Below are positions 1 to 64,000 of a stretch of DNA of 64,000 bases, piece by piece (positions within the stretch are counted from its first letter, which is position 1; every line of letters starts with the position of its first letter). The position numbers and the translations under genes are program-made. The stretch comes from an uncultured Holophagaceae bacterium (GTDB lineage: Bacteria > Acidobacteriota > Holophagae > Holophagales > Holophagaceae), in contig CAIMQW010000093.1 of NCBI GenBank assembly GCA_903843705.1, positions 1-64,000 on the forward strand, in the 5' to 3' direction. The notes beneath the pieces are model-generated. The model had not been told where the DNA came from, did no database searches, and saw only the letters and a list, made by a program, of their open reading frames with translations.

Positions 1-270
1 GGGCTTCTTGGCGGCGGCCTTCTTCGGCGCGGCCTTCTTCACGACGGCCTTCTTCACGGCCGGCTTCTTGGCGGCGGCCTTCTTCGGCGCGGCCTTCTTC
101 ACGACGGCCTTCTTCACGGCCGGCTTCTTGGCGGCGGCCTTCTTCGGCGCGGCCTTCTTCGGCGCGGCCTTCTTCGGCGCGGCCTTCTTCACGGCCTTCT
201 TCACAGCCGGCTTCTTGGCGGCGGCCTTCTTCGGGGCGGCCTTCTTGGCAGCTGGCTTCTTGGGGGCAGC
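1..270. repeat. 60-bp tandem repeat (plus partial units) encoding AVKKAVVKKAAPKKAAAKKP on the minus strand
   Basis: Bases 2-60 and 62-120 are identical; 121-270 carry further partial units (KKAAP, KKAAA, KKPAV). Confidence 0.95.
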
Positions 271-1296
271 CTTCTTCGCCGGCTTCGCAGCTTCGACGGC
301 GGGAGGGAGGAGGGGGGTTTCGGCCATGGGTGGCTCCTTTACGCCCTTTTGGGCGGGGTTGGAAGGGGTCGTGCGGGAAGAGGGTTTGCCCTTGGCATCC
401 TTCGCGCCAGGTTGGACCGGCTCTTTCCGCGGGGTGGATATGCGTTCCTTGGCCGCCGAAACGGCCGTGGGGGCTAGCGCCGCGTCTGCGGCAGAGCCGG
501 TCTTGCCCTTGGGCTTCGCGGCTTTTTTCGGGGGCTCCACGCCTGCCAGGATTTGGGCGAGGCGCTTGCCGGGATAGTAGTCATCGAGGAGGGCGTCGCC
601 GATCAAAAGGCCGTGGAGACCCAGGGCCTCCGCCTGCTTGATCTGCTCCAGACGCTGGATGCCGCCCTCGATCATTTTCAGGCAGCTCTTGGGGACTTTC
701 TTGACGAGCGCCACCGCCTGCTCCCAGGACGCTTCCCAGGTGTCGAGGTTGCGGCCCACGGCACAGATGATGTCGGCCCCGGCTTCGAGGGCGCGCTGCA
801 GCTCGGCCTCGGAGGTGGCCTCCACCACTACGTCTAGCCCCTTGCTGGTGGCAAACTTCAGGAGGGTCTGGAGGCGGTCCTGGGGCAGGAGCGCCGGCAT
901 CAGGAAGATGGCGTCGGCGCCGAGGATCTTGCTCTCCTCGACCTGGTACTCCTCGAAGATGAATTCACGACGGATCAGGGGCAGTTTCACTTGGGCGCGC
1001 ACCTCGGAGAGGTGTTTGTCATCGCCGAAATAGAGGAACTTGTCCGTGGCGACCGACAGGGCCCGGGCCCCGTTCTCAGCCAAACTCTTCGCGTGGGTGG
1101 AGGCTTTATAGGCTTCCCGGACCTGCCCGCGTCCCGGATCTCCTCCCGCAACTTCACCCAAGATGGTGATTCCAGGCTGGCTGAGCTCTTCTTTCAGCGA
1201 GTGGTGACCCTTGTAACCGTCCTTCACCGCCACGGGGCCCCTCTGCTTCTTGATTTCCACATCAAGGGCCTTAAAGATGGCGACTTTCTTTAGCAT
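1..1296 (-). CDS. TrpC (indole-3-glycerol phosphate synthase)-like domain fused in frame to histone H1-like Lys/Ala/Pro-rich tail (3' end outside window)
   Basis: Manual reverse-strand translation from ATG at 1296: MLKKVAIFKALDVEIKKQRG...GEVAGGDPGRG...LSVATDKFLYFGD...LPLIRREFIFEEYQVEESKILGADAIFL...VVVEATSEAELQRALEAGADIICAVGRNL...IEGGIQ...GLLIGDALL, then PPKKAAKPKGK...KKAAPKKAAAKKPAVKKAVVKK to base 1 with no stop. Not in the ORF track because it is open at the window edge. Confidence 0.85.
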   Translation of the reverse strand, partial: MLKKVAIFKALDVEIKKQRGPVAVKDGYKGHHSLKEELSQPGITILGEVAGGDPGRGQVREAYKASTHAKSLAENGARALSVATDKFLYFGDDKHLSEVRAQVKLPLIRREFIFEEYQVEESKILGADAIFLMPALLPQDRLQTLLKFATSKGLDVVVEATSEAELQRALEAGADIICAVGRNLDTWEASWEQAVALVKKVPKSCLKMIEGGIQRLEQIKQAEALGLHGLLIGDALLDDYYPGKRLAQILAGVEPPKKAAKPKGKTGSAADAALAPTAVSAAKERISTPRKEPVQPGAKDAKGKPSSRTTPSNPAQKGVKEPPMAETPLLPPAVEAAKPAKKAAPKKPAAKKAAPKKAAAKKPAVKKAVKKAAPKKAAPKKAAPKKAAAKKPAVKKAVVKKAAPKKAAAKKPAVKKAVVKKAAPKKAAAKKP

Positions 1297-1524
1297 TTAC
1301 CACGCTCCAAATCTCAGATACCTCACTGCTGGCCCTATGCGGAAGATCACTGGGCATTTTCCCTCTGATTCAACATGAAACCAGCGATCTGGATGAGGTC
1401 AACAGCAAAAAACAAAAAATCTTCATTTTTTTTGACGCTACTGCCTCGCCGAGTGCTCATTCTTTTCCGCTGTTCGAGACCCCGCAGTGCGCGACACTTG
1501 ATGAATCCGATGCCGAGGTACCCC

Positions 1525-2151
1525 ATGACGGTCCACCTGCTCGACCACCCTCTCGTCCACCACAAGCTCTCACTCATCCGCGACCGGAAGACGCCCGGCA
1601 GCTTGTTCCGCGCGCTCACGGAGGAAGTCGGGCTGTTGCTCGCCGTCGAGGCGACACGCGATCTGCCGACAGATTCGGTTGTCGTGGAAACGCCCCTTGA
1701 GCGGACAGGTACGCGCAGGCTCAAGCCGCTGGATCCCGTGCTGGTGCCCGTGCTCCGGGCCGGGCTCGGCTTGCTGCCGTCCTTCCTCAAACTTCTGCCG
1801 ACGGCGAAGGTCGGTCACCTCGGACTCTACCGGGACCACGACTCACTGGTGCCCGTGCCCTACTACCGCAATTTCCCCCCGCTCCTGGAAGCGCGTCCCG
1901 TGTTCGTGCTTGACCCCATGCTTGCCACGGGCGGGAGCGCCTCGGAAGCCGTGCGGCAGCTGAAGTCCGCTGGTGCGATCACCCTCACGCTGGTGTCCGT
2001 GCTGGCCGCACCCGAGGGCATCGAGCGGCTGAAGAAGGACCACCCCGACCTGACCATCGTCGTGGGCGCCATCGACCGCCAACTCAATGAGAAGGGCTAC
2101 ATCTTGCCCGGCCTTGGTGACGCGGGCGACCGACTCTTCGGCACCGCCTGA
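1525..2151 (+). CDS. upp: Uracil phosphoribosyltransferase
   Basis: MTVHLLDHPLVHHKLSLIRDRKTPGSLFRALTEEVGLLL...VLVPVLRAGLGLL...VLDPMLATGGSASEAV...GYILPGLGDAGDRLFGT; typical UPRT. Start taken at the internal ATG 1525. Confidence 0.95.
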   Translation: MTVHLLDHPLVHHKLSLIRDRKTPGSLFRALTEEVGLLLAVEATRDLPTDSVVVETPLERTGTRRLKPLDPVLVPVLRAGLGLLPSFLKLLPTAKVGHLGLYRDHDSLVPVPYYRNFPPLLEARPVFVLDPMLATGGSASEAVRQLKSAGAITLTLVSVLAAPEGIERLKKDHPDLTIVVGAIDRQLNEKGYILPGLGDAGDRLFGTA

Positions 2152-2153
2152 TC

Positions 2154-3566
2154 CTATTCTTTTTCGCGGCCGAAGATGCCCCGCAGCTTGCCCATCAGGC
2201 CACTCTGACCCTCGCGGGCAGCGGGCGGCTCGGGCTCCGGCCGTGACCATCCCGGGGGCACCGCCACCGAGGGGTCGAGCTCCAGCGCCCGGCGGATGCA
2301 GCCCTGGGCGTTGGCCCGGAAGCCCTTGCGATGATAGAGGTCGCCCATGAGAGCCCAGGGTTCAGCGGCCCGGGGGTTGAGACGGGAGGCCACCTGGAGG
2401 GCCTCGATGGCACGGGTCGACCAGGCCGGGTTGCTGATGCGCAGCCGCCCGAGCAGCAACCAGGTCTCGAAGGCCGCCGGGGACTCCCCGTCCAGCTTGA
2501 TGGCCTGCTCCAAGGCCCGGATGGCCTCGCTAGTGCGCTCCTGCATCACGTAGGACTTGGCCTTGATGAGCAACCGGCGGGCGCGCTCCTGGGGCGCCAA
2601 GGTCTCCTCATCCAGGGGCTCCTGTGTCATCGATGGGGACGATGGCGGCAGCGCCTCCGCGGTCAGTGGCGGCAAAGGCCTGGACGGCGTTGCAGGCAGC
2701 AGGTCTTCCTGGGCCAGCAGGAGTGGCTCGGGATCCGCCAGGAACTCGGCCTCCAACTCGATCTCGTATTCAAGCTCGAGTGGAGGAAGGAGTGTGGGCG
2801 GCGGCTCGATCACGACGGGTGGCGGCGGCGTCGGCTCGATGGGCATGAGGGGCAGGGCGCCTGCCACAAGCCTGATTCCGCCCAGGGCCCAGAGGGTGGC
2901 CACCAGTCGGGTGGCATCCTCCTGGGGGAGGCCCGCCAGGGATGCAATGGTGTTGCAGCCCAGTGGCTCCGTGCCCAGGAGGGTCAGCGCATAGGCCAGG
3001 GTGGGCGTAAGAGGGAGGTCGCTCAGCGACTCCAGGAGGTCCGGTCGGGCCTGCCAGCGCCAGTCAGGCTCGCTTTGGAACATCGCGATCAGCTCGCGGT
3101 CGATCTTAGCCTTCTGAAAGGTGTCCCAGACCAGCCGGCGGTGGCTCAGGTGGAACTGGTATTCACCCTTGATGACAGCGCCCGGGGTGGCCGGCAGCCA
3201 GGTCATGCGGAGGATGGGATGCTCCATGGCATGCAGCAGCACCGAGCCCAACAGTTCGTGGAGCTGTTCGTCCCGCTCCGTGGCCGTCAGGAGACCCCAC
3301 TGCACGACGCGATCCCCCACCCGTGCGCCCTCGCTGTCGTCCAGCAGCTCCTTCAGGGAGGCCATGTCCAGCACGCCCCGGCGGATCAGGAAGTTACCGA
3401 ACTGCTCGCCCACCGCATCGCTGCTCAGGTGATGGAGCTCGCCGTCCAGCCAGTGGAGCCGCCGGGTTCCATCGTTCTGCTCCAGCACCAGCACCCCCAC
3501 CGCTTCCTGCTGGTAGAGGGATCCCATGAGGGCCGGCAAAAAATGGCGCAGACGAACTTCGGGCAC
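2154..3566 (-). CDS. DUF4388-like N-terminal domain plus C-terminal TPR protein
   Basis: VPEVRLRHFLPALMGSLYQQEAVGVLVLEQNDGTRRLHWLDGEL...; C-terminal TPRs (AIRALEQAIKLDGESPAAFETWLLLGRL). GTG at 3566 has GGAG upstream. Confidence 0.65.
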   Translation of the reverse strand: MPEVRLRHFLPALMGSLYQQEAVGVLVLEQNDGTRRLHWLDGELHHLSSDAVGEQFGNFLIRRGVLDMASLKELLDDSEGARVGDRVVQWGLLTATERDEQLHELLGSVLLHAMEHPILRMTWLPATPGAVIKGEYQFHLSHRRLVWDTFQKAKIDRELIAMFQSEPDWRWQARPDLLESLSDLPLTPTLAYALTLLGTEPLGCNTIASLAGLPQEDATRLVATLWALGGIRLVAGALPLMPIEPTPPPPVVIEPPPTLLPPLELEYEIELEAEFLADPEPLLLAQEDLLPATPSRPLPPLTAEALPPSSPSMTQEPLDEETLAPQERARRLLIKAKSYVMQERTSEAIRALEQAIKLDGESPAAFETWLLLGRLRISNPAWSTRAIEALQVASRLNPRAAEPWALMGDLYHRKGFRANAQGCIRRALELDPSVAVPPGWSRPEPEPPAAREGQSGLMGKLRGIFGREKE

Positions 3567-3724
3567 TGAGGCTCCGGGAGTGCTACCTAGTTTGCACGTT
3601 CCGGACCGGGACGCCAGTCCCAGATGGAGGATTGTCCTGCAGTAATAATCCAATCAGCTTGGCCGCAGCCCCGTCTGGACCTATGCTGTCTCCCTGTCCT
3701 TGCCGCCGCCCAGAGAGGGCCCCG

Positions 3725-5389
3725 ATGTTCGAGAAGCTTGGAAAATTTGAGATAAGACGCGTGCTCGGCAATGGCGCCATGGGTGAGGTCTACCTCGGCA
3801 TCGACCCCTCCATCGGGCGTGAAGTGGCCATCAAGACCATCCTGCCAGCCGCGGCCCAGGGCGGCGATGCCAAGGAGCGCTTCGCCCGGGAGGCCCGGGC
3901 AGCGGGGGTGCTGAACCACCCTAACCTGGTGACCATCTATGAATTCGGAGAGGACCAGGGCGTCCTCTACATTGCCATGGAGTTCGTAAAGGGCCATGAC
4001 CTCGAGGACCTGCTCCGGGAGCAGTCTCTCACCCGCTCGGAGACCCTGGAAGTGCTGGCCCAGGTCTGCGACGGCCTGGGTTTCGCCCACCGGCAGCACA
4101 TCGTGCACCGGGATATCAAGCCCGCCAATGTGCGGGTGCAGCGGGACGGGAAGCGCCTCCATGCCAAGGTCATGGACTTCGGTGTGGCGAAGATCAGCAA
4201 CTCCGACATGACCGCCACGGGCATGGTCATGGGCACCGTGAGCTACATGGCGCCCGAGTACATCCGGACCGGCAAGCCTGACCCCCGCAGTGACCTCTTC
4301 GCCGTCGGTGTGATGCTCTACGAGGGCCTGAGCGGCCGGAAGCCTTTCTCTGGCGACACCACACCCACGGTGCTCTACAAGATCGTGAACGAGCCGCCAG
4401 ATCCCATCGACCTCGAGCAGCTGCACGGCATCAGCCCTGCGATCCGGTCAGTGCTGGATCGGTCCCTCTGCAAGAACCCCGACGAGCGCTTCCAGACGGC
4501 GGAAGACCTGGCGAAGGCCCTCCGCGCGGCCAAGGATCCCTCCTGGATGGGGCAGGTGGAGGACGCCACGGCGCGGCTCCAGGCCTCGGCACCCACGGCC
4601 CCGGCGGTGGTCCCGCCTCCTTCCGCGACCACCCAGCAGGTTTCCGCTGCCCCTCCGACCCCACCCCCCGCCGCGGTCGCCCCGCGCCCTGCCGCCGCAT
4701 CCGGCGCCGGGAGCAAGGGCTTGTGGCTGGGCCTGGCGGCCCTGCTGCTCGTCGGCGTAGGTGCTACCTCCTGGTGGGCCCTCCGGGGCCGGGCTCCACT
4801 CCCCGAGGGTGCGGTCAGCCCCGAGCCGAAACCAGCCTCTGTGTCGCAACAGGGCCCAGCCCCGGCCTCCCCGAACCCGGGGTCCCCGGTGGTCCCCAAG
4901 CCGGCGCCCGCGGGTCCCGCCCAGGTGGAATCCCCAGGGGTATCCAAGGCGGAGTCGAGGCCCGAGTCCCGGCCCGAGCCTCGACCTGAAACAGCGGTGG
5001 TCAAGGCGAAGCCCACCCCAGGAACAAAGGCGATCGAACAGCCGGATCTCTATCAGCCCGAGAAGCTCAACAAGCTTGAGGTCCACGAGCGCCTCAACCT
5101 CGGCAACGTCTCCCTCAGCGAGGCGATCCAGTTGGCAGACAGCCAACCCGAAAAGGCCATCCACGGCTTCCGTCAGGCCCTGAAGGCTGACCCCTCGAAC
5201 GTCAACGCCCACGCCTGGCTGGCGGTGGTCCTCTATGATCAGGGCCGCCAGGCCGAGTTCAACCAAGCGCTCCACCAAGCCCGCCGCCAGGGCATCCTCG
5301 GCCAGATGTCCTCCCGCAACGCCCGCTTCAGGTCCGTGCTCAATCAGGCCCGGCTCAGCGGGAAGCTGCCTTCCGACCTCGGGGACTGA
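3725..5389 (+). CDS. Serine/threonine protein kinase with TM segment and C-terminal TPR-like region
   Basis: MFEKLGKFEIRRVLGNGAMGEVYLGIDPSIGREVAIKTI, HRDIKPANV, DFGVAK; Pro/Ala linker; single TM LWLGLAALLLVGVGATSWWAL. Confidence 0.95.
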   Translation: MFEKLGKFEIRRVLGNGAMGEVYLGIDPSIGREVAIKTILPAAAQGGDAKERFAREARAAGVLNHPNLVTIYEFGEDQGVLYIAMEFVKGHDLEDLLREQSLTRSETLEVLAQVCDGLGFAHRQHIVHRDIKPANVRVQRDGKRLHAKVMDFGVAKISNSDMTATGMVMGTVSYMAPEYIRTGKPDPRSDLFAVGVMLYEGLSGRKPFSGDTTPTVLYKIVNEPPDPIDLEQLHGISPAIRSVLDRSLCKNPDERFQTAEDLAKALRAAKDPSWMGQVEDATARLQASAPTAPAVVPPPSATTQQVSAAPPTPPPAAVAPRPAAASGAGSKGLWLGLAALLLVGVGATSWWALRGRAPLPEGAVSPEPKPASVSQQGPAPASPNPGSPVVPKPAPAGPAQVESPGVSKAESRPESRPEPRPETAVVKAKPTPGTKAIEQPDLYQPEKLNKLEVHERLNLGNVSLSEAIQLADSQPEKAIHGFRQALKADPSNVNAHAWLAVVLYDQGRQAEFNQALHQARRQGILGQMSSRNARFRSVLNQARLSGKLPSDLGD

Positions 5390-6099
5390 TGCGCGCCAGG
5401 CAGACCAGAGGCCAGGATGCTCTTGAAACCCGCCTGGCCTACACCTTCTCGAACCGGGCCTTCCTGGTGGAGGCGCTCACCCATGCCTCGGCCACCAAGG
5501 GGCAGGACAACCAGCGCCTGGAGTTCCTGGGGGATGCCCTGCTCAACTTCACGATGGCCAGGATTCTCTTCGAAGCCCACCCGGATTGGCAAGAGGGCCC
5601 CATGAGCAAGCTGCGGGGCCTGCTGGTCTGCACGGAATCCCTGGCGGCGTGGGCCCTGGATCTGGGCCTGGATCAGCTCCTGAGTGCCGCCCACCCGCGC
5701 AAAGCCCCACCCATGGGTCCCAAGCCCCTGGCGGATGCCCTGGAGGCCCTGCTCGCCGCCATCTACCTCGATGCCCAGGCCGCTGGCGCAGATGCTGGGG
5801 CCACCGTGAAGGTCCTGGTCGAGGCGCGCTTCCGGGAGGACGTCCAGGCTGCCCGGGCCGACACCCTCACCCAGCGGGATCCCAAGACCCACCTCCAGGA
5901 AACGGCGGCCCGGCTCGGCCTTGCCGCTCCGGTCTATGTCCAGGTGGGGCAGGCCGGACCCGGCCACGCCCCCCGCTTCACCATGCGGGCCGCCATCGGC
6001 GAGCTCGCGACCGAGGCCGAGGGCCTCACCCGCAAGCGGGCCGAAAGCGATGCCGCCCGGAAGCTGCTGGACTTGATCGCGGCGCGGTCCCCCTCCTGA
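5389..6099 (+). CDS. rnc: Ribonuclease III
   Basis: QRLEFLGDALL signature, ADALEALLAAIYLD, C-terminal dsRBD DPKTHLQETAARLG... Confidence 0.92.
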   Translation: MRARQTRGQDALETRLAYTFSNRAFLVEALTHASATKGQDNQRLEFLGDALLNFTMARILFEAHPDWQEGPMSKLRGLLVCTESLAAWALDLGLDQLLSAAHPRKAPPMGPKPLADALEALLAAIYLDAQAAGADAGATVKVLVEARFREDVQAARADTLTQRDPKTHLQETAARLGLAAPVYVQVGQAGPGHAPRFTMRAAIGELATEAEGLTRKRAESDAARKLLDLIAARSPS

Positions 6100-6139
6100 T
6101 GCGTTACACTCCCATTGGCCTGTCGCCCAAGGTGAGCGC

Positions 6140-6856
6140 TTGAAGATCTACCCTACCTTGAACCTCCAGAACGGCCGTGTGGTCTCCACCGCAAGGGGCG
6201 TGACGTCCTGCGTGGAAAGTCCGCAGGAGCTGGCCGACCGCCTCATCGACGAGGGTGCCACCCGCCTGGCGCTGGTGGATGTCGATGCGGCCCTGGGCAA
6301 GGGCAACAACCGCGACATCATCGGCCAGGTCCTCCAGCGCTGCCGGACCCGGGACCGGAAGGTCTGCCTCCAGGTCGCGGGGGGCATTCGCAGCTCCGAT
6401 CAGGCGCAGTTCTTCCTTGATCTTGGCGCCAGCTGGCTGGTGGCTGGCACCATCCTCCACAAGTCCCCCATGGTCGCCGAGCAGCTCATGGCCCGGTTCC
6501 AGAACAACCTGGTCGCCGCCATCGATGCCCGGGGTGGGAAAGTCCACCGCTCTGGCTGGGTGGACCCCACCACCCAGAGCGCCCTAGAGCTGGCGCAGCG
6601 AGCCAAGGCCTACGGCTTCCGCCGCCTGCTCTTCGTGGACATCCCGGAGGATGCCGCCGCCGTCCCGGACTTCCAGACCGCCAACGAACTTGCGGCGGCC
6701 ACGGGCCTGCCCTTGATCATGGGCGGCAGCCTCACCGCTCCTGCCCACCTGAAGGCCCTGAGCTCTCACCCAAGCCTGAAGGGCGGGCTGGTTGACGCGG
6801 TGCTGTTCCGGCAGGATCCCCACCTCCTCGCCTTCCTCCAGGCCACCTGCGCCTGA
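6140..6856 (+). CDS. HisA-like (beta/alpha)8 protein, divergent
   Basis: TTG start; MKIYPTLNLQNGRVV...LALVDVDAALGKGNNRDII...CLQVAGGIRSSDQ...LVAGTI...AAIDARGGKVHRSGW; HisA layout but altered catalytic motifs. Confidence 0.75.
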   Translation: MKIYPTLNLQNGRVVSTARGVTSCVESPQELADRLIDEGATRLALVDVDAALGKGNNRDIIGQVLQRCRTRDRKVCLQVAGGIRSSDQAQFFLDLGASWLVAGTILHKSPMVAEQLMARFQNNLVAAIDARGGKVHRSGWVDPTTQSALELAQRAKAYGFRRLLFVDIPEDAAAVPDFQTANELAAATGLPLIMGGSLTAPAHLKALSSHPSLKGGLVDAVLFRQDPHLLAFLQATCA

Positions 6857-6869
6857 TCCGGGAGGGGCC

Positions 6870-8654
6870 GTGACCACACGGGAATCCGATTTCCTGGAAT
6901 CCCTTGGCGAGGCGGAGAGGATCCCCTTCCTGCACCTGGCCCTGGTTCGCTCGCAGCTCCCCTCCGAGAGCCAGATCAGCATGCTCGAGGGGTTGGCACG
7001 CACCCTGGCCTCGCCAAGGCTGCTTACGGTCATGGCCCGGACCCCCCACTGGCTAGCCCACTGGCCCATCCTGCTCGGCGTGGCCGAGAATGAGGCCACC
7101 CCGGAGGCCATTCGCCGCGATCTGGAGATGGTTGTTTCGCTCTTTGATCAGATGCGGGAGATGGACAAGGCCCCCGCCGAGGAGAAGGCCGAGCGCGCCG
7201 AATCCGTGAAGGCCCTCTACTCCCAGCTCAACGTCGGCCTGAAGCCCGTCGCCAAGCTCCTCGCAAAACAGCTGGCCAAGACGGTCAGCTCCACGGGAAC
7301 CACCCAGGAGCTGCCGGCCCTGCCGCCCGATCATCCGGACTGGGAGGCCCTGGCGGCCCTGCCGGCCCCCCTGCCTGACCAGCTCGTGGCGAAAGGCCTC
7401 GATCGTCCCCAGCGGCTCGACCAGGCGCGGCAGACCGCCCAGCCCGACGAGCTGCTCACCTTTCTCGTGGACGCGGATCCAGAGCTTCGCCACGCAGCGC
7501 TTCAGAACCCGATGGTGTCCGAGGACCTGGTCTGCCAGGCCCTGGCCCAGTCCGACGAGGCCGCCTTCTTCGAGGAGGTCTACGCCGAAGCCCGCTGGTA
7601 CTTCCGGGATCCCGTGCGGCAGAGCCTGCGGGAGGCCCCCGGCTGTCCGGGCGACCTCAGCCGGCGGACCGCCCTGGCCGAGCACTTGGTGGCGGTCTTG
7701 GAGCTGGGCGCCAAGGACCCTTCGAGCCTGCGGCGGATCGTGAGCCTGTTCACCCAGCTGGACGAGAGTGAGTACCAGTTCGTCACCTTCTGGGCGAAGC
7801 GCCACGCGCCGCACCTCCTCCGCGTGGTGAAGTACTTCTATGACCGCCTCCAGCGGCAGCGCTCGGGCTTCGCCTCTGCCCTGCCGGAACGGGGCGAAGA
7901 GGGCCGCTGGGCCACCCTGGAGGAGCGGGCCTTCCTCGCCACCCAGGCCACCCAGGAAGAGCAGATCAGCCAGGTGCTGAAGGATCCCGATCCGCAGGTC
8001 TTCCGGCTCGCCCTGGAGAACCCGGCCCTAACCCCGCGTTTGCTAGCCTCCACCCTCCCGGCTTTCTCCCGGGAGCGCGCCGAGGTGGTGGCAGGGCACA
8101 TGCTCTGGTCCCAGGATTCCCTGGTGGTCGAGGCCCTGGTCCACCACCCCGGACTCTCCGAGCCCTCGGCCCTCCGCCTCCTCGGCCGACTGGCTGGCAT
8201 CAAGGCCACCATCGAGGTCCTGCGGGATCCCCGGGTCCTGCACCTAGAGGTCAAGCGGCGGGCTCTCGAGACACTCCGCTCGCTCTACCTGGGCCTGCCT
8301 GTGGCTGACCGGATCACCGCCCTGCGCACCTCCGGCGGAGAGCTCATGCGCCACCTGCCCCAGGAGGTGCTGCAGGACGAGGAGACCCTCCTCCGGATGG
8401 TCGCCGACCGTCAGTTGGATCCAGGAATCCTCCTGCGCCTGGCCCGGAACAAGCTCACGCCCCGCAGCGTGCTCGGCCAGATCGCGGGGCACCCGGTGCT
8501 CATGGCCCACGCCGCGATCATGTCCGAGCTGCTGTTGAACCCGAAGACCCCCCGGGACTCCGCCCTGAGGATCTGGGGCCTGCTCTCCGAGGCGGAACAG
8601 CAGCAGATTCAGCGCAGCCCCCACCTGCCCGCCGCCCTCCGGGTCCTGGGCTGA
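6870..8654 (+). CDS. Uncharacterised alpha-helical repeat (HEAT/LRV-like) protein
   Basis: GTG start MTTRESDFLESLGEAERIPFL...; repeated LxxPxLxxRLLxxxL units; follows the HisA-like gene closely. Confidence 0.6.
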   Translation: MTTRESDFLESLGEAERIPFLHLALVRSQLPSESQISMLEGLARTLASPRLLTVMARTPHWLAHWPILLGVAENEATPEAIRRDLEMVVSLFDQMREMDKAPAEEKAERAESVKALYSQLNVGLKPVAKLLAKQLAKTVSSTGTTQELPALPPDHPDWEALAALPAPLPDQLVAKGLDRPQRLDQARQTAQPDELLTFLVDADPELRHAALQNPMVSEDLVCQALAQSDEAAFFEEVYAEARWYFRDPVRQSLREAPGCPGDLSRRTALAEHLVAVLELGAKDPSSLRRIVSLFTQLDESEYQFVTFWAKRHAPHLLRVVKYFYDRLQRQRSGFASALPERGEEGRWATLEERAFLATQATQEEQISQVLKDPDPQVFRLALENPALTPRLLASTLPAFSRERAEVVAGHMLWSQDSLVVEALVHHPGLSEPSALRLLGRLAGIKATIEVLRDPRVLHLEVKRRALETLRSLYLGLPVADRITALRTSGGELMRHLPQEVLQDEETLLRMVADRQLDPGILLRLARNKLTPRSVLGQIAGHPVLMAHAAIMSELLLNPKTPRDSALRIWGLLSEAEQQQIQRSPHLPAALRVLG

Positions 8655-8703
8655 TGGGAATAAACATTCAGCCCGCCCCTGCGTAGCCTCTCCAGGAGCC
8701 CCC

Positions 8704-9714
8704 ATGCGACGCCCCGCAGCCATGCTGATCCCCGCCGCGGTGGCTTTGGTGTGCCTTTCCTTCGCTAGCTCCTGCCGCCCCAAGGCGCGGGTGCCGGGGT
8801 GGGTGCAGTCGGCCCCTGTGGACAGCGTGCTTGCCTTCAGCGGCGAGGCGGGCTGGGTCCTGACCCACAAGGAGGTCCAGGGTCTCCTCGGCCGCGACCC
8901 CATGGTCGAGCGGGCCCTGGACCTCTTCCTGCAGAAGGCCCACATCAACCCCCGCACCGAGACCGGCCGGGTGACCTTCCATGTTGTCGGCGTGCCCCAG
9001 CAGGCGGAGGCCACCCTGCAGAAGGGGCTTCAGCATGTCGTGATCCAGCTCAATCAGTTCAAGGAGCCCGCCGCCCTGGTGGCGGCCCTGGCCGAGTCCT
9101 TCCCCCAGGAGGGCAGCCTCCGCCTCCAGGGCCGGGACTGGCCCCTGCACGTCATCCTCGACTTCGAGTCCCAGGGCACCAAGGCCCACATCCGGGCTGC
9201 CAGCGACGAGAAGGGCCAGATCTGGATCGGCGCTCTGGAGGCCCTGACCCGCATGGCCGCGAAGGAGGGCCTCAGTGCCCAGCCGGACGCGGCGCTGGCC
9301 GCTGAGTGGATCAGCCCCCGCGCGCCCTTCCAGGGCTTCATCCAGCCGGAGGCCCTGCTGGGGACCCTGCGCCAAAACCTTCAAGGCAGCTTCATGAAGG
9401 ACCTGCCCCAGGGCGTCAAGGCCCTCTTCTGGAGCATCACGCCAGCGGCCGAGCCAGGCCAGCCTGTGCACTTCGAGTTGGCCTTGGCGGGCACCCCCGA
9501 GGGCATCAACCAGGTGGCACCCTGGCTGCAGCGCCTGGTGGCTGCGGCCAACGCCGTGCAGTCCACGCCAGGCTCGGCCCCGGAGCTGCTGCAGGAGAAG
9601 CGGCGAGTTGGCCTGCGCTGCAATCTCACCACCGAGCAGCTCAAGCTGGTGATGGAGAAGCTGGGCCAGTCCGGGCTTACCTTCCCAACCCTGAGCCGAG
9701 GCCCCAAGGCATGA
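8704..9714 (+). CDS. Secreted/lipoprotein-like hypothetical protein
   Basis: N-terminal signal MRRPAAMLIPAAVALVCLSFASSC; no family recognised. Confidence 0.6.
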   Translation: MRRPAAMLIPAAVALVCLSFASSCRPKARVPGWVQSAPVDSVLAFSGEAGWVLTHKEVQGLLGRDPMVERALDLFLQKAHINPRTETGRVTFHVVGVPQQAEATLQKGLQHVVIQLNQFKEPAALVAALAESFPQEGSLRLQGRDWPLHVILDFESQGTKAHIRAASDEKGQIWIGALEALTRMAAKEGLSAQPDAALAAEWISPRAPFQGFIQPEALLGTLRQNLQGSFMKDLPQGVKALFWSITPAAEPGQPVHFELALAGTPEGINQVAPWLQRLVAAANAVQSTPGSAPELLQEKRRVGLRCNLTTEQLKLVMEKLGQSGLTFPTLSRGPKA

Positions 9715-10301
9715 GTTCGGCGCTCTCCCTCCCTGCGGGCGGTGGCTTCACGGCGCCAGAGGACCCCACCCCCGAGTACTGGATGGCCCAGCTGAAGGCC
9801 GGCCGGGAGGAAGCTCTCGCCCACCTAATGGCCCGGTTCGAGCGCCCCCTCTTCGCCTTTCTGCACCGGCGGCTCCAGGGCGAGGCCGGGGTCGTGCAGG
9901 AGCTGGCCCAGGAAGTTTTTCTTAAGTGCCTCCAGCATTGTCAACGTTTTGAAGAGGGTCGGCCGGTGGCTGCCTGGCTTTTTACATTGGCGGCTAATGC
10001 GGCGACGGACCACCTGCGTAGAAGAGGACGAGAGGTATCCCCTCCCGAGACCTTTGACGCACCTGATCCCCACCAAGCCTCACCCTGGGAATCCGTGGAC
10101 CAAAGCCGGCGACTTCAGGCTCTGCGCGGAGCCCTGGAGGGCCTGACCCCCCGCCAGCGGGCCATGGTGACCGCCTACTACGTGCATGAGCATCCCGTGA
10201 AGCGGATCGCCCAGGAGCTCGGGTGCGCCGAGGGGACTGTGAAAGCCACCCTGTTCCAGAGCCTCCAGAAACTTCGCAAGAACCTTGGACCCCAGCCATG
10301 A
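9711..10301 (+). CDS. RNA polymerase sigma factor (sigma-70/ECF type)
   Basis: FERPLFAFLHRRLQGEAGVVQELAQEVFLKCLQHCQRF (region 2) and LTPRQRAMVTAYYVHEHPVKRIAQELGCAEGTVKATLFQSLQKLRK (region 4). Confidence 0.92.
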   Translation: MSSALSLPAGGGFTAPEDPTPEYWMAQLKAGREEALAHLMARFERPLFAFLHRRLQGEAGVVQELAQEVFLKCLQHCQRFEEGRPVAAWLFTLAANAATDHLRRRGREVSPPETFDAPDPHQASPWESVDQSRRLQALRGALEGLTPRQRAMVTAYYVHEHPVKRIAQELGCAEGTVKATLFQSLQKLRKNLGPQP

Positions 10302-10990
10302 CCGCCCCCTCCGACCCCCAGCGCGCCAACGCCAGCCCCCTGGACGAGGCCCGGCTTTACGAGCTCCTTGAGCAGCCCGAGCTCTGGCCCGAGGATCCCG
10401 CGGCCCAGGCGGAGCTGGCGGACCTGCTGGAGCTCCACCTGGCCCTGACCTGCCACGGCGCGGACCTGGCCGCCGAGCTGGCCCCGCCCCCCCGGGCCCG
10501 CTGGACGGGTTCCTGGAGCTTGGCCGCCGCCGCCGTCCTGCTGGTGGCCCTCCTCCCCGCCGCCTTTACGGTCCAGCGGATCCAGTCCATCCGGGCCCAG
10601 GCCCGGGATACCGCCCGCCTTGAGTCCCTGGCCCAGAAGCGGACCCAGGATCGCGCCTGGATCGCCTTCTTCCGCCAGAGCACCACCCTCCTACAGGACT
10701 TCGAACAGAACCCAAACCTGTGCCGAAAGGGCGAGGAGGACCGCCGCCAGGAGCGCGAGATGGCCCTGACGCTGCTCGAGGCCAGCCACCAGCTCGCCGC
10801 CCAGGGCGCACCCCTCCAGGAGGCCGAGGTGATCCGCGCCAGCCTCCACGCCTGGCTCTCAGAGGTCGTCTTCGAAGACAACTGCCTGCCCGTGGAACGG
10901 GCCCAGGCCCTGCGCCAGTGGGCCGCGGCCCACAACCTTGAGACCGAGTCCGAGCGCATGGAACGCCGCCTCCGGGGAGACGGCGCATGA
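10298..10990 (+). CDS. Single-TM protein, putative anti-sigma factor
   Basis: Overlaps the sigma stop (ATGA); central TM GSWSLAAAAVLLVALLPAAFTV; position suggests anti-sigma. Confidence 0.5.
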   Translation: MTAPSDPQRANASPLDEARLYELLEQPELWPEDPAAQAELADLLELHLALTCHGADLAAELAPPPRARWTGSWSLAAAAVLLVALLPAAFTVQRIQSIRAQARDTARLESLAQKRTQDRAWIAFFRQSTTLLQDFEQNPNLCRKGEEDRRQEREMALTLLEASHQLAAQGAPLQEAEVIRASLHAWLSEVVFEDNCLPVERAQALRQWAAAHNLETESERMERRLRGDGA

Positions 10991-11799
10991 TGCCAGTCTT
11001 CCTGCTGGTGGTTCCAGCGGTGGTGGAGGTTGCGGCTCCGGAGCCCGCCCTCGCCGTCGCCCCCGAGAACCACGCGGAGCACCTGTTCCTGCTGGGCCGG
11101 GACCTGCGCTATGCCCAGCGCTGGTACGAGGCGGGGCAGGCCTACCGGACCCTGCTGCGTGAGTTCCCCGCCTCCACCAGGGCCGCCGACGCGCGCTACT
11201 GGCTGGCCGCCAGCCTGGAGCAGGACCGGCGGTGGGACGAGGCCATCGACGCCTACACCGAGTTCCTGGCCCGGCACCCCGACCAGCGCATGCTCGGCAA
11301 GGAAGCCCGGCTGAACCGCGTGCGGTGCTGGGGCATCCGCCAGTGGGACAACCCCGCCGCCACCCCCGGGCTGGTCAGCGCCCTCGCGGACGAGCGTGAG
11401 GAGGTCCGCGTCGCCGCAGCTCTGCAACTCGCCAAGCGCCGGGACAGCCGGGCCGTCCCGGTACTTCAGGCAGGGCTGAACGCCAACCTCTCTTCCGAGG
11501 CCTGCCGCCTGGCCCTCCTTGCCCTGGGGGCCCAGCCTCAGGCCACCGGTCCGGCCCAGGGCCGCTTTCTGGTGGTGCGCATCAAGGAGCGCGACAAGCC
11601 GGAGGTCCTCACGGTGCGCCTGGCCCTGGGCCTCGCCAGGGCCGTGGGCGGCTACCTCTCGGATGAGCAGCTGCGCCAGGCCAAGGGCAAGGGTGTGGAC
11701 CTCAACCGAATCATGGATCAGGCGCTGAACACCCCCAAGGGGACCGAGCTGTTCAGCCTGGACGACAGCAAGAGCACCGTGACAGTGACGGTCGAATAG
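10987..11799 (+). CDS. Secreted TPR/HEAT-like repeat protein
   Basis: Signal MMPVFLLVVPAVVEVAAPEPALA; AGQAYRTLLREFPASTRAADARYWLAASLEQDRRWDEAIDAYTEFLARHP (TPR); overlaps preceding stop by ATGA. Confidence 0.6.
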   Translation: MMPVFLLVVPAVVEVAAPEPALAVAPENHAEHLFLLGRDLRYAQRWYEAGQAYRTLLREFPASTRAADARYWLAASLEQDRRWDEAIDAYTEFLARHPDQRMLGKEARLNRVRCWGIRQWDNPAATPGLVSALADEREEVRVAAALQLAKRRDSRAVPVLQAGLNANLSSEACRLALLALGAQPQATGPAQGRFLVVRIKERDKPEVLTVRLALGLARAVGGYLSDEQLRQAKGKGVDLNRIMDQALNTPKGTELFSLDDSKSTVTVTVE

Positions 11800-11836
11800 C
11801 CGGAAGCCGCGAAGAGGCTCTAAGCTGGAGTCGAAC

Positions 11837-13645
11837 ATGTCCCGACTCCTGCGCTTCTTCAGAGATCACCTCCGCACCCACGCGCCCACCATCGCGGGGG
11901 CCTCGCTGCTGCTCCTCCTGGCCGGGCTGTGCCAGGGGGCCCTGATTGCCTCCATCAAGTTCGTCTTCGATGACGGCAAGGTCCATGTCCTGCCCGCTGG
12001 ACAGCAGGGCCTCTTCGTCCAGCTGGAGCACCTGCGCGCCTGGGCGCTCTCCCGTCTGCCCGAGGCATCGGCCCTGCGCAGCAGTGGCCTGCTGGTCCCA
12101 CTGGTGCTGGTCTCCCTCTTCACCCTGAAGGGGCTGTTCACCTATTCCGGCACCCTGCTCATGGTCCGCAGCGGCATCCGGGCCACCCAGGCCCTCCGCG
12201 AGCGGCTCTTCGCCCACTTCCTCGCCCAGGAGCCTGCCTTCTTCCAGAAGCACCCGGTCGGCGAGCTCATCACCCGCAGCATCAGCGACGTGGGCGCCGT
12301 GCAGGGCATCGCCAGCAACCAGCTGGCCGAGGCGGTGCGCGAGGTCTGCGTGGCGGTCACCATGCTGGCCACGGTCCTCTACATGGACTGGCAGCTGAGC
12401 CTCACTCTGTTCTTGGCCGGCCCCCTGGTGGTCTACCCGGTGAAGCGGCTGAGCCAGCGCATCCGCAGTGTGAACCACCGGAACCAGGAGGCCTCCAGCC
12501 GCCTGCTCCAGCGCCTCAAGGAAGTCTTCAGCAACATCCGTGTGGTCCAGGCCTTTGCGCGGGAGTCCTACGAGGTGGGTCGCTTCCAGGTCCAGAACCA
12601 GGAGCTCTACCGCCTCGGCATGAAGAGCGCCCGGGCCTCGGCTCTGTCGACGCCGATCATGGAGCTGGTGGGTGGCCTGCTGCTCGCAAGCCTGGCCGCC
12701 TACGCCTCGGGCCGCTTCAAGTCCGGCACCCTCACCACCGAGAACTTCCTCGCCTACATCCTGGGCATCTACGCCCTCTATGACCCGCTCCGGCGCCTCA
12801 CCAAGCTCAACAATGAGATCCAGGTGGCCTCCGCCAGCCTGGACCGCGTCTACACGATGCTGGACCGGCCGCCCGAGCTGCCCGAGAACCCGAATCCGAC
12901 GCCCGTGCCCGCCCGTCCCGGCCTGCTGCGCTTCGAGGGCGTCGCCTTCACCTACGACGGCAAGCACGCGGTCCTCAGCGGCATCGACCTGGATGTATGC
13001 GCCGGGGAGACCGTGGCCCTGGTGGGCGGCAGCGGGGGCGGCAAGACCACCCTGGTGAACCTGGTGCCCCGCTTCTTCGATCCCACCGCCGGACGCATCA
13101 CCCTGGACGGAATCGACCTCCGGGACTTCAACCCCCGCGAGCTACGAAAGACCATCGGCATCGTCACCCAGGAGACCCTGCTCTTCATGGACACGGTGCA
13201 CGACAACATTGCCTACGGCCTGCAGGCCAGCCGCGAGGCCGTGGTCGCCGCCGCGAAGCAGGCCCACGCCCACGACTTCATCATGGCGCTGCCCAAGGGC
13301 TACGACACGCCCCTGGCCGAGACCGGCTCCAGCCTCAGCGGCGGCCAGCGCCAGCGCCTGGCCATCGCCCGGGCCCTGCTCCAGGACCCGCCCATCCTCA
13401 TCCTGGACGAGGCCACCAGCGCCCTGGACACCGAGAGCGAGCGGGCGGTCCAGGATGCCCTCGAGACCCTCATGCAGAACCGCACCACCCTGGTCATTGC
13501 CCACCGCCTCAGCACGATCCAGCGCGCCACCCGCATCTGCGCCATGAAGCAGGGCCGCATCGTCGAGGTCGGCACTCACGAGGACCTGCTGGCCCGTCAG
13601 GGCGAGTACGCCCGGCTGCACAAGCTGCAGTTCGCCGAAGGATGA
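11837..13645 (+). CDS. ABC transporter, fused permease/ATPase (MsbA-like exporter)
   Basis: Walker A GGSGGGKTT, LSGGQRQRLAIARALL, LILDEATSALD; N-terminal ABC membrane domain. Confidence 0.93.
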   Translation: MSRLLRFFRDHLRTHAPTIAGASLLLLLAGLCQGALIASIKFVFDDGKVHVLPAGQQGLFVQLEHLRAWALSRLPEASALRSSGLLVPLVLVSLFTLKGLFTYSGTLLMVRSGIRATQALRERLFAHFLAQEPAFFQKHPVGELITRSISDVGAVQGIASNQLAEAVREVCVAVTMLATVLYMDWQLSLTLFLAGPLVVYPVKRLSQRIRSVNHRNQEASSRLLQRLKEVFSNIRVVQAFARESYEVGRFQVQNQELYRLGMKSARASALSTPIMELVGGLLLASLAAYASGRFKSGTLTTENFLAYILGIYALYDPLRRLTKLNNEIQVASASLDRVYTMLDRPPELPENPNPTPVPARPGLLRFEGVAFTYDGKHAVLSGIDLDVCAGETVALVGGSGGGKTTLVNLVPRFFDPTAGRITLDGIDLRDFNPRELRKTIGIVTQETLLFMDTVHDNIAYGLQASREAVVAAAKQAHAHDFIMALPKGYDTPLAETGSSLSGGQRQRLAIARALLQDPPILILDEATSALDTESERAVQDALETLMQNRTTLVIAHRLSTIQRATRICAMKQGRIVEVGTHEDLLARQGEYARLHKLQFAEG

Positions 13646-13655
13646 CCGCCGCTCG

Positions 13656-14723
13656 ATGAGACGTTCCGATTTCCAATTCGACCTGCCGCCGGAACTCATC
13701 GCGCAGCATCCCGCGCCGGACCGGGACGGCGCCCGCCTGTTGGTGGTGGACGCCCGGACGAGCGCCTGGTCCCACCGCACCATCCGCGACCTGCCCGGCC
13801 TGATTCCCGCCGGCAGTCTCTGCGTGCCCAACGATGTCCGCGTCCGCCACGCCCGGCTCTTCCTGCGGCGGGCTGGGGGCGGCGCCGGGGAGGCCCTTCT
13901 GCTGCGGAGCCTGGGGCCGGGCCGCTTCGAGGCCCTGGTGAAGCCCGGGGCGCGCCTGAAGCCGGGGGCCGCGGCCACGGTGGTGGACCCCGTCACCGGC
14001 GCCGACCTGGCCCGGATCACCGTGCTGGACACGCTGCCTGAGGGCCTCCGCGTGGTCCAGGTCGAGTCCGGCCATGGTCTCGACTGGGACGAGATCGACC
14101 GCATCGGTCGCCTACCCCTGCCGCCCTACATCGACCACCTGGCGGAGGCCGAGGACGAGACCCGCTACCAGACGGTCTTCGCCGCCCGGGAAGGCGAGGC
14201 CGTGGCGGCGCCCACAGCCGGCCTGCACTTCACGCCCGAGCTCATCGCCACGCTCCAGGCCCAGGGCTGCGGCTGGCACCCCGTGCGCCTGCATGTGGGC
14301 CTTGGCACCTTCCGCCCCATGACCGCGGACCGCCTCGAGGACCACGCCATGCACAAGGAGCGCTTCGAGGTGCCCGAGGCCACGGCCGGGGCCCTGGAGC
14401 CAGTGCTGCGGGACCGCTCCCGCCCCGTGCTCTGCGTGGGCACCACCTCCCTGCGCACCCTAGAGGGCGCCTGGGACGGTGGCGCTCTGGCACGCCAGGG
14501 CGCCACCCGCCTCTTCATCACCCCGGGCTACCGGCTGCGCACCGCGGACCACCTGCTGACCAACTTCCACCTGCCGGAGAGCACGCTGTTCGTGCTGGTC
14601 TCCGCGCTGCTGGGCCTGGACCTGGCCCAGGCGGCCTATGCCGAGGCCGTCCGGGAGCATTACCGGTTCTTCAGCTACGGCGACGCGATGCTGCTCCTGA
14701 ATGTGGGGCCGACGAAGGGCTGA
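13656..14723 (+). CDS. queA: S-adenosylmethionine:tRNA ribosyltransferase-isomerase
   Basis: MRRSDFQFDLPPELIAQHPAPDRDGARLLV...YQTVFAAREGEAVAAPTAGLHFT...LLTNFHLPESTLFVLVSALLG...HYRFFSYGDAMLL. Confidence 0.96.
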   Translation: MRRSDFQFDLPPELIAQHPAPDRDGARLLVVDARTSAWSHRTIRDLPGLIPAGSLCVPNDVRVRHARLFLRRAGGGAGEALLLRSLGPGRFEALVKPGARLKPGAAATVVDPVTGADLARITVLDTLPEGLRVVQVESGHGLDWDEIDRIGRLPLPPYIDHLAEAEDETRYQTVFAAREGEAVAAPTAGLHFTPELIATLQAQGCGWHPVRLHVGLGTFRPMTADRLEDHAMHKERFEVPEATAGALEPVLRDRSRPVLCVGTTSLRTLEGAWDGGALARQGATRLFITPGYRLRTADHLLTNFHLPESTLFVLVSALLGLDLAQAAYAEAVREHYRFFSYGDAMLLLNVGPTKG

Positions 14724-14740
14724 GCCACTTGCCAGATGAT

Positions 14741-14773
14741 TCTGATCCCGGCGGGTCCCCGCTAGGGATCAGA
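14741..14773. terminator. Strong hairpin between convergent genes (probable bidirectional terminator)
   Basis: TCTGATCCC-gGCGGgtccCCGCta-GGGATCAGA: perfect 9-bp arms plus inner stem; the 14769 minus-strand stop lies inside the 3' arm. Confidence 0.7.
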
Positions 14774-15182
14774 GGTATTCAACAAACTGGTGCAGGACCG
14801 GGATCTTGTGGCGCTTGCCTTTGGTGGCCTGCAGGACGCTGGTGACGGCCATGCTCAGGCACCAGAGCAACCAGAGCGGCAGCAGGAAGCGGAGAAAGAC
14901 CCAGCCAAAGATCGGAAACAGGCCGGTGATGACGATGGCCAGGCCCACCACGCACTCGGCGAAGGCCAGGATCACCCCCTGCCGCGCATGCCAGAGCAGC
15001 TCGCCGTCCTCCCGGTTCCTGATGTAGGGCACAAAGGCCCAGGGCCCCGCGTAGCAGAGGATCAGGTCTCGCAATCGCTCCCCTACGAAGAGGGGGGTCG
15101 GGGCATCCAGGGGCACGGCAACCTCCAGGACGAGGATAGCGCATGGTCTCTCAACCGCGAGCAGCCCTCTTGGGTCGAACAA
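14769..15182 (-). CDS. Small membrane protein (DUF4870/Tic20-like)
   Basis: AYAG-type hydrophobic segments: LILCYAGPWAFVPYI...LLWHARQGVILAFAECVVGLAIVITGLFPIFGWVFLRFLLPLWLLWC. Start uncertain. Confidence 0.5.
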   Translation of the reverse strand: MFDPRGLLAVERPCAILVLEVAVPLDAPTPLFVGERLRDLILCYAGPWAFVPYIRNREDGELLWHARQGVILAFAECVVGLAIVITGLFPIFGWVFLRFLLPLWLLWCLSMAVTSVLQATKGKRHKIPVLHQFVEYL

Positions 15183-15249
15183 GTTACCTGTCGCGACCTT
15201 GACCTGCCGCGCGGCAGGCCGATTCTGGTTCTACGCACTCAGGAGACCC

Positions 15250-15729
15250 ATGCGCCCGATGATTCCGCTGGTCCTTCTGATCCTGCCCTGGGGCTGTGGG
15301 GGGACTGGGTCAAGTTCGCCTACCCCGGTCCCCGCACCCACGCCCACCACCTGCCCGATCCCGACGGCCAAGACCAGTCCCTCATTCTCGACGGACCTGG
15401 TCCCGGCCCTCCAGAGCAGCTGCGGCGCCGCTGCCACCAGCTGCCATGGCGGCACTTCCCCCACGGGGCATGTGATGTACTCGGGCACTCCGGCCGAGCT
15501 CCACGCCCGGTTGGTCAACGTGGTCCCGACCAACGCCCCGACGGGTCTAGGTTGGCTGCTGGTGAAGCCCGGCGATCCCACCCATTCCTGGCTTCTCGAA
15601 AAGGTCACAAAAGACCAGCCGGGCGGCTCGGGCTACGGCACCCGCATGCCACAGGCGGCACCGAACCTCTGCCAGCCGACTGTGGACACCCTCACGGCCT
15701 GGATCAATGCTGGCGCTCCCAGCAACTAG
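15250..15729 (+). CDS. Lipoprotein with CX6CH motif (cytochrome-c-like domain, unusual haem motif)
   Basis: Lipobox-like LPWGCGG; LVPALQSSCGAAATSCHGGTSPTGHVMY...GYGTRMPQAAPNLCQPTVDTLTAWINAGAPSN. Confidence 0.6.
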   Translation: MRPMIPLVLLILPWGCGGTGSSSPTPVPAPTPTTCPIPTAKTSPSFSTDLVPALQSSCGAAATSCHGGTSPTGHVMYSGTPAELHARLVNVVPTNAPTGLGWLLVKPGDPTHSWLLEKVTKDQPGGSGYGTRMPQAAPNLCQPTVDTLTAWINAGAPSN

Positions 15730-15808
15730 GGGCCTCCTCCCGCCGGGGTCACACAGCTGGACCCGTCGCGGCTCGCCTTCTCTCTGAAAACGCACCCCAG
15801 GAGTCGCC

Positions 15809-17467
15809 ATGGCCGACCTGACTGCCATCACCAGCTGGACCCTCGCCGATGCGCAGCACTTCGCCCGGCGGGCGGGCTTCGGCCTCACGCCGGCGGACGC
15901 GGTGGCCCTCCAGGCCCAGGCCCCGGGCGCGGCCATCGACGCCTGGATCGACGGCACCGGCGCCGCCTACGACCCCGCAGCCTTCACCGCCGCGCTGGCA
16001 ACCGCGGACGTGGTCCTGGAACCCCTAGTCAGCGCCAACACGGCCGTGGCCGGCAGCGTGGACGTGGCGGCCGTGGCTGCGCCCCACCCCTTCCTCGTTC
16101 AGGGCGGTGACACCTGGCGGAACAGCCTGAACACAGCGCAGGCGCTGCTGGCCTGGCGCATGCAGCACAACCCCCACGCCTTCGAGGAGCGCATGGCGCT
16201 CTTCTGGCACAACCTCTTTGCCACGGGCTGGCACAAGGTCGACAACACCGCCTTGATGCTCAAGCAGATTCAGCTATTCCGAGGCCAGGGCCTGGCGAAG
16301 TTCGACGACCTCCTTGTGATCGTCAGCAAGGATCCAGCCATGGCCATCTGGCTGGACTCGGTGCTGAACAACGCCGCCGGCACCAACATCCCCAACGAGA
16401 ATTACGCCCGAGAGGTGATGGAGCTCTACAGCCTGGGCGCCGACAACGGCTACAACCAGGCCGACATCACCCAGCTGGCCCGGGCCCTCAGCGGCTGGAG
16501 CTTTACCTTCGCTGAGGCGGACTACAGCATCAACCCCGCGAACCCGGGCCAGAAGTTCCCCGCCGACGCCCGGTTCAAGGTCTACGACGGGACGACCCTC
16601 GCCCCGGACACGCGGGTCTGGTGGGGCGGCGCGGCCACCGTCAGTTCCAACCTGCACGCCACGGGCACCATCAGCCTCTTCGGGCAGCCGCTCGATGTCA
16701 CCACCACTGCCAGCGGGTGGGCAAAGGGCGAGAACGCCGTGCGCAGCATCATCTCGGCGAGGGGCTCCAACTGCGCCCAGTTCCTGGCCAAGCGCCTCCT
16801 CACCCACTTCGTCACCACCGGCTACAGCGCCCAGGACCTGACGGACGTGGCCACCCTGATCCAGGGAGCCGCCTTTGACCTCCGCGTGGTCCTGAAGACC
16901 CTGCTCAAGTCCCAGTTCTTCTTCGGCGCCGCCAGCCGCTATGCCCTGGTCGAAGGCCCCGTATCCTGGCTGGTCCGGGCCGCCCGCATGCTCTGCCCCT
17001 CGCTGGCTTCGGGCAGCGGACAGACGCCGAAGGGCTATCCCGCCTGGCGCCTGGTGACCAACAGCGCCACCACCTTTGATCAAATGGGCATGAAGCTGCT
17101 GGACCCCACGGGCCCCAACGGCTGGAAGGAGCACACGGCCTGGCTGAACAGCAACACGATGCGGTACCGGGCGAAGGCCGTCGCCGCCCTGACCCTGAAC
17201 GAGTCGCGGTCCTACAATGGGACCACCTACCCGCTCTTCCCCACCTTCGTCACCACGGACTGGTTCCCCACAGCCCCGACCTCGGCCCAGGCCGTCTATG
17301 ACCGGCTTGCGGCCCTTCTGCAGCCCGCACCCATTCCGGCGAGCGTCTCCGCCGCCTGGCTCGCAGCCCTCTGGCCCACGACCTTCACCTGGGACTCGGC
17401 CTCCCAGACCAAGGCCCGGGAACTGGCCTTCCTCATCCTCTGCTCGCCCTCGGGCCAGCTTTACTAA
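15809..17467 (+). CDS. DUF1800 domain-containing protein
   Basis: HFARRAGFGLTPADAVAL...MALFWHNLFATG...NENYAREVMELYSLG...ARALSGWSF...AKRLLTHFV. Confidence 0.92.
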   Translation: MADLTAITSWTLADAQHFARRAGFGLTPADAVALQAQAPGAAIDAWIDGTGAAYDPAAFTAALATADVVLEPLVSANTAVAGSVDVAAVAAPHPFLVQGGDTWRNSLNTAQALLAWRMQHNPHAFEERMALFWHNLFATGWHKVDNTALMLKQIQLFRGQGLAKFDDLLVIVSKDPAMAIWLDSVLNNAAGTNIPNENYAREVMELYSLGADNGYNQADITQLARALSGWSFTFAEADYSINPANPGQKFPADARFKVYDGTTLAPDTRVWWGGAATVSSNLHATGTISLFGQPLDVTTTASGWAKGENAVRSIISARGSNCAQFLAKRLLTHFVTTGYSAQDLTDVATLIQGAAFDLRVVLKTLLKSQFFFGAASRYALVEGPVSWLVRAARMLCPSLASGSGQTPKGYPAWRLVTNSATTFDQMGMKLLDPTGPNGWKEHTAWLNSNTMRYRAKAVAALTLNESRSYNGTTYPLFPTFVTTDWFPTAPTSAQAVYDRLAALLQPAPIPASVSAAWLAALWPTTFTWDSASQTKARELAFLILCSPSGQLY

Positions 17468-17478
17468 GGGAGGCCACC

Positions 17479-18819
17479 ATGACCACGCGCCGTGAATTCA
17501 TCCAGACCCTGGGCGCCACGGGAGCCCTGCTTGCCGGGCTCGACGCCTGTGGCGGCGGGGGCTCTAGCTCCAGTGGGGGCAGCGGCTCCACGCCTACACC
17601 CACACCAACGCCCACCTCGCCCATCCTCGTCATCGTGAACATCGACGGGGGCTACGACTGGCTCAATGTGACGCCGCCCAACGCTGGAACCAACCTGGGC
17701 GTCTACCAGACCAAGCGCGCCGCCCTCGGCATCACCAACCCGGCCCTGCTCACCGATCTGGGCAGCGGCATGGCCCTGAACAAGGACTTCACCGGCATGG
17801 ACACGCTCCACAGCCTGGGCCACGTGGCCTGGATCCCGGGCATCGGCATGCCCAACCCCAACCTGTCCCACTTCACCTCCATCGACCTGTGGGGGCAGGG
17901 TGCGACGGTGCCCGCCGGAAATGGCTGGCTGGGCCGCTTTGCGGACACGGCCTTCAGCCCGACAGGGGATGTCCTCCGAGGCCTCACGGTGACCCCGGAC
18001 CTGCCGGTGATGCTGAAGGGCGCCACCCGCAGCTTTGTGTCAATCACCAGCGCCGGCGGCTATGTGTTTCCCGCCTACCTGCTCAGCAGCACGGCCGTGC
18101 CGGATGCCACGACCCTGGAGACCGGCTGGGGCACCGCCCTCTCGGCCAGCAGTACCGACCCGGGCTACCTGGCAGCAGCCCAGGCGGGCAAGCTCTTCTT
18201 CGACGCTCAGAACAACCCGGCCTTCGGGACCGGGGGTACGCTCACGGCCCGCACCACCACCGTGCCCTACCCGGGCGATGCGACCTATCCCGTGCTGAAG
18301 CTGAGCGGCGCGGCGCTCAGCACTAGCCTCAGCGCCCAGCTCAAGCTCATCGCTCAGATGATCGCCGCGGGCCTGCCCGCCCAGGTCTACTTCTCGCGCC
18401 TCGGCGGCTGGGACACCCACAGCAACCAGGCCGTGGACCACCCCAACCTCCAGCGGGCCCTCGGCGGCTCCATCAAGGCCTTCTACGACGACCTGGCCGC
18501 CATCACCACCACCGCAGGCATCGCCCAGGACCGAGTGCTGATCCTGGCCTACAGCGAGTTCGGGCGGCGGGTGCAAGAGAACAACGGGGGCACGGACCAC
18601 GGCACCGCGGGCCTCGCCTTCTGTGTGGGGAAGTCCGTCAAGGGTGGCCTCTACGGCGGATATCCCGACCTCACCAGCCTCGACTCCAACGGCAACATGA
18701 AATACACCACCGACTTCCGGAGCCTCTACGCCACCGTGCTCGACCACTGGCTGGGCCAGGCGACCAGCACCACGGACACCCTGCTCGGCAGCGCCTACCC
18801 AAGGCTGGGCTTCCTCTGA
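17479..18819 (+). CDS. DUF1501 domain-containing protein (Tat signal)
   Basis: MTTRREFIQTLGATGALLAGLDACGGGG; GWDTHSNQ...VLILAYSEFGRRVQENNGGTDHGTAGLAFCVG. Confidence 0.93.
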   Translation: MTTRREFIQTLGATGALLAGLDACGGGGSSSSGGSGSTPTPTPTPTSPILVIVNIDGGYDWLNVTPPNAGTNLGVYQTKRAALGITNPALLTDLGSGMALNKDFTGMDTLHSLGHVAWIPGIGMPNPNLSHFTSIDLWGQGATVPAGNGWLGRFADTAFSPTGDVLRGLTVTPDLPVMLKGATRSFVSITSAGGYVFPAYLLSSTAVPDATTLETGWGTALSASSTDPGYLAAAQAGKLFFDAQNNPAFGTGGTLTARTTTVPYPGDATYPVLKLSGAALSTSLSAQLKLIAQMIAAGLPAQVYFSRLGGWDTHSNQAVDHPNLQRALGGSIKAFYDDLAAITTTAGIAQDRVLILAYSEFGRRVQENNGGTDHGTAGLAFCVGKSVKGGLYGGYPDLTSLDSNGNMKYTTDFRSLYATVLDHWLGQATSTTDTLLGSAYPRLGFL

Positions 18820-18820
18820 T

Positions 18821-19609
18821 TCAGCGGCCCCGGAGTGCCACCAGCAGCGCCATAGCAACCAGCAGCACAGAGAAGAACTGCTTCAGCCGGCCGCCCGGCA
18901 GGCGGGTGGCCACTTTCGCTCCGACCAGCGCCCCAATCGCGAAGCCCACGGCCACGCCGCCGATGATCAGCCAGGGCAGGCCGCCCTGGGCCCTGCTGTA
19001 GATGTAGACCGCCGGCAAACCGATGGGCGGCAGCAGCATCATGAGGCTGGCGAGTTGGGCCTCGTGCTGGGTCATTCGAAACCGCGCAGCCAGCAGGGGG
19101 ATGACCACCACCGCGCCGCCCAGACCCGTTAGACCCGAGACCAGGCCCGCCAGCGCGCCAATGGGCAGTCCCTGGGACCAGAGCCCCCGATGTACTTCCA
19201 GAGGCTCGGCCTCACGGTCCACGGCGGGCAACTCCAGGCGGAGGTGGGTCCGGATAGCGAGGAACAGCAGGAAAGCCGCGAAGCCATAGCGCAGCAGCCA
19301 GGAGGGGATGCCGTTGGCCACCAGGGAGCCACCCGTGACGCCGAACAGGAAGCCCAGGATCAACACGCCCACCAGTGGCAGGCTGGAGGCCACCCCCCGC
19401 CGGTGGTACTGCAGTACCGCCGGCAGCCCCGTCGGCAGCAGCATGGCCGCCAGGGTGGCGCCCTGGGCCCGGTGTTGGTCCAGGCCCAGGATCGTACCCA
19501 GCAGGGGCACCATGACCAGGCCGCCGCCCACCCCGAACAGCCCGGCCAGAAGCCCGCCACTCAAGCCGGTACCTAGGCCCGCCAGCAGGTGGTTCGTGTC
19601 CATGAGCAT
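18821..19609 (-). CDS. Sulfite exporter TauE/SafE family (TSUP) membrane protein
   Basis: GLGTGLSGGLLAGLFGVGGGLVMVPLLGTILGLDQHRAQGATLAAMLLP...GALAGLVSGLTGLGGAVVVIPLL. Confidence 0.9.
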   Translation of the reverse strand: MLMDTNHLLAGLGTGLSGGLLAGLFGVGGGLVMVPLLGTILGLDQHRAQGATLAAMLLPTGLPAVLQYHRRGVASSLPLVGVLILGFLFGVTGGSLVANGIPSWLLRYGFAAFLLFLAIRTHLRLELPAVDREAEPLEVHRGLWSQGLPIGALAGLVSGLTGLGGAVVVIPLLAARFRMTQHEAQLASLMMLLPPIGLPAVYIYSRAQGGLPWLIIGGVAVGFAIGALVGAKVATRLPGGRLKQFFSVLLVAMALLVALRGR

Positions 19610-20485
19610 GCACTCTCCCTCCCGGGATTCTGGCGCATTGCGGGCGCCGGCGCGACCAGGGACCGCTCTGACGGCTGCTCGTGGTCCAATGGAGGTCCGG
19701 AGGCCCCTGTGCAGGTCCAGCTTAACGAGGAAGTGGTGCTCGACAGCCGTCGGGCCGTCTGGCTGCCCCGGCACAAGACCCTGGTGCTCTCGGACCTCTT
19801 TTTCGGCCTGGGCGCAGCCCGCCGCCGCCGCCCCGACCCCATGCCCGCCACACCTCAGATGGAGATTTGGGAGCGGGTCTTCAGCCTCCTGGACGAGTAC
19901 GCGCCGGAGCAGGTGGCCCTCCTGGGGGACCTCAAGCCCAGCCAGGGCACCGTGGAGGGCGAGGAGGCCGACGAGCTCCGCACCATCTTCCGCAAGCTCA
20001 AGGGTGGCGGCCGCAAGGTGATCCAGGTGGTGGGCCACCCGGACCGCAGCAGTGGCCCGGCGCTGGACGGCACCGGCATCGTGCCCGTGGAGCAGCACCG
20101 CGTGGGCCCCTTCACCCTCATGCATCGCCGCCGCATCTTTGTCTATCCCCGCCACGACCCGTCCACAGGCTTCTGGATCAATGGCGGCGTGCACCCCCTC
20201 TTTGCAGTGCCCAGCCCCGGCCCCCAGGGCGAGCCTGACTGGTTGCGCCTGCCTGCCTTCCTCTACACCGGCTTCGCGCTGGTGATGCCGCCCTTCGTGA
20301 GCTACGCCCAGGGCTTCGAGGTGATCCAGCCCGAGCGTCTGCCCCGCCAGGCTCGGGTCTGGAAGCTGCTCGCGGACCGCCTGAGCGCTGTGGATCTGGG
20401 CGAGCTACCGCCCACCCCCGAGCACCTCCGCACCCTCACACGCCCCACCCGGAAGGGCAAGGACCCCAGCAAGGCGGAAGACTAG
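19589..20485 (+). CDS. Calcineurin-like/PdeM-like phosphoesterase homologue with degenerate metal motifs (true start may be GTG near 19709)
   Basis: LVLSDLFFGLG...VALLGDLKPSQ...VIQVVGHPDRS...FWINGGVHPLFAV aligned by eye to PdeM motifs. Confidence 0.6.
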   Translation: MVRVHEHALSLPGFWRIAGAGATRDRSDGCSWSNGGPEAPVQVQLNEEVVLDSRRAVWLPRHKTLVLSDLFFGLGAARRRRPDPMPATPQMEIWERVFSLLDEYAPEQVALLGDLKPSQGTVEGEEADELRTIFRKLKGGGRKVIQVVGHPDRSSGPALDGTGIVPVEQHRVGPFTLMHRRRIFVYPRHDPSTGFWINGGVHPLFAVPSPGPQGEPDWLRLPAFLYTGFALVMPPFVSYAQGFEVIQPERLPRQARVWKLLADRLSAVDLGELPPTPEHLRTLTRPTRKGKDPSKAED

Positions 20486-20492
20486 GGCCCGG

Positions 20493-20975
20493 CTACTTCT
20501 TCTTGGCCTTGGCCGCGGGCACCCCGCCGCGCACGACCCGGCCATCGTCCAGGGTGAGCTCCCAGCCCAGGCGGTCGCCCTTCTTCAGGCCCAGGCGCTT
20601 GAAGGTGCCCGCCGCGAACTCGACGAAGTGCCTAGAGGAAACCGATCCCCCGTAGCTGGGACAGTCATCCCCGCGCATGGGGCTGCAGGGGGGAACGTGC
20701 TCGGCGGTCTCCACCACCCGGCCCTCAGCATCAACCCAGGCTACGTCCAGGGCGATGAGGCAGTTCTTCATCCAGATCGCATGGTCGCCGTCCGCGGAAT
20801 AGACGAAGAACATGCAGCGGTCCTTCGGCAGGCTCTGGCGGTACATCAAGCCCTTGGCCTTTTCCGGCTCGGTGGCGGCTACCTCGGATATAAAGGCTGT
20901 CTGCTTGAAGGTGACGGTGCCTCCACCTCCCGCCAGCAGGGGGAGGGACAGCAGGACGGCGAGCCAAAAGCGCAT
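20493..20975 (-). CDS. DUF192 domain-containing secreted protein
   Basis: KAKGLMYRQSLPKDRCMFFVYSADGDHAIWMKNCLIALDVAWVDAEGRVV; signal peptide MRFWLAVLLSLPLLAGG. Confidence 0.9.
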   Translation of the reverse strand: MRFWLAVLLSLPLLAGGGGTVTFKQTAFISEVAATEPEKAKGLMYRQSLPKDRCMFFVYSADGDHAIWMKNCLIALDVAWVDAEGRVVETAEHVPPCSPMRGDDCPSYGGSVSSRHFVEFAAGTFKRLGLKKGDRLGWELTLDDGRVVRGGVPAAKAKKK

Positions 20976-21092
20976 GGTGACTCCTCGAAGCAGGGCCGAC
21001 CCGCCGGAGTGGGCCACCCGGGACATGATAACCGGTGGCCTGTGGCACCATGGCGGTGGCGGCCAGGAGGGCGCCCGACCTCCGGGAGACCG

Positions 21093-23522
21093 ATGCGTCT
21101 GGCCGCCGCCATCACCCTGTGCGCCGCCCTCCCGATGTTGGGCGCCCCCGTGGAGGGGCTCCGGGCCGTGCGACTGGCCGCGGGCATCCAAGTGGATGGC
21201 CGCCTAGACGAGCGGGACTGGGCCCGGGCCCCGGTGGCCACGGGCTTCACCCAGGAGTGGCCCATTCGTAGCGGGCCGGCCCACCAGCGCACCGAGGTGC
21301 GCGTGCTCTTCGACGACCGCTTCCTCTACGTGGGGGCCCGGATGCACCACGACCCCGCCCTGGACAAGGGGCCTGCGGACGTGGTCAAGCGCCTCCACCG
21401 GCGGGACCAGGACAGCCTGGGGGACTGGTTTGGGGTGGCCATCGACTCCAACCACGACCACCGCACCGCCATGGTCTTTGAGGTCAATGCCGCCGGGGTC
21501 CAGAAAGACCAGGTGATCTACAACGACGGCAGCTATGACGTGAACTGGGACGGGGTCTGGGAGAGCGGGGTCACTTCCGACGAGGGGGGCTGGACCGCCG
21601 AGCTGAAGATCCCGCTCTCCCTCCTCCGCTTCAAGCCGGGTGAGCAGGCCCAGAGCTGGGGCATCAACTTCAGCCGGGTGGATCAGGGGGTGGTGCGAGA
21701 GTCCAGCCGCTGGATGGTGGTCCCCCGAGGCGGCACCGGCTACGTCAGCCACTTCCCACTCCTGGAGGGCCTGGAGGGCCTCAGCCCCCAGCCTCGGCGG
21801 GAGGTCCTGCCCTACCTGTCGGCCGCCCGGAAATTCGAGACCGCCCGCACCTACGACGACCGCCAATGGGAGGGCCGGGGTGGCCTGGACGCCCGCTGGG
21901 GCCTAAGCACCGCCTCCCAGATTGACCTTAGCGTGCGGCCGGACTTCGGGCAGGTGGAGGTGGACCAGGCAGTGCTGAATCTGGGCACGGTGGAGACCTT
22001 CTTCCCGGAGAAGCGCCCCTTCTTCCTGGAGGGCATGGATATCTTCAGGGTGGCGGGACCGGACCTGCTCTACACCCGCCGCATCGGCCAGGGGCTGGCG
22101 GATCCCGTCCTCGCCACCGGGGAGACCCTGAAGGACCGGCCCAACGCCACGGACATCCTGGCGGCGGCCAAGTACACCGCCAAGTACCCTACAGGCACCC
22201 AGGTGGGCCTCCTGGCCGCCTCGGTGGAGCCGGCCCGGGCCACTGTGCAGGACCCCAGCGGCCAGGACGTCCAGCGGGAGCTGTGGCCCCACACGGCCTA
22301 CGGCATCCTGCGGGTGCAGCAGGTGATGGACGAGCGCGGCAGCTACGTGGGGTTCTTTGCCTCCGCCGTGGACCAGGCGGGACCGGCGGGGCGGGAAGCC
22401 CAGGTCCAGGCCCTGGACTCAGCCTTCAAGAGCGAGGACCGGAGCCGGGTCCTGGAGGTCACCGCCAGCCGCAGCCAGACCGGCACCCAGGCCGCCCAAG
22501 AGCATGGCTGGCGGGGCCGCCTCCGCCTCCACCAGGAGTGGAAGGACGGCTGGGCCCTGGAGGCCCAGGCCATCCAGGCCGGTCGGGCCTACAACCCCAA
22601 CGACTTGGGCTACCTGGGCCGCGCCGACGAGCGCCGCACCTACGCCGCCCTGACCCGGGCCTGGGACCGCAACTGGGGGCCCCTGCTGGCCTGGAGCGCC
22701 GGCCTCAGCCACACCAGCGCCGAGGACCAGGCGGGTCACACCTTCCAGCGCCGCTTCAGCACCTGGGGCCGCACGGACTTCGTGAACTTCTTCTCCCTCT
22801 GGGGCGGAGCGGCCCTGGACCTGCCGGTGGCGGACGACCGGGAGCTTCGGACCTACGCCGACCCCGTGAAGAAATACCTCCCGCGGCCCGCAATCCCCTC
22901 CGCCAACCTGGGCTTCGACACCCCTGCCAACCGACCCTGGTACCTGCGCCTCAGCACCAGCCGGGCCTGGGCCGAGGGCGGCCCCGCCACCTCAGGAACC
23001 CTGTTCCAGAGTGTGAAGCCCGCCACCAACCTGGAGCTCCAGGTCTCCACCTCACTGACCCGGGAGGAGGGTGGTCGCCGCTGGATGGAGACCCCCGTGG
23101 CTACGCCCATCGTGGGCCTGCGCCGCCTCAGCCAGCTCAACCAGACCCTGCGGGTGGCCTACGCCTTCACGCCTCGCCTCACTGTGCAGTTCTTTAGCCA
23201 GTGGTTGGGCGCCAGCTGGCACTCCCGGGACCTGAAGCACTACGTGGATGACCACACCCTGGGGGACGGCCTGCCCTCGGACCAGCCCGCAGGCACCTCG
23301 CCGCAGACCGCCTTCAGCTACCGGGCCTGGAACCTGAACCTCATCACCCGCTGGGAGTTCCGGCCTGGCTCCACCTTCTTCTTCGTCTACACCCATGGTG
23401 CCAACAGCAGCGTCCTCGCCAACGATCACGCCGCCCTGGTGCCGGGACCCGATCTGGCGGTGCTGCGCCACCTGCCCTCGGACGATGTGATCCAGGCCAA
23501 GATCAGCTGGCTGTTCCGTTAG
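21093..23522 (+). CDS. CBM9-like N-terminal plus DUF5916 domain protein (outer-membrane-like)
   Basis: GIQVDGRLDERDWARAPVATGF...TEVRVLFDDRFLYVGARMHHDP...NLGTVETFFPEKRPFFLEGMDIF...LYTRRIG; C-terminal aromatic-rich beta strands ending ISWLFR. Confidence 0.85.
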   Translation: MRLAAAITLCAALPMLGAPVEGLRAVRLAAGIQVDGRLDERDWARAPVATGFTQEWPIRSGPAHQRTEVRVLFDDRFLYVGARMHHDPALDKGPADVVKRLHRRDQDSLGDWFGVAIDSNHDHRTAMVFEVNAAGVQKDQVIYNDGSYDVNWDGVWESGVTSDEGGWTAELKIPLSLLRFKPGEQAQSWGINFSRVDQGVVRESSRWMVVPRGGTGYVSHFPLLEGLEGLSPQPRREVLPYLSAARKFETARTYDDRQWEGRGGLDARWGLSTASQIDLSVRPDFGQVEVDQAVLNLGTVETFFPEKRPFFLEGMDIFRVAGPDLLYTRRIGQGLADPVLATGETLKDRPNATDILAAAKYTAKYPTGTQVGLLAASVEPARATVQDPSGQDVQRELWPHTAYGILRVQQVMDERGSYVGFFASAVDQAGPAGREAQVQALDSAFKSEDRSRVLEVTASRSQTGTQAAQEHGWRGRLRLHQEWKDGWALEAQAIQAGRAYNPNDLGYLGRADERRTYAALTRAWDRNWGPLLAWSAGLSHTSAEDQAGHTFQRRFSTWGRTDFVNFFSLWGGAALDLPVADDRELRTYADPVKKYLPRPAIPSANLGFDTPANRPWYLRLSTSRAWAEGGPATSGTLFQSVKPATNLELQVSTSLTREEGGRRWMETPVATPIVGLRRLSQLNQTLRVAYAFTPRLTVQFFSQWLGASWHSRDLKHYVDDHTLGDGLPSDQPAGTSPQTAFSYRAWNLNLITRWEFRPGSTFFFVYTHGANSSVLANDHAALVPGPDLAVLRHLPSDDVIQAKISWLFR

Positions 23523-24196
23523 CGCGCCGTTGCCAGCAAGGCCTTGAGGCCCACGGGGTAGAGGGGCTCCACCACGGACCTCACGGCGGCGGCGTACTGT
23601 TGGATCTCCCACTGGGCGTGGCCATCTGAGCGGAGGCGGATGAAGTGGGCCACGGCCTGGAGGCTCACGGTCCAGTAGACCTCCGAGTAGAGGCCCAGGG
23701 GCAGCACGCAGCGGGCCTGCTCCCGGCAGACGCCCAGCGACAACAGCTCCTTGTAGTGCGCCACGGCACCACGACAGCTCTCCAGGTAGGTGACCATGGC
23801 CTGCTCCCGGTTGGCCACGTCGATGGCCCCCTCGCTGCCCTGCTTGTTCACCTTTGCCTGCCGGCGGAACGCCTCGGGCACGAAGAACTCGTCCTCAGGG
23901 AACTCCACATATCGGCCGGAGATCTCATTAAACTCCGACGCAATGCGGTGCTTCATCCACTGCCGGAAGACGAAGATTGGGGCCTTCACGTGGAGGGTGA
24001 GGGCCGTGTGGCGGAAGGGCGAGGTGTGCTCGTGCGCTGCCAGGTAGTCCACCAGCTTGGCGTCGGCTTCCTCGAAGGTCTCCTTGGTCTTACCGAAGGA
24101 GACCCGGGCTGCATTCACCACACTGAGGTCGGACCCCATGTGGTCGACGAGGCGCACGAAGCCTTTGTCGAGGACCTTGATCTCGGGGTTCGTCAT
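23519..24196 (-). CDS. thyX: FAD-dependent thymidylate synthase
   Basis: [22 protein letters not shown] (ThyX motif region), [41 protein letters not shown]. Confidence 0.96.
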
Positions 24197-24291
24197 GGGC
24201 GGGCTCCGGGTCTCAGGGTATCGCGGCGGAGGGGGCCCGTCCCCTCCCGGACCGGCGCCCCCTGGTATCCTGGGGGCCAACCGGAGTCCCC

Positions 24292-24939
24292 ATGCGCTTT
24301 TTTATCGATACCGCCAACATCGACGAGATCAAGCGCATCAACGCGCTCGGCGTCCTGGACGGCGTGACCACCAACCCCAGCCTCATCGCCAAGGAAACAG
24401 GCAAGCCCTTCGAGGAAATCATCGCGGAGATCTGCGGCATCGTGGACGGCCCCATCAGCGCCGAGGTCATCGGCCTGGAGGCCCCGGGCATGATCGAGGA
24501 GGGCCGCCGCCTTGCGAAGATCCACAAGAATGTCGTGGTGAAGCTGCCCCTCATCGCCGAGGGCCTCAAGGCCTGCAAGGCCCTCACAGCCGAAGGCATC
24601 CGCACCAACGTCACTCTTTGCTTCAGCTCCACCCAGGCCCTCATGGCCGCCAAGGCTGGCGCCACCTATGTGTCGCCCTTTGTGGGCCGCCTGGACGACA
24701 TCAACCTCGACGGCATGGAGCTGATCCGCGAGATCTGCGCCATCTATGAGAACTACGACTTCGATACCCAGTGCCTGGCCGCCAGCATCCGCAGCCCCCG
24801 GCATGTCACCGAATCCGCCCTGGCCGGCGCCCATGTGGCCACCATCCCCACCAAGGTCTTCGACCAGATGCTGAAGCACCCTCTCACCGACAAGGGCGTC
24901 GAAGGCTTCTTGGCGGATTGGAAAAAGAGCGGGCGGTAG
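24292..24939 (+). CDS. Transaldolase / fructose-6-phosphate aldolase family
   Basis: [35 protein letters not shown]...[13 protein letters not shown]...[32 protein letters not shown]. Confidence 0.95.
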
Positions 24940-25054
24940 GGCTCCCCTATACGAATCGTAAAGGCAACCGACCGCCGGGTTCATTCGTGACCAGGTTCTC
25001 CGGTGATCTCAGTACCATGGCCCCTGCCCGGTTCCGGGCCCCGAGGTGCTGTCC

Positions 25055-26914
<1,860 letters not shown>

Positions 26915-27034
26915 CCGCCCAGCACCTACCAGGGGCTCCCGGCGCACTCGGATGCCCGGCTCGCCGGAGGTCCGGTTAAACTGGTTGGTGAACCCCATTT
27001 ATCGACAGCCTTTTTCACCATCGGGAGCCCCCTC

Positions 27035-28573
<1,539 letters not shown>

Positions 28574-28622
28574 CCCATCTGACACAAGCGGTAGGATGCG
28601 GGAACCCCTTCCTGGAGTTCCT

Positions 28623-29225
28623 GTGCGATTGCTTGCCTGCTGCCTGCTGGCCCTCCCGCTCCTTTCTCAGGCCCTGGAGGAAGGCTCCTTCCGGGGTGAC
28701 CCCAAGCACCTCGCTGCCGCCTGTGCAGACCGGGCCCGGCTGCTGCGCCCCAAGGACGCCAAGATGCTCGCCGAGTACGGGCGCTCCTTCCTGGTGGCTG
28801 GCGAGCGAGCTAAGGCCGAGGAGTGCTTCCAGGCGGCTCGCATTGAAAGCCCCAAGGACGCGGACGTCCACCGCCTCATCGCTTTAGCCTGGCTGCGGGG
28901 CGGCCAGCGCACCGAGGCCCTGAAGGCCATCGCCGACATGCAGACCCTGGACCCCAAGGCCAAGAACGCCTTCACCCGCGCGGCGGTGAACCTGCAGGAC
29001 TTCGGGCTCGCCAAAGAGGCGGACACACTCATGGAGCGGGCCTGGATCCTGGATCCCTCCGACTGGCAAAACTGCATCTTCTTCGGCCGTGCAGCCCTGC
29101 GGAAGGCCCGTCGGGAAGCGGCCGCCAAGTGGTTCTCCCGGGCGACCCAGGCCAAGCCCACGGAGGAGCGCATGTGGAACGCCGTCGCCCTCGCCTACGC
29201 CGACAACGGCGCCGAACCGAACTAG
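28623..29225 (+). CDS. Secreted TPR-like protein (copy 1)
   Basis: Signal MRLLACCLLALPLLSQA; RPKDAKMLAEYGRSFLVAGERAKAEECFQAARIESPKDADVHRLIALAWL. GTG start. Confidence 0.6.
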   Translation: MRLLACCLLALPLLSQALEEGSFRGDPKHLAAACADRARLLRPKDAKMLAEYGRSFLVAGERAKAEECFQAARIESPKDADVHRLIALAWLRGGQRTEALKAIADMQTLDPKAKNAFTRAAVNLQDFGLAKEADTLMERAWILDPSDWQNCIFFGRAALRKARREAAAKWFSRATQAKPTEERMWNAVALAYADNGAEPN

Positions 29226-29238
29226 CCCCGGGAGTCCC

Positions 29239-29865
29239 ATGCGCGCTGCCCTGCTCCTTTTCGCAACCCTCAGCCTTGCCGGCCAGGGCGCTGCCCCGCT
29301 GCCGGGTCTCGCCTCCTTCGACGAGGCCTTCTTCGCGGGCGACCGGCGCGCCATCCTCGAGGCCTGCGCGGACAAGGCCCGCTCCCTCAAGCCCAAGGAC
29401 GCGAAGTACCTCGCAGAGTGCGGCCGAGCCTACCTGGCGGCCCTGGATAAGCCCAAGGCCGAGGCGGCCTTCCGCGAGGCGGAGCTGCGCGAGCCCAAGG
29501 ACGGTCTCGTGCTGCGGCTCATCGCCCAGGGCTGGCTCAAGCATGGCTACAAGAGCGAGGCGCTGGAGGGCTACGGCAAGATCCTCGTACGCGACCCCAA
29601 AAACAAAGAGGCGGTCAGCCTGGCCGCCGTGGACCTGGCCGAAGTGGGCCTAGTCAATGAGGCCGAGCGTTACATGGGCGCCATGACCCTGCTGGACAAG
29701 GACGCCTGGGAGCGCTTCCTGCAGTTCGGGCGGGCCCTCCTGGTCGCCGGGCAGCGCAAGAAGGCAGCGACCTGGTTCGCCCGCGCCGCCATCCTGAAGC
29801 CCAACGAGGAGAAGCTGTTCCTTGAGCTCTCCCGCATCTTTGCCGAGACCCAGAGCGTCATGTAA
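29239..29865 (+). CDS. Secreted TPR-like protein (copy 2)
   Basis: KPKDAKYLAECGRAYLAALDKPKAEAAFREAELREPKDGLVLRLIAQGWL; clearly paralogous to the preceding gene. Confidence 0.6.
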   Translation: MRAALLLFATLSLAGQGAAPLPGLASFDEAFFAGDRRAILEACADKARSLKPKDAKYLAECGRAYLAALDKPKAEAAFREAELREPKDGLVLRLIAQGWLKHGYKSEALEGYGKILVRDPKNKEAVSLAAVDLAEVGLVNEAERYMGAMTLLDKDAWERFLQFGRALLVAGQRKKAATWFARAAILKPNEEKLFLELSRIFAETQSVM

Positions 29866-30743
29866 TGCCGGCCTACCTGCGCAAGGTCTTCCTGGATCCC
29901 GAAGGCGCCCTCCGGAATGGCTGGAAGGCCCTGAGCTACTTCCTGCTGGTGGTGGCCCTGAGCCTGCTCCTCACGCCCGTCTACCGCCTGCTGCCACGCC
30001 CCCTCCGGGCCGGGTTCCCGGCCCAGGGGACCGGAGTCCTGGCCTGCCTCGCCGCCGCCTGGTGCTTTCTCCGCACCGAGGGCGCCCCGCTGGGCTCCCT
30101 CGGACTCCGCCTCAACGGTCGCTTCCTGAGCCACCTGCTCCTCGGCACCCTGGGTGGCTGCGCGCTCATCGGAGCCGCGGCCGGGCTGGTCTGGTCCCTG
30201 GGGGGTCTGCACTGGACCCGCACGCCCGGGGTGGGCATTGCCCCCCTCGCCAAGGCCGCGTGGCTCTTCCTTGCTGTCGCCCTCTTCGAGGAGCTGCTCT
30301 TCCGTGGCTACGCCTTCCAGCGGGCCGCCCGGGGCCTAGGTTTCACGGGTGCCCAGACGGCCTTTGCGCTGATCTTCGCCCTGCTCCACTGGGGCAATCC
30401 GGGCATGGCCGGCGCGACCAGGGCCTGGGCCACGGTGAACATCGCCCTGGCGGCGCTGCTGCTGGGCTTTTGCTGGCGCCGCACCGGGAGCCTCGCCCTC
30501 CCCATTGGCGTGCACCTCGGCTGGAACTGGACCCAGGGCAGCCTGCTCGGCTTCGGCGTCAGCGGCACCGCCAGCCAGGGCTGGTGGACGCCCGTCTTCC
30601 ACGGCCGGCCCGAGTGGCTGACAGGCGGCAGCTTCGGCCTGGAAGCGAGCCTTCCTGGTGTCTTGGTGTGCGGAGCGGCGGTGCTGGCGCTGGGGGCCTG
30701 GAAGGGCTCTACCGGCGGTGCTTCCACTGCTTCGGAGTCTTGA
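29865..30743 (+). CDS. CPBP family intramembrane glutamic endopeptidase
   Basis: FEELLFRGYAFQ...ALIFALLHWGNP...LPIGVHLGWNW; multiple TM segments. Confidence 0.92.
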   Translation: MPAYLRKVFLDPEGALRNGWKALSYFLLVVALSLLLTPVYRLLPRPLRAGFPAQGTGVLACLAAAWCFLRTEGAPLGSLGLRLNGRFLSHLLLGTLGGCALIGAAAGLVWSLGGLHWTRTPGVGIAPLAKAAWLFLAVALFEELLFRGYAFQRAARGLGFTGAQTAFALIFALLHWGNPGMAGATRAWATVNIALAALLLGFCWRRTGSLALPIGVHLGWNWTQGSLLGFGVSGTASQGWWTPVFHGRPEWLTGGSFGLEASLPGVLVCGAAVLALGAWKGSTGGASTASES

Positions 30744-31209
30744 TCCCGGCACCCATCACCAGGCGCATCTCGCTGGTGGGCACGAAGCCCATGCGCTGAT
30801 ACATGCCTTCGGCTTCCAGGCTGGCGTGGAGCTCCATGATCTCGATGCCCAGGCCCCGGGCCAGCTCCAGCGCGGCGTCCGTGATGTGTCCCGCCAGGCC
30901 CTTCCGACGGTGGGAAGGCAGCGTGTACAGGTTGAAGAGATAGCCGCGCACAGAGAGCGGTGTCACCGGCGTGGGCAGGGTGTCCTTCAGCAGCAGCAGG
31001 ACACTGACCACCGCCCGCCCGTCCTCCTCGAGGAGCAGGCCGCGGCACTGGCCAGTCACCAGCCAGCCGCGCAACTGGGTACGGAAGGCTTCGCCCATGC
31101 GCTTCAGGCCCTCCTCGGTGCCCATCTCCATGTCGCGGAACATGGCGACGCGATGGGCCACATGGGTTTCCAGATCAGACAGGGTAGAGGTACGCAGTGT
31201 CGGAGTCAT
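30709..31209 (-). CDS. GNAT family N-acetyltransferase
   Basis: VRGYLFNLYTLPSHRRKGLAGHITDAALELARGLGIEIMELHASLEAEGMYQRMGFVPTSEMRL. Confidence 0.9.
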   Translation of the reverse strand: MTPTLRTSTLSDLETHVAHRVAMFRDMEMGTEEGLKRMGEAFRTQLRGWLVTGQCRGLLLEEDGRAVVSVLLLLKDTLPTPVTPLSVRGYLFNLYTLPSHRRKGLAGHITDAALELARGLGIEIMELHASLEAEGMYQRMGFVPTSEMRLVMGAGIKTPKQWKHRR

Positions 31210-31237
31210 GCCACCAGTGTAGGCGGTATCCTGGGCC

Positions 31238-32017
31238 ATGCACTATTCAGCACTTTCGTCCGGCTCCAAGGGAAATTGCCATGCCCTGTCGGATGGCGAA
31301 CGGACGCTGCTCGTCGATGCGGGCATCTCATTGCGCCAGATCCGGGAGCGACTGGAGGTGGTCGGAGGCGACTTCAGCACCATCCAGGCCCTGGCCCTGA
31401 CCCACGAGCACTCCGACCATGTCAGCGCCCTGGGGGTCATCCTCCGGCGCACCCCCTGGGCCATCCTGGCCACCGCCGACACCCGCCGGGCCGTGGAGCA
31501 GGGTCAGCACCTTGAGATCCCCGCCGAGCGCTGGATCGAGGTGGAAGCTGGCCATGCCCTGGACTGGGCAGGCTGGCGCGTGCTGCCCTTCGCCATCCCC
31601 CACGATGCGGCCGACCCCGTGGCCTACCGCGTGGAGGTCGGGGACCTGGCCTGCGCCGTGGTCACGGACCTCGGCCACCCCACGGCCCTGGTGGCGGATC
31701 ACCTCCAGGACCTGGACCTGCTCGCGCTGGAGGCGAACCACGACGTGGACATGCTGCGGGAGGGGGACTACCCCCCCCACCTCAAGGCCCGGATTTTGAG
31801 CCGGGTCGGCCACCTCAGCAATGCCTCCATGGCGGAGCTGCTGGCCCGGGTCTGCTCGCCCCGCTTGCGGCTGCTCATCCTGGCCCATCTGAGCGAGTCC
31901 AACACCCACCCCGACCTGGCCCGGTTCGCGGCGGAAGAGATCCTCCAGGGCACCGCCGTGGCGCTGCATGTCGCCCACCAGCGGAATCCCCTGGCCCTCG
32001 CCCTCCCTTCTGTCTGA
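31238..32017 (+). CDS. MBL-fold metallo-hydrolase (YycJ/WalJ-like)
   Basis: MHYSALSSGSKGNCHALSDGERTLLVDAGISLRQI...LTHEHSDHVSALGVILRR...LEANHDVDMLREGDYP...GHLSN. Confidence 0.93.
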   Translation: MHYSALSSGSKGNCHALSDGERTLLVDAGISLRQIRERLEVVGGDFSTIQALALTHEHSDHVSALGVILRRTPWAILATADTRRAVEQGQHLEIPAERWIEVEAGHALDWAGWRVLPFAIPHDAADPVAYRVEVGDLACAVVTDLGHPTALVADHLQDLDLLALEANHDVDMLREGDYPPHLKARILSRVGHLSNASMAELLARVCSPRLRLLILAHLSESNTHPDLARFAAEEILQGTAVALHVAHQRNPLALALPSV

Positions 32018-32027
32018 GGATCACCTG

Positions 32028-32705
32028 ATGCTTCGGTACGCGGCCTCCCTGCTCCTCCTGGTCCTGCCCGCCCTGGGCCAGGCGCCGCCCCCGCTGCGTG
32101 AGGTGGTGGAGCGCTTCGACGCAGCCCAGGCCCAGGTCCAGACCCTCCAGTGCCCCTTCACCCTCACCCTACGGCGGGCCCTACTCAAGACCCCCTCGGT
32201 GACCCGGGGAACCCTCTCCCTCCAGGGTTCTGAGTTCGCCCACTTCGCCTTCCAGCCCCCAGACGACTTGATCCTCCACTTGACCCCCAAGGCGCTCATC
32301 TCCTACAGCCCCGAGGCCCGGGAGGGAGAGCTCATGAAGATCGGGATGATCAAGAACTCCGACCGGAAGTTTCTGGGCCTGGGCCAGAAGCTCAGCTACC
32401 TGTCCGACTACTTCCAGATCGAGGTGGGCGAGGCCAAGGTCGGCACCAGCGCCTGGCTGCTGGCCCTGACCCCGCGCACCCTCTCGCTCCGGAAGCGGAT
32501 GCAGGCCGTGAACCTCTGGGTGGACAAGGAGACCTGGCTGCCCCGGCAGATCCAGTGGATCGAGCGCAGCGGCGACTCCTGGCTGCTGGAGTTGGGCGCC
32601 TTGCGGATCAACCAGCCCCTGCCCGCGTCTGTCACCGGCTTCAAGCTGCCTGAGGGCATCCCACTCCAGAGCGAGTTTAGCTTCTTCGCCACGCGGAAAA
32701 AGTAG
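32028..32705 (+). CDS. LolA-like outer membrane lipoprotein carrier protein
   Basis: Signal peptide, then FDAAQAQVQTLQCPFTLTLRRALLKTPSVTRGTLSLQGSEFAHFAFQPPDDLILH; LolA-type pattern. Confidence 0.75.
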   Translation: MLRYAASLLLLVLPALGQAPPPLREVVERFDAAQAQVQTLQCPFTLTLRRALLKTPSVTRGTLSLQGSEFAHFAFQPPDDLILHLTPKALISYSPEAREGELMKIGMIKNSDRKFLGLGQKLSYLSDYFQIEVGEAKVGTSAWLLALTPRTLSLRKRMQAVNLWVDKETWLPRQIQWIERSGDSWLLELGALRINQPLPASVTGFKLPEGIPLQSEFSFFATRKK

Positions 32706-32734
32706 AGCTACACTGCTAGCTTCCCGAGGGCCCG

Positions 32735-33346
32735 ATGATTGTGATGTGCCCTGCTTGCCAGGCCCGCTTCCAATACGACGACAGTCGCTTCGGCGCGGCT
32801 GTCTCCAAGCGGTTCAAGTGTCCGAAGTGCAGCCACGTGTTTGAGGTCATCAACCCGGCCATGGCCCCGCCCCCGGTGGAAGAGACCCTCTCCCGACCCA
32901 TCACCAGCCCCCTGCCCGAGGAGGCGCCGGCCCCACCCCGTGTGCCCGCCGCCCGGACCACCGCCAAGCGCGACCGGGACTCCATGCTGGCTGCTGCTGG
33001 CATCCAGGGGATCGGCATTCCGCCGGGGCTCCGCTTCAGCCTCGCCTTTCTGACGGGTCCCCAGGCCTCCATGGTCCACGTGCTCCAGGTCCCCGAGACG
33101 GTCATCGGCCGCGAGGAGGGGGATGTGATCACCCAGGACCCCGAGACTTCCCGCCGCCATGCTCTGCTGGAAATCCACCCCGACGGCTCAGTCTGGATCA
33201 GCGATCTGCAATCCACCAACGGCACCCTGGTCAATGGGGAGCGGATCACAGCCCCTGTCCAGCTCAGCAGCCAGCAGGAGTTCTCCTGCGGCAACAGCAC
33301 GTTCATGTTGCTGGTGCGTAACACCGACGAGTTCCCCCTGAACTGA
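32735..33346 (+). CDS. Zinc-ribbon (MJ0042-type) plus FHA domain protein
   Basis: MIVMCPACQARFQYDDSRF...KRFKCPKCSHVFEV; FHA: VIGREEGDVITQDPETSRRHALLEIHPDGSVWISDLQSTNGTLVNGERI. Confidence 0.9.
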   Translation: MIVMCPACQARFQYDDSRFGAAVSKRFKCPKCSHVFEVINPAMAPPPVEETLSRPITSPLPEEAPAPPRVPAARTTAKRDRDSMLAAAGIQGIGIPPGLRFSLAFLTGPQASMVHVLQVPETVIGREEGDVITQDPETSRRHALLEIHPDGSVWISDLQSTNGTLVNGERITAPVQLSSQQEFSCGNSTFMLLVRNTDEFPLN

Positions 33347-33357
33347 GACCTGATGCC

Positions 33358-35013
33358 ATGACGCCCGACACCTACGAGTCCTACCTGCTCCAGGCGGAAG
33401 CACTCTTCGCCGAGGGGGAGGTCGTCAAGGCCGGCCAGATCTGGCAGGCCATTCTCAAACAGCAGCCTACCCACACGGTGGCCCGCGAGCGGCTCATGGC
33501 CGTGCGGACACGCCTGCTGGCCATCCAGGAGACTGAATCCCGGGGCCCCGCTCCTGAACCCGAGCTGCCGCCAGAAAGCCCAGACCGCGGTAGCCCTTCG
33601 TCGCAGGACGTTGAGCGTCTCCTGGCAGATGGCTGCACCCTCTACGACATGGGCCAGCTTGAGGATGCCCTCCTGAAGTGGGAGGAGCTGCTGTGCCTGA
33701 ATCCGAACCATGTCTTGGCCCGGAGCTACGCCGATGGCGCCCGCCGGGAGCTGGGCAGCCTGCTGGCCCCAGCCGCGGCCACCAAACCAGCGACCACAGC
33801 AAGCCAGGCTCCGCCGACCGAAGAGGACACCGACAAGCTCCAGCGGGAGGCCGTCCAGCTCTACGACCTGGGCCTCGTCGAGGAGGCCATCTCCAAGTGG
33901 GAACAGATCCTCGCCCTGGAACCCCATCGACAGGAGATTCAGGCCTACCTGCATCAAGCGCAGGCCGAGGTGGGGCAGGTCACCCTCCTCGTTCCCGCCA
34001 CCCATGACCGCGAGTCCTTGGACCTCAAGCTGCGCCAGGCCGAGCACCTCCTCATCCTGCAGCGGCACGAAGAGGCCGCCTTCACCTTCCAGCAGGCCCT
34101 TGGCCTCGCCCCGGGGAACGTCAGGGCGCTCCAGGGACTGGCGCGCTGCCAAAAATCGAACCCGGGCGAGGGCAGCCCCTCGGCTCAGCAGGAGGATCCC
34201 GGCCCACCGAAGGGTATCCATCTTCTGGCGCACCAGGACAGCACTCTGGTTGGCGAAGGCCGGGGGGTAGAACCTCCGGCGCTTCTATTGAAAGCCACCC
34301 CAGCCCTCCGGGAGGGCCTCTACCTGCCCGAAGGCCTCCGCGAGACCGCGGACCGGCTGCCCTGGCTGAAGGACCCCCGCCGGATGGCGGCCATCGGAGG
34401 CGCCGTGCTGGCCCTGGCCGCCTGCCTCGCCCTGGTCCACAACTACCGCAAGGATCAGGCCCTGAAGGATGAGGTGCGGGCTGCCCGGGCCGCCGCCGCC
34501 GTGCCCCTGGCCCAGGAAGCCCTGGCCGTGGACCTGGTGGAAACTCCGGCCGCTATCCGCCAGGAGGCGGAGACCGCCCTGGTCACGGATCCCCTGCGCG
34601 CCTACCTGCGGGCGCAGGCCCTCCTGGCACGGGATCCCGCCGACGCGTCGGCGGGGATTCTGCTGGAGAAAGCCCGCGCGGGTCTGCCAGGGGGTGTCTC
34701 GGGAGCCAGCCTCGGCGAGTTCGAGAAGCACCTCCAGAGCGGCAACCTGGAAGGCGCAGCCAAGGTGATCGAGGCCCTGCTCCGGGCGCAGCCCGAGGAT
34801 GCCGTGCTGCGCCTCCGCGCCTGCCGGGTGCAGCTGGCGCTCTGCTCCATCCATGCCGCCCAGGCCAAGTGGGAGGCCGCCCAGGAAGACCTGCTCCGGG
34901 GTCGGGCGCTCCAGCCCGGCGACAAGAGCTGGCAGATCCGCCTGCAGCTGCTTGAGCGGGTGAAGGCTCTGCCCAGGACCCAACAGGCAGCGTGGATCCC
35001 CTTGCTGGGCTAG
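33358..35013 (+). CDS. TPR protein with single TM segment
   Basis: Repeated GLVEEAISKWEQILALEPHRQEIQAYLHQAQAEVGQ-type units; TM AAIGGAVLALAACLALVHNY. Confidence 0.7.
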   Translation: MTPDTYESYLLQAEALFAEGEVVKAGQIWQAILKQQPTHTVARERLMAVRTRLLAIQETESRGPAPEPELPPESPDRGSPSSQDVERLLADGCTLYDMGQLEDALLKWEELLCLNPNHVLARSYADGARRELGSLLAPAAATKPATTASQAPPTEEDTDKLQREAVQLYDLGLVEEAISKWEQILALEPHRQEIQAYLHQAQAEVGQVTLLVPATHDRESLDLKLRQAEHLLILQRHEEAAFTFQQALGLAPGNVRALQGLARCQKSNPGEGSPSAQQEDPGPPKGIHLLAHQDSTLVGEGRGVEPPALLLKATPALREGLYLPEGLRETADRLPWLKDPRRMAAIGGAVLALAACLALVHNYRKDQALKDEVRAARAAAAVPLAQEALAVDLVETPAAIRQEAETALVTDPLRAYLRAQALLARDPADASAGILLEKARAGLPGGVSGASLGEFEKHLQSGNLEGAAKVIEALLRAQPEDAVLRLRACRVQLALCSIHAAQAKWEAAQEDLLRGRALQPGDKSWQIRLQLLERVKALPRTQQAAWIPLLG

Positions 35014-35027
35014 GGGGTCCGGCGGAC

Positions 35028-36155
35028 TTACAACCCGGGGAGTCCCAGTTGGGCGTCGAAGTCGGCCTGGATCTGCCGGATTTCATCCAGGGAGGCCTCG
35101 AAGGCGCGGTGCACCTCGGGGTCGAAGTGGGTCCCTGCGCTGGCCCTGATGATCCGGATGGCTTCGTCCTCACTCATCGCCTCGCGGTAGGGACGTCGCG
35201 TGGACAGGGCGTCGAAGACATCCACCAGGGCCACGATCCGGGCCTCCAGGGGAATCTGCTCCTTGGCCAGGCCATGGGGATAGCCGCTGCCATTCCACTT
35301 TTCGTGGTGGGACAGGGCGATCTGGGCCGCCGTGTGCAGCAGGGGATTACCACTGATCGGCTCTCCGGAGGGTAGGGGCCCTTCCATCCCAGAGACCAGG
35401 CGGTTGACCGGGTGGTCCCGGCGCAGGATCCCGGCCCCGATGGTGCAGTGCTGCTTGACGATGACCCACTCTTCGCTGGTGAGCTTCCCGGGCTTCAGGA
35501 GCACGCGATCAGGAATCCCGATCTTGCCAAGGTCGTGCAAGGCGCTCGCGATGAAGATCAGCTCACACTCATCCGCGCTCATGCCCAATTTTGAGGCGAG
35601 CGGCGGACAGTAGTGGCTCACGCGGAAGACGTGTCCGCCGGTGTCCTCGTCACGGTACTCCGCGGCCCTGGCAAGGCTTAGGACGATTTCCTTGTTGGAT
35701 GTTTCCAGTGCACGGGTTCTTTCCTTGACCTTGCTCTCCAGGAGGTTGTTCTGCTTCTGGAGCTCTTCCTGGTAGTGCCGAATCCGAAGCACACTCCGCA
35801 GTCTGGCCAGGAGAACCTCAGGATCCACCGGCTTGTCCAGAAGATCCGCGGCGCCGAGGTCCAGGGCGCGCCGCTTGAGGGTCTGGTCCTGCAGCCCCGT
35901 GACGATGATGACGGGCGGCCCGCCGCTCTCGAGCGCGTGGATCCGGGAGAGGAGCTCGATCCCGTCCATCCCCGGCATCTTCACATCGCTGATGACCACG
36001 TCCACCGGATGGTCCTGGAGGTAGTCCAAGACCGCCTCGGCCGACTCGAAGAACCGCAGCTCCCAGTCCTCACGAAGGTCCTGCAGTGAACGGCGGTAGC
36101 CGCTCAGGATATGGGGCTCATCATCCACAAATACAAGGGTGCGCATCGGGCTCAT
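35028..36155 (-). CDS. Response regulator with HD-GYP domain (c-di-GMP phosphodiesterase)
   Basis: REC: FVDDEPHILSGYRR...DVVISDVKMPGMDGIELL; HD-GYP: RDEDTGGHVFRVSHYC, HDLGKIGIPD, HHEKWNGSGYPHGL, ALVDVFDALSTRRPYR. Confidence 0.94.
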   Translation of the reverse strand: MSPMRTLVFVDDEPHILSGYRRSLQDLREDWELRFFESAEAVLDYLQDHPVDVVISDVKMPGMDGIELLSRIHALESGGPPVIIVTGLQDQTLKRRALDLGAADLLDKPVDPEVLLARLRSVLRIRHYQEELQKQNNLLESKVKERTRALETSNKEIVLSLARAAEYRDEDTGGHVFRVSHYCPPLASKLGMSADECELIFIASALHDLGKIGIPDRVLLKPGKLTSEEWVIVKQHCTIGAGILRRDHPVNRLVSGMEGPLPSGEPISGNPLLHTAAQIALSHHEKWNGSGYPHGLAKEQIPLEARIVALVDVFDALSTRRPYREAMSEDEAIRIIRASAGTHFDPEVHRAFEASLDEIRQIQADFDAQLGLPGL

Positions 36156-36212
36156 CTCTCTGCTGTCTGGTGAAGTAGAACAGGTGCCCATTCATTAAAC
36201 TAAATTTTGATT

Positions 36213-37367
36213 TCAATCCACCCAGACTTCGGGGGGCACAGGGTGACTGAGGAAGTGGGTCATCCCCTCGCTGAGGCCGTAGGCCCCGGTGGTGCCGAAG
36301 GCGAGGAGGTCCCCCGGCGCCAACTCGGGCAGCCGCACGTCCCCCAGTCGGTCCAGGCTGGTGCACAGGGGTCCCGCCAGGGTGAAGGGGACCTGACCCT
36401 CGGGCTTGCCCACAGCCTTCACCGGGAAGGGCTGCCCTGTAAGCAGGGGCCGGAGCAGGTGGTTGATGCCGCCTTCCAGGATGGCGAAGCGGATGCCCCG
36501 GCTCTCTTTGACGCGCACCACGCGGGCCAGGTAGACGCCGCAGGGACCCGCGAGGAAGCGGCCTGGTTCCAGGATCAGCTCCCCGGTGAACCAGGGGTGG
36601 CGCTCCAGCAGGTCAGACAGCCCCCGGCCAAGGACCGCAAGATCCAAGGGGGCCTCCTCCGACGCATAGGGCACACCCAGGCCTCCGCCCAAATCAATCT
36701 GCTCGAAGACGAGGCCATGGGTGGCGCAGAGGCGCCGGGCCAGCTCCAGCACGGCGCTGTGGATGGCCAGCAGCTTGGCCGCGTCACGCTGATTGCTGGC
36801 CGCAAACACATGCAGGCCACGGATGCGGACGTGGCGCAGCGTGACGGCCCGGGCCAACACCGCCGGAACATCCTCCTCGTCCACCCCGAAGGCCGAGGGG
36901 CCGCTGCCGCCGATGATGCGGTTGCCCTCGGTGATATCGATGGCTGGATGCACCCGCAGGTTCACGGACACCTCGGCCTGGGCCAGCTCGTCGATGCGGG
37001 CCAGGTCCTCCCAGCCCTCGGCTTGGACGCGGACCCCCATGGCCAGGGCCTTCCGCAGCTCCGGTCCCCGTTTGCCGGGACCCGCAAAGAAGGCTCGGCC
37101 CGGCGGGAGCGCCAGGGCCTCCACCTTCTCCAGCTCGCCGATGGAGGCGCAATCAAAGCTGGCGCCCAGGGTCGCGAAGCGGCGCAGCAGGGCGGGATGC
37201 GAGTTTGCCTTCACCGCGAAGGCCAGCCGCACCCGAGCAGGCAGCACCGCGCGCAGCCCCGCAAGCTGCTCCTCCGCCACCCGCCCCGAGTAGGCGAAGC
37301 AGGGCGTGCCGTGGGCCTCCGCCAGGGTCTGGCACTGCGCGTCGTTGAAGGCGAAGAGGGGGTTCAT
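36213..37367 (-). CDS. lysA: Diaminopimelate decarboxylase (group IV PLP decarboxylase)
   Basis: RLAFAVKANSHPALLRRFATLGASFDCASIGELE...GGGLGVPY...EPGRFLAGPCGVYLARV. Confidence 0.88.
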   Translation of the reverse strand: MNPLFAFNDAQCQTLAEAHGTPCFAYSGRVAEEQLAGLRAVLPARVRLAFAVKANSHPALLRRFATLGASFDCASIGELEKVEALALPPGRAFFAGPGKRGPELRKALAMGVRVQAEGWEDLARIDELAQAEVSVNLRVHPAIDITEGNRIIGGSGPSAFGVDEEDVPAVLARAVTLRHVRIRGLHVFAASNQRDAAKLLAIHSAVLELARRLCATHGLVFEQIDLGGGLGVPYASEEAPLDLAVLGRGLSDLLERHPWFTGELILEPGRFLAGPCGVYLARVVRVKESRGIRFAILEGGINHLLRPLLTGQPFPVKAVGKPEGQVPFTLAGPLCTSLDRLGDVRLPELAPGDLLAFGTTGAYGLSEGMTHFLSHPVPPEVWVD

Positions 37368-37377
37368 CACGGGACCT

Positions 37378-38493
37378 TTAACTGAGCCAATGCGGCGCGA
37401 GCCGCTTGACGCCTTCGCGCAGCTGCTCGGGGGTGGCGGCGAAGCTGAGGCGGGCGTGACCGCGGCCGGTTTCGCCAAAGGCGAGGCCCGGGATGAGCAC
37501 CACCTTGGCCTCATCCCGCAGCTTGAGGGCGAATGCCAGGGGGTCCGCATGGGCCGACTCTGGCAGGGGCATGAAGTGGTAGAAGGTGCCGTCCGGGGGC
37601 GTCACCGTCTGGCCCAGGTGCTCCCGCAGGGCCTCCGCCAAGGCCTCCCACCGGCCACGGATGGCGGCACGGGCCTCGGCGAGGATGGATTCAGAGTGTT
37701 CAAGCAGAGCCAGGGCCGCCCACTGAGCGGGCGTGGCCGTGCCGGTCACCGCGTAGCCATGGACCACCCTGGCCGGGGTCAGCCAGACGGGATCGCCGAT
37801 GGCCCAACCCACCCGCAGGCCGGGGGCACCCCACCCCTTGCTGACCGAGCTCACCACCACACCACGGTCTGTCACATCCCGCAGTCCGGGGGGGCGCACG
37901 CCGAAGTGCAGGTCCCGGTAGACCTCGTCAGAGATCAGCAGCAGGCTACGGGCCAGACAGGCCTCGGCCACCCGGCGCAGCGCCTCCAGATCCCCGCCCC
38001 CGCCGGTGGGATTGGAGGGCAGGTTGAGGATCACGGCCGAGGCGTCCGGCGTGGCCGCCAGCACCTGCAGCAGCGCATCGGCATCCAGGCGGAAGCGGTC
38101 CGGCGACAGGGCGTAGGGCACCGGCTCCGCGCCCGCCATCCGGGCCAGGGCCGGGTAGGCCACGAAGCCAGGATCAGGCATTAGCACTTTGGTGCCGGGC
38201 TCCACCCAGGCCTGGAAGAGGGCGAAGAGCGCCCCCTGGGAACCCGTGGTGATCAGCACCTCGTCCACAGTGGCGCCATGGAAGGCTGCCACCGCCTTGC
38301 GGAGATCCATCAGGCCCGCGTGGGGCACATAGCCGCAGGGGCCAGGGGCCCGGAGCAGGGCCAGGCGCGCGGGTTCCGGCAGGTCCCAGGTGGGCTCACC
38401 AAGACCCAGCGGAATGGCCCCGGGCGGCGTGCCGTCTGTAATCGCCCGGATGGGGGAGGGCTTGAGCAGGGAGAGGCGGGAGGCTGTTTTCAT
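37378..38493 (-). CDS. PLP-dependent class I/II aminotransferase (DapC-type by context)
   Basis: GLGEPTWDLPEPA...ITTGSQGALFALFQ...LNLPSNPTGGGGDLEAL...VVSSVSKGWGAPGLRVGWAIG. Confidence 0.92.
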   Translation of the reverse strand: MKTASRLSLLKPSPIRAITDGTPPGAIPLGLGEPTWDLPEPARLALLRAPGPCGYVPHAGLMDLRKAVAAFHGATVDEVLITTGSQGALFALFQAWVEPGTKVLMPDPGFVAYPALARMAGAEPVPYALSPDRFRLDADALLQVLAATPDASAVILNLPSNPTGGGGDLEALRRVAEACLARSLLLISDEVYRDLHFGVRPPGLRDVTDRGVVVSSVSKGWGAPGLRVGWAIGDPVWLTPARVVHGYAVTGTATPAQWAALALLEHSESILAEARAAIRGRWEALAEALREHLGQTVTPPDGTFYHFMPLPESAHADPLAFALKLRDEAKVVLIPGLAFGETGRGHARLSFAATPEQLREGVKRLAPHWLS

Positions 38494-38514
38494 GGGTGGT
38501 TCCTGGCTCCGAAG

Positions 38515-39336
38515 CTAGCGGAGGGCCTGTTCCAGAGCCGTGGCGGCGTCAGTCTTGTCATCGCGGTACTTCACGATGCAGGGGGCCGCCAGCTGAAGGC
38601 CCTGGCTCCGGGCGAAGTCGCCGGAGGCAGGCCGGGACCCCGGCACCACCACGGCGCCCTCGGGCACCTCGCGGCGCAGCTCCCGGCCATGGACAAGGTC
38701 GTAGATCACGCTGCTGCCGGTGATGACCACCCCGGAGGCCAGCACCGCGCGCTTGCGCACCACGATGCCTTCAAAGAGGCCCACGAGCCCACCCACGAAG
38801 GCGTCGTCCTCCACCACCACGGGCCGGGCACCCGCAGGCTCCAGCACACCGCCGATCTGGGCAGCGGCCGAGAGGTGTACCCGCTTGCCGATCTGGGCGC
38901 AGCTGCCCACCAGCGCGTGGCTGTCCACCATGGTCCCCTCGTCCACGAAGGCTCCTACGTTCACATAGGCCGGCGGCATGAGCACCACGCTGCGGGCAAT
39001 GTGGGCGCCCCGGCGCACGGCGCTGCCGCCGGGCACCAGACGCACCGCGTCCTCCAGGCCAAAGTGCCGGGGTGGATAGGCGGTCTTGTCGAACATCGGA
39101 AAGCCGGGCCCGGCCATCTCCACCAGGCTGGTGCGCCGGAAGCCGAAGAGGATGGCCTGCTTCACCCAGGTGTTGGTCTCCCAGGTGCCGTCCTCGAGCC
39201 GCTCCGCGGCCCGGATGATGCCCGTTTCCAGGGCCACCAGCAGCACCTGGTGCATTGCCGGCGTCTCGGGGTCCGCCAGCACCTCGTCAGCGGGCCGGGA
39301 GAAGAAGGTGCGAATGGTGTTGACGTCGAGGACCAT
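38515..39336 (-). CDS. dapD: Tetrahydrodipicolinate N-succinyltransferase
   Basis: Left-handed beta-helix hexapeptides: VVLMPPAYVNVGAFVDEGTMVDSHALVGSCAQIGKRVHLSAAAQIGGVLEPAGARPVVVEDDAFVGG. Confidence 0.95.
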   Translation of the reverse strand: MVLDVNTIRTFFSRPADEVLADPETPAMHQVLLVALETGIIRAAERLEDGTWETNTWVKQAILFGFRRTSLVEMAGPGFPMFDKTAYPPRHFGLEDAVRLVPGGSAVRRGAHIARSVVLMPPAYVNVGAFVDEGTMVDSHALVGSCAQIGKRVHLSAAAQIGGVLEPAGARPVVVEDDAFVGGLVGLFEGIVVRKRAVLASGVVITGSSVIYDLVHGRELRREVPEGAVVVPGSRPASGDFARSQGLQLAAPCIVKYRDDKTDAATALEQALR

Positions 39337-40235
39337 CAGGAGACTCCAGGCAGGGCACCGGTGGCCAGGGCTAGGGCTTCGGCCAGGCGGACACGGGTGG
39401 CGGCGGAGGCCGGCGTGAGGGGCAGGCGCAGGCCGTCCCCCCCGAAGCCGAGCTGCGCCAGGACGGCCTTCACCGGGCTCGGGTTGCTCTCCAGGAAGAG
39501 CGCGTCGATGAGGGGCAGCAGCCGCTGGTTCAAGCGGAGGGCCTCGCCTCTGTCGCCCCGGAGCGCGGCCGCGACCATAGCGGCGGTCTCCCTCGGAAGG
39601 ACGTTGCCCAGCACCGAGATCAGGCCCGTCGCCCCCACGGCGATAGAAGCCACCGCCAGGATGTCATCGCCTGCCAGCAGGGTCTTGCCGTCGGGCAGGG
39701 TGCGGGCTATCTCTGCCACCTGAGCGAGGCTGCCGCTGCACTCCTTCACGGCCACGATCTGCGGGTTCTCCCAGAGGCGGGCGAGGACTGCGGGGGTGAT
39801 GTTCTGGCCCGTGCGGCCCGGCACGTTGTAGGCGATGAGGGGCAGGCCCGGCGCGGCGGCGGCGATGGCAGCGAAGTGGGCCACCAGGCCCTCGGCACTG
39901 GGCTTGTTGTAGTAGGGTGTCACCACCAGGGCCCCGGCGGCGCCGAGTTCCTGGGCGCGGCGGGTCATGGCCACCGCCCGGTGGGTGGCGTTGGAGCCGG
40001 TGCCCACCACGACGGGGCGGCCGCCGCATTCCTCCAGCGTGGCCAGGATGATCGCGTCCCGCTCGGTCTCGACCAGGGTCGGGGCTTCGCCGGTGGTGCC
40101 GAGGGGCACCAGCGTGTCCACGCCGCCCGCAACCACGTGGCGCACCAGACGGCGGAAGGCAGGGAAGTCCACCTCGCCCGAAAGGGTGAAGGGTGTGGCC
40201 AGCGCGACGGCCAGGCCTGAGACGTTCAAGGTCAT
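39336..40235 (-). CDS. dapA: 4-hydroxy-tetrahydrodipicolinate synthase
   Basis: LVPLGTTGEAPTL...LVVTPYYNKPSAEGLVAHFAAIAAA...PLIAYNVPGRTGQNI...IVAVKECSG. Confidence 0.97.
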   Translation of the reverse strand: MTLNVSGLAVALATPFTLSGEVDFPAFRRLVRHVVAGGVDTLVPLGTTGEAPTLVETERDAIILATLEECGGRPVVVGTGSNATHRAVAMTRRAQELGAAGALVVTPYYNKPSAEGLVAHFAAIAAAAPGLPLIAYNVPGRTGQNITPAVLARLWENPQIVAVKECSGSLAQVAEIARTLPDGKTLLAGDDILAVASIAVGATGLISVLGNVLPRETAAMVAAALRGDRGEALRLNQRLLPLIDALFLESNPSPVKAVLAQLGFGGDGLRLPLTPASAATRVRLAEALALATGALPGVS

Positions 40236-40954
40236 GGCTTGCCTCCAAAGGTGAAGAGTGGGTCCAGCAGGTCAGCGGCCAGGTCGTCCATGCCGAAGAC
40301 GCCCTTGCGGCCATGGAGCCAGCGCGCCGCCACCAGGGCCCCCTGCGCAAAGGGCGCCCGGGAGCGGGCGGTGTGGGTCAACTCCAGCACCTCCGACGGG
40401 GAGTCGAGCCCCACCGTGTGGGTGCCGAACTCCACGCCGGCGCGCACCACGCCGATGTTCAACTGGTGGAGATCGGGCGTTCCCAGGGTCCACTCGGTCT
40501 TGCGGGGGCAGCCCGCCAGCACGGCGGCCGCCAGGGTCTTGGCGGTGCCAGAGGGCGCGTCGGCCTTGAGCCGGTGGTGGTGTTCCAGCAGGTAGGGATC
40601 CCGCGCCGGGTCCAGGGCGGCATAGCGCCCCATGACCGTGGCCAGCCGGGCCATCAGGGCGACGGTGAGAGAGAAGTTGGAGGCGGCGAGCACGCCGATG
40701 CGGCCAGCCACGCGGTGCTCCAGATCTGGCAGGGACCAGCCGGTGGCGCCGATCACCAGATCCGTGCCCGTGGCCAGGGCCCAGTCGAGGTGGCCTGCCA
40801 CGGCCTCCGCCACACTGGCGTCGATGGCCACATCCGCAGGACCCGAGGGGGTCTCCCCCATATCCACGGTCCAGGCCAAGGGCTCCGCGGCCTCGGCCGT
40901 GATGGCCGAACCCAGGCGCCCGCGCCCAAAGAGACCGATGCGCAGGGCGCTCAA
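40232..40954 (-). CDS. dapB: 4-hydroxy-tetrahydrodipicolinate reductase
   Basis: MSALRIGLFGRGRLGSAI...VLAASNFSLTVALM...YLLEHHHRLKADAPSGTAKTLA. Confidence 0.95.
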   Translation of the reverse strand: MSALRIGLFGRGRLGSAITAEAAEPLAWTVDMGETPSGPADVAIDASVAEAVAGHLDWALATGTDLVIGATGWSLPDLEHRVAGRIGVLAASNFSLTVALMARLATVMGRYAALDPARDPYLLEHHHRLKADAPSGTAKTLAAAVLAGCPRKTEWTLGTPDLHQLNIGVVRAGVEFGTHTVGLDSPSEVLELTHTARSRAPFAQGALVAARWLHGRKGVFGMDDLAADLLDPLFTFGGKP

Positions 40955-42291
40955 GAGGCGCTCCCGACCAGCACTCGGTGCAGGCGCCGCAGGGCCTCGG
41001 ATGTGCTCCCCTGCTTGACCACCAGACTCAGGTTGATCTCGTTGGCGCCCATGCTAATCATCTCGACGTTGATGTCACCCAGGGAGCTGAGCAGCTGCGC
41101 CCCGACGCCCGGCGTGGACTTCAGGCGCTCACCCACGGCGGCAATGATGGCCCGGCCCTCGTGGACCTCGACCTTCGCGAAGACGGCCAGGTCCTGGAGC
41201 AGGGCCTTCAGGGGGACGTCGGCCTCCACGGTGAGCGAGACGCTCACCTCGGCGGTGGCCACCAGATCGACACTCACCTCGCGGCGACCGAACACCTCGA
41301 AGAGGCGAGCCAGGAAGCCGCTCTGGGCCAGCATCCGGGAGCTGCTCACGGTGAGCACAGTGACCGGCCCCCGGCTGGCCAGGGCTGTGATGGGACGACC
41401 GGTCTGCACCTCGGCGGAGATGGTGGTGAAGCGGCCGTGGGGCTTCTGCGTGTGGCGGACCGTGACGGGGATGCCGGCCTCTACCGCGGGCTGGATGGTG
41501 GCGGGATGGAGCACCTTCGCCCCGAAGGCCGCGAGCTCCGCGGCCTCCGCGAAGCTGAGGTCAGAGATCGGCAGGGCCTCGGGCACGATGCGGGGGTCGC
41601 AGGTGAGTACGCCCTCCACGTCGGTCCAGATCTGCACCTCCTCGGCACCCAGGGCGGCACCGAACAGGGCCGCAGAGTAGTCGCTGCCGCCCCGGCCCAA
41701 GGTGGTGGTGAGGCCATCCTCGGTGGCGCCGATGTAGCCCTGGGTCACCACAACCCGGCCGGGACCGAGGTGGGGGGCCAGGTGTTTTCCGGCCAGATCG
41801 TGGACCGCTTCCACCTGGGGCGCGGCTTCGCCGAACACCGCGTCCGTGAGCAGGACGGTCCGGGCATCCACCCAGGCGCCCTCGACGTAGGCCGCGAAGA
41901 TCCGGGTGGAGAGCCGCTCACCCAGGGAGGCGACGGCGTCCATGCTTCGGGGACTCAGCTCCCGGAGCATGGCCACGCCGCGTAGCAGCAGCTCCAGCTC
42001 ACCGAAGAGGTCGGTCAGGGCCGCGTCCAGCCCCTCCGGTACGCCACCGGCAAAGAGCTCCTCCGAGGCCTTCCGGTGGGCTGCCATGAGGCTCCGCTGG
42101 CGGTCCATGGCTGCCGCCAGGTCCCCCCGCTCCGCGGCCTTCGCCGCCTCGAAGAGGCCGTTGGTGGTCTTGCCCATGGCCGACAGCACCACCAGCGGGG
42201 AGCGAGGCCGGGCCGCATCCACGAGGCTGGCCACCTGCCGCATGCAGGTCGCGTCCGCGACGCTGCTGCCACCGAACTTGAGGACGATCAT
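40951..42291 (-). CDS. lysC: Aspartate kinase
   Basis: MIVLKFGGSSVADA...GYIGATEDGLTTTLGRGGSDYSAALFGAALGAEEVQIWTDVEGVLTCDPRIVP; C-terminal ACT domains. Confidence 0.97.
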   Translation of the reverse strand: MIVLKFGGSSVADATCMRQVASLVDAARPRSPLVVLSAMGKTTNGLFEAAKAAERGDLAAAMDRQRSLMAAHRKASEELFAGGVPEGLDAALTDLFGELELLLRGVAMLRELSPRSMDAVASLGERLSTRIFAAYVEGAWVDARTVLLTDAVFGEAAPQVEAVHDLAGKHLAPHLGPGRVVVTQGYIGATEDGLTTTLGRGGSDYSAALFGAALGAEEVQIWTDVEGVLTCDPRIVPEALPISDLSFAEAAELAAFGAKVLHPATIQPAVEAGIPVTVRHTQKPHGRFTTISAEVQTGRPITALASRGPVTVLTVSSSRMLAQSGFLARLFEVFGRREVSVDLVATAEVSVSLTVEADVPLKALLQDLAVFAKVEVHEGRAIIAAVGERLKSTPGVGAQLLSSLGDINVEMISMGANEINLSLVVKQGSTSEALRRLHRVLVGSAS

Positions 42292-43343
42292 CGGAGGTAT
42301 CCCTTCGCATGGGCCAGCTCGGCGTTCAGGATGCTGCCACCCGCGGCGCCGCGCTCCGTGTTGTGGCCCAGGAGTGCGAACTTGATGCCGAGGATGGGGC
42401 AGACCCGCAGGCGGCCCACGTGGACGCTCATGCCTTCGTCGCGGTCCACATCACGGCGGACCTGGGGACGATCCTCCAACGTGTGGACATGGATGGGCAC
42501 CGCGGGCGCCGAGAAGAGACCCAGTTGCTGGGGCTCGGGCTTCCAGGCCAGCCAGGCCTCGCGCACGGCGTCCAGGGAGGGGTTGCCCTTGAGCCGCACA
42601 CTGACGGCCTCGGTGTGGCCCTCGATGACAGGCACCCGGTGGCACAGGGCGCTCACGAGCATGTCGGCCATCACCACGACCTTGCCGTTGAAGTGGCCCA
42701 GCATCTTGGGGGTTTCCTCCTCCACTTTCGGCTCTTCGTTCCGGATGAAGGGGATGACGTTGCCCAGGATGTCCAGGCTCGGCACGCCAGGATAGCCAGC
42801 GCCGCTGATGGCCTGCATGGAGGTCATCATCACGGCCTCGATGCCGAAGGCTTCCTGCAGGGGCGCCAGGGCCATGACCAGCACGGTGGCGGTGCAGTTG
42901 GCGTTGGTGACGATGCCGCCGGTCCAGCCGTGGTGATGGCGCTGGATGTCCAGCAGGCCCAGGTGGCTGGGGTTAACTTCCGGCACCAGGAGGGGCACCT
43001 CCGGGGACATGCGGAAGGCCCCGGCGTTCGAGAACACCATGGAGCCCGCCTTGGCAAACTGGGGCTCGAGCTCCGAAGCCGGGCCGGTGTCGAGGGCGCT
43101 GAAGACCACTGGGGACAGGGCGAACTCGGGTGTGCCGTCGGCCATGATCTGGTCGCCCAGGCCACCGTAGGGCTCGCCATCCAGCCGCCAGGCGCAGGCG
43201 TCGCGGTAGCGCTTGCCCGCGCTGCGCTCGCTGGCCGCAAGGTGCTCCACCCTGAAGAGGGGATGGTTGGCCAGGCGGCGCACGAAGCGCTGGCCGACGA
43301 CGCCGGTGGCGCCCAGGACGGTGACGGGGATTTTCGCGGTCAT
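42288..43343 (-). CDS. asd: Aspartate-semialdehyde dehydrogenase
   Basis: KIPVTVLGATGVVGQRFVRRL...GGIVTNANCTATVLVMALAPL...MQAISGAGYPG...HRVPVIEGHTEAVSV. Confidence 0.97.
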   Translation of the reverse strand: MTAKIPVTVLGATGVVGQRFVRRLANHPLFRVEHLAASERSAGKRYRDACAWRLDGEPYGGLGDQIMADGTPEFALSPVVFSALDTGPASELEPQFAKAGSMVFSNAGAFRMSPEVPLLVPEVNPSHLGLLDIQRHHHGWTGGIVTNANCTATVLVMALAPLQEAFGIEAVMMTSMQAISGAGYPGVPSLDILGNVIPFIRNEEPKVEEETPKMLGHFNGKVVVMADMLVSALCHRVPVIEGHTEAVSVRLKGNPSLDAVREAWLAWKPEPQQLGLFSAPAVPIHVHTLEDRPQVRRDVDRDEGMSVHVGRLRVCPILGIKFALLGHNTERGAAGGSILNAELAHAKGYLR

Positions 43344-43346
43344 AGT

Positions 43347-44381
43347 TCAGTCTCCTAGAAAGTGCAGGGCCAGGCGGCGGTTCAGGTCTACTCCGGCCTC
43401 GAGGTCGGCCAGGCTAAGATGCTCGTCGAGGGTGTGCGCCACGGTGATGCTGCCGGGCCCCGCCAGCACCACGGTGCGGTCGGGCACCAGCACCCGCAGC
43501 GCCGGGGCGTCGGAGCCGAAGGGCATGGCCGCGTGCTCGAAGGCGGGCAGGACAGGATAGAGGTCCGGCGGCTCGTCCATCCGGAGGTCCACCGTGGCGT
43601 TGGGGGGCGCCAGGCGACGGACGTCGTCGAGGAAGGCGCTGCCAGGCACCAGCCGGGCCATGAGGTGCGCCTCCGCAGAGGCTGGCACCGAGTTGAGGGC
43701 TTCTCCGGCCCGCAGGAGGCCCAGGTTCCAGACTTCGGGCCCCAGCTTGGGATCCACGGCACGGGGCTGCTCGCGCAGGCGCTGCAGCCAGTCCAACAGC
43801 GGCCAGGTTGCGTTCTCGCCCAGCTTGGGGCTGCCGCTGTGGGCGGCCCGGCCGCTGCAGTGCAGGCAGAGGTGCATGGCGCCGCGCTGACCCGTGGCCA
43901 GCTTCAACTCCGTGGGCTCGCCATTGATGAGCGCCTTCAGGTCCTGGAGGCGGTCTGCCAGACCCAGGGCTGCGGCGGCACCGGTGCTATCCGTTTCTTC
44001 GCTCACCACCCCCAGCCAGGCGAAGCCGTCACGGCCTTCCGCCAGCAGGGTTTTCACCGCGCCCAGCTGGGCCACGATCTGGCCCTTGGCGTCGCAGGCG
44101 CCGCGACCCCAGACTGCCCCGTCCTGGAGGCGGGGCGGCAGGTAGGGGGGCACCGTGTCCAGGTGGGTGGAGAACAGCACCCGGGGCCGACCCCACAGGG
44201 CCAGCAGGTTCGTGCGTCCCGGACCCACGGGCTGTTCCACCACGGTGGCGCCCAACTCCTGAAGCAGCGTCCGGAGGCCCGACAGGCCCGCATCCTCCTG
44301 GCCCGAGGTGGTCTCGGCCGAGCAGAGCTCCACCAGCCGAGTGCTCAGCCAGGTTCGGAGGTCTGCGGGGATGGCGTTCAT
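43347..44381 (-). CDS. dapE: M20 family peptidase / succinyl-diaminopimelate desuccinylase
   Basis: VLFSTHLDTVPPYLPPRLQDGAVWGRGACDAKGQIVAQLGAVKTLL...GVVSEETDSTGA; first gene of the lysine operon. Confidence 0.85.
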   Translation of the reverse strand: MNAIPADLRTWLSTRLVELCSAETTSGQEDAGLSGLRTLLQELGATVVEQPVGPGRTNLLALWGRPRVLFSTHLDTVPPYLPPRLQDGAVWGRGACDAKGQIVAQLGAVKTLLAEGRDGFAWLGVVSEETDSTGAAAALGLADRLQDLKALINGEPTELKLATGQRGAMHLCLHCSGRAAHSGSPKLGENATWPLLDWLQRLREQPRAVDPKLGPEVWNLGLLRAGEALNSVPASAEAHLMARLVPGSAFLDDVRRLAPPNATVDLRMDEPPDLYPVLPAFEHAAMPFGSDAPALRVLVPDRTVVLAGPGSITVAHTLDEHLSLADLEAGVDLNRRLALHFLGD

Positions 44382-44439
44382 AGCTACCTCGGCGTGCCGA
44401 CGGTGCCTTCAGGAACGCAGTGGGAGGATTCCCGCCGCC

Positions 44440-44625
44440 GCGCCTCAGGCCCTCCGCGCCGGGTGACCAGCACGACAGCCGCCGGGCTTTCGCCTCAACG
44501 TCCAGGGGGCGCGTCGATGAGCCGCGAACCCTTCGGCGATTCTCCCCTTTCACACCGGGTCAGCAGGTTCATCACCCTCGCCGTGGCTACTGATGGGAAC
44601 CGCTCCTCCATCGGAACGTCGAGTT
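44440..44625 (-). ncRNA. Lysine riboswitch (L-box) upstream of the DAP/lysine operon
   Basis: Minus strand reads GATGGAGGAGCGGTTCCCATCAGTAGCC...GTGTGAAAGGGGAGAATCGCCGAAG...CTGGACGTTGAGGCGAAAGCCCGGCGGCTGTCGTGCTGG...CGGAGGGCC. The TGAAAGGGGAG..TCGCCGAAG core and GGCTGTC match the L-box as I recall it from B. subtilis lysC. P1 not fully resolved. Confidence 0.87.
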
Positions 44626-44666
44626 TCCCACGGCTGGGTCGGTTTCTGCAAGCGCCCAGGCCCAAC

Positions 44667-45269
44667 TCAACCACCCCGCTGGGGCTTGGTCGGCACGAGG
44701 GCGTCGGCCAGGCGATGCACGTAGCCGCTAAGATCCGTGACGGCCTCCACAGCCTCTGGCGTGGTCCTGAGGAGCTGGAAGTAGCCCGTATAGGCCGCAT
44801 AGGCGAGGAGGGCGCGCTGCCGGGCCTCCTCCTCGGAGAGGCCGAGGGCCTGTAAGGCCTCCCTGCCAAGGGCCAGACGACGCTCGGTGGCGCGGTGCAG
44901 GGTTGGCGCGACCCGCGGGTCCTGGCCCGACACCGTGAGCGCGGCAAAGAACTTCCCGTTCTCCACATCCTCGAAGGCCGCGAAGAGTAGCACCCGCAGC
45001 CGGCGGCGCGGATCCTGAATGCCGCCATAGCGGGCGGCCACATCCGCGCTCTGGTCCTGCTCCCAGGCCTCCAGCACCGCCTGGATCAGGTCGTTCCTGC
45101 TCTTGAAGTGCCAGTAGAAGCTGCCCTTGGTCACCCCCAGAGCCAGCGCCAGCGGCTCCACGGCCACGGCCTGCAGGCCCTCCCGGGCGAGCAGGTTTGT
45201 CGCCGCCAGCACCCAGGCCTCCCGGGAGAGGGCAGGGCTGGGGCGGGGCTTTTTCGGGGTTGGCGACAT
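44667..45269 (-). CDS. TetR/AcrR family transcriptional regulator
   Basis: LSREAWVLAATNLLAREGLQAVAVEPLALALGVTKGSFYWHFKSRNDLIQAVLEAW. Confidence 0.95.
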   Translation of the reverse strand: MSPTPKKPRPSPALSREAWVLAATNLLAREGLQAVAVEPLALALGVTKGSFYWHFKSRNDLIQAVLEAWEQDQSADVAARYGGIQDPRRRLRVLLFAAFEDVENGKFFAALTVSGQDPRVAPTLHRATERRLALGREALQALGLSEEEARQRALLAYAAYTGYFQLLRTTPEAVEAVTDLSGYVHRLADALVPTKPQRGG

Positions 45270-45305
45270 GGGGTCCTTGACAGGCTTGGGACTCAGCCTA
45301 CCATA

Positions 45306-45318
45306 CCATACCGTATGG
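45306..45318. promoter_or_regulatory. Palindrome CCATAC-C-GTATGG, candidate TetR operator; second IR ATACG-CAAC-CGTAT just downstream
   Basis: Perfect 6-bp arms in the 86-bp divergent spacer between the tetR start (45269) and the lipoprotein start (45356). Confidence 0.6.
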
Positions 45319-45355
45319 CAACCATACGCAACCGTATTGTCTTGGAGCCCATCCC

Positions 45356-46168
45356 ATGCGAAACCCTCTCCTCGCCGCCCTGGCCGCCTTGCTGCTCCTG
45401 GGTATAGGCTGCGCCACCCCTGAGACAATCCAGCGGCGCAGCAGCCTGGCCTCCTACCTGGGCGCCAAGACGGCCCCAGCCACTGAAGCCCCCGCGGGCC
45501 CCGTGAAGCTCCAGCTGCCTTTGCGCCTGGGCATCGCCTTCATCCCTGCCGAAACGGGTCAGCGGCAGGGCTCCCTCGTAGGGAACGCAGCCACCCACCT
45601 GCTCGCCTCTGGGCAGGAGCAGGAGCTGCATCAGCAGGTGGCGGACCTGTTCGGCCAGAAGCCCTGGACCCTGAGCTTCAAGATCATCCCGGCCCTCTAC
45701 CTCACCAAGGAGGGCGGGTTCGAGGACCTGACCCAGGTGGCCCGCAGCTTCGGGGTGGACGTGGTGGCGCTGGTCTCGGTGGATCAGGTGCAGTTCAGCA
45801 GCCCGCGGTGGTATGCGTGGACCTACTGGACCCTCGTCGGCGCCTACATCGTGAAGGGCGACAAGAACGACACCACCACCCTGGTGGACGCCGCGGTCTA
45901 CCACGTGCCCTCCCGCACCTTCCTGTTCCGCGCCGGGGCCGTCGGCACCACCAAGGGCAGCTCCTCCTGGTCCAACCGGGAGGACGCCTTCCGCCAGCAG
46001 GCCCGGGAGAGCCTGAAGCTCGCCATGGGGAACCTCTCCGCCTCGCTGGATCAGGGGGTCGCGGGCTTCAAGCAAGACCTAGTCAAGGGCGCCCGGAAAG
46101 ACGTGCAGCTGGTGGACAAGGATGGGAACCTGCTGGGCAGCAGCAGCTATGACCCCACGCGCAAATAG
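45356..46168 (+). CDS. Lipoprotein, possibly rhombotail/rhombotarget-type
   Basis: Lipobox LLLLGIGC; RRSSLASYLGAK...LQLPLRLGIAFIPAE...; resemblance to that lipoprotein family recalled, not searched. Confidence 0.6.
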   Translation: MRNPLLAALAALLLLGIGCATPETIQRRSSLASYLGAKTAPATEAPAGPVKLQLPLRLGIAFIPAETGQRQGSLVGNAATHLLASGQEQELHQQVADLFGQKPWTLSFKIIPALYLTKEGGFEDLTQVARSFGVDVVALVSVDQVQFSSPRWYAWTYWTLVGAYIVKGDKNDTTTLVDAAVYHVPSRTFLFRAGAVGTTKGSSSWSNREDAFRQQARESLKLAMGNLSASLDQGVAGFKQDLVKGARKDVQLVDKDGNLLGSSSYDPTRK

Positions 46169-46190
46169 CTCATCCCCTCCCGGAGGCTCC

Positions 46191-46868
46191 ATGAAGGCTC
46201 TTGGCTGTGTCCTGTTGCTCTGTTTCGGGGGTCTGAGCTGCGCCCGTATCTATCGGCCCGTCACCCTGGTACCTCCGCCAAAGCTGGCGGCCCAGGGCGA
46301 GGGTCTCTCTGGTTGGCTGGCGCCCCAACCCTGGGGGGACAACTCCCGCTATGAGCGAAAGGCCCACGATGCTAACCTCCGGGTGCTCGCGCTGAGCCTG
46401 GAGAACACTACGGCCGCCGGTGCGGAGATCCTCCGGTTGGACCTGCCCGATGGCGTCACCCCCCTTTCAGCGGAGGCCGCGGCGCGCCTGGTGAAGCAAC
46501 ACAGCGGGGCCCACCTCCTCTATCCCCTCATCCCGGCCCTCCTCACTGCGGGATCCAGTGGCGGCGGGGGGGCCAGCGCCACCATCGGTCCCACTCCAGC
46601 CATGCTCTTCGGCGCGATGGCCGTGGTGGGGCTGCTGGTGGGCCTGCCCAATATGGCGGTCGCCGCCAATAGCAACCGCCGACTGGAGCAATTCTTCCTG
46701 GCAGAGGCCTGGTCTCCTGGCCACCTGGAGCCGGGCCAGGCCCGAGGCGGCCTAGTCTTTCTCCGCAGCCCAGACCCCCACACGCCGCTCACGATCCGAG
46801 TCATCACCCGCAGCGGGTCGGGAGAGCGGGCACTGGAATTGACCTGTCCTGGGTCCAACCCCCTCTGA
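46191..46868 (+). CDS. Hypothetical lipoprotein with internal hydrophobic segment
   Basis: Signal [19 protein letters not shown]-like [23 protein letters not shown]. Confidence 0.6.
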
Positions 46869-46909
46869 GTCAGGGCCCAGCGGGGCTAGACTGGTGCTTC
46901 GGAGTGCCC

Positions 46910-47686
46910 ATGTCCCTCGTCATCGCCGGCAAGAGTTTCAGCAACCGCCTCATCCTCGGCACGGGCAAGTACAAGGATTTCGCCACCATGCAGGCCTGCT
47001 ACCGGGCCGCGCGGGTGGAGATGGTGACCCTGGCCGTGCGCCGCTTCGACCTGGGGGCCAAGGGCGAGGACAATATCCTGAACTGGATCCCCAAGGACAT
47101 CGCCCTGCTGCCCAACACCGCGGGCTGCTACACCCGGGAGGATGCTCTGCGGGTGGCGCGGTTGGCCCGGGAAGCCCTGGAAACCAACTGGATGAAGCTC
47201 GAGGTCATCGGCGATCCCAAGAGCCTCTACCCCGACAACGAAGAGACCCTGGAAGCCGCCAAGATCCTCGTGAAAGAGGGCTTCGTGGTGCTGCCCTACG
47301 TCAACGCGGACCCCATCCTGGCCAAGAAGCTCTGTGATATCGGCTGTGCGGCCGTCATGCCCCTGGGCAGTGCCATCGGCTCAGGGCTCGGGGTGCAGAA
47401 TCCCATGACCCTGCTGCTCATCAAGGAGGTGCTGGAGGCCTACCAATTGCCCATGATCGTGGACGCCGGCGTGGGCACAGCCTCGGACGCCGCCCTGGCC
47501 ATGGAGCTAGGCGCCGACGGCGTGCTGCTGAACACGGCTGTGGCCGAGGCGGGAGAGCCCACCAAAATGGCCCAGGCCATGGACCACGCGGTGCTGGCGG
47601 GACGCCTGGCCTTCGAGAGCGGCCGCATGGCCAAGCGCCTCTACGCCAGCGCCAGCAGCCCCACCACTGGCCTGATCGGCAGGTAG
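46910..47686 (+). CDS. thiG: Thiazole synthase
   Basis: [22 protein letters not shown]...[48 protein letters not shown]...[28 protein letters not shown]. Confidence 0.97.
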
Positions 47687-47691
47687 GCGCC

Positions 47692-48318
47692 GTGCTGGTG
47701 TTCGACCTCGAGCCCCTGGAATGCCGCGTGCTCGGCTGCCTCCTGGAGAAGCAGCTGAGCACCCCAGACATCTACCCCTTGTCCCTCAACAGCCTGATGA
47801 ACGCCTGCAATCAATCCAGCAACCGGGACCCTGTGCTCTCGGTCGGCGAGGGCGAGGTCCAGGCTGCCGTGGACACCCTGATCCAGCGGGGTCTCGCGGA
47901 GCACTGGCCCGGCCGCGTGGTCAAGATCGCCCACACCGCCAAGCCCACCTGGAACCTGTCCGTGCAGGAGGCGGCCCTGCTGGCGGAGCTGCTGCTCCGT
48001 GGTCCCCAGACCTCCGGCGAGCTGCGCACAAACACCCGGCGCATGTACCCCTTCCCAGATCTCGCCGAAGTCGAGGGCTGCCTGGCGGTGCTGATGGAGG
48101 CCGAGCCGCCGCTAGTGGCCCGCCTGCCCCGGGCCCCGGGTGCAAGGGAAGCCCGCGTGGCCCAGCTCTTGGCGGGTCCCGTGGAGACCGGTGCCACCCC
48201 CGAAGCCGCCCCCGCCCGCACGAGCCGCATGGAGGAGCTCGAGGCGGAAGTGAGCGCTCTCCGCACCGAGCTGGCCAAGCTCCGCCAGGCCTTCGAGGTC
48301 TTCCGGGACCAGTTCTAG
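47692..48318 (+). CDS. YceH family protein (DUF480)
   Basis: LEPLECRVLGCLLEKQLSTPDIYPLSLNSLMNACNQSSNRDPVLSVGEGEVQAAVDTL...RGPQTSGELRTNTRRMYPF. Confidence 0.95.
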   Translation: MLVFDLEPLECRVLGCLLEKQLSTPDIYPLSLNSLMNACNQSSNRDPVLSVGEGEVQAAVDTLIQRGLAEHWPGRVVKIAHTAKPTWNLSVQEAALLAELLLRGPQTSGELRTNTRRMYPFPDLAEVEGCLAVLMEAEPPLVARLPRAPGAREARVAQLLAGPVETGATPEAAPARTSRMEELEAEVSALRTELAKLRQAFEVFRDQF

Positions 48319-49397
48319 GGATTCAGACCTGGATAGTCCGTGTAGCCCTTCTCTCCGGGGGTGTAGAAGGTGGCCATGTCATAGGCGGCCAGCGGCGCGC
48401 CGGCCTGGAGGCGGGCCGGGAGATCTGGGTTCGAGATGAAGGGGCGGCCGAAGGCGATCAGGTCCGCCCGGCCCGCGGCCAGGTCCGCCTGCGCCCGCTC
48501 GCGGTCGTAGCCGCCACTCAGAATCAGCGTGCCGCGGTAGGCCTCCCGGATCTTCTGGACCGTCGTCGGCGCCACCGCGGGCGCGCCCATGGGGCTGTGG
48601 TCCACCAGGTGGAGGTAGACGAGACCCAGACCATCGACCTGCCGAGCCAGGGTGGTGTAGGCCACCTCGGTCTCCGCGAAGGGTGCGATGTCGTTGAACA
48701 CGCCATGGGGGGACAGCCGGATGCCCACCCGGTCCTTCCCGATGGCAGCCACCGCCGCGGCAGCCACCTCCAGGGTGACGCGGCTACGGTTCTCGAGGGA
48801 GCCGCCGTAGGCGTCTGTGCGGGTGTTGGAGCCTGGATTGAGGAACTGCTCCAGCAGGTAGCCATTGGCAGCGTGGAGCTCCACCCCGTCGAAGCCTGCC
48901 TCCACCGCGTTGGTGCAGCCCTGGGCGAATTCCGCCACGACCTGCCGGATGTCCACATCGCTCATGCCCCGGGGCACGGGGTGCGGCTGCAGGCCCTGGG
49001 TGTCCGTCCAGATCTCCCCCGCCGCGGCCACCGCCGACGGCGCCAGGACCTCGGCCCCTACAGGCAGGTTGGCCGCATGGCCGATGCGTCCCGTGTGCAT
49101 CAACTGGAGGAAGAGGTGCCCGCCCTGGGCATGCACGGCGGCCGTCACCGCCTTCCAGCCCACCAGCTGGGCCTTAGAAAAGATGCCTGGAATGCGAGGG
49201 TAGCCGAGACCATTGGGAGAGGGCGAGGTGCCTTCGGTGATCAGGAGCCCAGCGCTGGCGCGCTGGCCGTAATACGTTGCCACCAGTTCCCCGGGGACGT
49301 TGCCGAGGGACCGGTTGCGGGTCATGGGGGCCATGACCACACGATTCGAGAGGGTGAGGGGGCCGAGAGGGGCGGAGCTGAAGAGGTCGCGACTCAT
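48315..49397 (-). CDS. NADH:flavin oxidoreductase / alkene reductase (Old Yellow Enzyme)
   Basis: LFSSAPLGPLTLSNRVVMAPMTRNRS...LQLMHTGRIGHAAN...FDGVELHAANGYLLEQFLNPGSNTRTDAYGGSLENRSR. Confidence 0.96.
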   Translation of the reverse strand: MSRDLFSSAPLGPLTLSNRVVMAPMTRNRSLGNVPGELVATYYGQRASAGLLITEGTSPSPNGLGYPRIPGIFSKAQLVGWKAVTAAVHAQGGHLFLQLMHTGRIGHAANLPVGAEVLAPSAVAAAGEIWTDTQGLQPHPVPRGMSDVDIRQVVAEFAQGCTNAVEAGFDGVELHAANGYLLEQFLNPGSNTRTDAYGGSLENRSRVTLEVAAAAVAAIGKDRVGIRLSPHGVFNDIAPFAETEVAYTTLARQVDGLGLVYLHLVDHSPMGAPAVAPTTVQKIREAYRGTLILSGGYDRERAQADLAAGRADLIAFGRPFISNPDLPARLQAGAPLAAYDMATFYTPGEKGYTDYPGLNP

Positions 49398-49459
49398 GGG
49401 GATCTCCTTTCCAGAAGAGCACCAGAATAGTCACAAACTCAAACAATATGTTGGAACAT

Positions 49460-49906
49460 TTAATTTAGCCCCTCGGGCTTTCCTTCTAACAACGCCTGCA
49501 CCCCCTGCTCCAGGTCGCGGAACTGCGAGGGTTCAGCCTGGAGGATCACCCGGAAGGGCCTGGGCGCCAGCTCCTCGGCCACCGCCCGCAGCACGGCCAG
49601 CCAGGTGATGCCATCGATGGGCGGGGCCTCCTGGAAGAGCCGGTCCGCGTCGAGGATCAGGAAGGTGCCCCCCTCAGGCAGGTCCGCGAGCGCATCCCGC
49701 AGGGCATCCCAGGTGCCCCCGAAGTGAGGGGGGAACTGGGCGGCGGCGGCCCACTCGTCCATGAGCCCGTGCCGGGTCCGCATGCGGGCGCCCCGCAACC
49801 ACCAGACCGGCCCCTTGTCCGCAGTGGCGTCCACGAGGGTGGCCGCCGAGCCGCGCCAGACCTGGATCAGGGGATCTCCGGGGGCCGGGTAGGCGAGGCC
49901 GGTCAT
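49460..49906 (-). CDS. Barstar family ribonuclease inhibitor
   Basis: AAQFPPHFGGTWDALRDALADLPEGGTFLILDADRLF; barstar FPxxFGxxWDAL pattern. Confidence 0.9.
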   Translation of the reverse strand: MTGLAYPAPGDPLIQVWRGSAATLVDATADKGPVWWLRGARMRTRHGLMDEWAAAAQFPPHFGGTWDALRDALADLPEGGTFLILDADRLFQEAPPIDGITWLAVLRAVAEELAPRPFRVILQAEPSQFRDLEQGVQALLEGKPEGLN

Positions 49907-50313
49907 TTCACCTCAAGGAAGGTTCGGTAGTGGTCGGTGGTGTACCAGGCCCGGCTGTCGTTGCCGGTCACCAGGCGCTCCGCGCCGCGATTGCGGCCCT
50001 CGGCCCGGGGCCGGACGTCCCACTCGCGATACTCGATGCGCTTCCGCCGGGCGTTGTAGCGGGGCAGCTGGCCCTCGTAGTTGCCGTAGACCCGCCCGCC
50101 CACGAAGCCCGGCGGGGCATAGCCGTGCTGGCGGACATAGGCGAGGGTGTGGCGCACGTGGGCCGGGATGGCGTCGACCTGCACCACGGCCGTGGGCTGT
50201 ACCGGCGCCGGGGGTGCGGCGGGACCAGGACCACAGGCCAGCGCCGACAGGAGGACCCCCAGGCAGACCAGGCCTGCGGCCAGGAGTGCAAGGGTCCTTC
50301 GCCAACGGGTCAT
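49903..50313 (-). CDS. Secreted barnase-like ribonuclease
   Basis: Signal peptide then YGNYEGQLPRYNARRKRIEYREWDVRPRAEGRNRGAERLVTGNDSRAWYTTDHYRTFLEVK; Glu/Arg/Arg/His catalytic positions present. Confidence 0.93.
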   Translation of the reverse strand: MTRWRRTLALLAAGLVCLGVLLSALACGPGPAAPPAPVQPTAVVQVDAIPAHVRHTLAYVRQHGYAPPGFVGGRVYGNYEGQLPRYNARRKRIEYREWDVRPRAEGRNRGAERLVTGNDSRAWYTTDHYRTFLEVK

Positions 50314-50343
50314 GGGTCCTCCGGGGCTAGATGAAGTGTACCC

Positions 50344-51639
50344 CTAGGCGGGCTGGTTCGCGGTGGTGATGGTCTCCAGGCCCTTGGCGTCGGGGCCCGT
50401 TTCGGCCCGGCGCAGGAGGTAGGCGAAGAGGAAGCCGAAGAAGCCCAGGCAGCTGAAAATCCACATGCCAAGGTGATAGCCGGCGGGATTCGCGGCGCTG
50501 GCGGAGGAGTGGTCATTGGCCCAGCCGATGAGGAAGTTGAAGCCCGCCAAGCCCACATTCTGGATCAGGGTCATCAGGCCGTAGGCGGTGCCGAGCTTCT
50601 CCTCGGGAACCAGATAGGCCACCGAGGGCCACATCACCGCGGGAATGAGGCTGAAGGCGATGCCCATGAGGGCCATGGGCACGTAGAGGCTCACGTGGGT
50701 GTAGGCCATGAGCAGGTAGACAGGGATCAGCAGGAGGCTGCCCAACATCATGAAGAGGGCCCGCTTGCCGACGCGGTCCACCAGTAGGCCAAAGAGCGGC
50801 GTCCCCACCATGGCGAAGAGGGTCAGCATCGAGGAGAGGAAGCCCCCGGCCTCACGGCTCACGCCGTGGGCATCCTGGAAGAACTTCACGGCAAAAGTCT
50901 GGAAGGGGAAGATGCCGCTGTAGAACGTGATGCAGAGGGCCACCACGTACCAGTAGGTGGGACTGAACTTCAACAGGTCGCCCCAGACCACCTTGTCTGT
51001 GCCCCCCTGGGAGCGCAGCGTGTAGCGCCGGGCTGCCTGATTCTCCATCAGCCAGTAGATCCCCGCCGCGATCACGCAGACCGATCCGAACACCGTGGAG
51101 ATGAGCAGGGGCGTACGCCAGGAGCCGAAGGCCGAGTGAGCCCATGTGGGGCTGTTGAGGGCCGCGAAGGACCCCAGGCGGGCGATGAGCAGGTTGATGC
51201 CGAAGGCGAAGCTCAACTCCTTCCCCCGAAACCACTGGGCCACCGCAGCCGTCACCGCGACGATGAGGCTCTCCGCGCCCAGCCCGAAGATCAGGCGCCC
51301 CGTCGCCATGATGGCGAGGCGGGGGCTCAGGGCCGTCACCGCCGCTCCCAGGAAGCAGAGCAGCGCAAAAATGAAGGTGGCGCGCTTCACCCCGATCCGG
51401 TCGATGAGGATGCCGCCGATGAGCACCATCACCACGTTGGGCACGCTGTAGATGCCCTGCAGCAGGCCAATGTTCGCGTCCGTGAACCCCAGTTGCTTCT
51501 GCAGCACGTCCGCGAGGGGGCTGATGGCGTCATAGACGTAGTAGTTGCCGAACATGGCCAAGCTAATGACCACCAGCACCAGCCAGCGGAAGGCTGGGGG
51601 TGGCGCGGGGCGTTCCTGGGCTGGCACAGACGAGGACAT
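50344..51639 (-). CDS. MFS transporter
   Basis: 12-TM pattern; FRWLVLVVISLAMFGNYYVYDAISPLADVLQKQLGFTDANIGLLQGIYSVPNVVMVLIGGILIDRIGVKRA. Confidence 0.93.
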   Translation of the reverse strand: MSSSVPAQERPAPPPAFRWLVLVVISLAMFGNYYVYDAISPLADVLQKQLGFTDANIGLLQGIYSVPNVVMVLIGGILIDRIGVKRATFIFALLCFLGAAVTALSPRLAIMATGRLIFGLGAESLIVAVTAAVAQWFRGKELSFAFGINLLIARLGSFAALNSPTWAHSAFGSWRTPLLISTVFGSVCVIAAGIYWLMENQAARRYTLRSQGGTDKVVWGDLLKFSPTYWYVVALCITFYSGIFPFQTFAVKFFQDAHGVSREAGGFLSSMLTLFAMVGTPLFGLLVDRVGKRALFMMLGSLLLIPVYLLMAYTHVSLYVPMALMGIAFSLIPAVMWPSVAYLVPEEKLGTAYGLMTLIQNVGLAGFNFLIGWANDHSSASAANPAGYHLGMWIFSCLGFFGFLFAYLLRRAETGPDAKGLETITTANQPA

Positions 51640-51724
51640 GGAGCTCCCGAATTGGATAACGCTCCATCCTGCCAGCAACAGGGATGAGGCCTTGGAGAGA
51701 AGTGCTGCGATAGAAATTGTTTTC

Positions 51725-51753
51725 TTGCTTTTTGGCTGATTGCTTTCTATTTT
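51725..51753 (+). promoter_or_regulatory. Candidate sigma-70-type promoter TTGCTT-N17-TATTTT for the M4 protease
   Basis: -35-like TTGCTT 51725-51730 and -10-like TATTTT 51748-51753, in a strongly AT-rich divergent intergenic region. Confidence 0.45.
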
Positions 51754-51831
51754 CAAAACACAATCATTCACTGTTTATTCCTTCTCTTATGTCAGACCAG
51801 TGCGACCCTTCGGTCCTCAAAGGAGTTTCCA

Positions 51832-53523
51832 ATGTCAACCCGCCTTGCCTTTCGCCTGATCGCAGCCGGACTGCTTCTGGTGCCCACCCTCGGGGCGCGC
51901 GACCACGAATCGCCCCTCGCTGCCGAGGCCCAGCGACACCTGGAGGCCCGGGTCTACCAGCTGGGTCTCAGCCGCGACCACAGCTTCGCCACCCGGAACG
52001 TGTTTGAGGAGGCCACGGGCGAAGCCCACGTCCGCCTGAACCAATTCTACAAGGGCGTGCGGGTCTTCGAAGGTGAGTCCATCGTCCACCTCCGGGGCGG
52101 CGCGGTCACCGAGCACACGGATGCCCTGGTCCGAGGCCTCGCCCTGAACGTATCCCCCTCTCTCAGCGCCCCAGAGGCCCTGGCTGTCACCCATGGGCTG
52201 CTCGCACCCCGGGGGGCCTACGCCTACGCGCCCACCGCCGAGATGGTGATCGCCACTCCCACCGAGGGTTCCGAGAAGGGCCGCCCGCCCGCCCCCGCCC
52301 TGGTCTACTACGTGCACACCGAGCTCGAGAACGCCCAGGATGGCATCCGCCACACGGACTTCCTGGTGGATGCCCACACGGGCGCTGTGCTGGAGCAGTG
52401 GAATGCCCTGCACACCGCCGGTGTCACGGCCACCGGCAACAGCCAGTATTCCGGGGTCGTGTCCCTGCCCGCCAACAGCACGGCCACGGGCTTCGAGTTG
52501 CGGGACATGACCCGGGGCGCCCGCGGCACCTTCGGCAACAACGTGGTGACCAACGCCAACCACGCCGCCACGAGCTCCACCGCGGCTGGCACCGTCTACA
52601 CCAGCGCCAGCAACACCTGGGGCGACGGGGCGAACTATGTCGAAGGCAGCGCCACCACCGCTGCCAATGGCCAGACCGCCGCCGTGGACGCGATGTACGG
52701 CATGGCCCAGACCTGGGACTTCTATGCGAAGGTCTTCGGCCGCAACGGCATCGACAATGCGGGTACCGCCACCTACAGCCGGGTCCACATCGGCAGCGGC
52801 TACGACAACGCCTTCTGGTCAGACAGCTGCTTCTGCATGACCTACGGCGACGGGACCAGCTTCCTCACCCTGACCGCCCTCGACGTGGCCGGCCACGAGA
52901 TGAGCCACGGGGTGTGCGCCCGCACCGCCAACCTGGCCTACCGGGCCGAGTCCGGGGGCTTGAACGAGGCCAACTCGGACATCTTCGGCACCCTGGTCGA
53001 GTTCATGGCCCGCGGCGGCGGCAGCAGCATCATCCCCAACTACACGGCGATCACGAGCACCATCGGCACCGTAGCTGGCGCCGTCCCGGCGGCGAACTAC
53101 CTCATCGGCGAGCAGCTCGAGACCAGCGCCTTCCCCAAGCCCCTCCGCTACATGTACAAGCCGAGCCTGGACGGCGCCAGCGCAGACGCCTGGTCCACCA
53201 GCCTCAAGCGGCTCGACGTGCACTACAGCTCCGGCCCCGCGAACCACTTCTTCTTCTTGCTCGCCCACGGCAGCCAGAAGGATGCCTTCTCGGGCGGCAT
53301 CCAGTCCCCTCTGGCCAACGGCGTCACCAGCATCACGGGCCTCGGCAACGACCTGGCCGGGCGCATCTGGTACAAGGCTCTCACCGGCTACATGACCAGC
53401 AGCACGACCTACGCTGGCGCCCGCACCGCCACCCTGAGCGCCTGCACGGCCCTGGGCTACAGCGCTGGCAGCACGGTCTACACCACCGTGAACAGCGCCT
53501 GGCTCGCGGTCAACGTCAAGTAG
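51832..53523 (+). CDS. M4 family (thermolysin-like) metallopeptidase with FTP-type propeptide
   Basis: GHEMSHGVCARTANLAYRAESGGLNEANSDIFGTLVEF (HExxH plus Glu); HFFFLLAHGS; N-terminal propeptide region. Confidence 0.94.
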   Translation: MSTRLAFRLIAAGLLLVPTLGARDHESPLAAEAQRHLEARVYQLGLSRDHSFATRNVFEEATGEAHVRLNQFYKGVRVFEGESIVHLRGGAVTEHTDALVRGLALNVSPSLSAPEALAVTHGLLAPRGAYAYAPTAEMVIATPTEGSEKGRPPAPALVYYVHTELENAQDGIRHTDFLVDAHTGAVLEQWNALHTAGVTATGNSQYSGVVSLPANSTATGFELRDMTRGARGTFGNNVVTNANHAATSSTAAGTVYTSASNTWGDGANYVEGSATTAANGQTAAVDAMYGMAQTWDFYAKVFGRNGIDNAGTATYSRVHIGSGYDNAFWSDSCFCMTYGDGTSFLTLTALDVAGHEMSHGVCARTANLAYRAESGGLNEANSDIFGTLVEFMARGGGSSIIPNYTAITSTIGTVAGAVPAANYLIGEQLETSAFPKPLRYMYKPSLDGASADAWSTSLKRLDVHYSSGPANHFFFLLAHGSQKDAFSGGIQSPLANGVTSITGLGNDLAGRIWYKALTGYMTSSTTYAGARTATLSACTALGYSAGSTVYTTVNSAWLAVNVK

Positions 53524-53540
53524 ACCCACCTCCCTTCCTG

Positions 53541-53567
53541 CGGCGCCCAGGGCCTTCCTGGGCGCCG
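53541..53567 (+). terminator. Intrinsic-terminator-like hairpin after the M4 peptidase
   Basis: CGGCGCCCAGG-gcctt-CCTGGGCGCCG (11-bp perfect stem) followed by TTGTCGTTT. Confidence 0.75.
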
Positions 53568-53611
53568 TTGTCGTTTGCAGCGCCGCCTCGCCTGTCGGAT
53601 AGTTAGGAGTC

Positions 53612-54346
53612 ATGACCGCCCCCGCCCGCAGGACCTGCCCCAGCTGCCAGACGCGCCTGTCGCCTCTGGCCGCGGAGTGTCCCGAGTGCGGGCTGGGCTT
53701 GGCGCCCCCCCGGCAGAGCCGCCCCCTACTGTTCCAGGCCTCAGCCCTGGCCCAGGTGGCGTTCTCGCCGCCGCCCCGGACCCTCACGGCCCCCGCCCTG
53801 GGCCGGGTGGCGCCCATCGCGGTCGAGGTGAGCCCCGACGAGCTCCTGCAGGCGCCCTTCCGGGACCCCGCGCGTTCCGCCGCACCCGAGCCCGCTCACG
53901 ACCTGCTCCCCCAGCCCGCGCTCGGCGCCGAACCCACCACCAGCTTCTGGCCCCTGGTGAAGGTGGAGGCCACTGAGGCGCTGTTGCTGGCCTGCCTCCA
54001 GGTTCTGGGCCTGCTGCTGCCGGCCTGGGTCCTGGGCGTCCCGCCGGCCCGGTTGCTGACGGGGGCCTGGTACTTCATGGTGCCTTACCTGGTCGCGCTG
54101 TCCTGGGTGCTGTTCCTGGCGCCCCTCGGCCTCACGGGACAGTCGCCAATGATGGGCTATTTCGGAGTCACCCTACCCGAGAATACCCCTGAGCGACGCA
54201 TCGCCTTCTCCCTGGTGCATCTGGTCTCCGTGGCCTGCTTCCCCCTGAGCTTTCTCTGTATGGTGCTGAGCCCCCGCCACCAGACCCTGGCCGAGCTGCT
54301 CAGCGGCCAGGAGTTGCTGGCCCGGCCGGTACCCAGGCTGCGTTAA
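53612..54346 (+). CDS. RDD family membrane protein with N-terminal zinc ribbon
   Basis: RRTCPSCQTRLSPLAAECPECGLGL; TM segments with GLTGQSPMMGYFGV...RIAFSLVHLVSVACFPLSFLCMVLSPRHQTLAELLSG. Confidence 0.75.
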   Translation: MTAPARRTCPSCQTRLSPLAAECPECGLGLAPPRQSRPLLFQASALAQVAFSPPPRTLTAPALGRVAPIAVEVSPDELLQAPFRDPARSAAPEPAHDLLPQPALGAEPTTSFWPLVKVEATEALLLACLQVLGLLLPAWVLGVPPARLLTGAWYFMVPYLVALSWVLFLAPLGLTGQSPMMGYFGVTLPENTPERRIAFSLVHLVSVACFPLSFLCMVLSPRHQTLAELLSGQELLARPVPRLR

Positions 54347-54356
54347 CCCACCAGCC

Positions 54357-56285
54357 CTAAGGCAGATGCACGGGCACCGAGGTCACGATCACCCCGGTCC
54401 GCAGCAGCAGCGCCGCCTTGATGCGCAAGGCGCTCTGGTTGTGGAGGAACTGCTGCCACCAGTGGGAGGTGATGAACTCGGGCAGGACGACCGTGAGGGC
54501 CAGCTCAGGCTCCGCCTTTAGCAGGCGCTCCACCTCTTCAAGGATCGGCTCCACCATGCGGCGGTAGGGGCTGGGCAGCACCCGCAGGGGGATGCCCATG
54601 CCGTAGCTGGTCCAGTCCTCCCGGAGCCGCTCGATGGCGCTGCTGTCCCGGCCGCCGTCCGACCCCAGGTCCACCGTGATGGCCTCCACCCGGTCGCCGG
54701 AGATGAGGCGGGCGTAGAGGAGGGCCTGCACCACGCCGCCGTGGATGCTGTTGACCAGCACCAGCGCGTGGTGCTTGGGCAGCAGCACCGCGTCCGTCCG
54801 GCTGGCGGCCAGCCGCGAGCGCACCCCGACGTAGTGGCGCCGGATGCCGAGGTGGAGCACCACCAGCAGAGGCACCAGCAGGAGGACGATCCAGGCCCCG
54901 TGGATGAACTTGGTGATGGCGATGTCCAGCAGCACGATTAGGGCCGTGACCGCGCCCAGGCCGTTCACGAACGCCTTCAGATGCCAGTGGCGGCCCCGCA
55001 CCTTCCGCCAGTGGACCACCATGCCCGACTGGCTGAGGGTGAAGCCGATGAACACGCCCGCGGCGTAGAGGGGCAGCAGCACGTCCGTGTTCGCATGGAA
55101 CAGCCACACCAGCAGCGCCGAGAAGAAGAACAGCAGCAGGATGCCGTTGGAGAAGACCAGGCGGTCGCCCTGGCTGGCGAACTGCCGGGGCAGGAAGCCA
55201 TCCCGGGCCTGCAGGGCCGCCAGTCGGGGGAAGTCAGCAAAGGCCGTGTTCGCAGCCACCACCAGGATGGCGAAGGTAAAGCCCTGGACCCCGTAGTAGA
55301 TCAGCTTGGGCAGCCCCTGGCTAACGTCCCCCAGGATGGCCTTGTTCAGCTTGGACAGCAGGGTCTCGGCCACCATGCTGGGGTCCGCGCTGTGCTGGTA
55401 GGTGACGCCAAAGCGATGCGCGAGGAAGGTGATGCCCAGGAACATGGTGCCCAGCAGCAGCACCATCCAGACCATGGTCTTGGCGGCGTTGGGGCCCGCG
55501 GGCTCGCGGAAGGCGGTGGAGCCGTTGCTGATGGCCTCGACGCCGGTGAGGGCGGTGCAGCCCGCGCTGTAGGCCCGCATGAAGACCCACACCATGGACA
55601 GGCCCGCCAGTTGGACGCTCTGCTCCGCCGCCTGCTGGGCTTCCGGCAGCGCGGGGCCCCACCCCAGGAGGATCTGCACCAAGCCATAACCCAGCACCAG
55701 GAGGATGCTGACGACGAACCCATAGGTGGGGATGGCGAACACGATCCCGCTCTCCCGGATGCCCCGGAGGTTCATCAGGGCGATGAAGCCGATGGCCAGG
55801 ATGGTCAGGAAGACATTGTGGCCCGCCAACGCCGGCACCGCCGCCGTGATGGCCGCCACGCCCGAGGAGACCGACACCGCCACCGTCAGCAGGTAGTCAA
55901 TGAGCAGCGAGGCCCCCGCGGTCAGGGCCGGCAGGTCCCCCAGGTTCTCCTTGGCCACGATGTAGGCGCCGCCGCCGCCGGGATAGGCCAGGATGGTCTG
56001 CCGATAGCTGATGGCGAGGATCACCAGCAGGGCCACGATACCCAGGGCCACTGGAATGGACCAGCCGAGGATCCCGTGGCCGGCCACGCCCGCGATCACC
56101 CCCACGCCCGCCACGGGGAGCAGGGCCCCCGACAACGAGGCCATGATCTCCTGGGTGGCGTAGGCCACGGAGGAGAGGGCGTCCGAGCTGAACACCGCCA
56201 GACCGACGGGATTGCTGATCTTGGTGTGGGGCGTCTCCTGGCTCGACAGCCGTCTGCCCAGGAGGATCCGCCTCAGGCTCTGCAT
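54357..56285 (-). CDS. APC family permease (copy 2)
   Basis: LLGRRLSSQETPHTKISNPVGLAVFSSDALSSVAYATQEIMASL...TILAYPGGGGAYIVAKENLGDLPALTAGASLLIDYLLTVAVSVSSGVAAI. Confidence 0.92.
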   Translation of the reverse strand: MQSLRRILLGRRLSSQETPHTKISNPVGLAVFSSDALSSVAYATQEIMASLSGALLPVAGVGVIAGVAGHGILGWSIPVALGIVALLVILAISYRQTILAYPGGGGAYIVAKENLGDLPALTAGASLLIDYLLTVAVSVSSGVAAITAAVPALAGHNVFLTILAIGFIALMNLRGIRESGIVFAIPTYGFVVSILLVLGYGLVQILLGWGPALPEAQQAAEQSVQLAGLSMVWVFMRAYSAGCTALTGVEAISNGSTAFREPAGPNAAKTMVWMVLLLGTMFLGITFLAHRFGVTYQHSADPSMVAETLLSKLNKAILGDVSQGLPKLIYYGVQGFTFAILVVAANTAFADFPRLAALQARDGFLPRQFASQGDRLVFSNGILLLFFFSALLVWLFHANTDVLLPLYAAGVFIGFTLSQSGMVVHWRKVRGRHWHLKAFVNGLGAVTALIVLLDIAITKFIHGAWIVLLLVPLLVVLHLGIRRHYVGVRSRLAASRTDAVLLPKHHALVLVNSIHGGVVQALLYARLISGDRVEAITVDLGSDGGRDSSAIERLREDWTSYGMGIPLRVLPSPYRRMVEPILEEVERLLKAEPELALTVVLPEFITSHWWQQFLHNQSALRIKAALLLRTGVIVTSVPVHLP

Positions 56286-56306
56286 CCTGCCACCCCAGGA
56301 GGGAGG

Positions 56307-58250
56307 CTACTCCACCAGGGGCTCCAGGTGGTAGGGAATCGAGATGACCACCGTCTTGGGCTTCATCAGCAGGGTGCCCTTGATGCGCCAGGCGGTCTGG
56401 TTGTGCAGCACGTTGGCCCACCAGTGACCCGTCACAAACTCGGGCAGGATCACGGTGATGGTGTATTCCGGCTCGACCCGGCGCATGCGGTCAAGCTCAT
56501 CGACGATGGGCTCGACGATCTTCCGATAGGGGCTCTCGATGGACCGTAGGGGAATGCCCTCGCAGTAGTGGGGCCAGTCGGCGCGGAGCTTCTCCAGGGC
56601 GGCGCTTTCCCGGCCGTGCTCGTCCGGGAAGTCCACAGTGAGGGCTTCCACTTCTCCGTGAGCGGCGATGACCTTCGCGTAGTTGAGCGCCTGCACCACG
56701 CCCGAGTGGATGCCTGAGACCAGCACCACCACCCGGTTCCGCCGGTGGGGGAGGAACTCCGTGCGGCTGCCCGCCAGGATCGACTTCACCCGGATGTAGT
56801 GCCGGTGAATCTTCAAGAAGAGCCATACCATCAGGGGGATCAGCACCACCACCAACCAGGCGCCGTGGGCGAACTTGGTGACGGCGATGTCGATCATGAC
56901 CACGCCCGAGGCCACCATCCCAATGCCGTTGGTGATGGCCTTGGCCAGCCAGCGCGGCTCTTCCCGCTTGAGCTTGGTCCAGTGCATGACCATGCCCGCC
57001 TGGGAGATGGTGAAGCCCGTGAAGACGCCCAAGGCGTAGAGCGGCAGCAGCAGGTCTGTGTTGGCGTGGAGGACGAAGACCAGGAAGCAGCTGACGGAAG
57101 TCAGGATCAGGATGCCATTGGAGAAGACTAGGCGGTCCCCCTGGCTGGCGAACTGGCGGGGCAGGTAGTTGTCCCGGCCCATGAGCGCCGCCAGGCGCGG
57201 GAAGTCCGCGTAGGCCGTGTTTGCGGCCACCACCAGGATGGCGAAGGTGAAGCCCTGGGTGAGGTAGTACATCAGCTTGGGCAGGCCGTGGGTGACGTCG
57301 CCGTAGATCGCCTTGGCCAGCTTGGAGAGCAAGGTCTCCGGCACGACGCTGGGGTCGAGGCTGTGCTGGTAGACCACCCCCAGGCGGTTCGCTAACAGGG
57401 TGATGCCGAGGAACATGATGCCCAGCAGGATGACCATCCAGATCATGGTCTTGGAGGCGTTCCGCTCCGGCGGGTCCTTGAAGGCCTGCACACCGTTGGA
57501 GATGGCCTCCACCCCGGTCAGCGCGGTACAACCGGCGGAGTAGGCGCGCATGAAGATCCAGATCATCGCCAGGCCGCCGAAGCGCTGGGTGTGCTCCACC
57601 GCGGTCTGCACCTGCACGTGGGTGGGGCCGCCAGAGAGGAGCGTCCGCACCGTCCCGAAGCCGATCATCACCAGCATCAGGAGCACAAAGCCGTAGGTGG
57701 GCACCGCGAAGAGCGCACCGCTCTCCTTGACGCCGCGCAGGTTCGCCATGGCGATGAGGCCGATGCAGACGATGGTCAGGAAGACGTTGTGCCCGTCGAG
57801 GCTGGGTATGGCGGCAGTGATGGCGGCCACGCCCGAGGACACAGAGGCCGCCACGGTCAGGATGTAGTCAATAAGCAGGCTGGCGCCCGCCACGAGGGCC
57901 GCGATCTCGCCCAGGTTCTCCTTGGCGACGATATAGGCGCCGCCGCCGGTGGGGTAGGCCAGGATGGTCTGCCGGTAGCTGATGCCCAGGATCGCCAGGA
58001 GCCCGATGATGCCCAGGGCCACCGGCACGGACAGGCCGAAGAGTGGGTGCACCGCGGCCACGGTGGCGGCAGCCGCGATGCCGTGGAGGTTGCTGGACAG
58101 GCTGGCCATGATCTCCTGGGTGGCGTAGGCCACCGAGGAGAGGGCGTCCGAGCTGAACACGGAGAGGCCGATGACGTTGCTGACTTTATTGTGGTGGCTC
58201 TCGACGCTGGACAGCCGCCGTCCGAGAAGCATTCGTCTGACGTTGGTCAT
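56307..58250 (-). CDS. APC family permease (copy 1)
   Basis: LLGRRLSSVESHHNKVSNVIGLSVFSSDALSSVAYATQEIMASL...; clearly paralogous to 54357-56285. Confidence 0.92.
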   Translation of the reverse strand: MTNVRRMLLGRRLSSVESHHNKVSNVIGLSVFSSDALSSVAYATQEIMASLSSNLHGIAAAATVAAVHPLFGLSVPVALGIIGLLAILGISYRQTILAYPTGGGAYIVAKENLGEIAALVAGASLLIDYILTVAASVSSGVAAITAAIPSLDGHNVFLTIVCIGLIAMANLRGVKESGALFAVPTYGFVLLMLVMIGFGTVRTLLSGGPTHVQVQTAVEHTQRFGGLAMIWIFMRAYSAGCTALTGVEAISNGVQAFKDPPERNASKTMIWMVILLGIMFLGITLLANRLGVVYQHSLDPSVVPETLLSKLAKAIYGDVTHGLPKLMYYLTQGFTFAILVVAANTAYADFPRLAALMGRDNYLPRQFASQGDRLVFSNGILILTSVSCFLVFVLHANTDLLLPLYALGVFTGFTISQAGMVMHWTKLKREEPRWLAKAITNGIGMVASGVVMIDIAVTKFAHGAWLVVVLIPLMVWLFLKIHRHYIRVKSILAGSRTEFLPHRRNRVVVLVSGIHSGVVQALNYAKVIAAHGEVEALTVDFPDEHGRESAALEKLRADWPHYCEGIPLRSIESPYRKIVEPIVDELDRMRRVEPEYTITVILPEFVTGHWWANVLHNQTAWRIKGTLLMKPKTVVISIPYHLEPLVE

Positions 58251-58253
58251 GGT

Positions 58254-58391
58254 TCAGGATTCCCGGATCATGGCTGCCTTGACCAGAGGCTGGAGACGGT
58301 CACGGCAAGACCCACCGGCCTGGATGACCCGGGCGGCTCTTGAAAGAAGGGGGCGGGGCAGGCGCGACACCAGCCGGGGGAGAGCATCCAT
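58254..58391 (-). CDS. Possible 45-codon upstream ORF immediately before the APC permease
   Basis: ATG at 58391: MDALPRLVSRLPRPLLSRAARVIQAGGSCRDRLQPLVKAAMIRES*, stop 3 nt before the permease ATG. Confidence 0.3.
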   Translation of the reverse strand: MDALPRLVSRLPRPLLSRAARVIQAGGSCRDRLQPLVKAAMIRES

Positions 58392-58456
58392 AAGCCAACC
58401 ATTATGGCCTTGAAAACAAGGAGTGGGGACAAGGGTTGACCGTCGCCACAGGCAAC

Positions 58457-59368
58457 TCAGGCACCCGCCCGGGGCGAGTGGAAGGCCACCGCCTCCACCA
58501 GGTGCTGCTGGCCGGGCGCCACGGGCCAGATCCAGCGCTGGGCCCGGAACGGTATTCTCTCGGTCTCCCCCAGCAGAGTCATGACATCCAACCCCGGGAG
58601 CGGGTCGCTGATCTCGAGCCCCTCCGCACCCTTGAGCTGCTGGGGCCAGCGGTCCTCCCAGGGACCCAGGCCCAGGGACTCCTGGGTGAACACCACGGCC
58701 CGGTCGTGCACCAGCCACAGTTCGGCCCCGCTTTCCTGCAGCACAGCCAGGAAGGCCACCGTAGCCTGGCGCGTCCAGGCGTCCAGAACCTCCGCCAGGG
58801 GGTCCATCAGGTCTGGGTCCGGGCTCCAGGGCGAGCCCCCGAAGAGCCCCTCCACCAGCCGCTCGGCGACGACTCCGAACTGGCCCATCACATTGGCGGA
58901 CAGGATGGTCCCCGGTCGCCGGGCCGCGATCCAGGCCCGCAGGACGGCGGGGTCTGGGTGCAGTGAGGGCAGCAGCCCGGCGAGCCGGAGGATCGCCTGC
59001 TCCCGGCCCCGGCGCCGGCCGGACCAGGGTTCGGCCACGCTCCGGCGCACGGCGGCCTCTAGGTCCGCCAGCCCGCCCGTGAGGTCAGAGAACACCCAGG
59101 GTGCCCAGCGCCGGTGGCGCAGGGCCGTCCAGCCGCGGCTCCAGGGATCCGCGTCCCAGCCGGTGGTGTCCGGGGGGGCCAGGGCCCAGGGCACTTCCAG
59201 CCCCGAGCCCGCGCCGAGCACCAGCACGGGGCGGGCGGGATCCGCCGCCTGGAGGCCTTCGCCCAGGAAGGCCCGGACCTGGTCCAGGTGCCCGGCCCAG
59301 GCCGAGTGGTCCCGGGTGAGGAAAGCGAGCTGCTCCTGACGCAGCAGCCGGGCGAGGGGAGTGGACAT
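58457..59368 (-). CDS. Hypothetical protein, possible SAM-dependent methyltransferase fold
   Basis: VLVLGAGSGLEVPWALAPPDTTGWDADPWS resembles motif I plus acidic residue. Confidence 0.5.
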   Translation of the reverse strand: MSTPLARLLRQEQLAFLTRDHSAWAGHLDQVRAFLGEGLQAADPARPVLVLGAGSGLEVPWALAPPDTTGWDADPWSRGWTALRHRRWAPWVFSDLTGGLADLEAAVRRSVAEPWSGRRRGREQAILRLAGLLPSLHPDPAVLRAWIAARRPGTILSANVMGQFGVVAERLVEGLFGGSPWSPDPDLMDPLAEVLDAWTRQATVAFLAVLQESGAELWLVHDRAVVFTQESLGLGPWEDRWPQQLKGAEGLEISDPLPGLDVMTLLGETERIPFRAQRWIWPVAPGQQHLVEAVAFHSPRAGA

Positions 59369-59434
59369 CCCAGCATCTTACCGACCCTGTCCCTGGGGCG
59401 CGGTGTGCGCGAGACTGGAGGATCAGGAGTCCGC

Positions 59435-60361
59435 ATGCCCCGATTCTCGAAACGCGCCGGCCGGGAAGTCCTCGAGGGACATCCCCGGCTGCCGGAGTGG
59501 ATCACCAAGGAGCGGGTGAAGCTGCGTGACCTCCATGGCATGAAGAAGGACCTGCGCGACTCCCACCTGCACACGGTCTGCGAAGAGGCCCGCTGCCCCA
59601 ACCGCAGCCACTGCTTCACCCAGGGCACCGCCACGTTTCTGCTCATGGGTGGGATCTGCACCCGGGCCTGCGGGTTCTGCAGCATCCAGAGCGGGAAGCC
59701 CCTGGCGCTGGATCCCCGGGAGCCCCAGGAAACCGCCGAGCGCGTAGCCGCCCTGGCCCTGCGCTTCGCCGTGCTCACCAGCGTCAACCGCGACGACCTG
59801 CCGGATGGCGGAGCCGGGCACTTCGCGGAGACCATTCTGGCCATCCGGCGCCGCAATCCCGGAGTGGGGGTGGAGGTGCTGGTGCCGGACTTCCTGGGGG
59901 ACCAGGACGCCGTTGCCCGCGTGGTCGCATCGGGGCCGGCGGTGTTCAACCACAACGCCGAGACCGTGCCCAGCCTCTACGCGGTGGTGCGGCCCGCGGG
60001 GCGCTTCGACCGAACCCTGGGCGTCCTCGCCCACGCCAAGGCTTTGGGCTCGGCCCTCTATGGCCCCGCCTTCCGCACCAAGAGCGGGCTCATGCTGGGC
60101 CTCGGAGAGACCAAGGCAGAACTCCGCACCACCTTCGCGGCCCTGGCGGGCGCCGGCGTGGACATCCTCACCCTGGGCCAATACCTGCGCCCCACACGCC
60201 ACCAGCTGCCCGTGAAGCGCTACGTGCCGCCCGAGGAGTTCACCGCCCTGGGTGAGCTGGCCAATACCTTCGGCTTCAAGACCGTCTACGCGGGCCCCCT
60301 CGTCCGCTCCAGCTTCAACGCCCACGAAGTGGCCGAGACCAGCGGCATCAGCATCCCCTAG
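59435..60361 (+). CDS. lipA: Lipoyl synthase
   Basis: CEEARCPNRSHC, GGICTRACGFCSIQSGKP, LTSVNRDDLPDGGAGHFAETI, C-terminal RSSFNAHE. Confidence 0.96.
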   Translation: MPRFSKRAGREVLEGHPRLPEWITKERVKLRDLHGMKKDLRDSHLHTVCEEARCPNRSHCFTQGTATFLLMGGICTRACGFCSIQSGKPLALDPREPQETAERVAALALRFAVLTSVNRDDLPDGGAGHFAETILAIRRRNPGVGVEVLVPDFLGDQDAVARVVASGPAVFNHNAETVPSLYAVVRPAGRFDRTLGVLAHAKALGSALYGPAFRTKSGLMLGLGETKAELRTTFAALAGAGVDILTLGQYLRPTRHQLPVKRYVPPEEFTALGELANTFGFKTVYAGPLVRSSFNAHEVAETSGISIP

Positions 60362-61005
60362 TCCCGGCGGGGCTCCACGATGATCGCGGTGGGCTCGGAG
60401 GGGCAGGAGAAGACGCAGAGGCCGCAGCCTGTGCAGGCGTCTGCGGACACCACCGGGTGCCCGATGGACGCGCCCTCGGCAGGGGCCGAGATCCAGATGG
60501 CCTCTTCGGGGTAGGGACACCGGTCCACACAGATCCGGCAGGCCCGGGGTTCCCGGTCTAGGGTGCCCCAGGTGACACAGAGCCCCGGCTTCACCCGGGC
60601 GGTGCCCATGCGCACCGCCTTGGCGCCCTCCAGCACCGTGCCGTCCGCGCGGGTGAGGCGGGGCCAGACCAGGGCCTCGTCCTCGCACTCCGCCACGCAG
60701 GGCAGGGTGGTGCAGAGGAAGCAGGGGATGCTGCGAGGATCGATGTAGGGCGTCTTGAGGGCGAGGCCCATGGTGGGCGGGGCCTTGATCACGGCATTCT
60801 CGGGACAGGCCCGGATGCACTTGTCGCAGCGGGTGCACTTGACGAGGAACTCGAACTCATCCAGGGCGCCAGGTGGCCGCAGCAGCGTGGGTCCCAGGCC
60901 AGTCACCGTGTCCTCGATGCGGTTCGCCACGAAGCCAGCAAAGAGTGTCCCCAGGGACTTGAAGAAGTCCCCCCGCTCTTGAGGTTCGTCGAGCTTCTTG
61001 GCCAT
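60358..61005 (-). CDS. Multi-[4Fe-4S] ferredoxin-type protein (NapG/MauM-like)
   Basis: CTRCDKCIRACP, CFLCTTLPCVAEC, CRICVDRCP, CTGCGLCVFSCP. Confidence 0.9.
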   Translation of the reverse strand: MAKKLDEPQERGDFFKSLGTLFAGFVANRIEDTVTGLGPTLLRPPGALDEFEFLVKCTRCDKCIRACPENAVIKAPPTMGLALKTPYIDPRSIPCFLCTTLPCVAECEDEALVWPRLTRADGTVLEGAKAVRMGTARVKPGLCVTWGTLDREPRACRICVDRCPYPEEAIWISAPAEGASIGHPVVSADACTGCGLCVFSCPSEPTAIIVEPRRD

Positions 61006-61011
61006 GGCTTC

Positions 61012-61839
61012 CTACATCAGCCCCAACAGCCGCAGCGTCGGCCTCAGCACGCCCCAGAGCACCGGGTCGAAGCCCAGGGTCAGCACAGCGGCCTTGCTGT
61101 CGCTGGCGAGGTCGAAGTTGGCCAGGAGGTCGGCGCTGACCGCCACGTCCCGAGAGCTGGGGGCGGCGTCCACCCACTGCACGCCTGCCGGGGCCTCCTT
61201 CTTCGCCAGGGTGTGGCCTTCCTGGGCGCGCACCTGCAGGACCAGCAGGTCGCCATGGAAGGAAGGCACCCGGATCTCCATGAGTCGCCCCTTGCCCACG
61301 ACGGGCGAGACGGGCACCACCTCGAAGGCCTGGCGGTAGCCCAGCTTGCCGGGCTGAGGATCCTCGCCGTTCAGCACCGCCAGGGTCTGTTCCACGAGGC
61401 CATCGAGGCCACGGTCCCCCAGCCAGGCCACGGAGCGCAGGTGCGTGCCCCCAACCTCGCCGACGCCCTCCACCAGGGAGGGGATGAGGGCGAGAACCTG
61501 CTCCAGGGCAGGGCGTCCCCGCAGGCTCTTGGTGCCCTGGGGCCAGGTTCCCGCGAGCGGCGCGGCATCGATCCTGGCCTCTGGCTCGGCCCGCAGGTCC
61601 AGGATACGGCCCGGGAAACCCTCCAGGAGGGCTGGATCCGGCGTAGCGACGAGGAGCACCGCATCCAAGCCCTCGAGCAGCAGCTGGCTGGGAGCGAAGA
61701 CCACGAGGTCGCCCACCTCTTCGTCCACCGTGAGGGCCCCGACGGAGAGGGGCACCACGGAAGCCTCGCAGGCCTCCAGGGCGCTCACCAGCTCGCGACC
61801 CAGCAGGCTCTGGGCACCAATGACGGCAAGTTTCAACAT
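61012..61839 (-). CDS. Aspartate-semialdehyde dehydrogenase-like (Usg-like), catalytic Cys region not conserved
   Basis: MLKLAVIGAQSLLGRELVSALE...; Asd-like length and layout but no NCT motif. Confidence 0.65.
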   Translation of the reverse strand: MLKLAVIGAQSLLGRELVSALEACEASVVPLSVGALTVDEEVGDLVVFAPSQLLLEGLDAVLLVATPDPALLEGFPGRILDLRAEPEARIDAAPLAGTWPQGTKSLRGRPALEQVLALIPSLVEGVGEVGGTHLRSVAWLGDRGLDGLVEQTLAVLNGEDPQPGKLGYRQAFEVVPVSPVVGKGRLMEIRVPSFHGDLLVLQVRAQEGHTLAKKEAPAGVQWVDAAPSSRDVAVSADLLANFDLASDSKAAVLTLGFDPVLWGVLRPTLRLLGLM

Positions 61840-61894
61840 GCGGGTTCCTCTCGGGTGGTGCATTCAAAGCGCGGGGGGTGTCTCCCCGCGCGGA

Positions 61895-63346
61895 TCAAAC
61901 CCGCACGGCGGCTGCGTCGGCGGGGACATGGTCCTGGAGAGCCTGGGCCACGGGTCCCGCAAGGAACTGGCGGACCTGGTCGCCGGCGCGGCCCGTGAAG
62001 CGCCGGGCATCGAGCAGGGCGGCCAGCTCGGCCTCGGTCATGGCCCAGGCGGGGTCCGCGGCCAGGAGCTGTAGCAGCTCGTTGGGACGCCCCTCGGCCT
62101 TGATGCGGCGCCCGGCTTCCAGGGCCGAGACGCGGAACCGCTCGTGCAGGTCCTGCCGGTCCCCGCCACGCTTCACCGCTTCCATGAGCAGGACCTCGGC
62201 TGCCATGAAGGGCAGCTCCTGAGCGAGCCGGGCTTCGATCATCTTCGGGTACACGACCAGACCCGACGCCACGTTGCGCAGCAGCACCAGGATCGCGTCC
62301 GCCGCCAGGAGGCCTTGGCTGATGGTGAGGCGGCGATGGGCGCTGTCATCGAGGGTGCGCTCCATCCACTGGCTCGCGCTGGTCTGGTAGCTCGAGGGCA
62401 TCAACCCCAGCACGAAGCGGGCGAGGCCGTTGATGCGCTCTGACCGCATGGGGTTGCGCTTGTAGGGCATGGCACTGGACCCGACCTGCTTGGTCTCGAA
62501 GGGCTCTTCGACTTCCTTGAGGTGCTGGAGTAGGCGCAGGTCGCAGGCAAACTTGGAAGCCGAGGCCGCGATGCCGCACAGCACCTGGCCGATGCGATCC
62601 TCCAGCTTGCGGGTGGCCGTCTGGCCTGAGACAGGAATGGCCGGGAAGCCCACCTTCGCGCAGAATCGGGCCTCGAGCGCCTCGACCTTCGCACCGTCCC
62701 CATCGAACAGCTCCAGGAAGCTGGCCTGGGTGCCCGTGGTGCCCTTCACGCCGCGCACCGGGGTGGTGCGCATGAGGTGATCCAGGTCCTCCAGGTCCAA
62801 CAGCAGGTCCTGGATCCAGAGGGTGGCGCGCTTGCCCACGGTGGTGGGCTGGGCGGGCTGGAAGTGCGTGAATCCCAGGGTCGGCTGGTCCTGCCACTGG
62901 GCGGCGAAGGTCTTCAGCTCCGCGAGCACATCCTGCAGGCGCCGCCGCAGGAGGACCAGGGCCTCGTGCACGATGAGCAGGTCCCCGTTGTCGGTCACGA
63001 AGCAGCTCGTGGCGCCGAGATGGATGATGGGCCGGGCCCCGGGCGCCTGCTCACCCCACGCGTGAATGGCGGCCATGACGTCGTGGCGCAGGGCGGCTTC
63101 GTGACTGGCAATCACATCGAGGTCCACGTCATCCTGGGTGGCGCGCAGCTCGGCGAGCTGGGCCTCGGTGACGGGCAGTCCCAGCTCCGCCTCGGCCTCG
63201 GCCAGGGCGATCCAGAGGCGCCGCCACACGCGCTGACGATAGAGCGGGGAGAGCAGCCGCACCATGGCCTTGCTGGCGTAGCGGCTGGCCAGAGGGTGCT
63301 CGAAGCGCTCCAGCTCGGGGCCCTCGTGGGGGGGAAGGAAGGACAT
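61895..63346 (-). CDS. purB: Adenylosuccinate lyase
   Basis: LASRYASKAMVRLLSPLYRQRVWRRLWIALAEAEAELGL...GATSCFVTDNGDLL...GVKGTTGTQASFL...VGSSAMPYKRNPMRSE. Confidence 0.96.
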   Translation of the reverse strand: MSFLPPHEGPELERFEHPLASRYASKAMVRLLSPLYRQRVWRRLWIALAEAEAELGLPVTEAQLAELRATQDDVDLDVIASHEAALRHDVMAAIHAWGEQAPGARPIIHLGATSCFVTDNGDLLIVHEALVLLRRRLQDVLAELKTFAAQWQDQPTLGFTHFQPAQPTTVGKRATLWIQDLLLDLEDLDHLMRTTPVRGVKGTTGTQASFLELFDGDGAKVEALEARFCAKVGFPAIPVSGQTATRKLEDRIGQVLCGIAASASKFACDLRLLQHLKEVEEPFETKQVGSSAMPYKRNPMRSERINGLARFVLGLMPSSYQTSASQWMERTLDDSAHRRLTISQGLLAADAILVLLRNVASGLVVYPKMIEARLAQELPFMAAEVLLMEAVKRGGDRQDLHERFRVSALEAGRRIKAEGRPNELLQLLAADPAWAMTEAELAALLDARRFTGRAGDQVRQFLAGPVAQALQDHVPADAAAVRV

Positions 63347-63464
63347 GGGAACTCCGGCTTCCAGTGTCGCATGGCCACGGGACTGTGATCCTGCTCACGA
63401 AGAGGGCCCCTTGGACGCGCCCCGGCGCGGCTAGGATAGGGGCATCACCAATGGAGCCCCCCCC

Positions 63465-64000
63465 ATGTATGAAGTGATCCGAGCCGCTGACCCCGCCGTG
63501 TTCCAGGCCCTGGAACTGGAGGTCCAGCGCCAGCGGCACCACCTGGAGCTCATTGCTTCAGAGAATTACGCCTCCCGGGCTGTCATGCAGGCCATGGGCT
63601 CCCACTTCACCAACAAATACGCCGAGGGCTATCCGGGCAAGCGCTACTACGGCGGCTGCAGCCAGGTGGACATCATCGAGAACCTGGCCCGGGATCGGGC
63701 CCGCCACATCTTTGGGGCCGAGCACGCCAACGTCCAGCCCCACAGCGGCGCCCAGGCCAACATGGCCGTCTACCTCGCGGCGCTGAAGCCCGGCGACACC
63801 GTCATGGGGTTGGATCTGTCCCACGGCGGCCACCTCACCCACGGCCACCCCCTGAACAGCTCGGGCATCCTCTACAAGTTCGTGCCCTACCACGTGCGCC
63901 AGGAGGACGAGCGCGTGGACATGGACGAGGTCCGGGCCCTGGCCCTCCAACACCGGCCCAAGATGATCGTGGTGGGTGCCTCCGCTTACAGTCGCACCTG
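63465..64000 (+). CDS. glyA: Serine hydroxymethyltransferase (partial, continues past window)
   Basis: [64 protein letters not shown]...[19 protein letters not shown]; open at the right edge. Confidence 0.97.

Follow-up and report, generated by a model that had tools for sequence, protein, structure and literature searches.

In PhaF and AlgP a structured part is combined with a KPAA tail, which tethers the protein to the nucleoid. The tails of this kind in AlgP bind DNA, RNA or polyphosphate (PMC9239181). It is also established, e.g. for Cas11b, that an in-frame internal start can yield a second protein (PMC11899642). The gene described here is compared with these systems. It is found in Holophagaceae, a family of soil and sediment bacteria, and combines a biosynthetic enzyme fold lacking its chemistry with a chromatin-type tail, this combination being retained through the whole bacterial family. 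Among open-access full texts no paper was found that connects such a protein with Holophaga or Geothrix.

Architecture of the gene and its locus

The window, i.e. the whole analysed stretch of 64,000 nucleotides from an uncultured Holophagaceae bacterium, carries the gene at its very edge; the family assignment is borne out by the named relatives, Geothrix and Holophaga. On the minus strand 432 codons are open from position 1296 to position 1, and the frame continues past the window end. Base 1 of the window is base 1 of the contig (G000:C93:1) and is located within a 60-bp DNA repeat; the stop codon is unassembled because the contig starts inside the 60-bp repeat units. The missing C-terminal end is given by the orthologues L009–L012 (98–99% identical), which have full ORFs of 470–484 aa. 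The features of the region are as follows (representatives, n = 47, are loci with barrels less than 92% identical at the DNA level):

1375–2151, plus strand: upp (uracil phosphoribosyltransferase), divergent neighbour; an ORF, with upp upstream in nearly all genera
1305–1308, minus strand: Shine-Dalgarno-like GGAG, 8 nt upstream of the ATG of the long product; seen in the sequence, with pS 0.04 over gene codons 1–6
541–1296, minus strand: (beta/alpha)8 barrel of the IGPS fold without the IGPS catalytic residues, residues 1–252; from Pfam, AlphaFold2, PDB folds and residue counts
328–540, minus strand: variable basic linker, in frame, residues 253–323; 13 lengths, 0 stops in 4,214 codons, dN/dS 0.46
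343–354, minus strand: small hairpin GCCC-AAAA-GGGC just 5' of the internal ribosome-binding site; GCCC/GGGC in 44 of 47 representatives
334–339, minus strand: internal Shine-Dalgarno AAGGAG; AAG GAG invariant in 47 of 47 representatives
325–327, minus strand: internal in-frame start ATG, residue 324, of a putative free H1-like product; ATG in 45 and GTG in 2 of 47
1–327, minus strand: H1-like Lys/Ala/Pro tail, open at the contig end; from the HC2 match, composition, net charge and the lengths in relatives
1–120, minus strand: two 60-bp tandem tail units, identical save at most for the last base, where the contig breaks; seen in the sequence

The gene order is conserved: divergent upp, the fusion gene, eno, ftsB, dapF, parA and parB. 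In nearly all genera upp (or rnc) stands divergently upstream, and eno, ftsB, dapF, parA, parB and folC are found downstream (the neighbours were mapped by homology, and the gene names are readings of the sequences, not profile matches). In two genomes of the genus Holophaga (L047, L048) the downstream part consists of eno and ftsB only, dapF and parAB being not found adjacent. An ancestral arrangement was sought upstream of eno in the sister families, and neither a barrel nor an H1 gene is present at that site, where other genes stand. In several single-contig genomes the gene is located 65–120 kb from the record end; this would fit a position near the origin, provided that these records start at dnaA.

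The first-pass annotation had proposed, from the letters of the window, that an IGPS-fold domain is fused in frame to an H1-like tail in an ORF running beyond the window. Both points hold: the frame is open from 1296 to 1, both parts have Pfam matches (that of the tail below the Pfam cut-off), and orthologues are present in all 11 genera. A search with the barrel profile gave matches in 73 of the 78 family genomes, a figure that includes genomes where the true TrpC alone matched; the fused form itself, which the same annotation had suggested looking for in relatives, is present in 66 of the 78 (all 11 genera searched, most of the genomes compared being drafts). Among the 12 family genomes where the fusion was not found, at least 3 have it broken by a contig end inside the tail. 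In G022, G045 and G059 eno is located at the contig edge and is preceded by the mere end of a Lys/Ala/Pro tail, so that these cases are assembly gaps, with a break inside the tail repeats of the same kind as in the window. Outside the family, a profile search covering the sister families within the class and about 270 genomes of the phylum that belong to other families gave no orthologue; the matches obtained there are ordinary TrpC with less than 160 bits, as against more than 450 bits for full-length orthologues. A MAG labelled Deltaproteobacteria (L123) contains the locus of Holophagaceae, its reading frame disrupted, and is probably a mislabelled bin.

The barrel domain

Pfam IGPS matches residues 29–239 with an E-value of 1.9e-47 (E-values and profile cut-offs, here and below, depend on their libraries). 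Structure prediction with AlphaFold2, another check proposed at the outset, gave an IGPS-like (beta/alpha)8 barrel (pLDDT 83, pTM 0.84), and the best fold matches of this model in the PDB are the IGPS structures 6y88, 6bma and 1igs. The active site is different. In 62 of 62 orthologues the equivalent of K53 is A/S, that of K110 is R/H/Q, that of N180 is V/L and that of S211 is G/A/C (K53 and K110 follow the numbering of the Sulfolobus enzyme), whereas all 33 canonical TrpCs compared from the phylum, the true TrpC of these genomes among them, have the four residues intact. We take the two lysines to be the essential acid/base residues of IGPS, and the roles of N180 and S211 are assumed likewise. 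Other positions of the pocket are kept: E48, R109, R182, E210, G233 and D234 are invariant in the fusion barrels and E159 is nearly so.

The barrel misses the NCBIfam TrpC equivalog cut-off (best 179 bits against 260). A separate true TrpC is present in the genome, with trpA in its vicinity; the fusion is retained in G001–G003 and G074, where trpA is not detectable, and genomes of some 1 Mb that lack trpA have it too. The replaced residues, the profile scores and the occurrence without trpA rule out a working TrpC. Of the initial designation "TrpC-like" the fold thus stands and the enzyme does not; judged by its residues, the barrel is a pseudo-IGPS, catalytically dead for the tryptophan step. 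In the tree the fused barrels form one clade (100/100); its stem is long, at 2.18 changes per site, and little change follows, the nearest TrpC relatives of the clade being without strong support. The dN/dS of the barrel is 0.06, i.e. it is under strong purifying selection. Such a history is expected from a single functional shift with strong constraint thereafter.

It is conceivable, if somewhat unlikely, that the barrel has remained an enzyme, catalysing another reaction, and is put on the nucleoid by the tail. The highly conserved pocket (invariant E48, R109, R182, E210 and D234, nearly invariant E159) and slow evolution after one long stem, a pattern of new function, would agree with this proposal, but both IGPS acid/base lysines are gone and no pathway can be made out from the gene neighbourhood.

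The canonical TrpC of Holophagaceae (L141–L150, L154, L155) is itself divergent, having YKGF or AKGF and not RKDF, and groups only loosely with most other Acidobacteriota TrpCs. It may be a copy acquired by transfer, which released the old one.

The linker and the internal start

At the junction of the linker and the tail the minus strand contains GCCC-AAAA-GGGC, 3 bases, AAGGAG, 6 bases and ATG (window 354–325). The in-frame ATG at 327–325 following AAGGAG was overlooked in the first-pass annotation, which expected a single product of more than 430 aa; this expectation is probably wrong, since from a start site conserved inside the frame an additional product, the tail alone, is to be expected. 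All 47 representatives have AAGGAG unchanged, and the start codon is ATG in 45 and GTG in 2 of them. The amino acid is conserved in 140 columns; the codon is invariant in just 3 of them, and these three are the Ala codon at M-9 within the hairpin (GCC in 44/44) together with AAG and GAG of the internal Shine-Dalgarno. The proline at M-2 is encoded by CCA in 35 of 36 cases despite 70–90% G/C in the third positions of most of these genomes, and in 38 of 47 representatives the residue after the internal Met is Ala. In the genus Geothrix pS is 0.01 over codons 313–324 and 0.04 at the first start, with a mean of 0.47 in the barrel. The marks of a gene with an in-frame internal start, namely a conserved Shine-Dalgarno, a start codon and synonymous constraint, are all present, and the aligned codons demonstrate selection on the internal start at the nucleotide level. 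As AAGGAG-N6-ATG is invariant and synonymous variation drops to about 0.01, two proteins are most likely made from the gene; very probably the tail is also translated alone from the internal start.

The GCCC/GGGC stem is found in 44 of 47 representatives with varying loops; its two sides are kept around residue M-8, which differs between sequences (Q, R, L, S, T). The stability of the hairpin is not significant sequence by sequence on synonymous resampling, and for this reason the hairpin is treated as suggestive. A start-codon hairpin common to all genera was also considered and rejected: its pairing register is not the same between the genera, and in most sequences synonymous resampling gave it no significance. 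Neither the upstream region of the gene nor the linker contains a match to a sigma-70-type promoter. In Geothrix-genus orthologues the linker has a further block of codons with hardly any variation (codons 256–288, window about 433–531, minus strand); it encodes a disordered stretch and includes the rare ATA in 17 of 18. It is perhaps an internal promoter or an RNA element for the short product.

A rather improbable explanation of the junction is that the long fusion alone matters and AAGGAG-ATG is a by-product of the conserved peptide Lys-Gly-x-Lys-Glu-Pro-x-Met, serving e.g. as a protease site or as a binding motif of the linker. The peptide is indeed as conserved as the DNA, and the fusion outlives the loss of the motif in G052. 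However, the codons are frozen beyond the amino-acid need (AAG and GAG in 47/47, GCC in 44/44, CCA in 35/36), pS is as low as 0.01, and residue M-8 is free to vary while the flanking stem is kept. The case of G052 (L047), a complete genome in which the internal Shine-Dalgarno and ATG are lost and the fusion is kept, means that the free product is not universal and that the fusion is more than a by-product of the nested start.

Integrity of the fusion was examined in the linker. At 61 loci it has 13 different lengths (51–78 codons), every one of them in frame, and its 4,214 codons contain no in-frame stop, as against 71 and 90 stops in the other two frames. Shuffled linkers of 46 representatives have a mean of 72 stops and never zero. 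These in-frame lengths and the absence of stops against the shuffled expectation indicate that the linker is translated within the fusion across the whole family. A frameshift between 330 and 540, or a stop in relatives, had been named at the outset as what would separate the two parts, and neither a stop nor a frame change was encountered. As read from the relatives, the long open frame is a real in-frame fusion and neither chance nor a frameshift.

The same data bear on the proposal that a single frame holds two genes whose products, barrel and H1-like protein, act apart, the long product being tolerated but not used. The strongly conserved internal start and the fast evolution of the linker (dN/dS 0.46) would suit it. 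Yet a single stop in the linker would split the two genes and none occurs in the 4,214 codons of 61 loci, the frame is kept by all 13 linker lengths, and G052 without the internal start is still fused, so we regard this arrangement as unlikely. An artificial joining of two genes in assembly or sequencing, for which the contig end in a repeat might speak, has practically no probability and is already refuted, the fusion being mid-contig in the single-contig genomes G011, G018, G034, G036, G066, G067 and G071 and present in named isolates, e.g. Geothrix fermentans and Holophaga foetida; full-length relatives, isolates and stop-free linkers rule out a frameshift or a stop in the same way.

The H1-like tail and the proposed mechanism

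Pfam HC2 (histone H1-like, PF07382) matches residues 338–431 with an E-value of 7.7e-8, the window tail scoring about 33–36.9 bits with the Pfam cut-off at 40. The cut-off is passed by orthologues in 7 of 17 genomes, up to 89 bits. Across 17 family genomes the HC2 model revealed no separate HC2-type gene, and the 12 family genomes that gave a match did so at the fusion locus only; as no other HC2 locus matched, a free tail would be the sole HC2-type protein found in these genomes. Complete tails contain 35–46% Lys/Arg and have a net charge of +52 to +76 in most genera, and in relatives with this internal start they are 29–211 aa long. The net charge is just +15 to +31 in the genus Holophaga, and the tails of the small-genome genus are 29–33 aa; strong DNA condensation is therefore unlikely in these two genera.

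The Holophaga-genus tails (L047–L049), of much lower charge, are built of KKAEPKAVP or KKADPTPVPDSDPTP repeats. In the genome of the window another H1-like tail is present on a different protein: L005:1500-2088 (G000:C70) encodes a Rrf2-like regulator (family judged by eye) with a Lys/Ala/Pro tail (...KKAAKPAAKKAPAKAVKPAVKKAPAKKA). L002:1359-2010 (G000:C10) has a signal-peptide-like start followed almost wholly by Lys/Ala/Glu/Pro repeats.

We consider it probable that one gene gives two proteins, a long form of barrel, linker and tail and a free H1-like tail, and that the tail tethers the barrel to the nucleoid. Ribosomes starting at 1296 would make the long protein, i.e. the dead IGPS-fold barrel, the flexible basic linker and the H1-like tail, and those starting at the internal AAGGAG-N6-ATG (327) would make the tail alone, a small H1-like protein. 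By analogy with the KPAA tails of AlgP, we infer that the tail binds DNA, RNA or polyphosphate. The binding to nucleic acid would be electrostatic, as in AlgP and PhaF, and the long form would therefore hold the barrel on the nucleoid; the free form would condense DNA or dilute the tethered form. The conserved pocket of the barrel (E48, R109, E159, R182, E210, G233, D234) is likely to bind some phosphorylated metabolite, or a partner, and not to catalyse the tryptophan step, and the tethering is perhaps ligand-dependent.

A DNA-binding barrel or a metabolite-sensing chromatin protein, both suggested initially, are reasonable as hypotheses. More tentatively, the protein may be a nucleoid-tethered metabolite sensor of Holophagaceae, in which the dead barrel binds a phosphorylated ligand and the ratio of long to short form, set by the internal start, couples metabolism to chromosome compaction or segregation near parAB; we hold this extension to be rather doubtful. 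The closeness to parAB may be an old linkage without functional meaning. The cultured strains Geothrix fermentans and Holophaga foetida make the fusion and the two-product claims directly testable. Genome annotation would be likely to label the gene as indole-3-glycerol phosphate synthase and to overlook the predicted second protein.

Comparison with known systems

The fusion barrel shares with TrpC (PF00218) its fold and length and keeps the equivalents of E51, E159, R182, E210 and G233. It differs in the loss of the K53, K110, N180 and S211 equivalents, in being kept where trpA is absent and in coexisting with a true TrpC located elsewhere. The tail resembles Hc2 (PF07382) and AlgP of Pseudomonas in its low-complexity Lys/Ala/Pro repeats, high positive charge and species-variable number of repeats; unlike these, it is encoded in frame within the 3' end of the ORF of another protein. 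The architecture of a structured N-terminal part followed by a disordered basic C-terminal tail is that of PhaF and AlgP, and the fusion likely works alike. Its N-terminal part, however, is a pseudoenzyme TIM barrel and not a phasin or a helical domain, and it has an internal start for the tail. In the latter respect a comparable case is the in-frame internal start of Cas11b in archaeal type I-B CRISPR, where a shorter product also comes from a start inside a longer frame. The shorter product here differs in being a predicted H1-like protein, and if the two-product reading is true, it would be a clear example of a pseudoenzyme gene with a nucleoid protein nested within it in frame.
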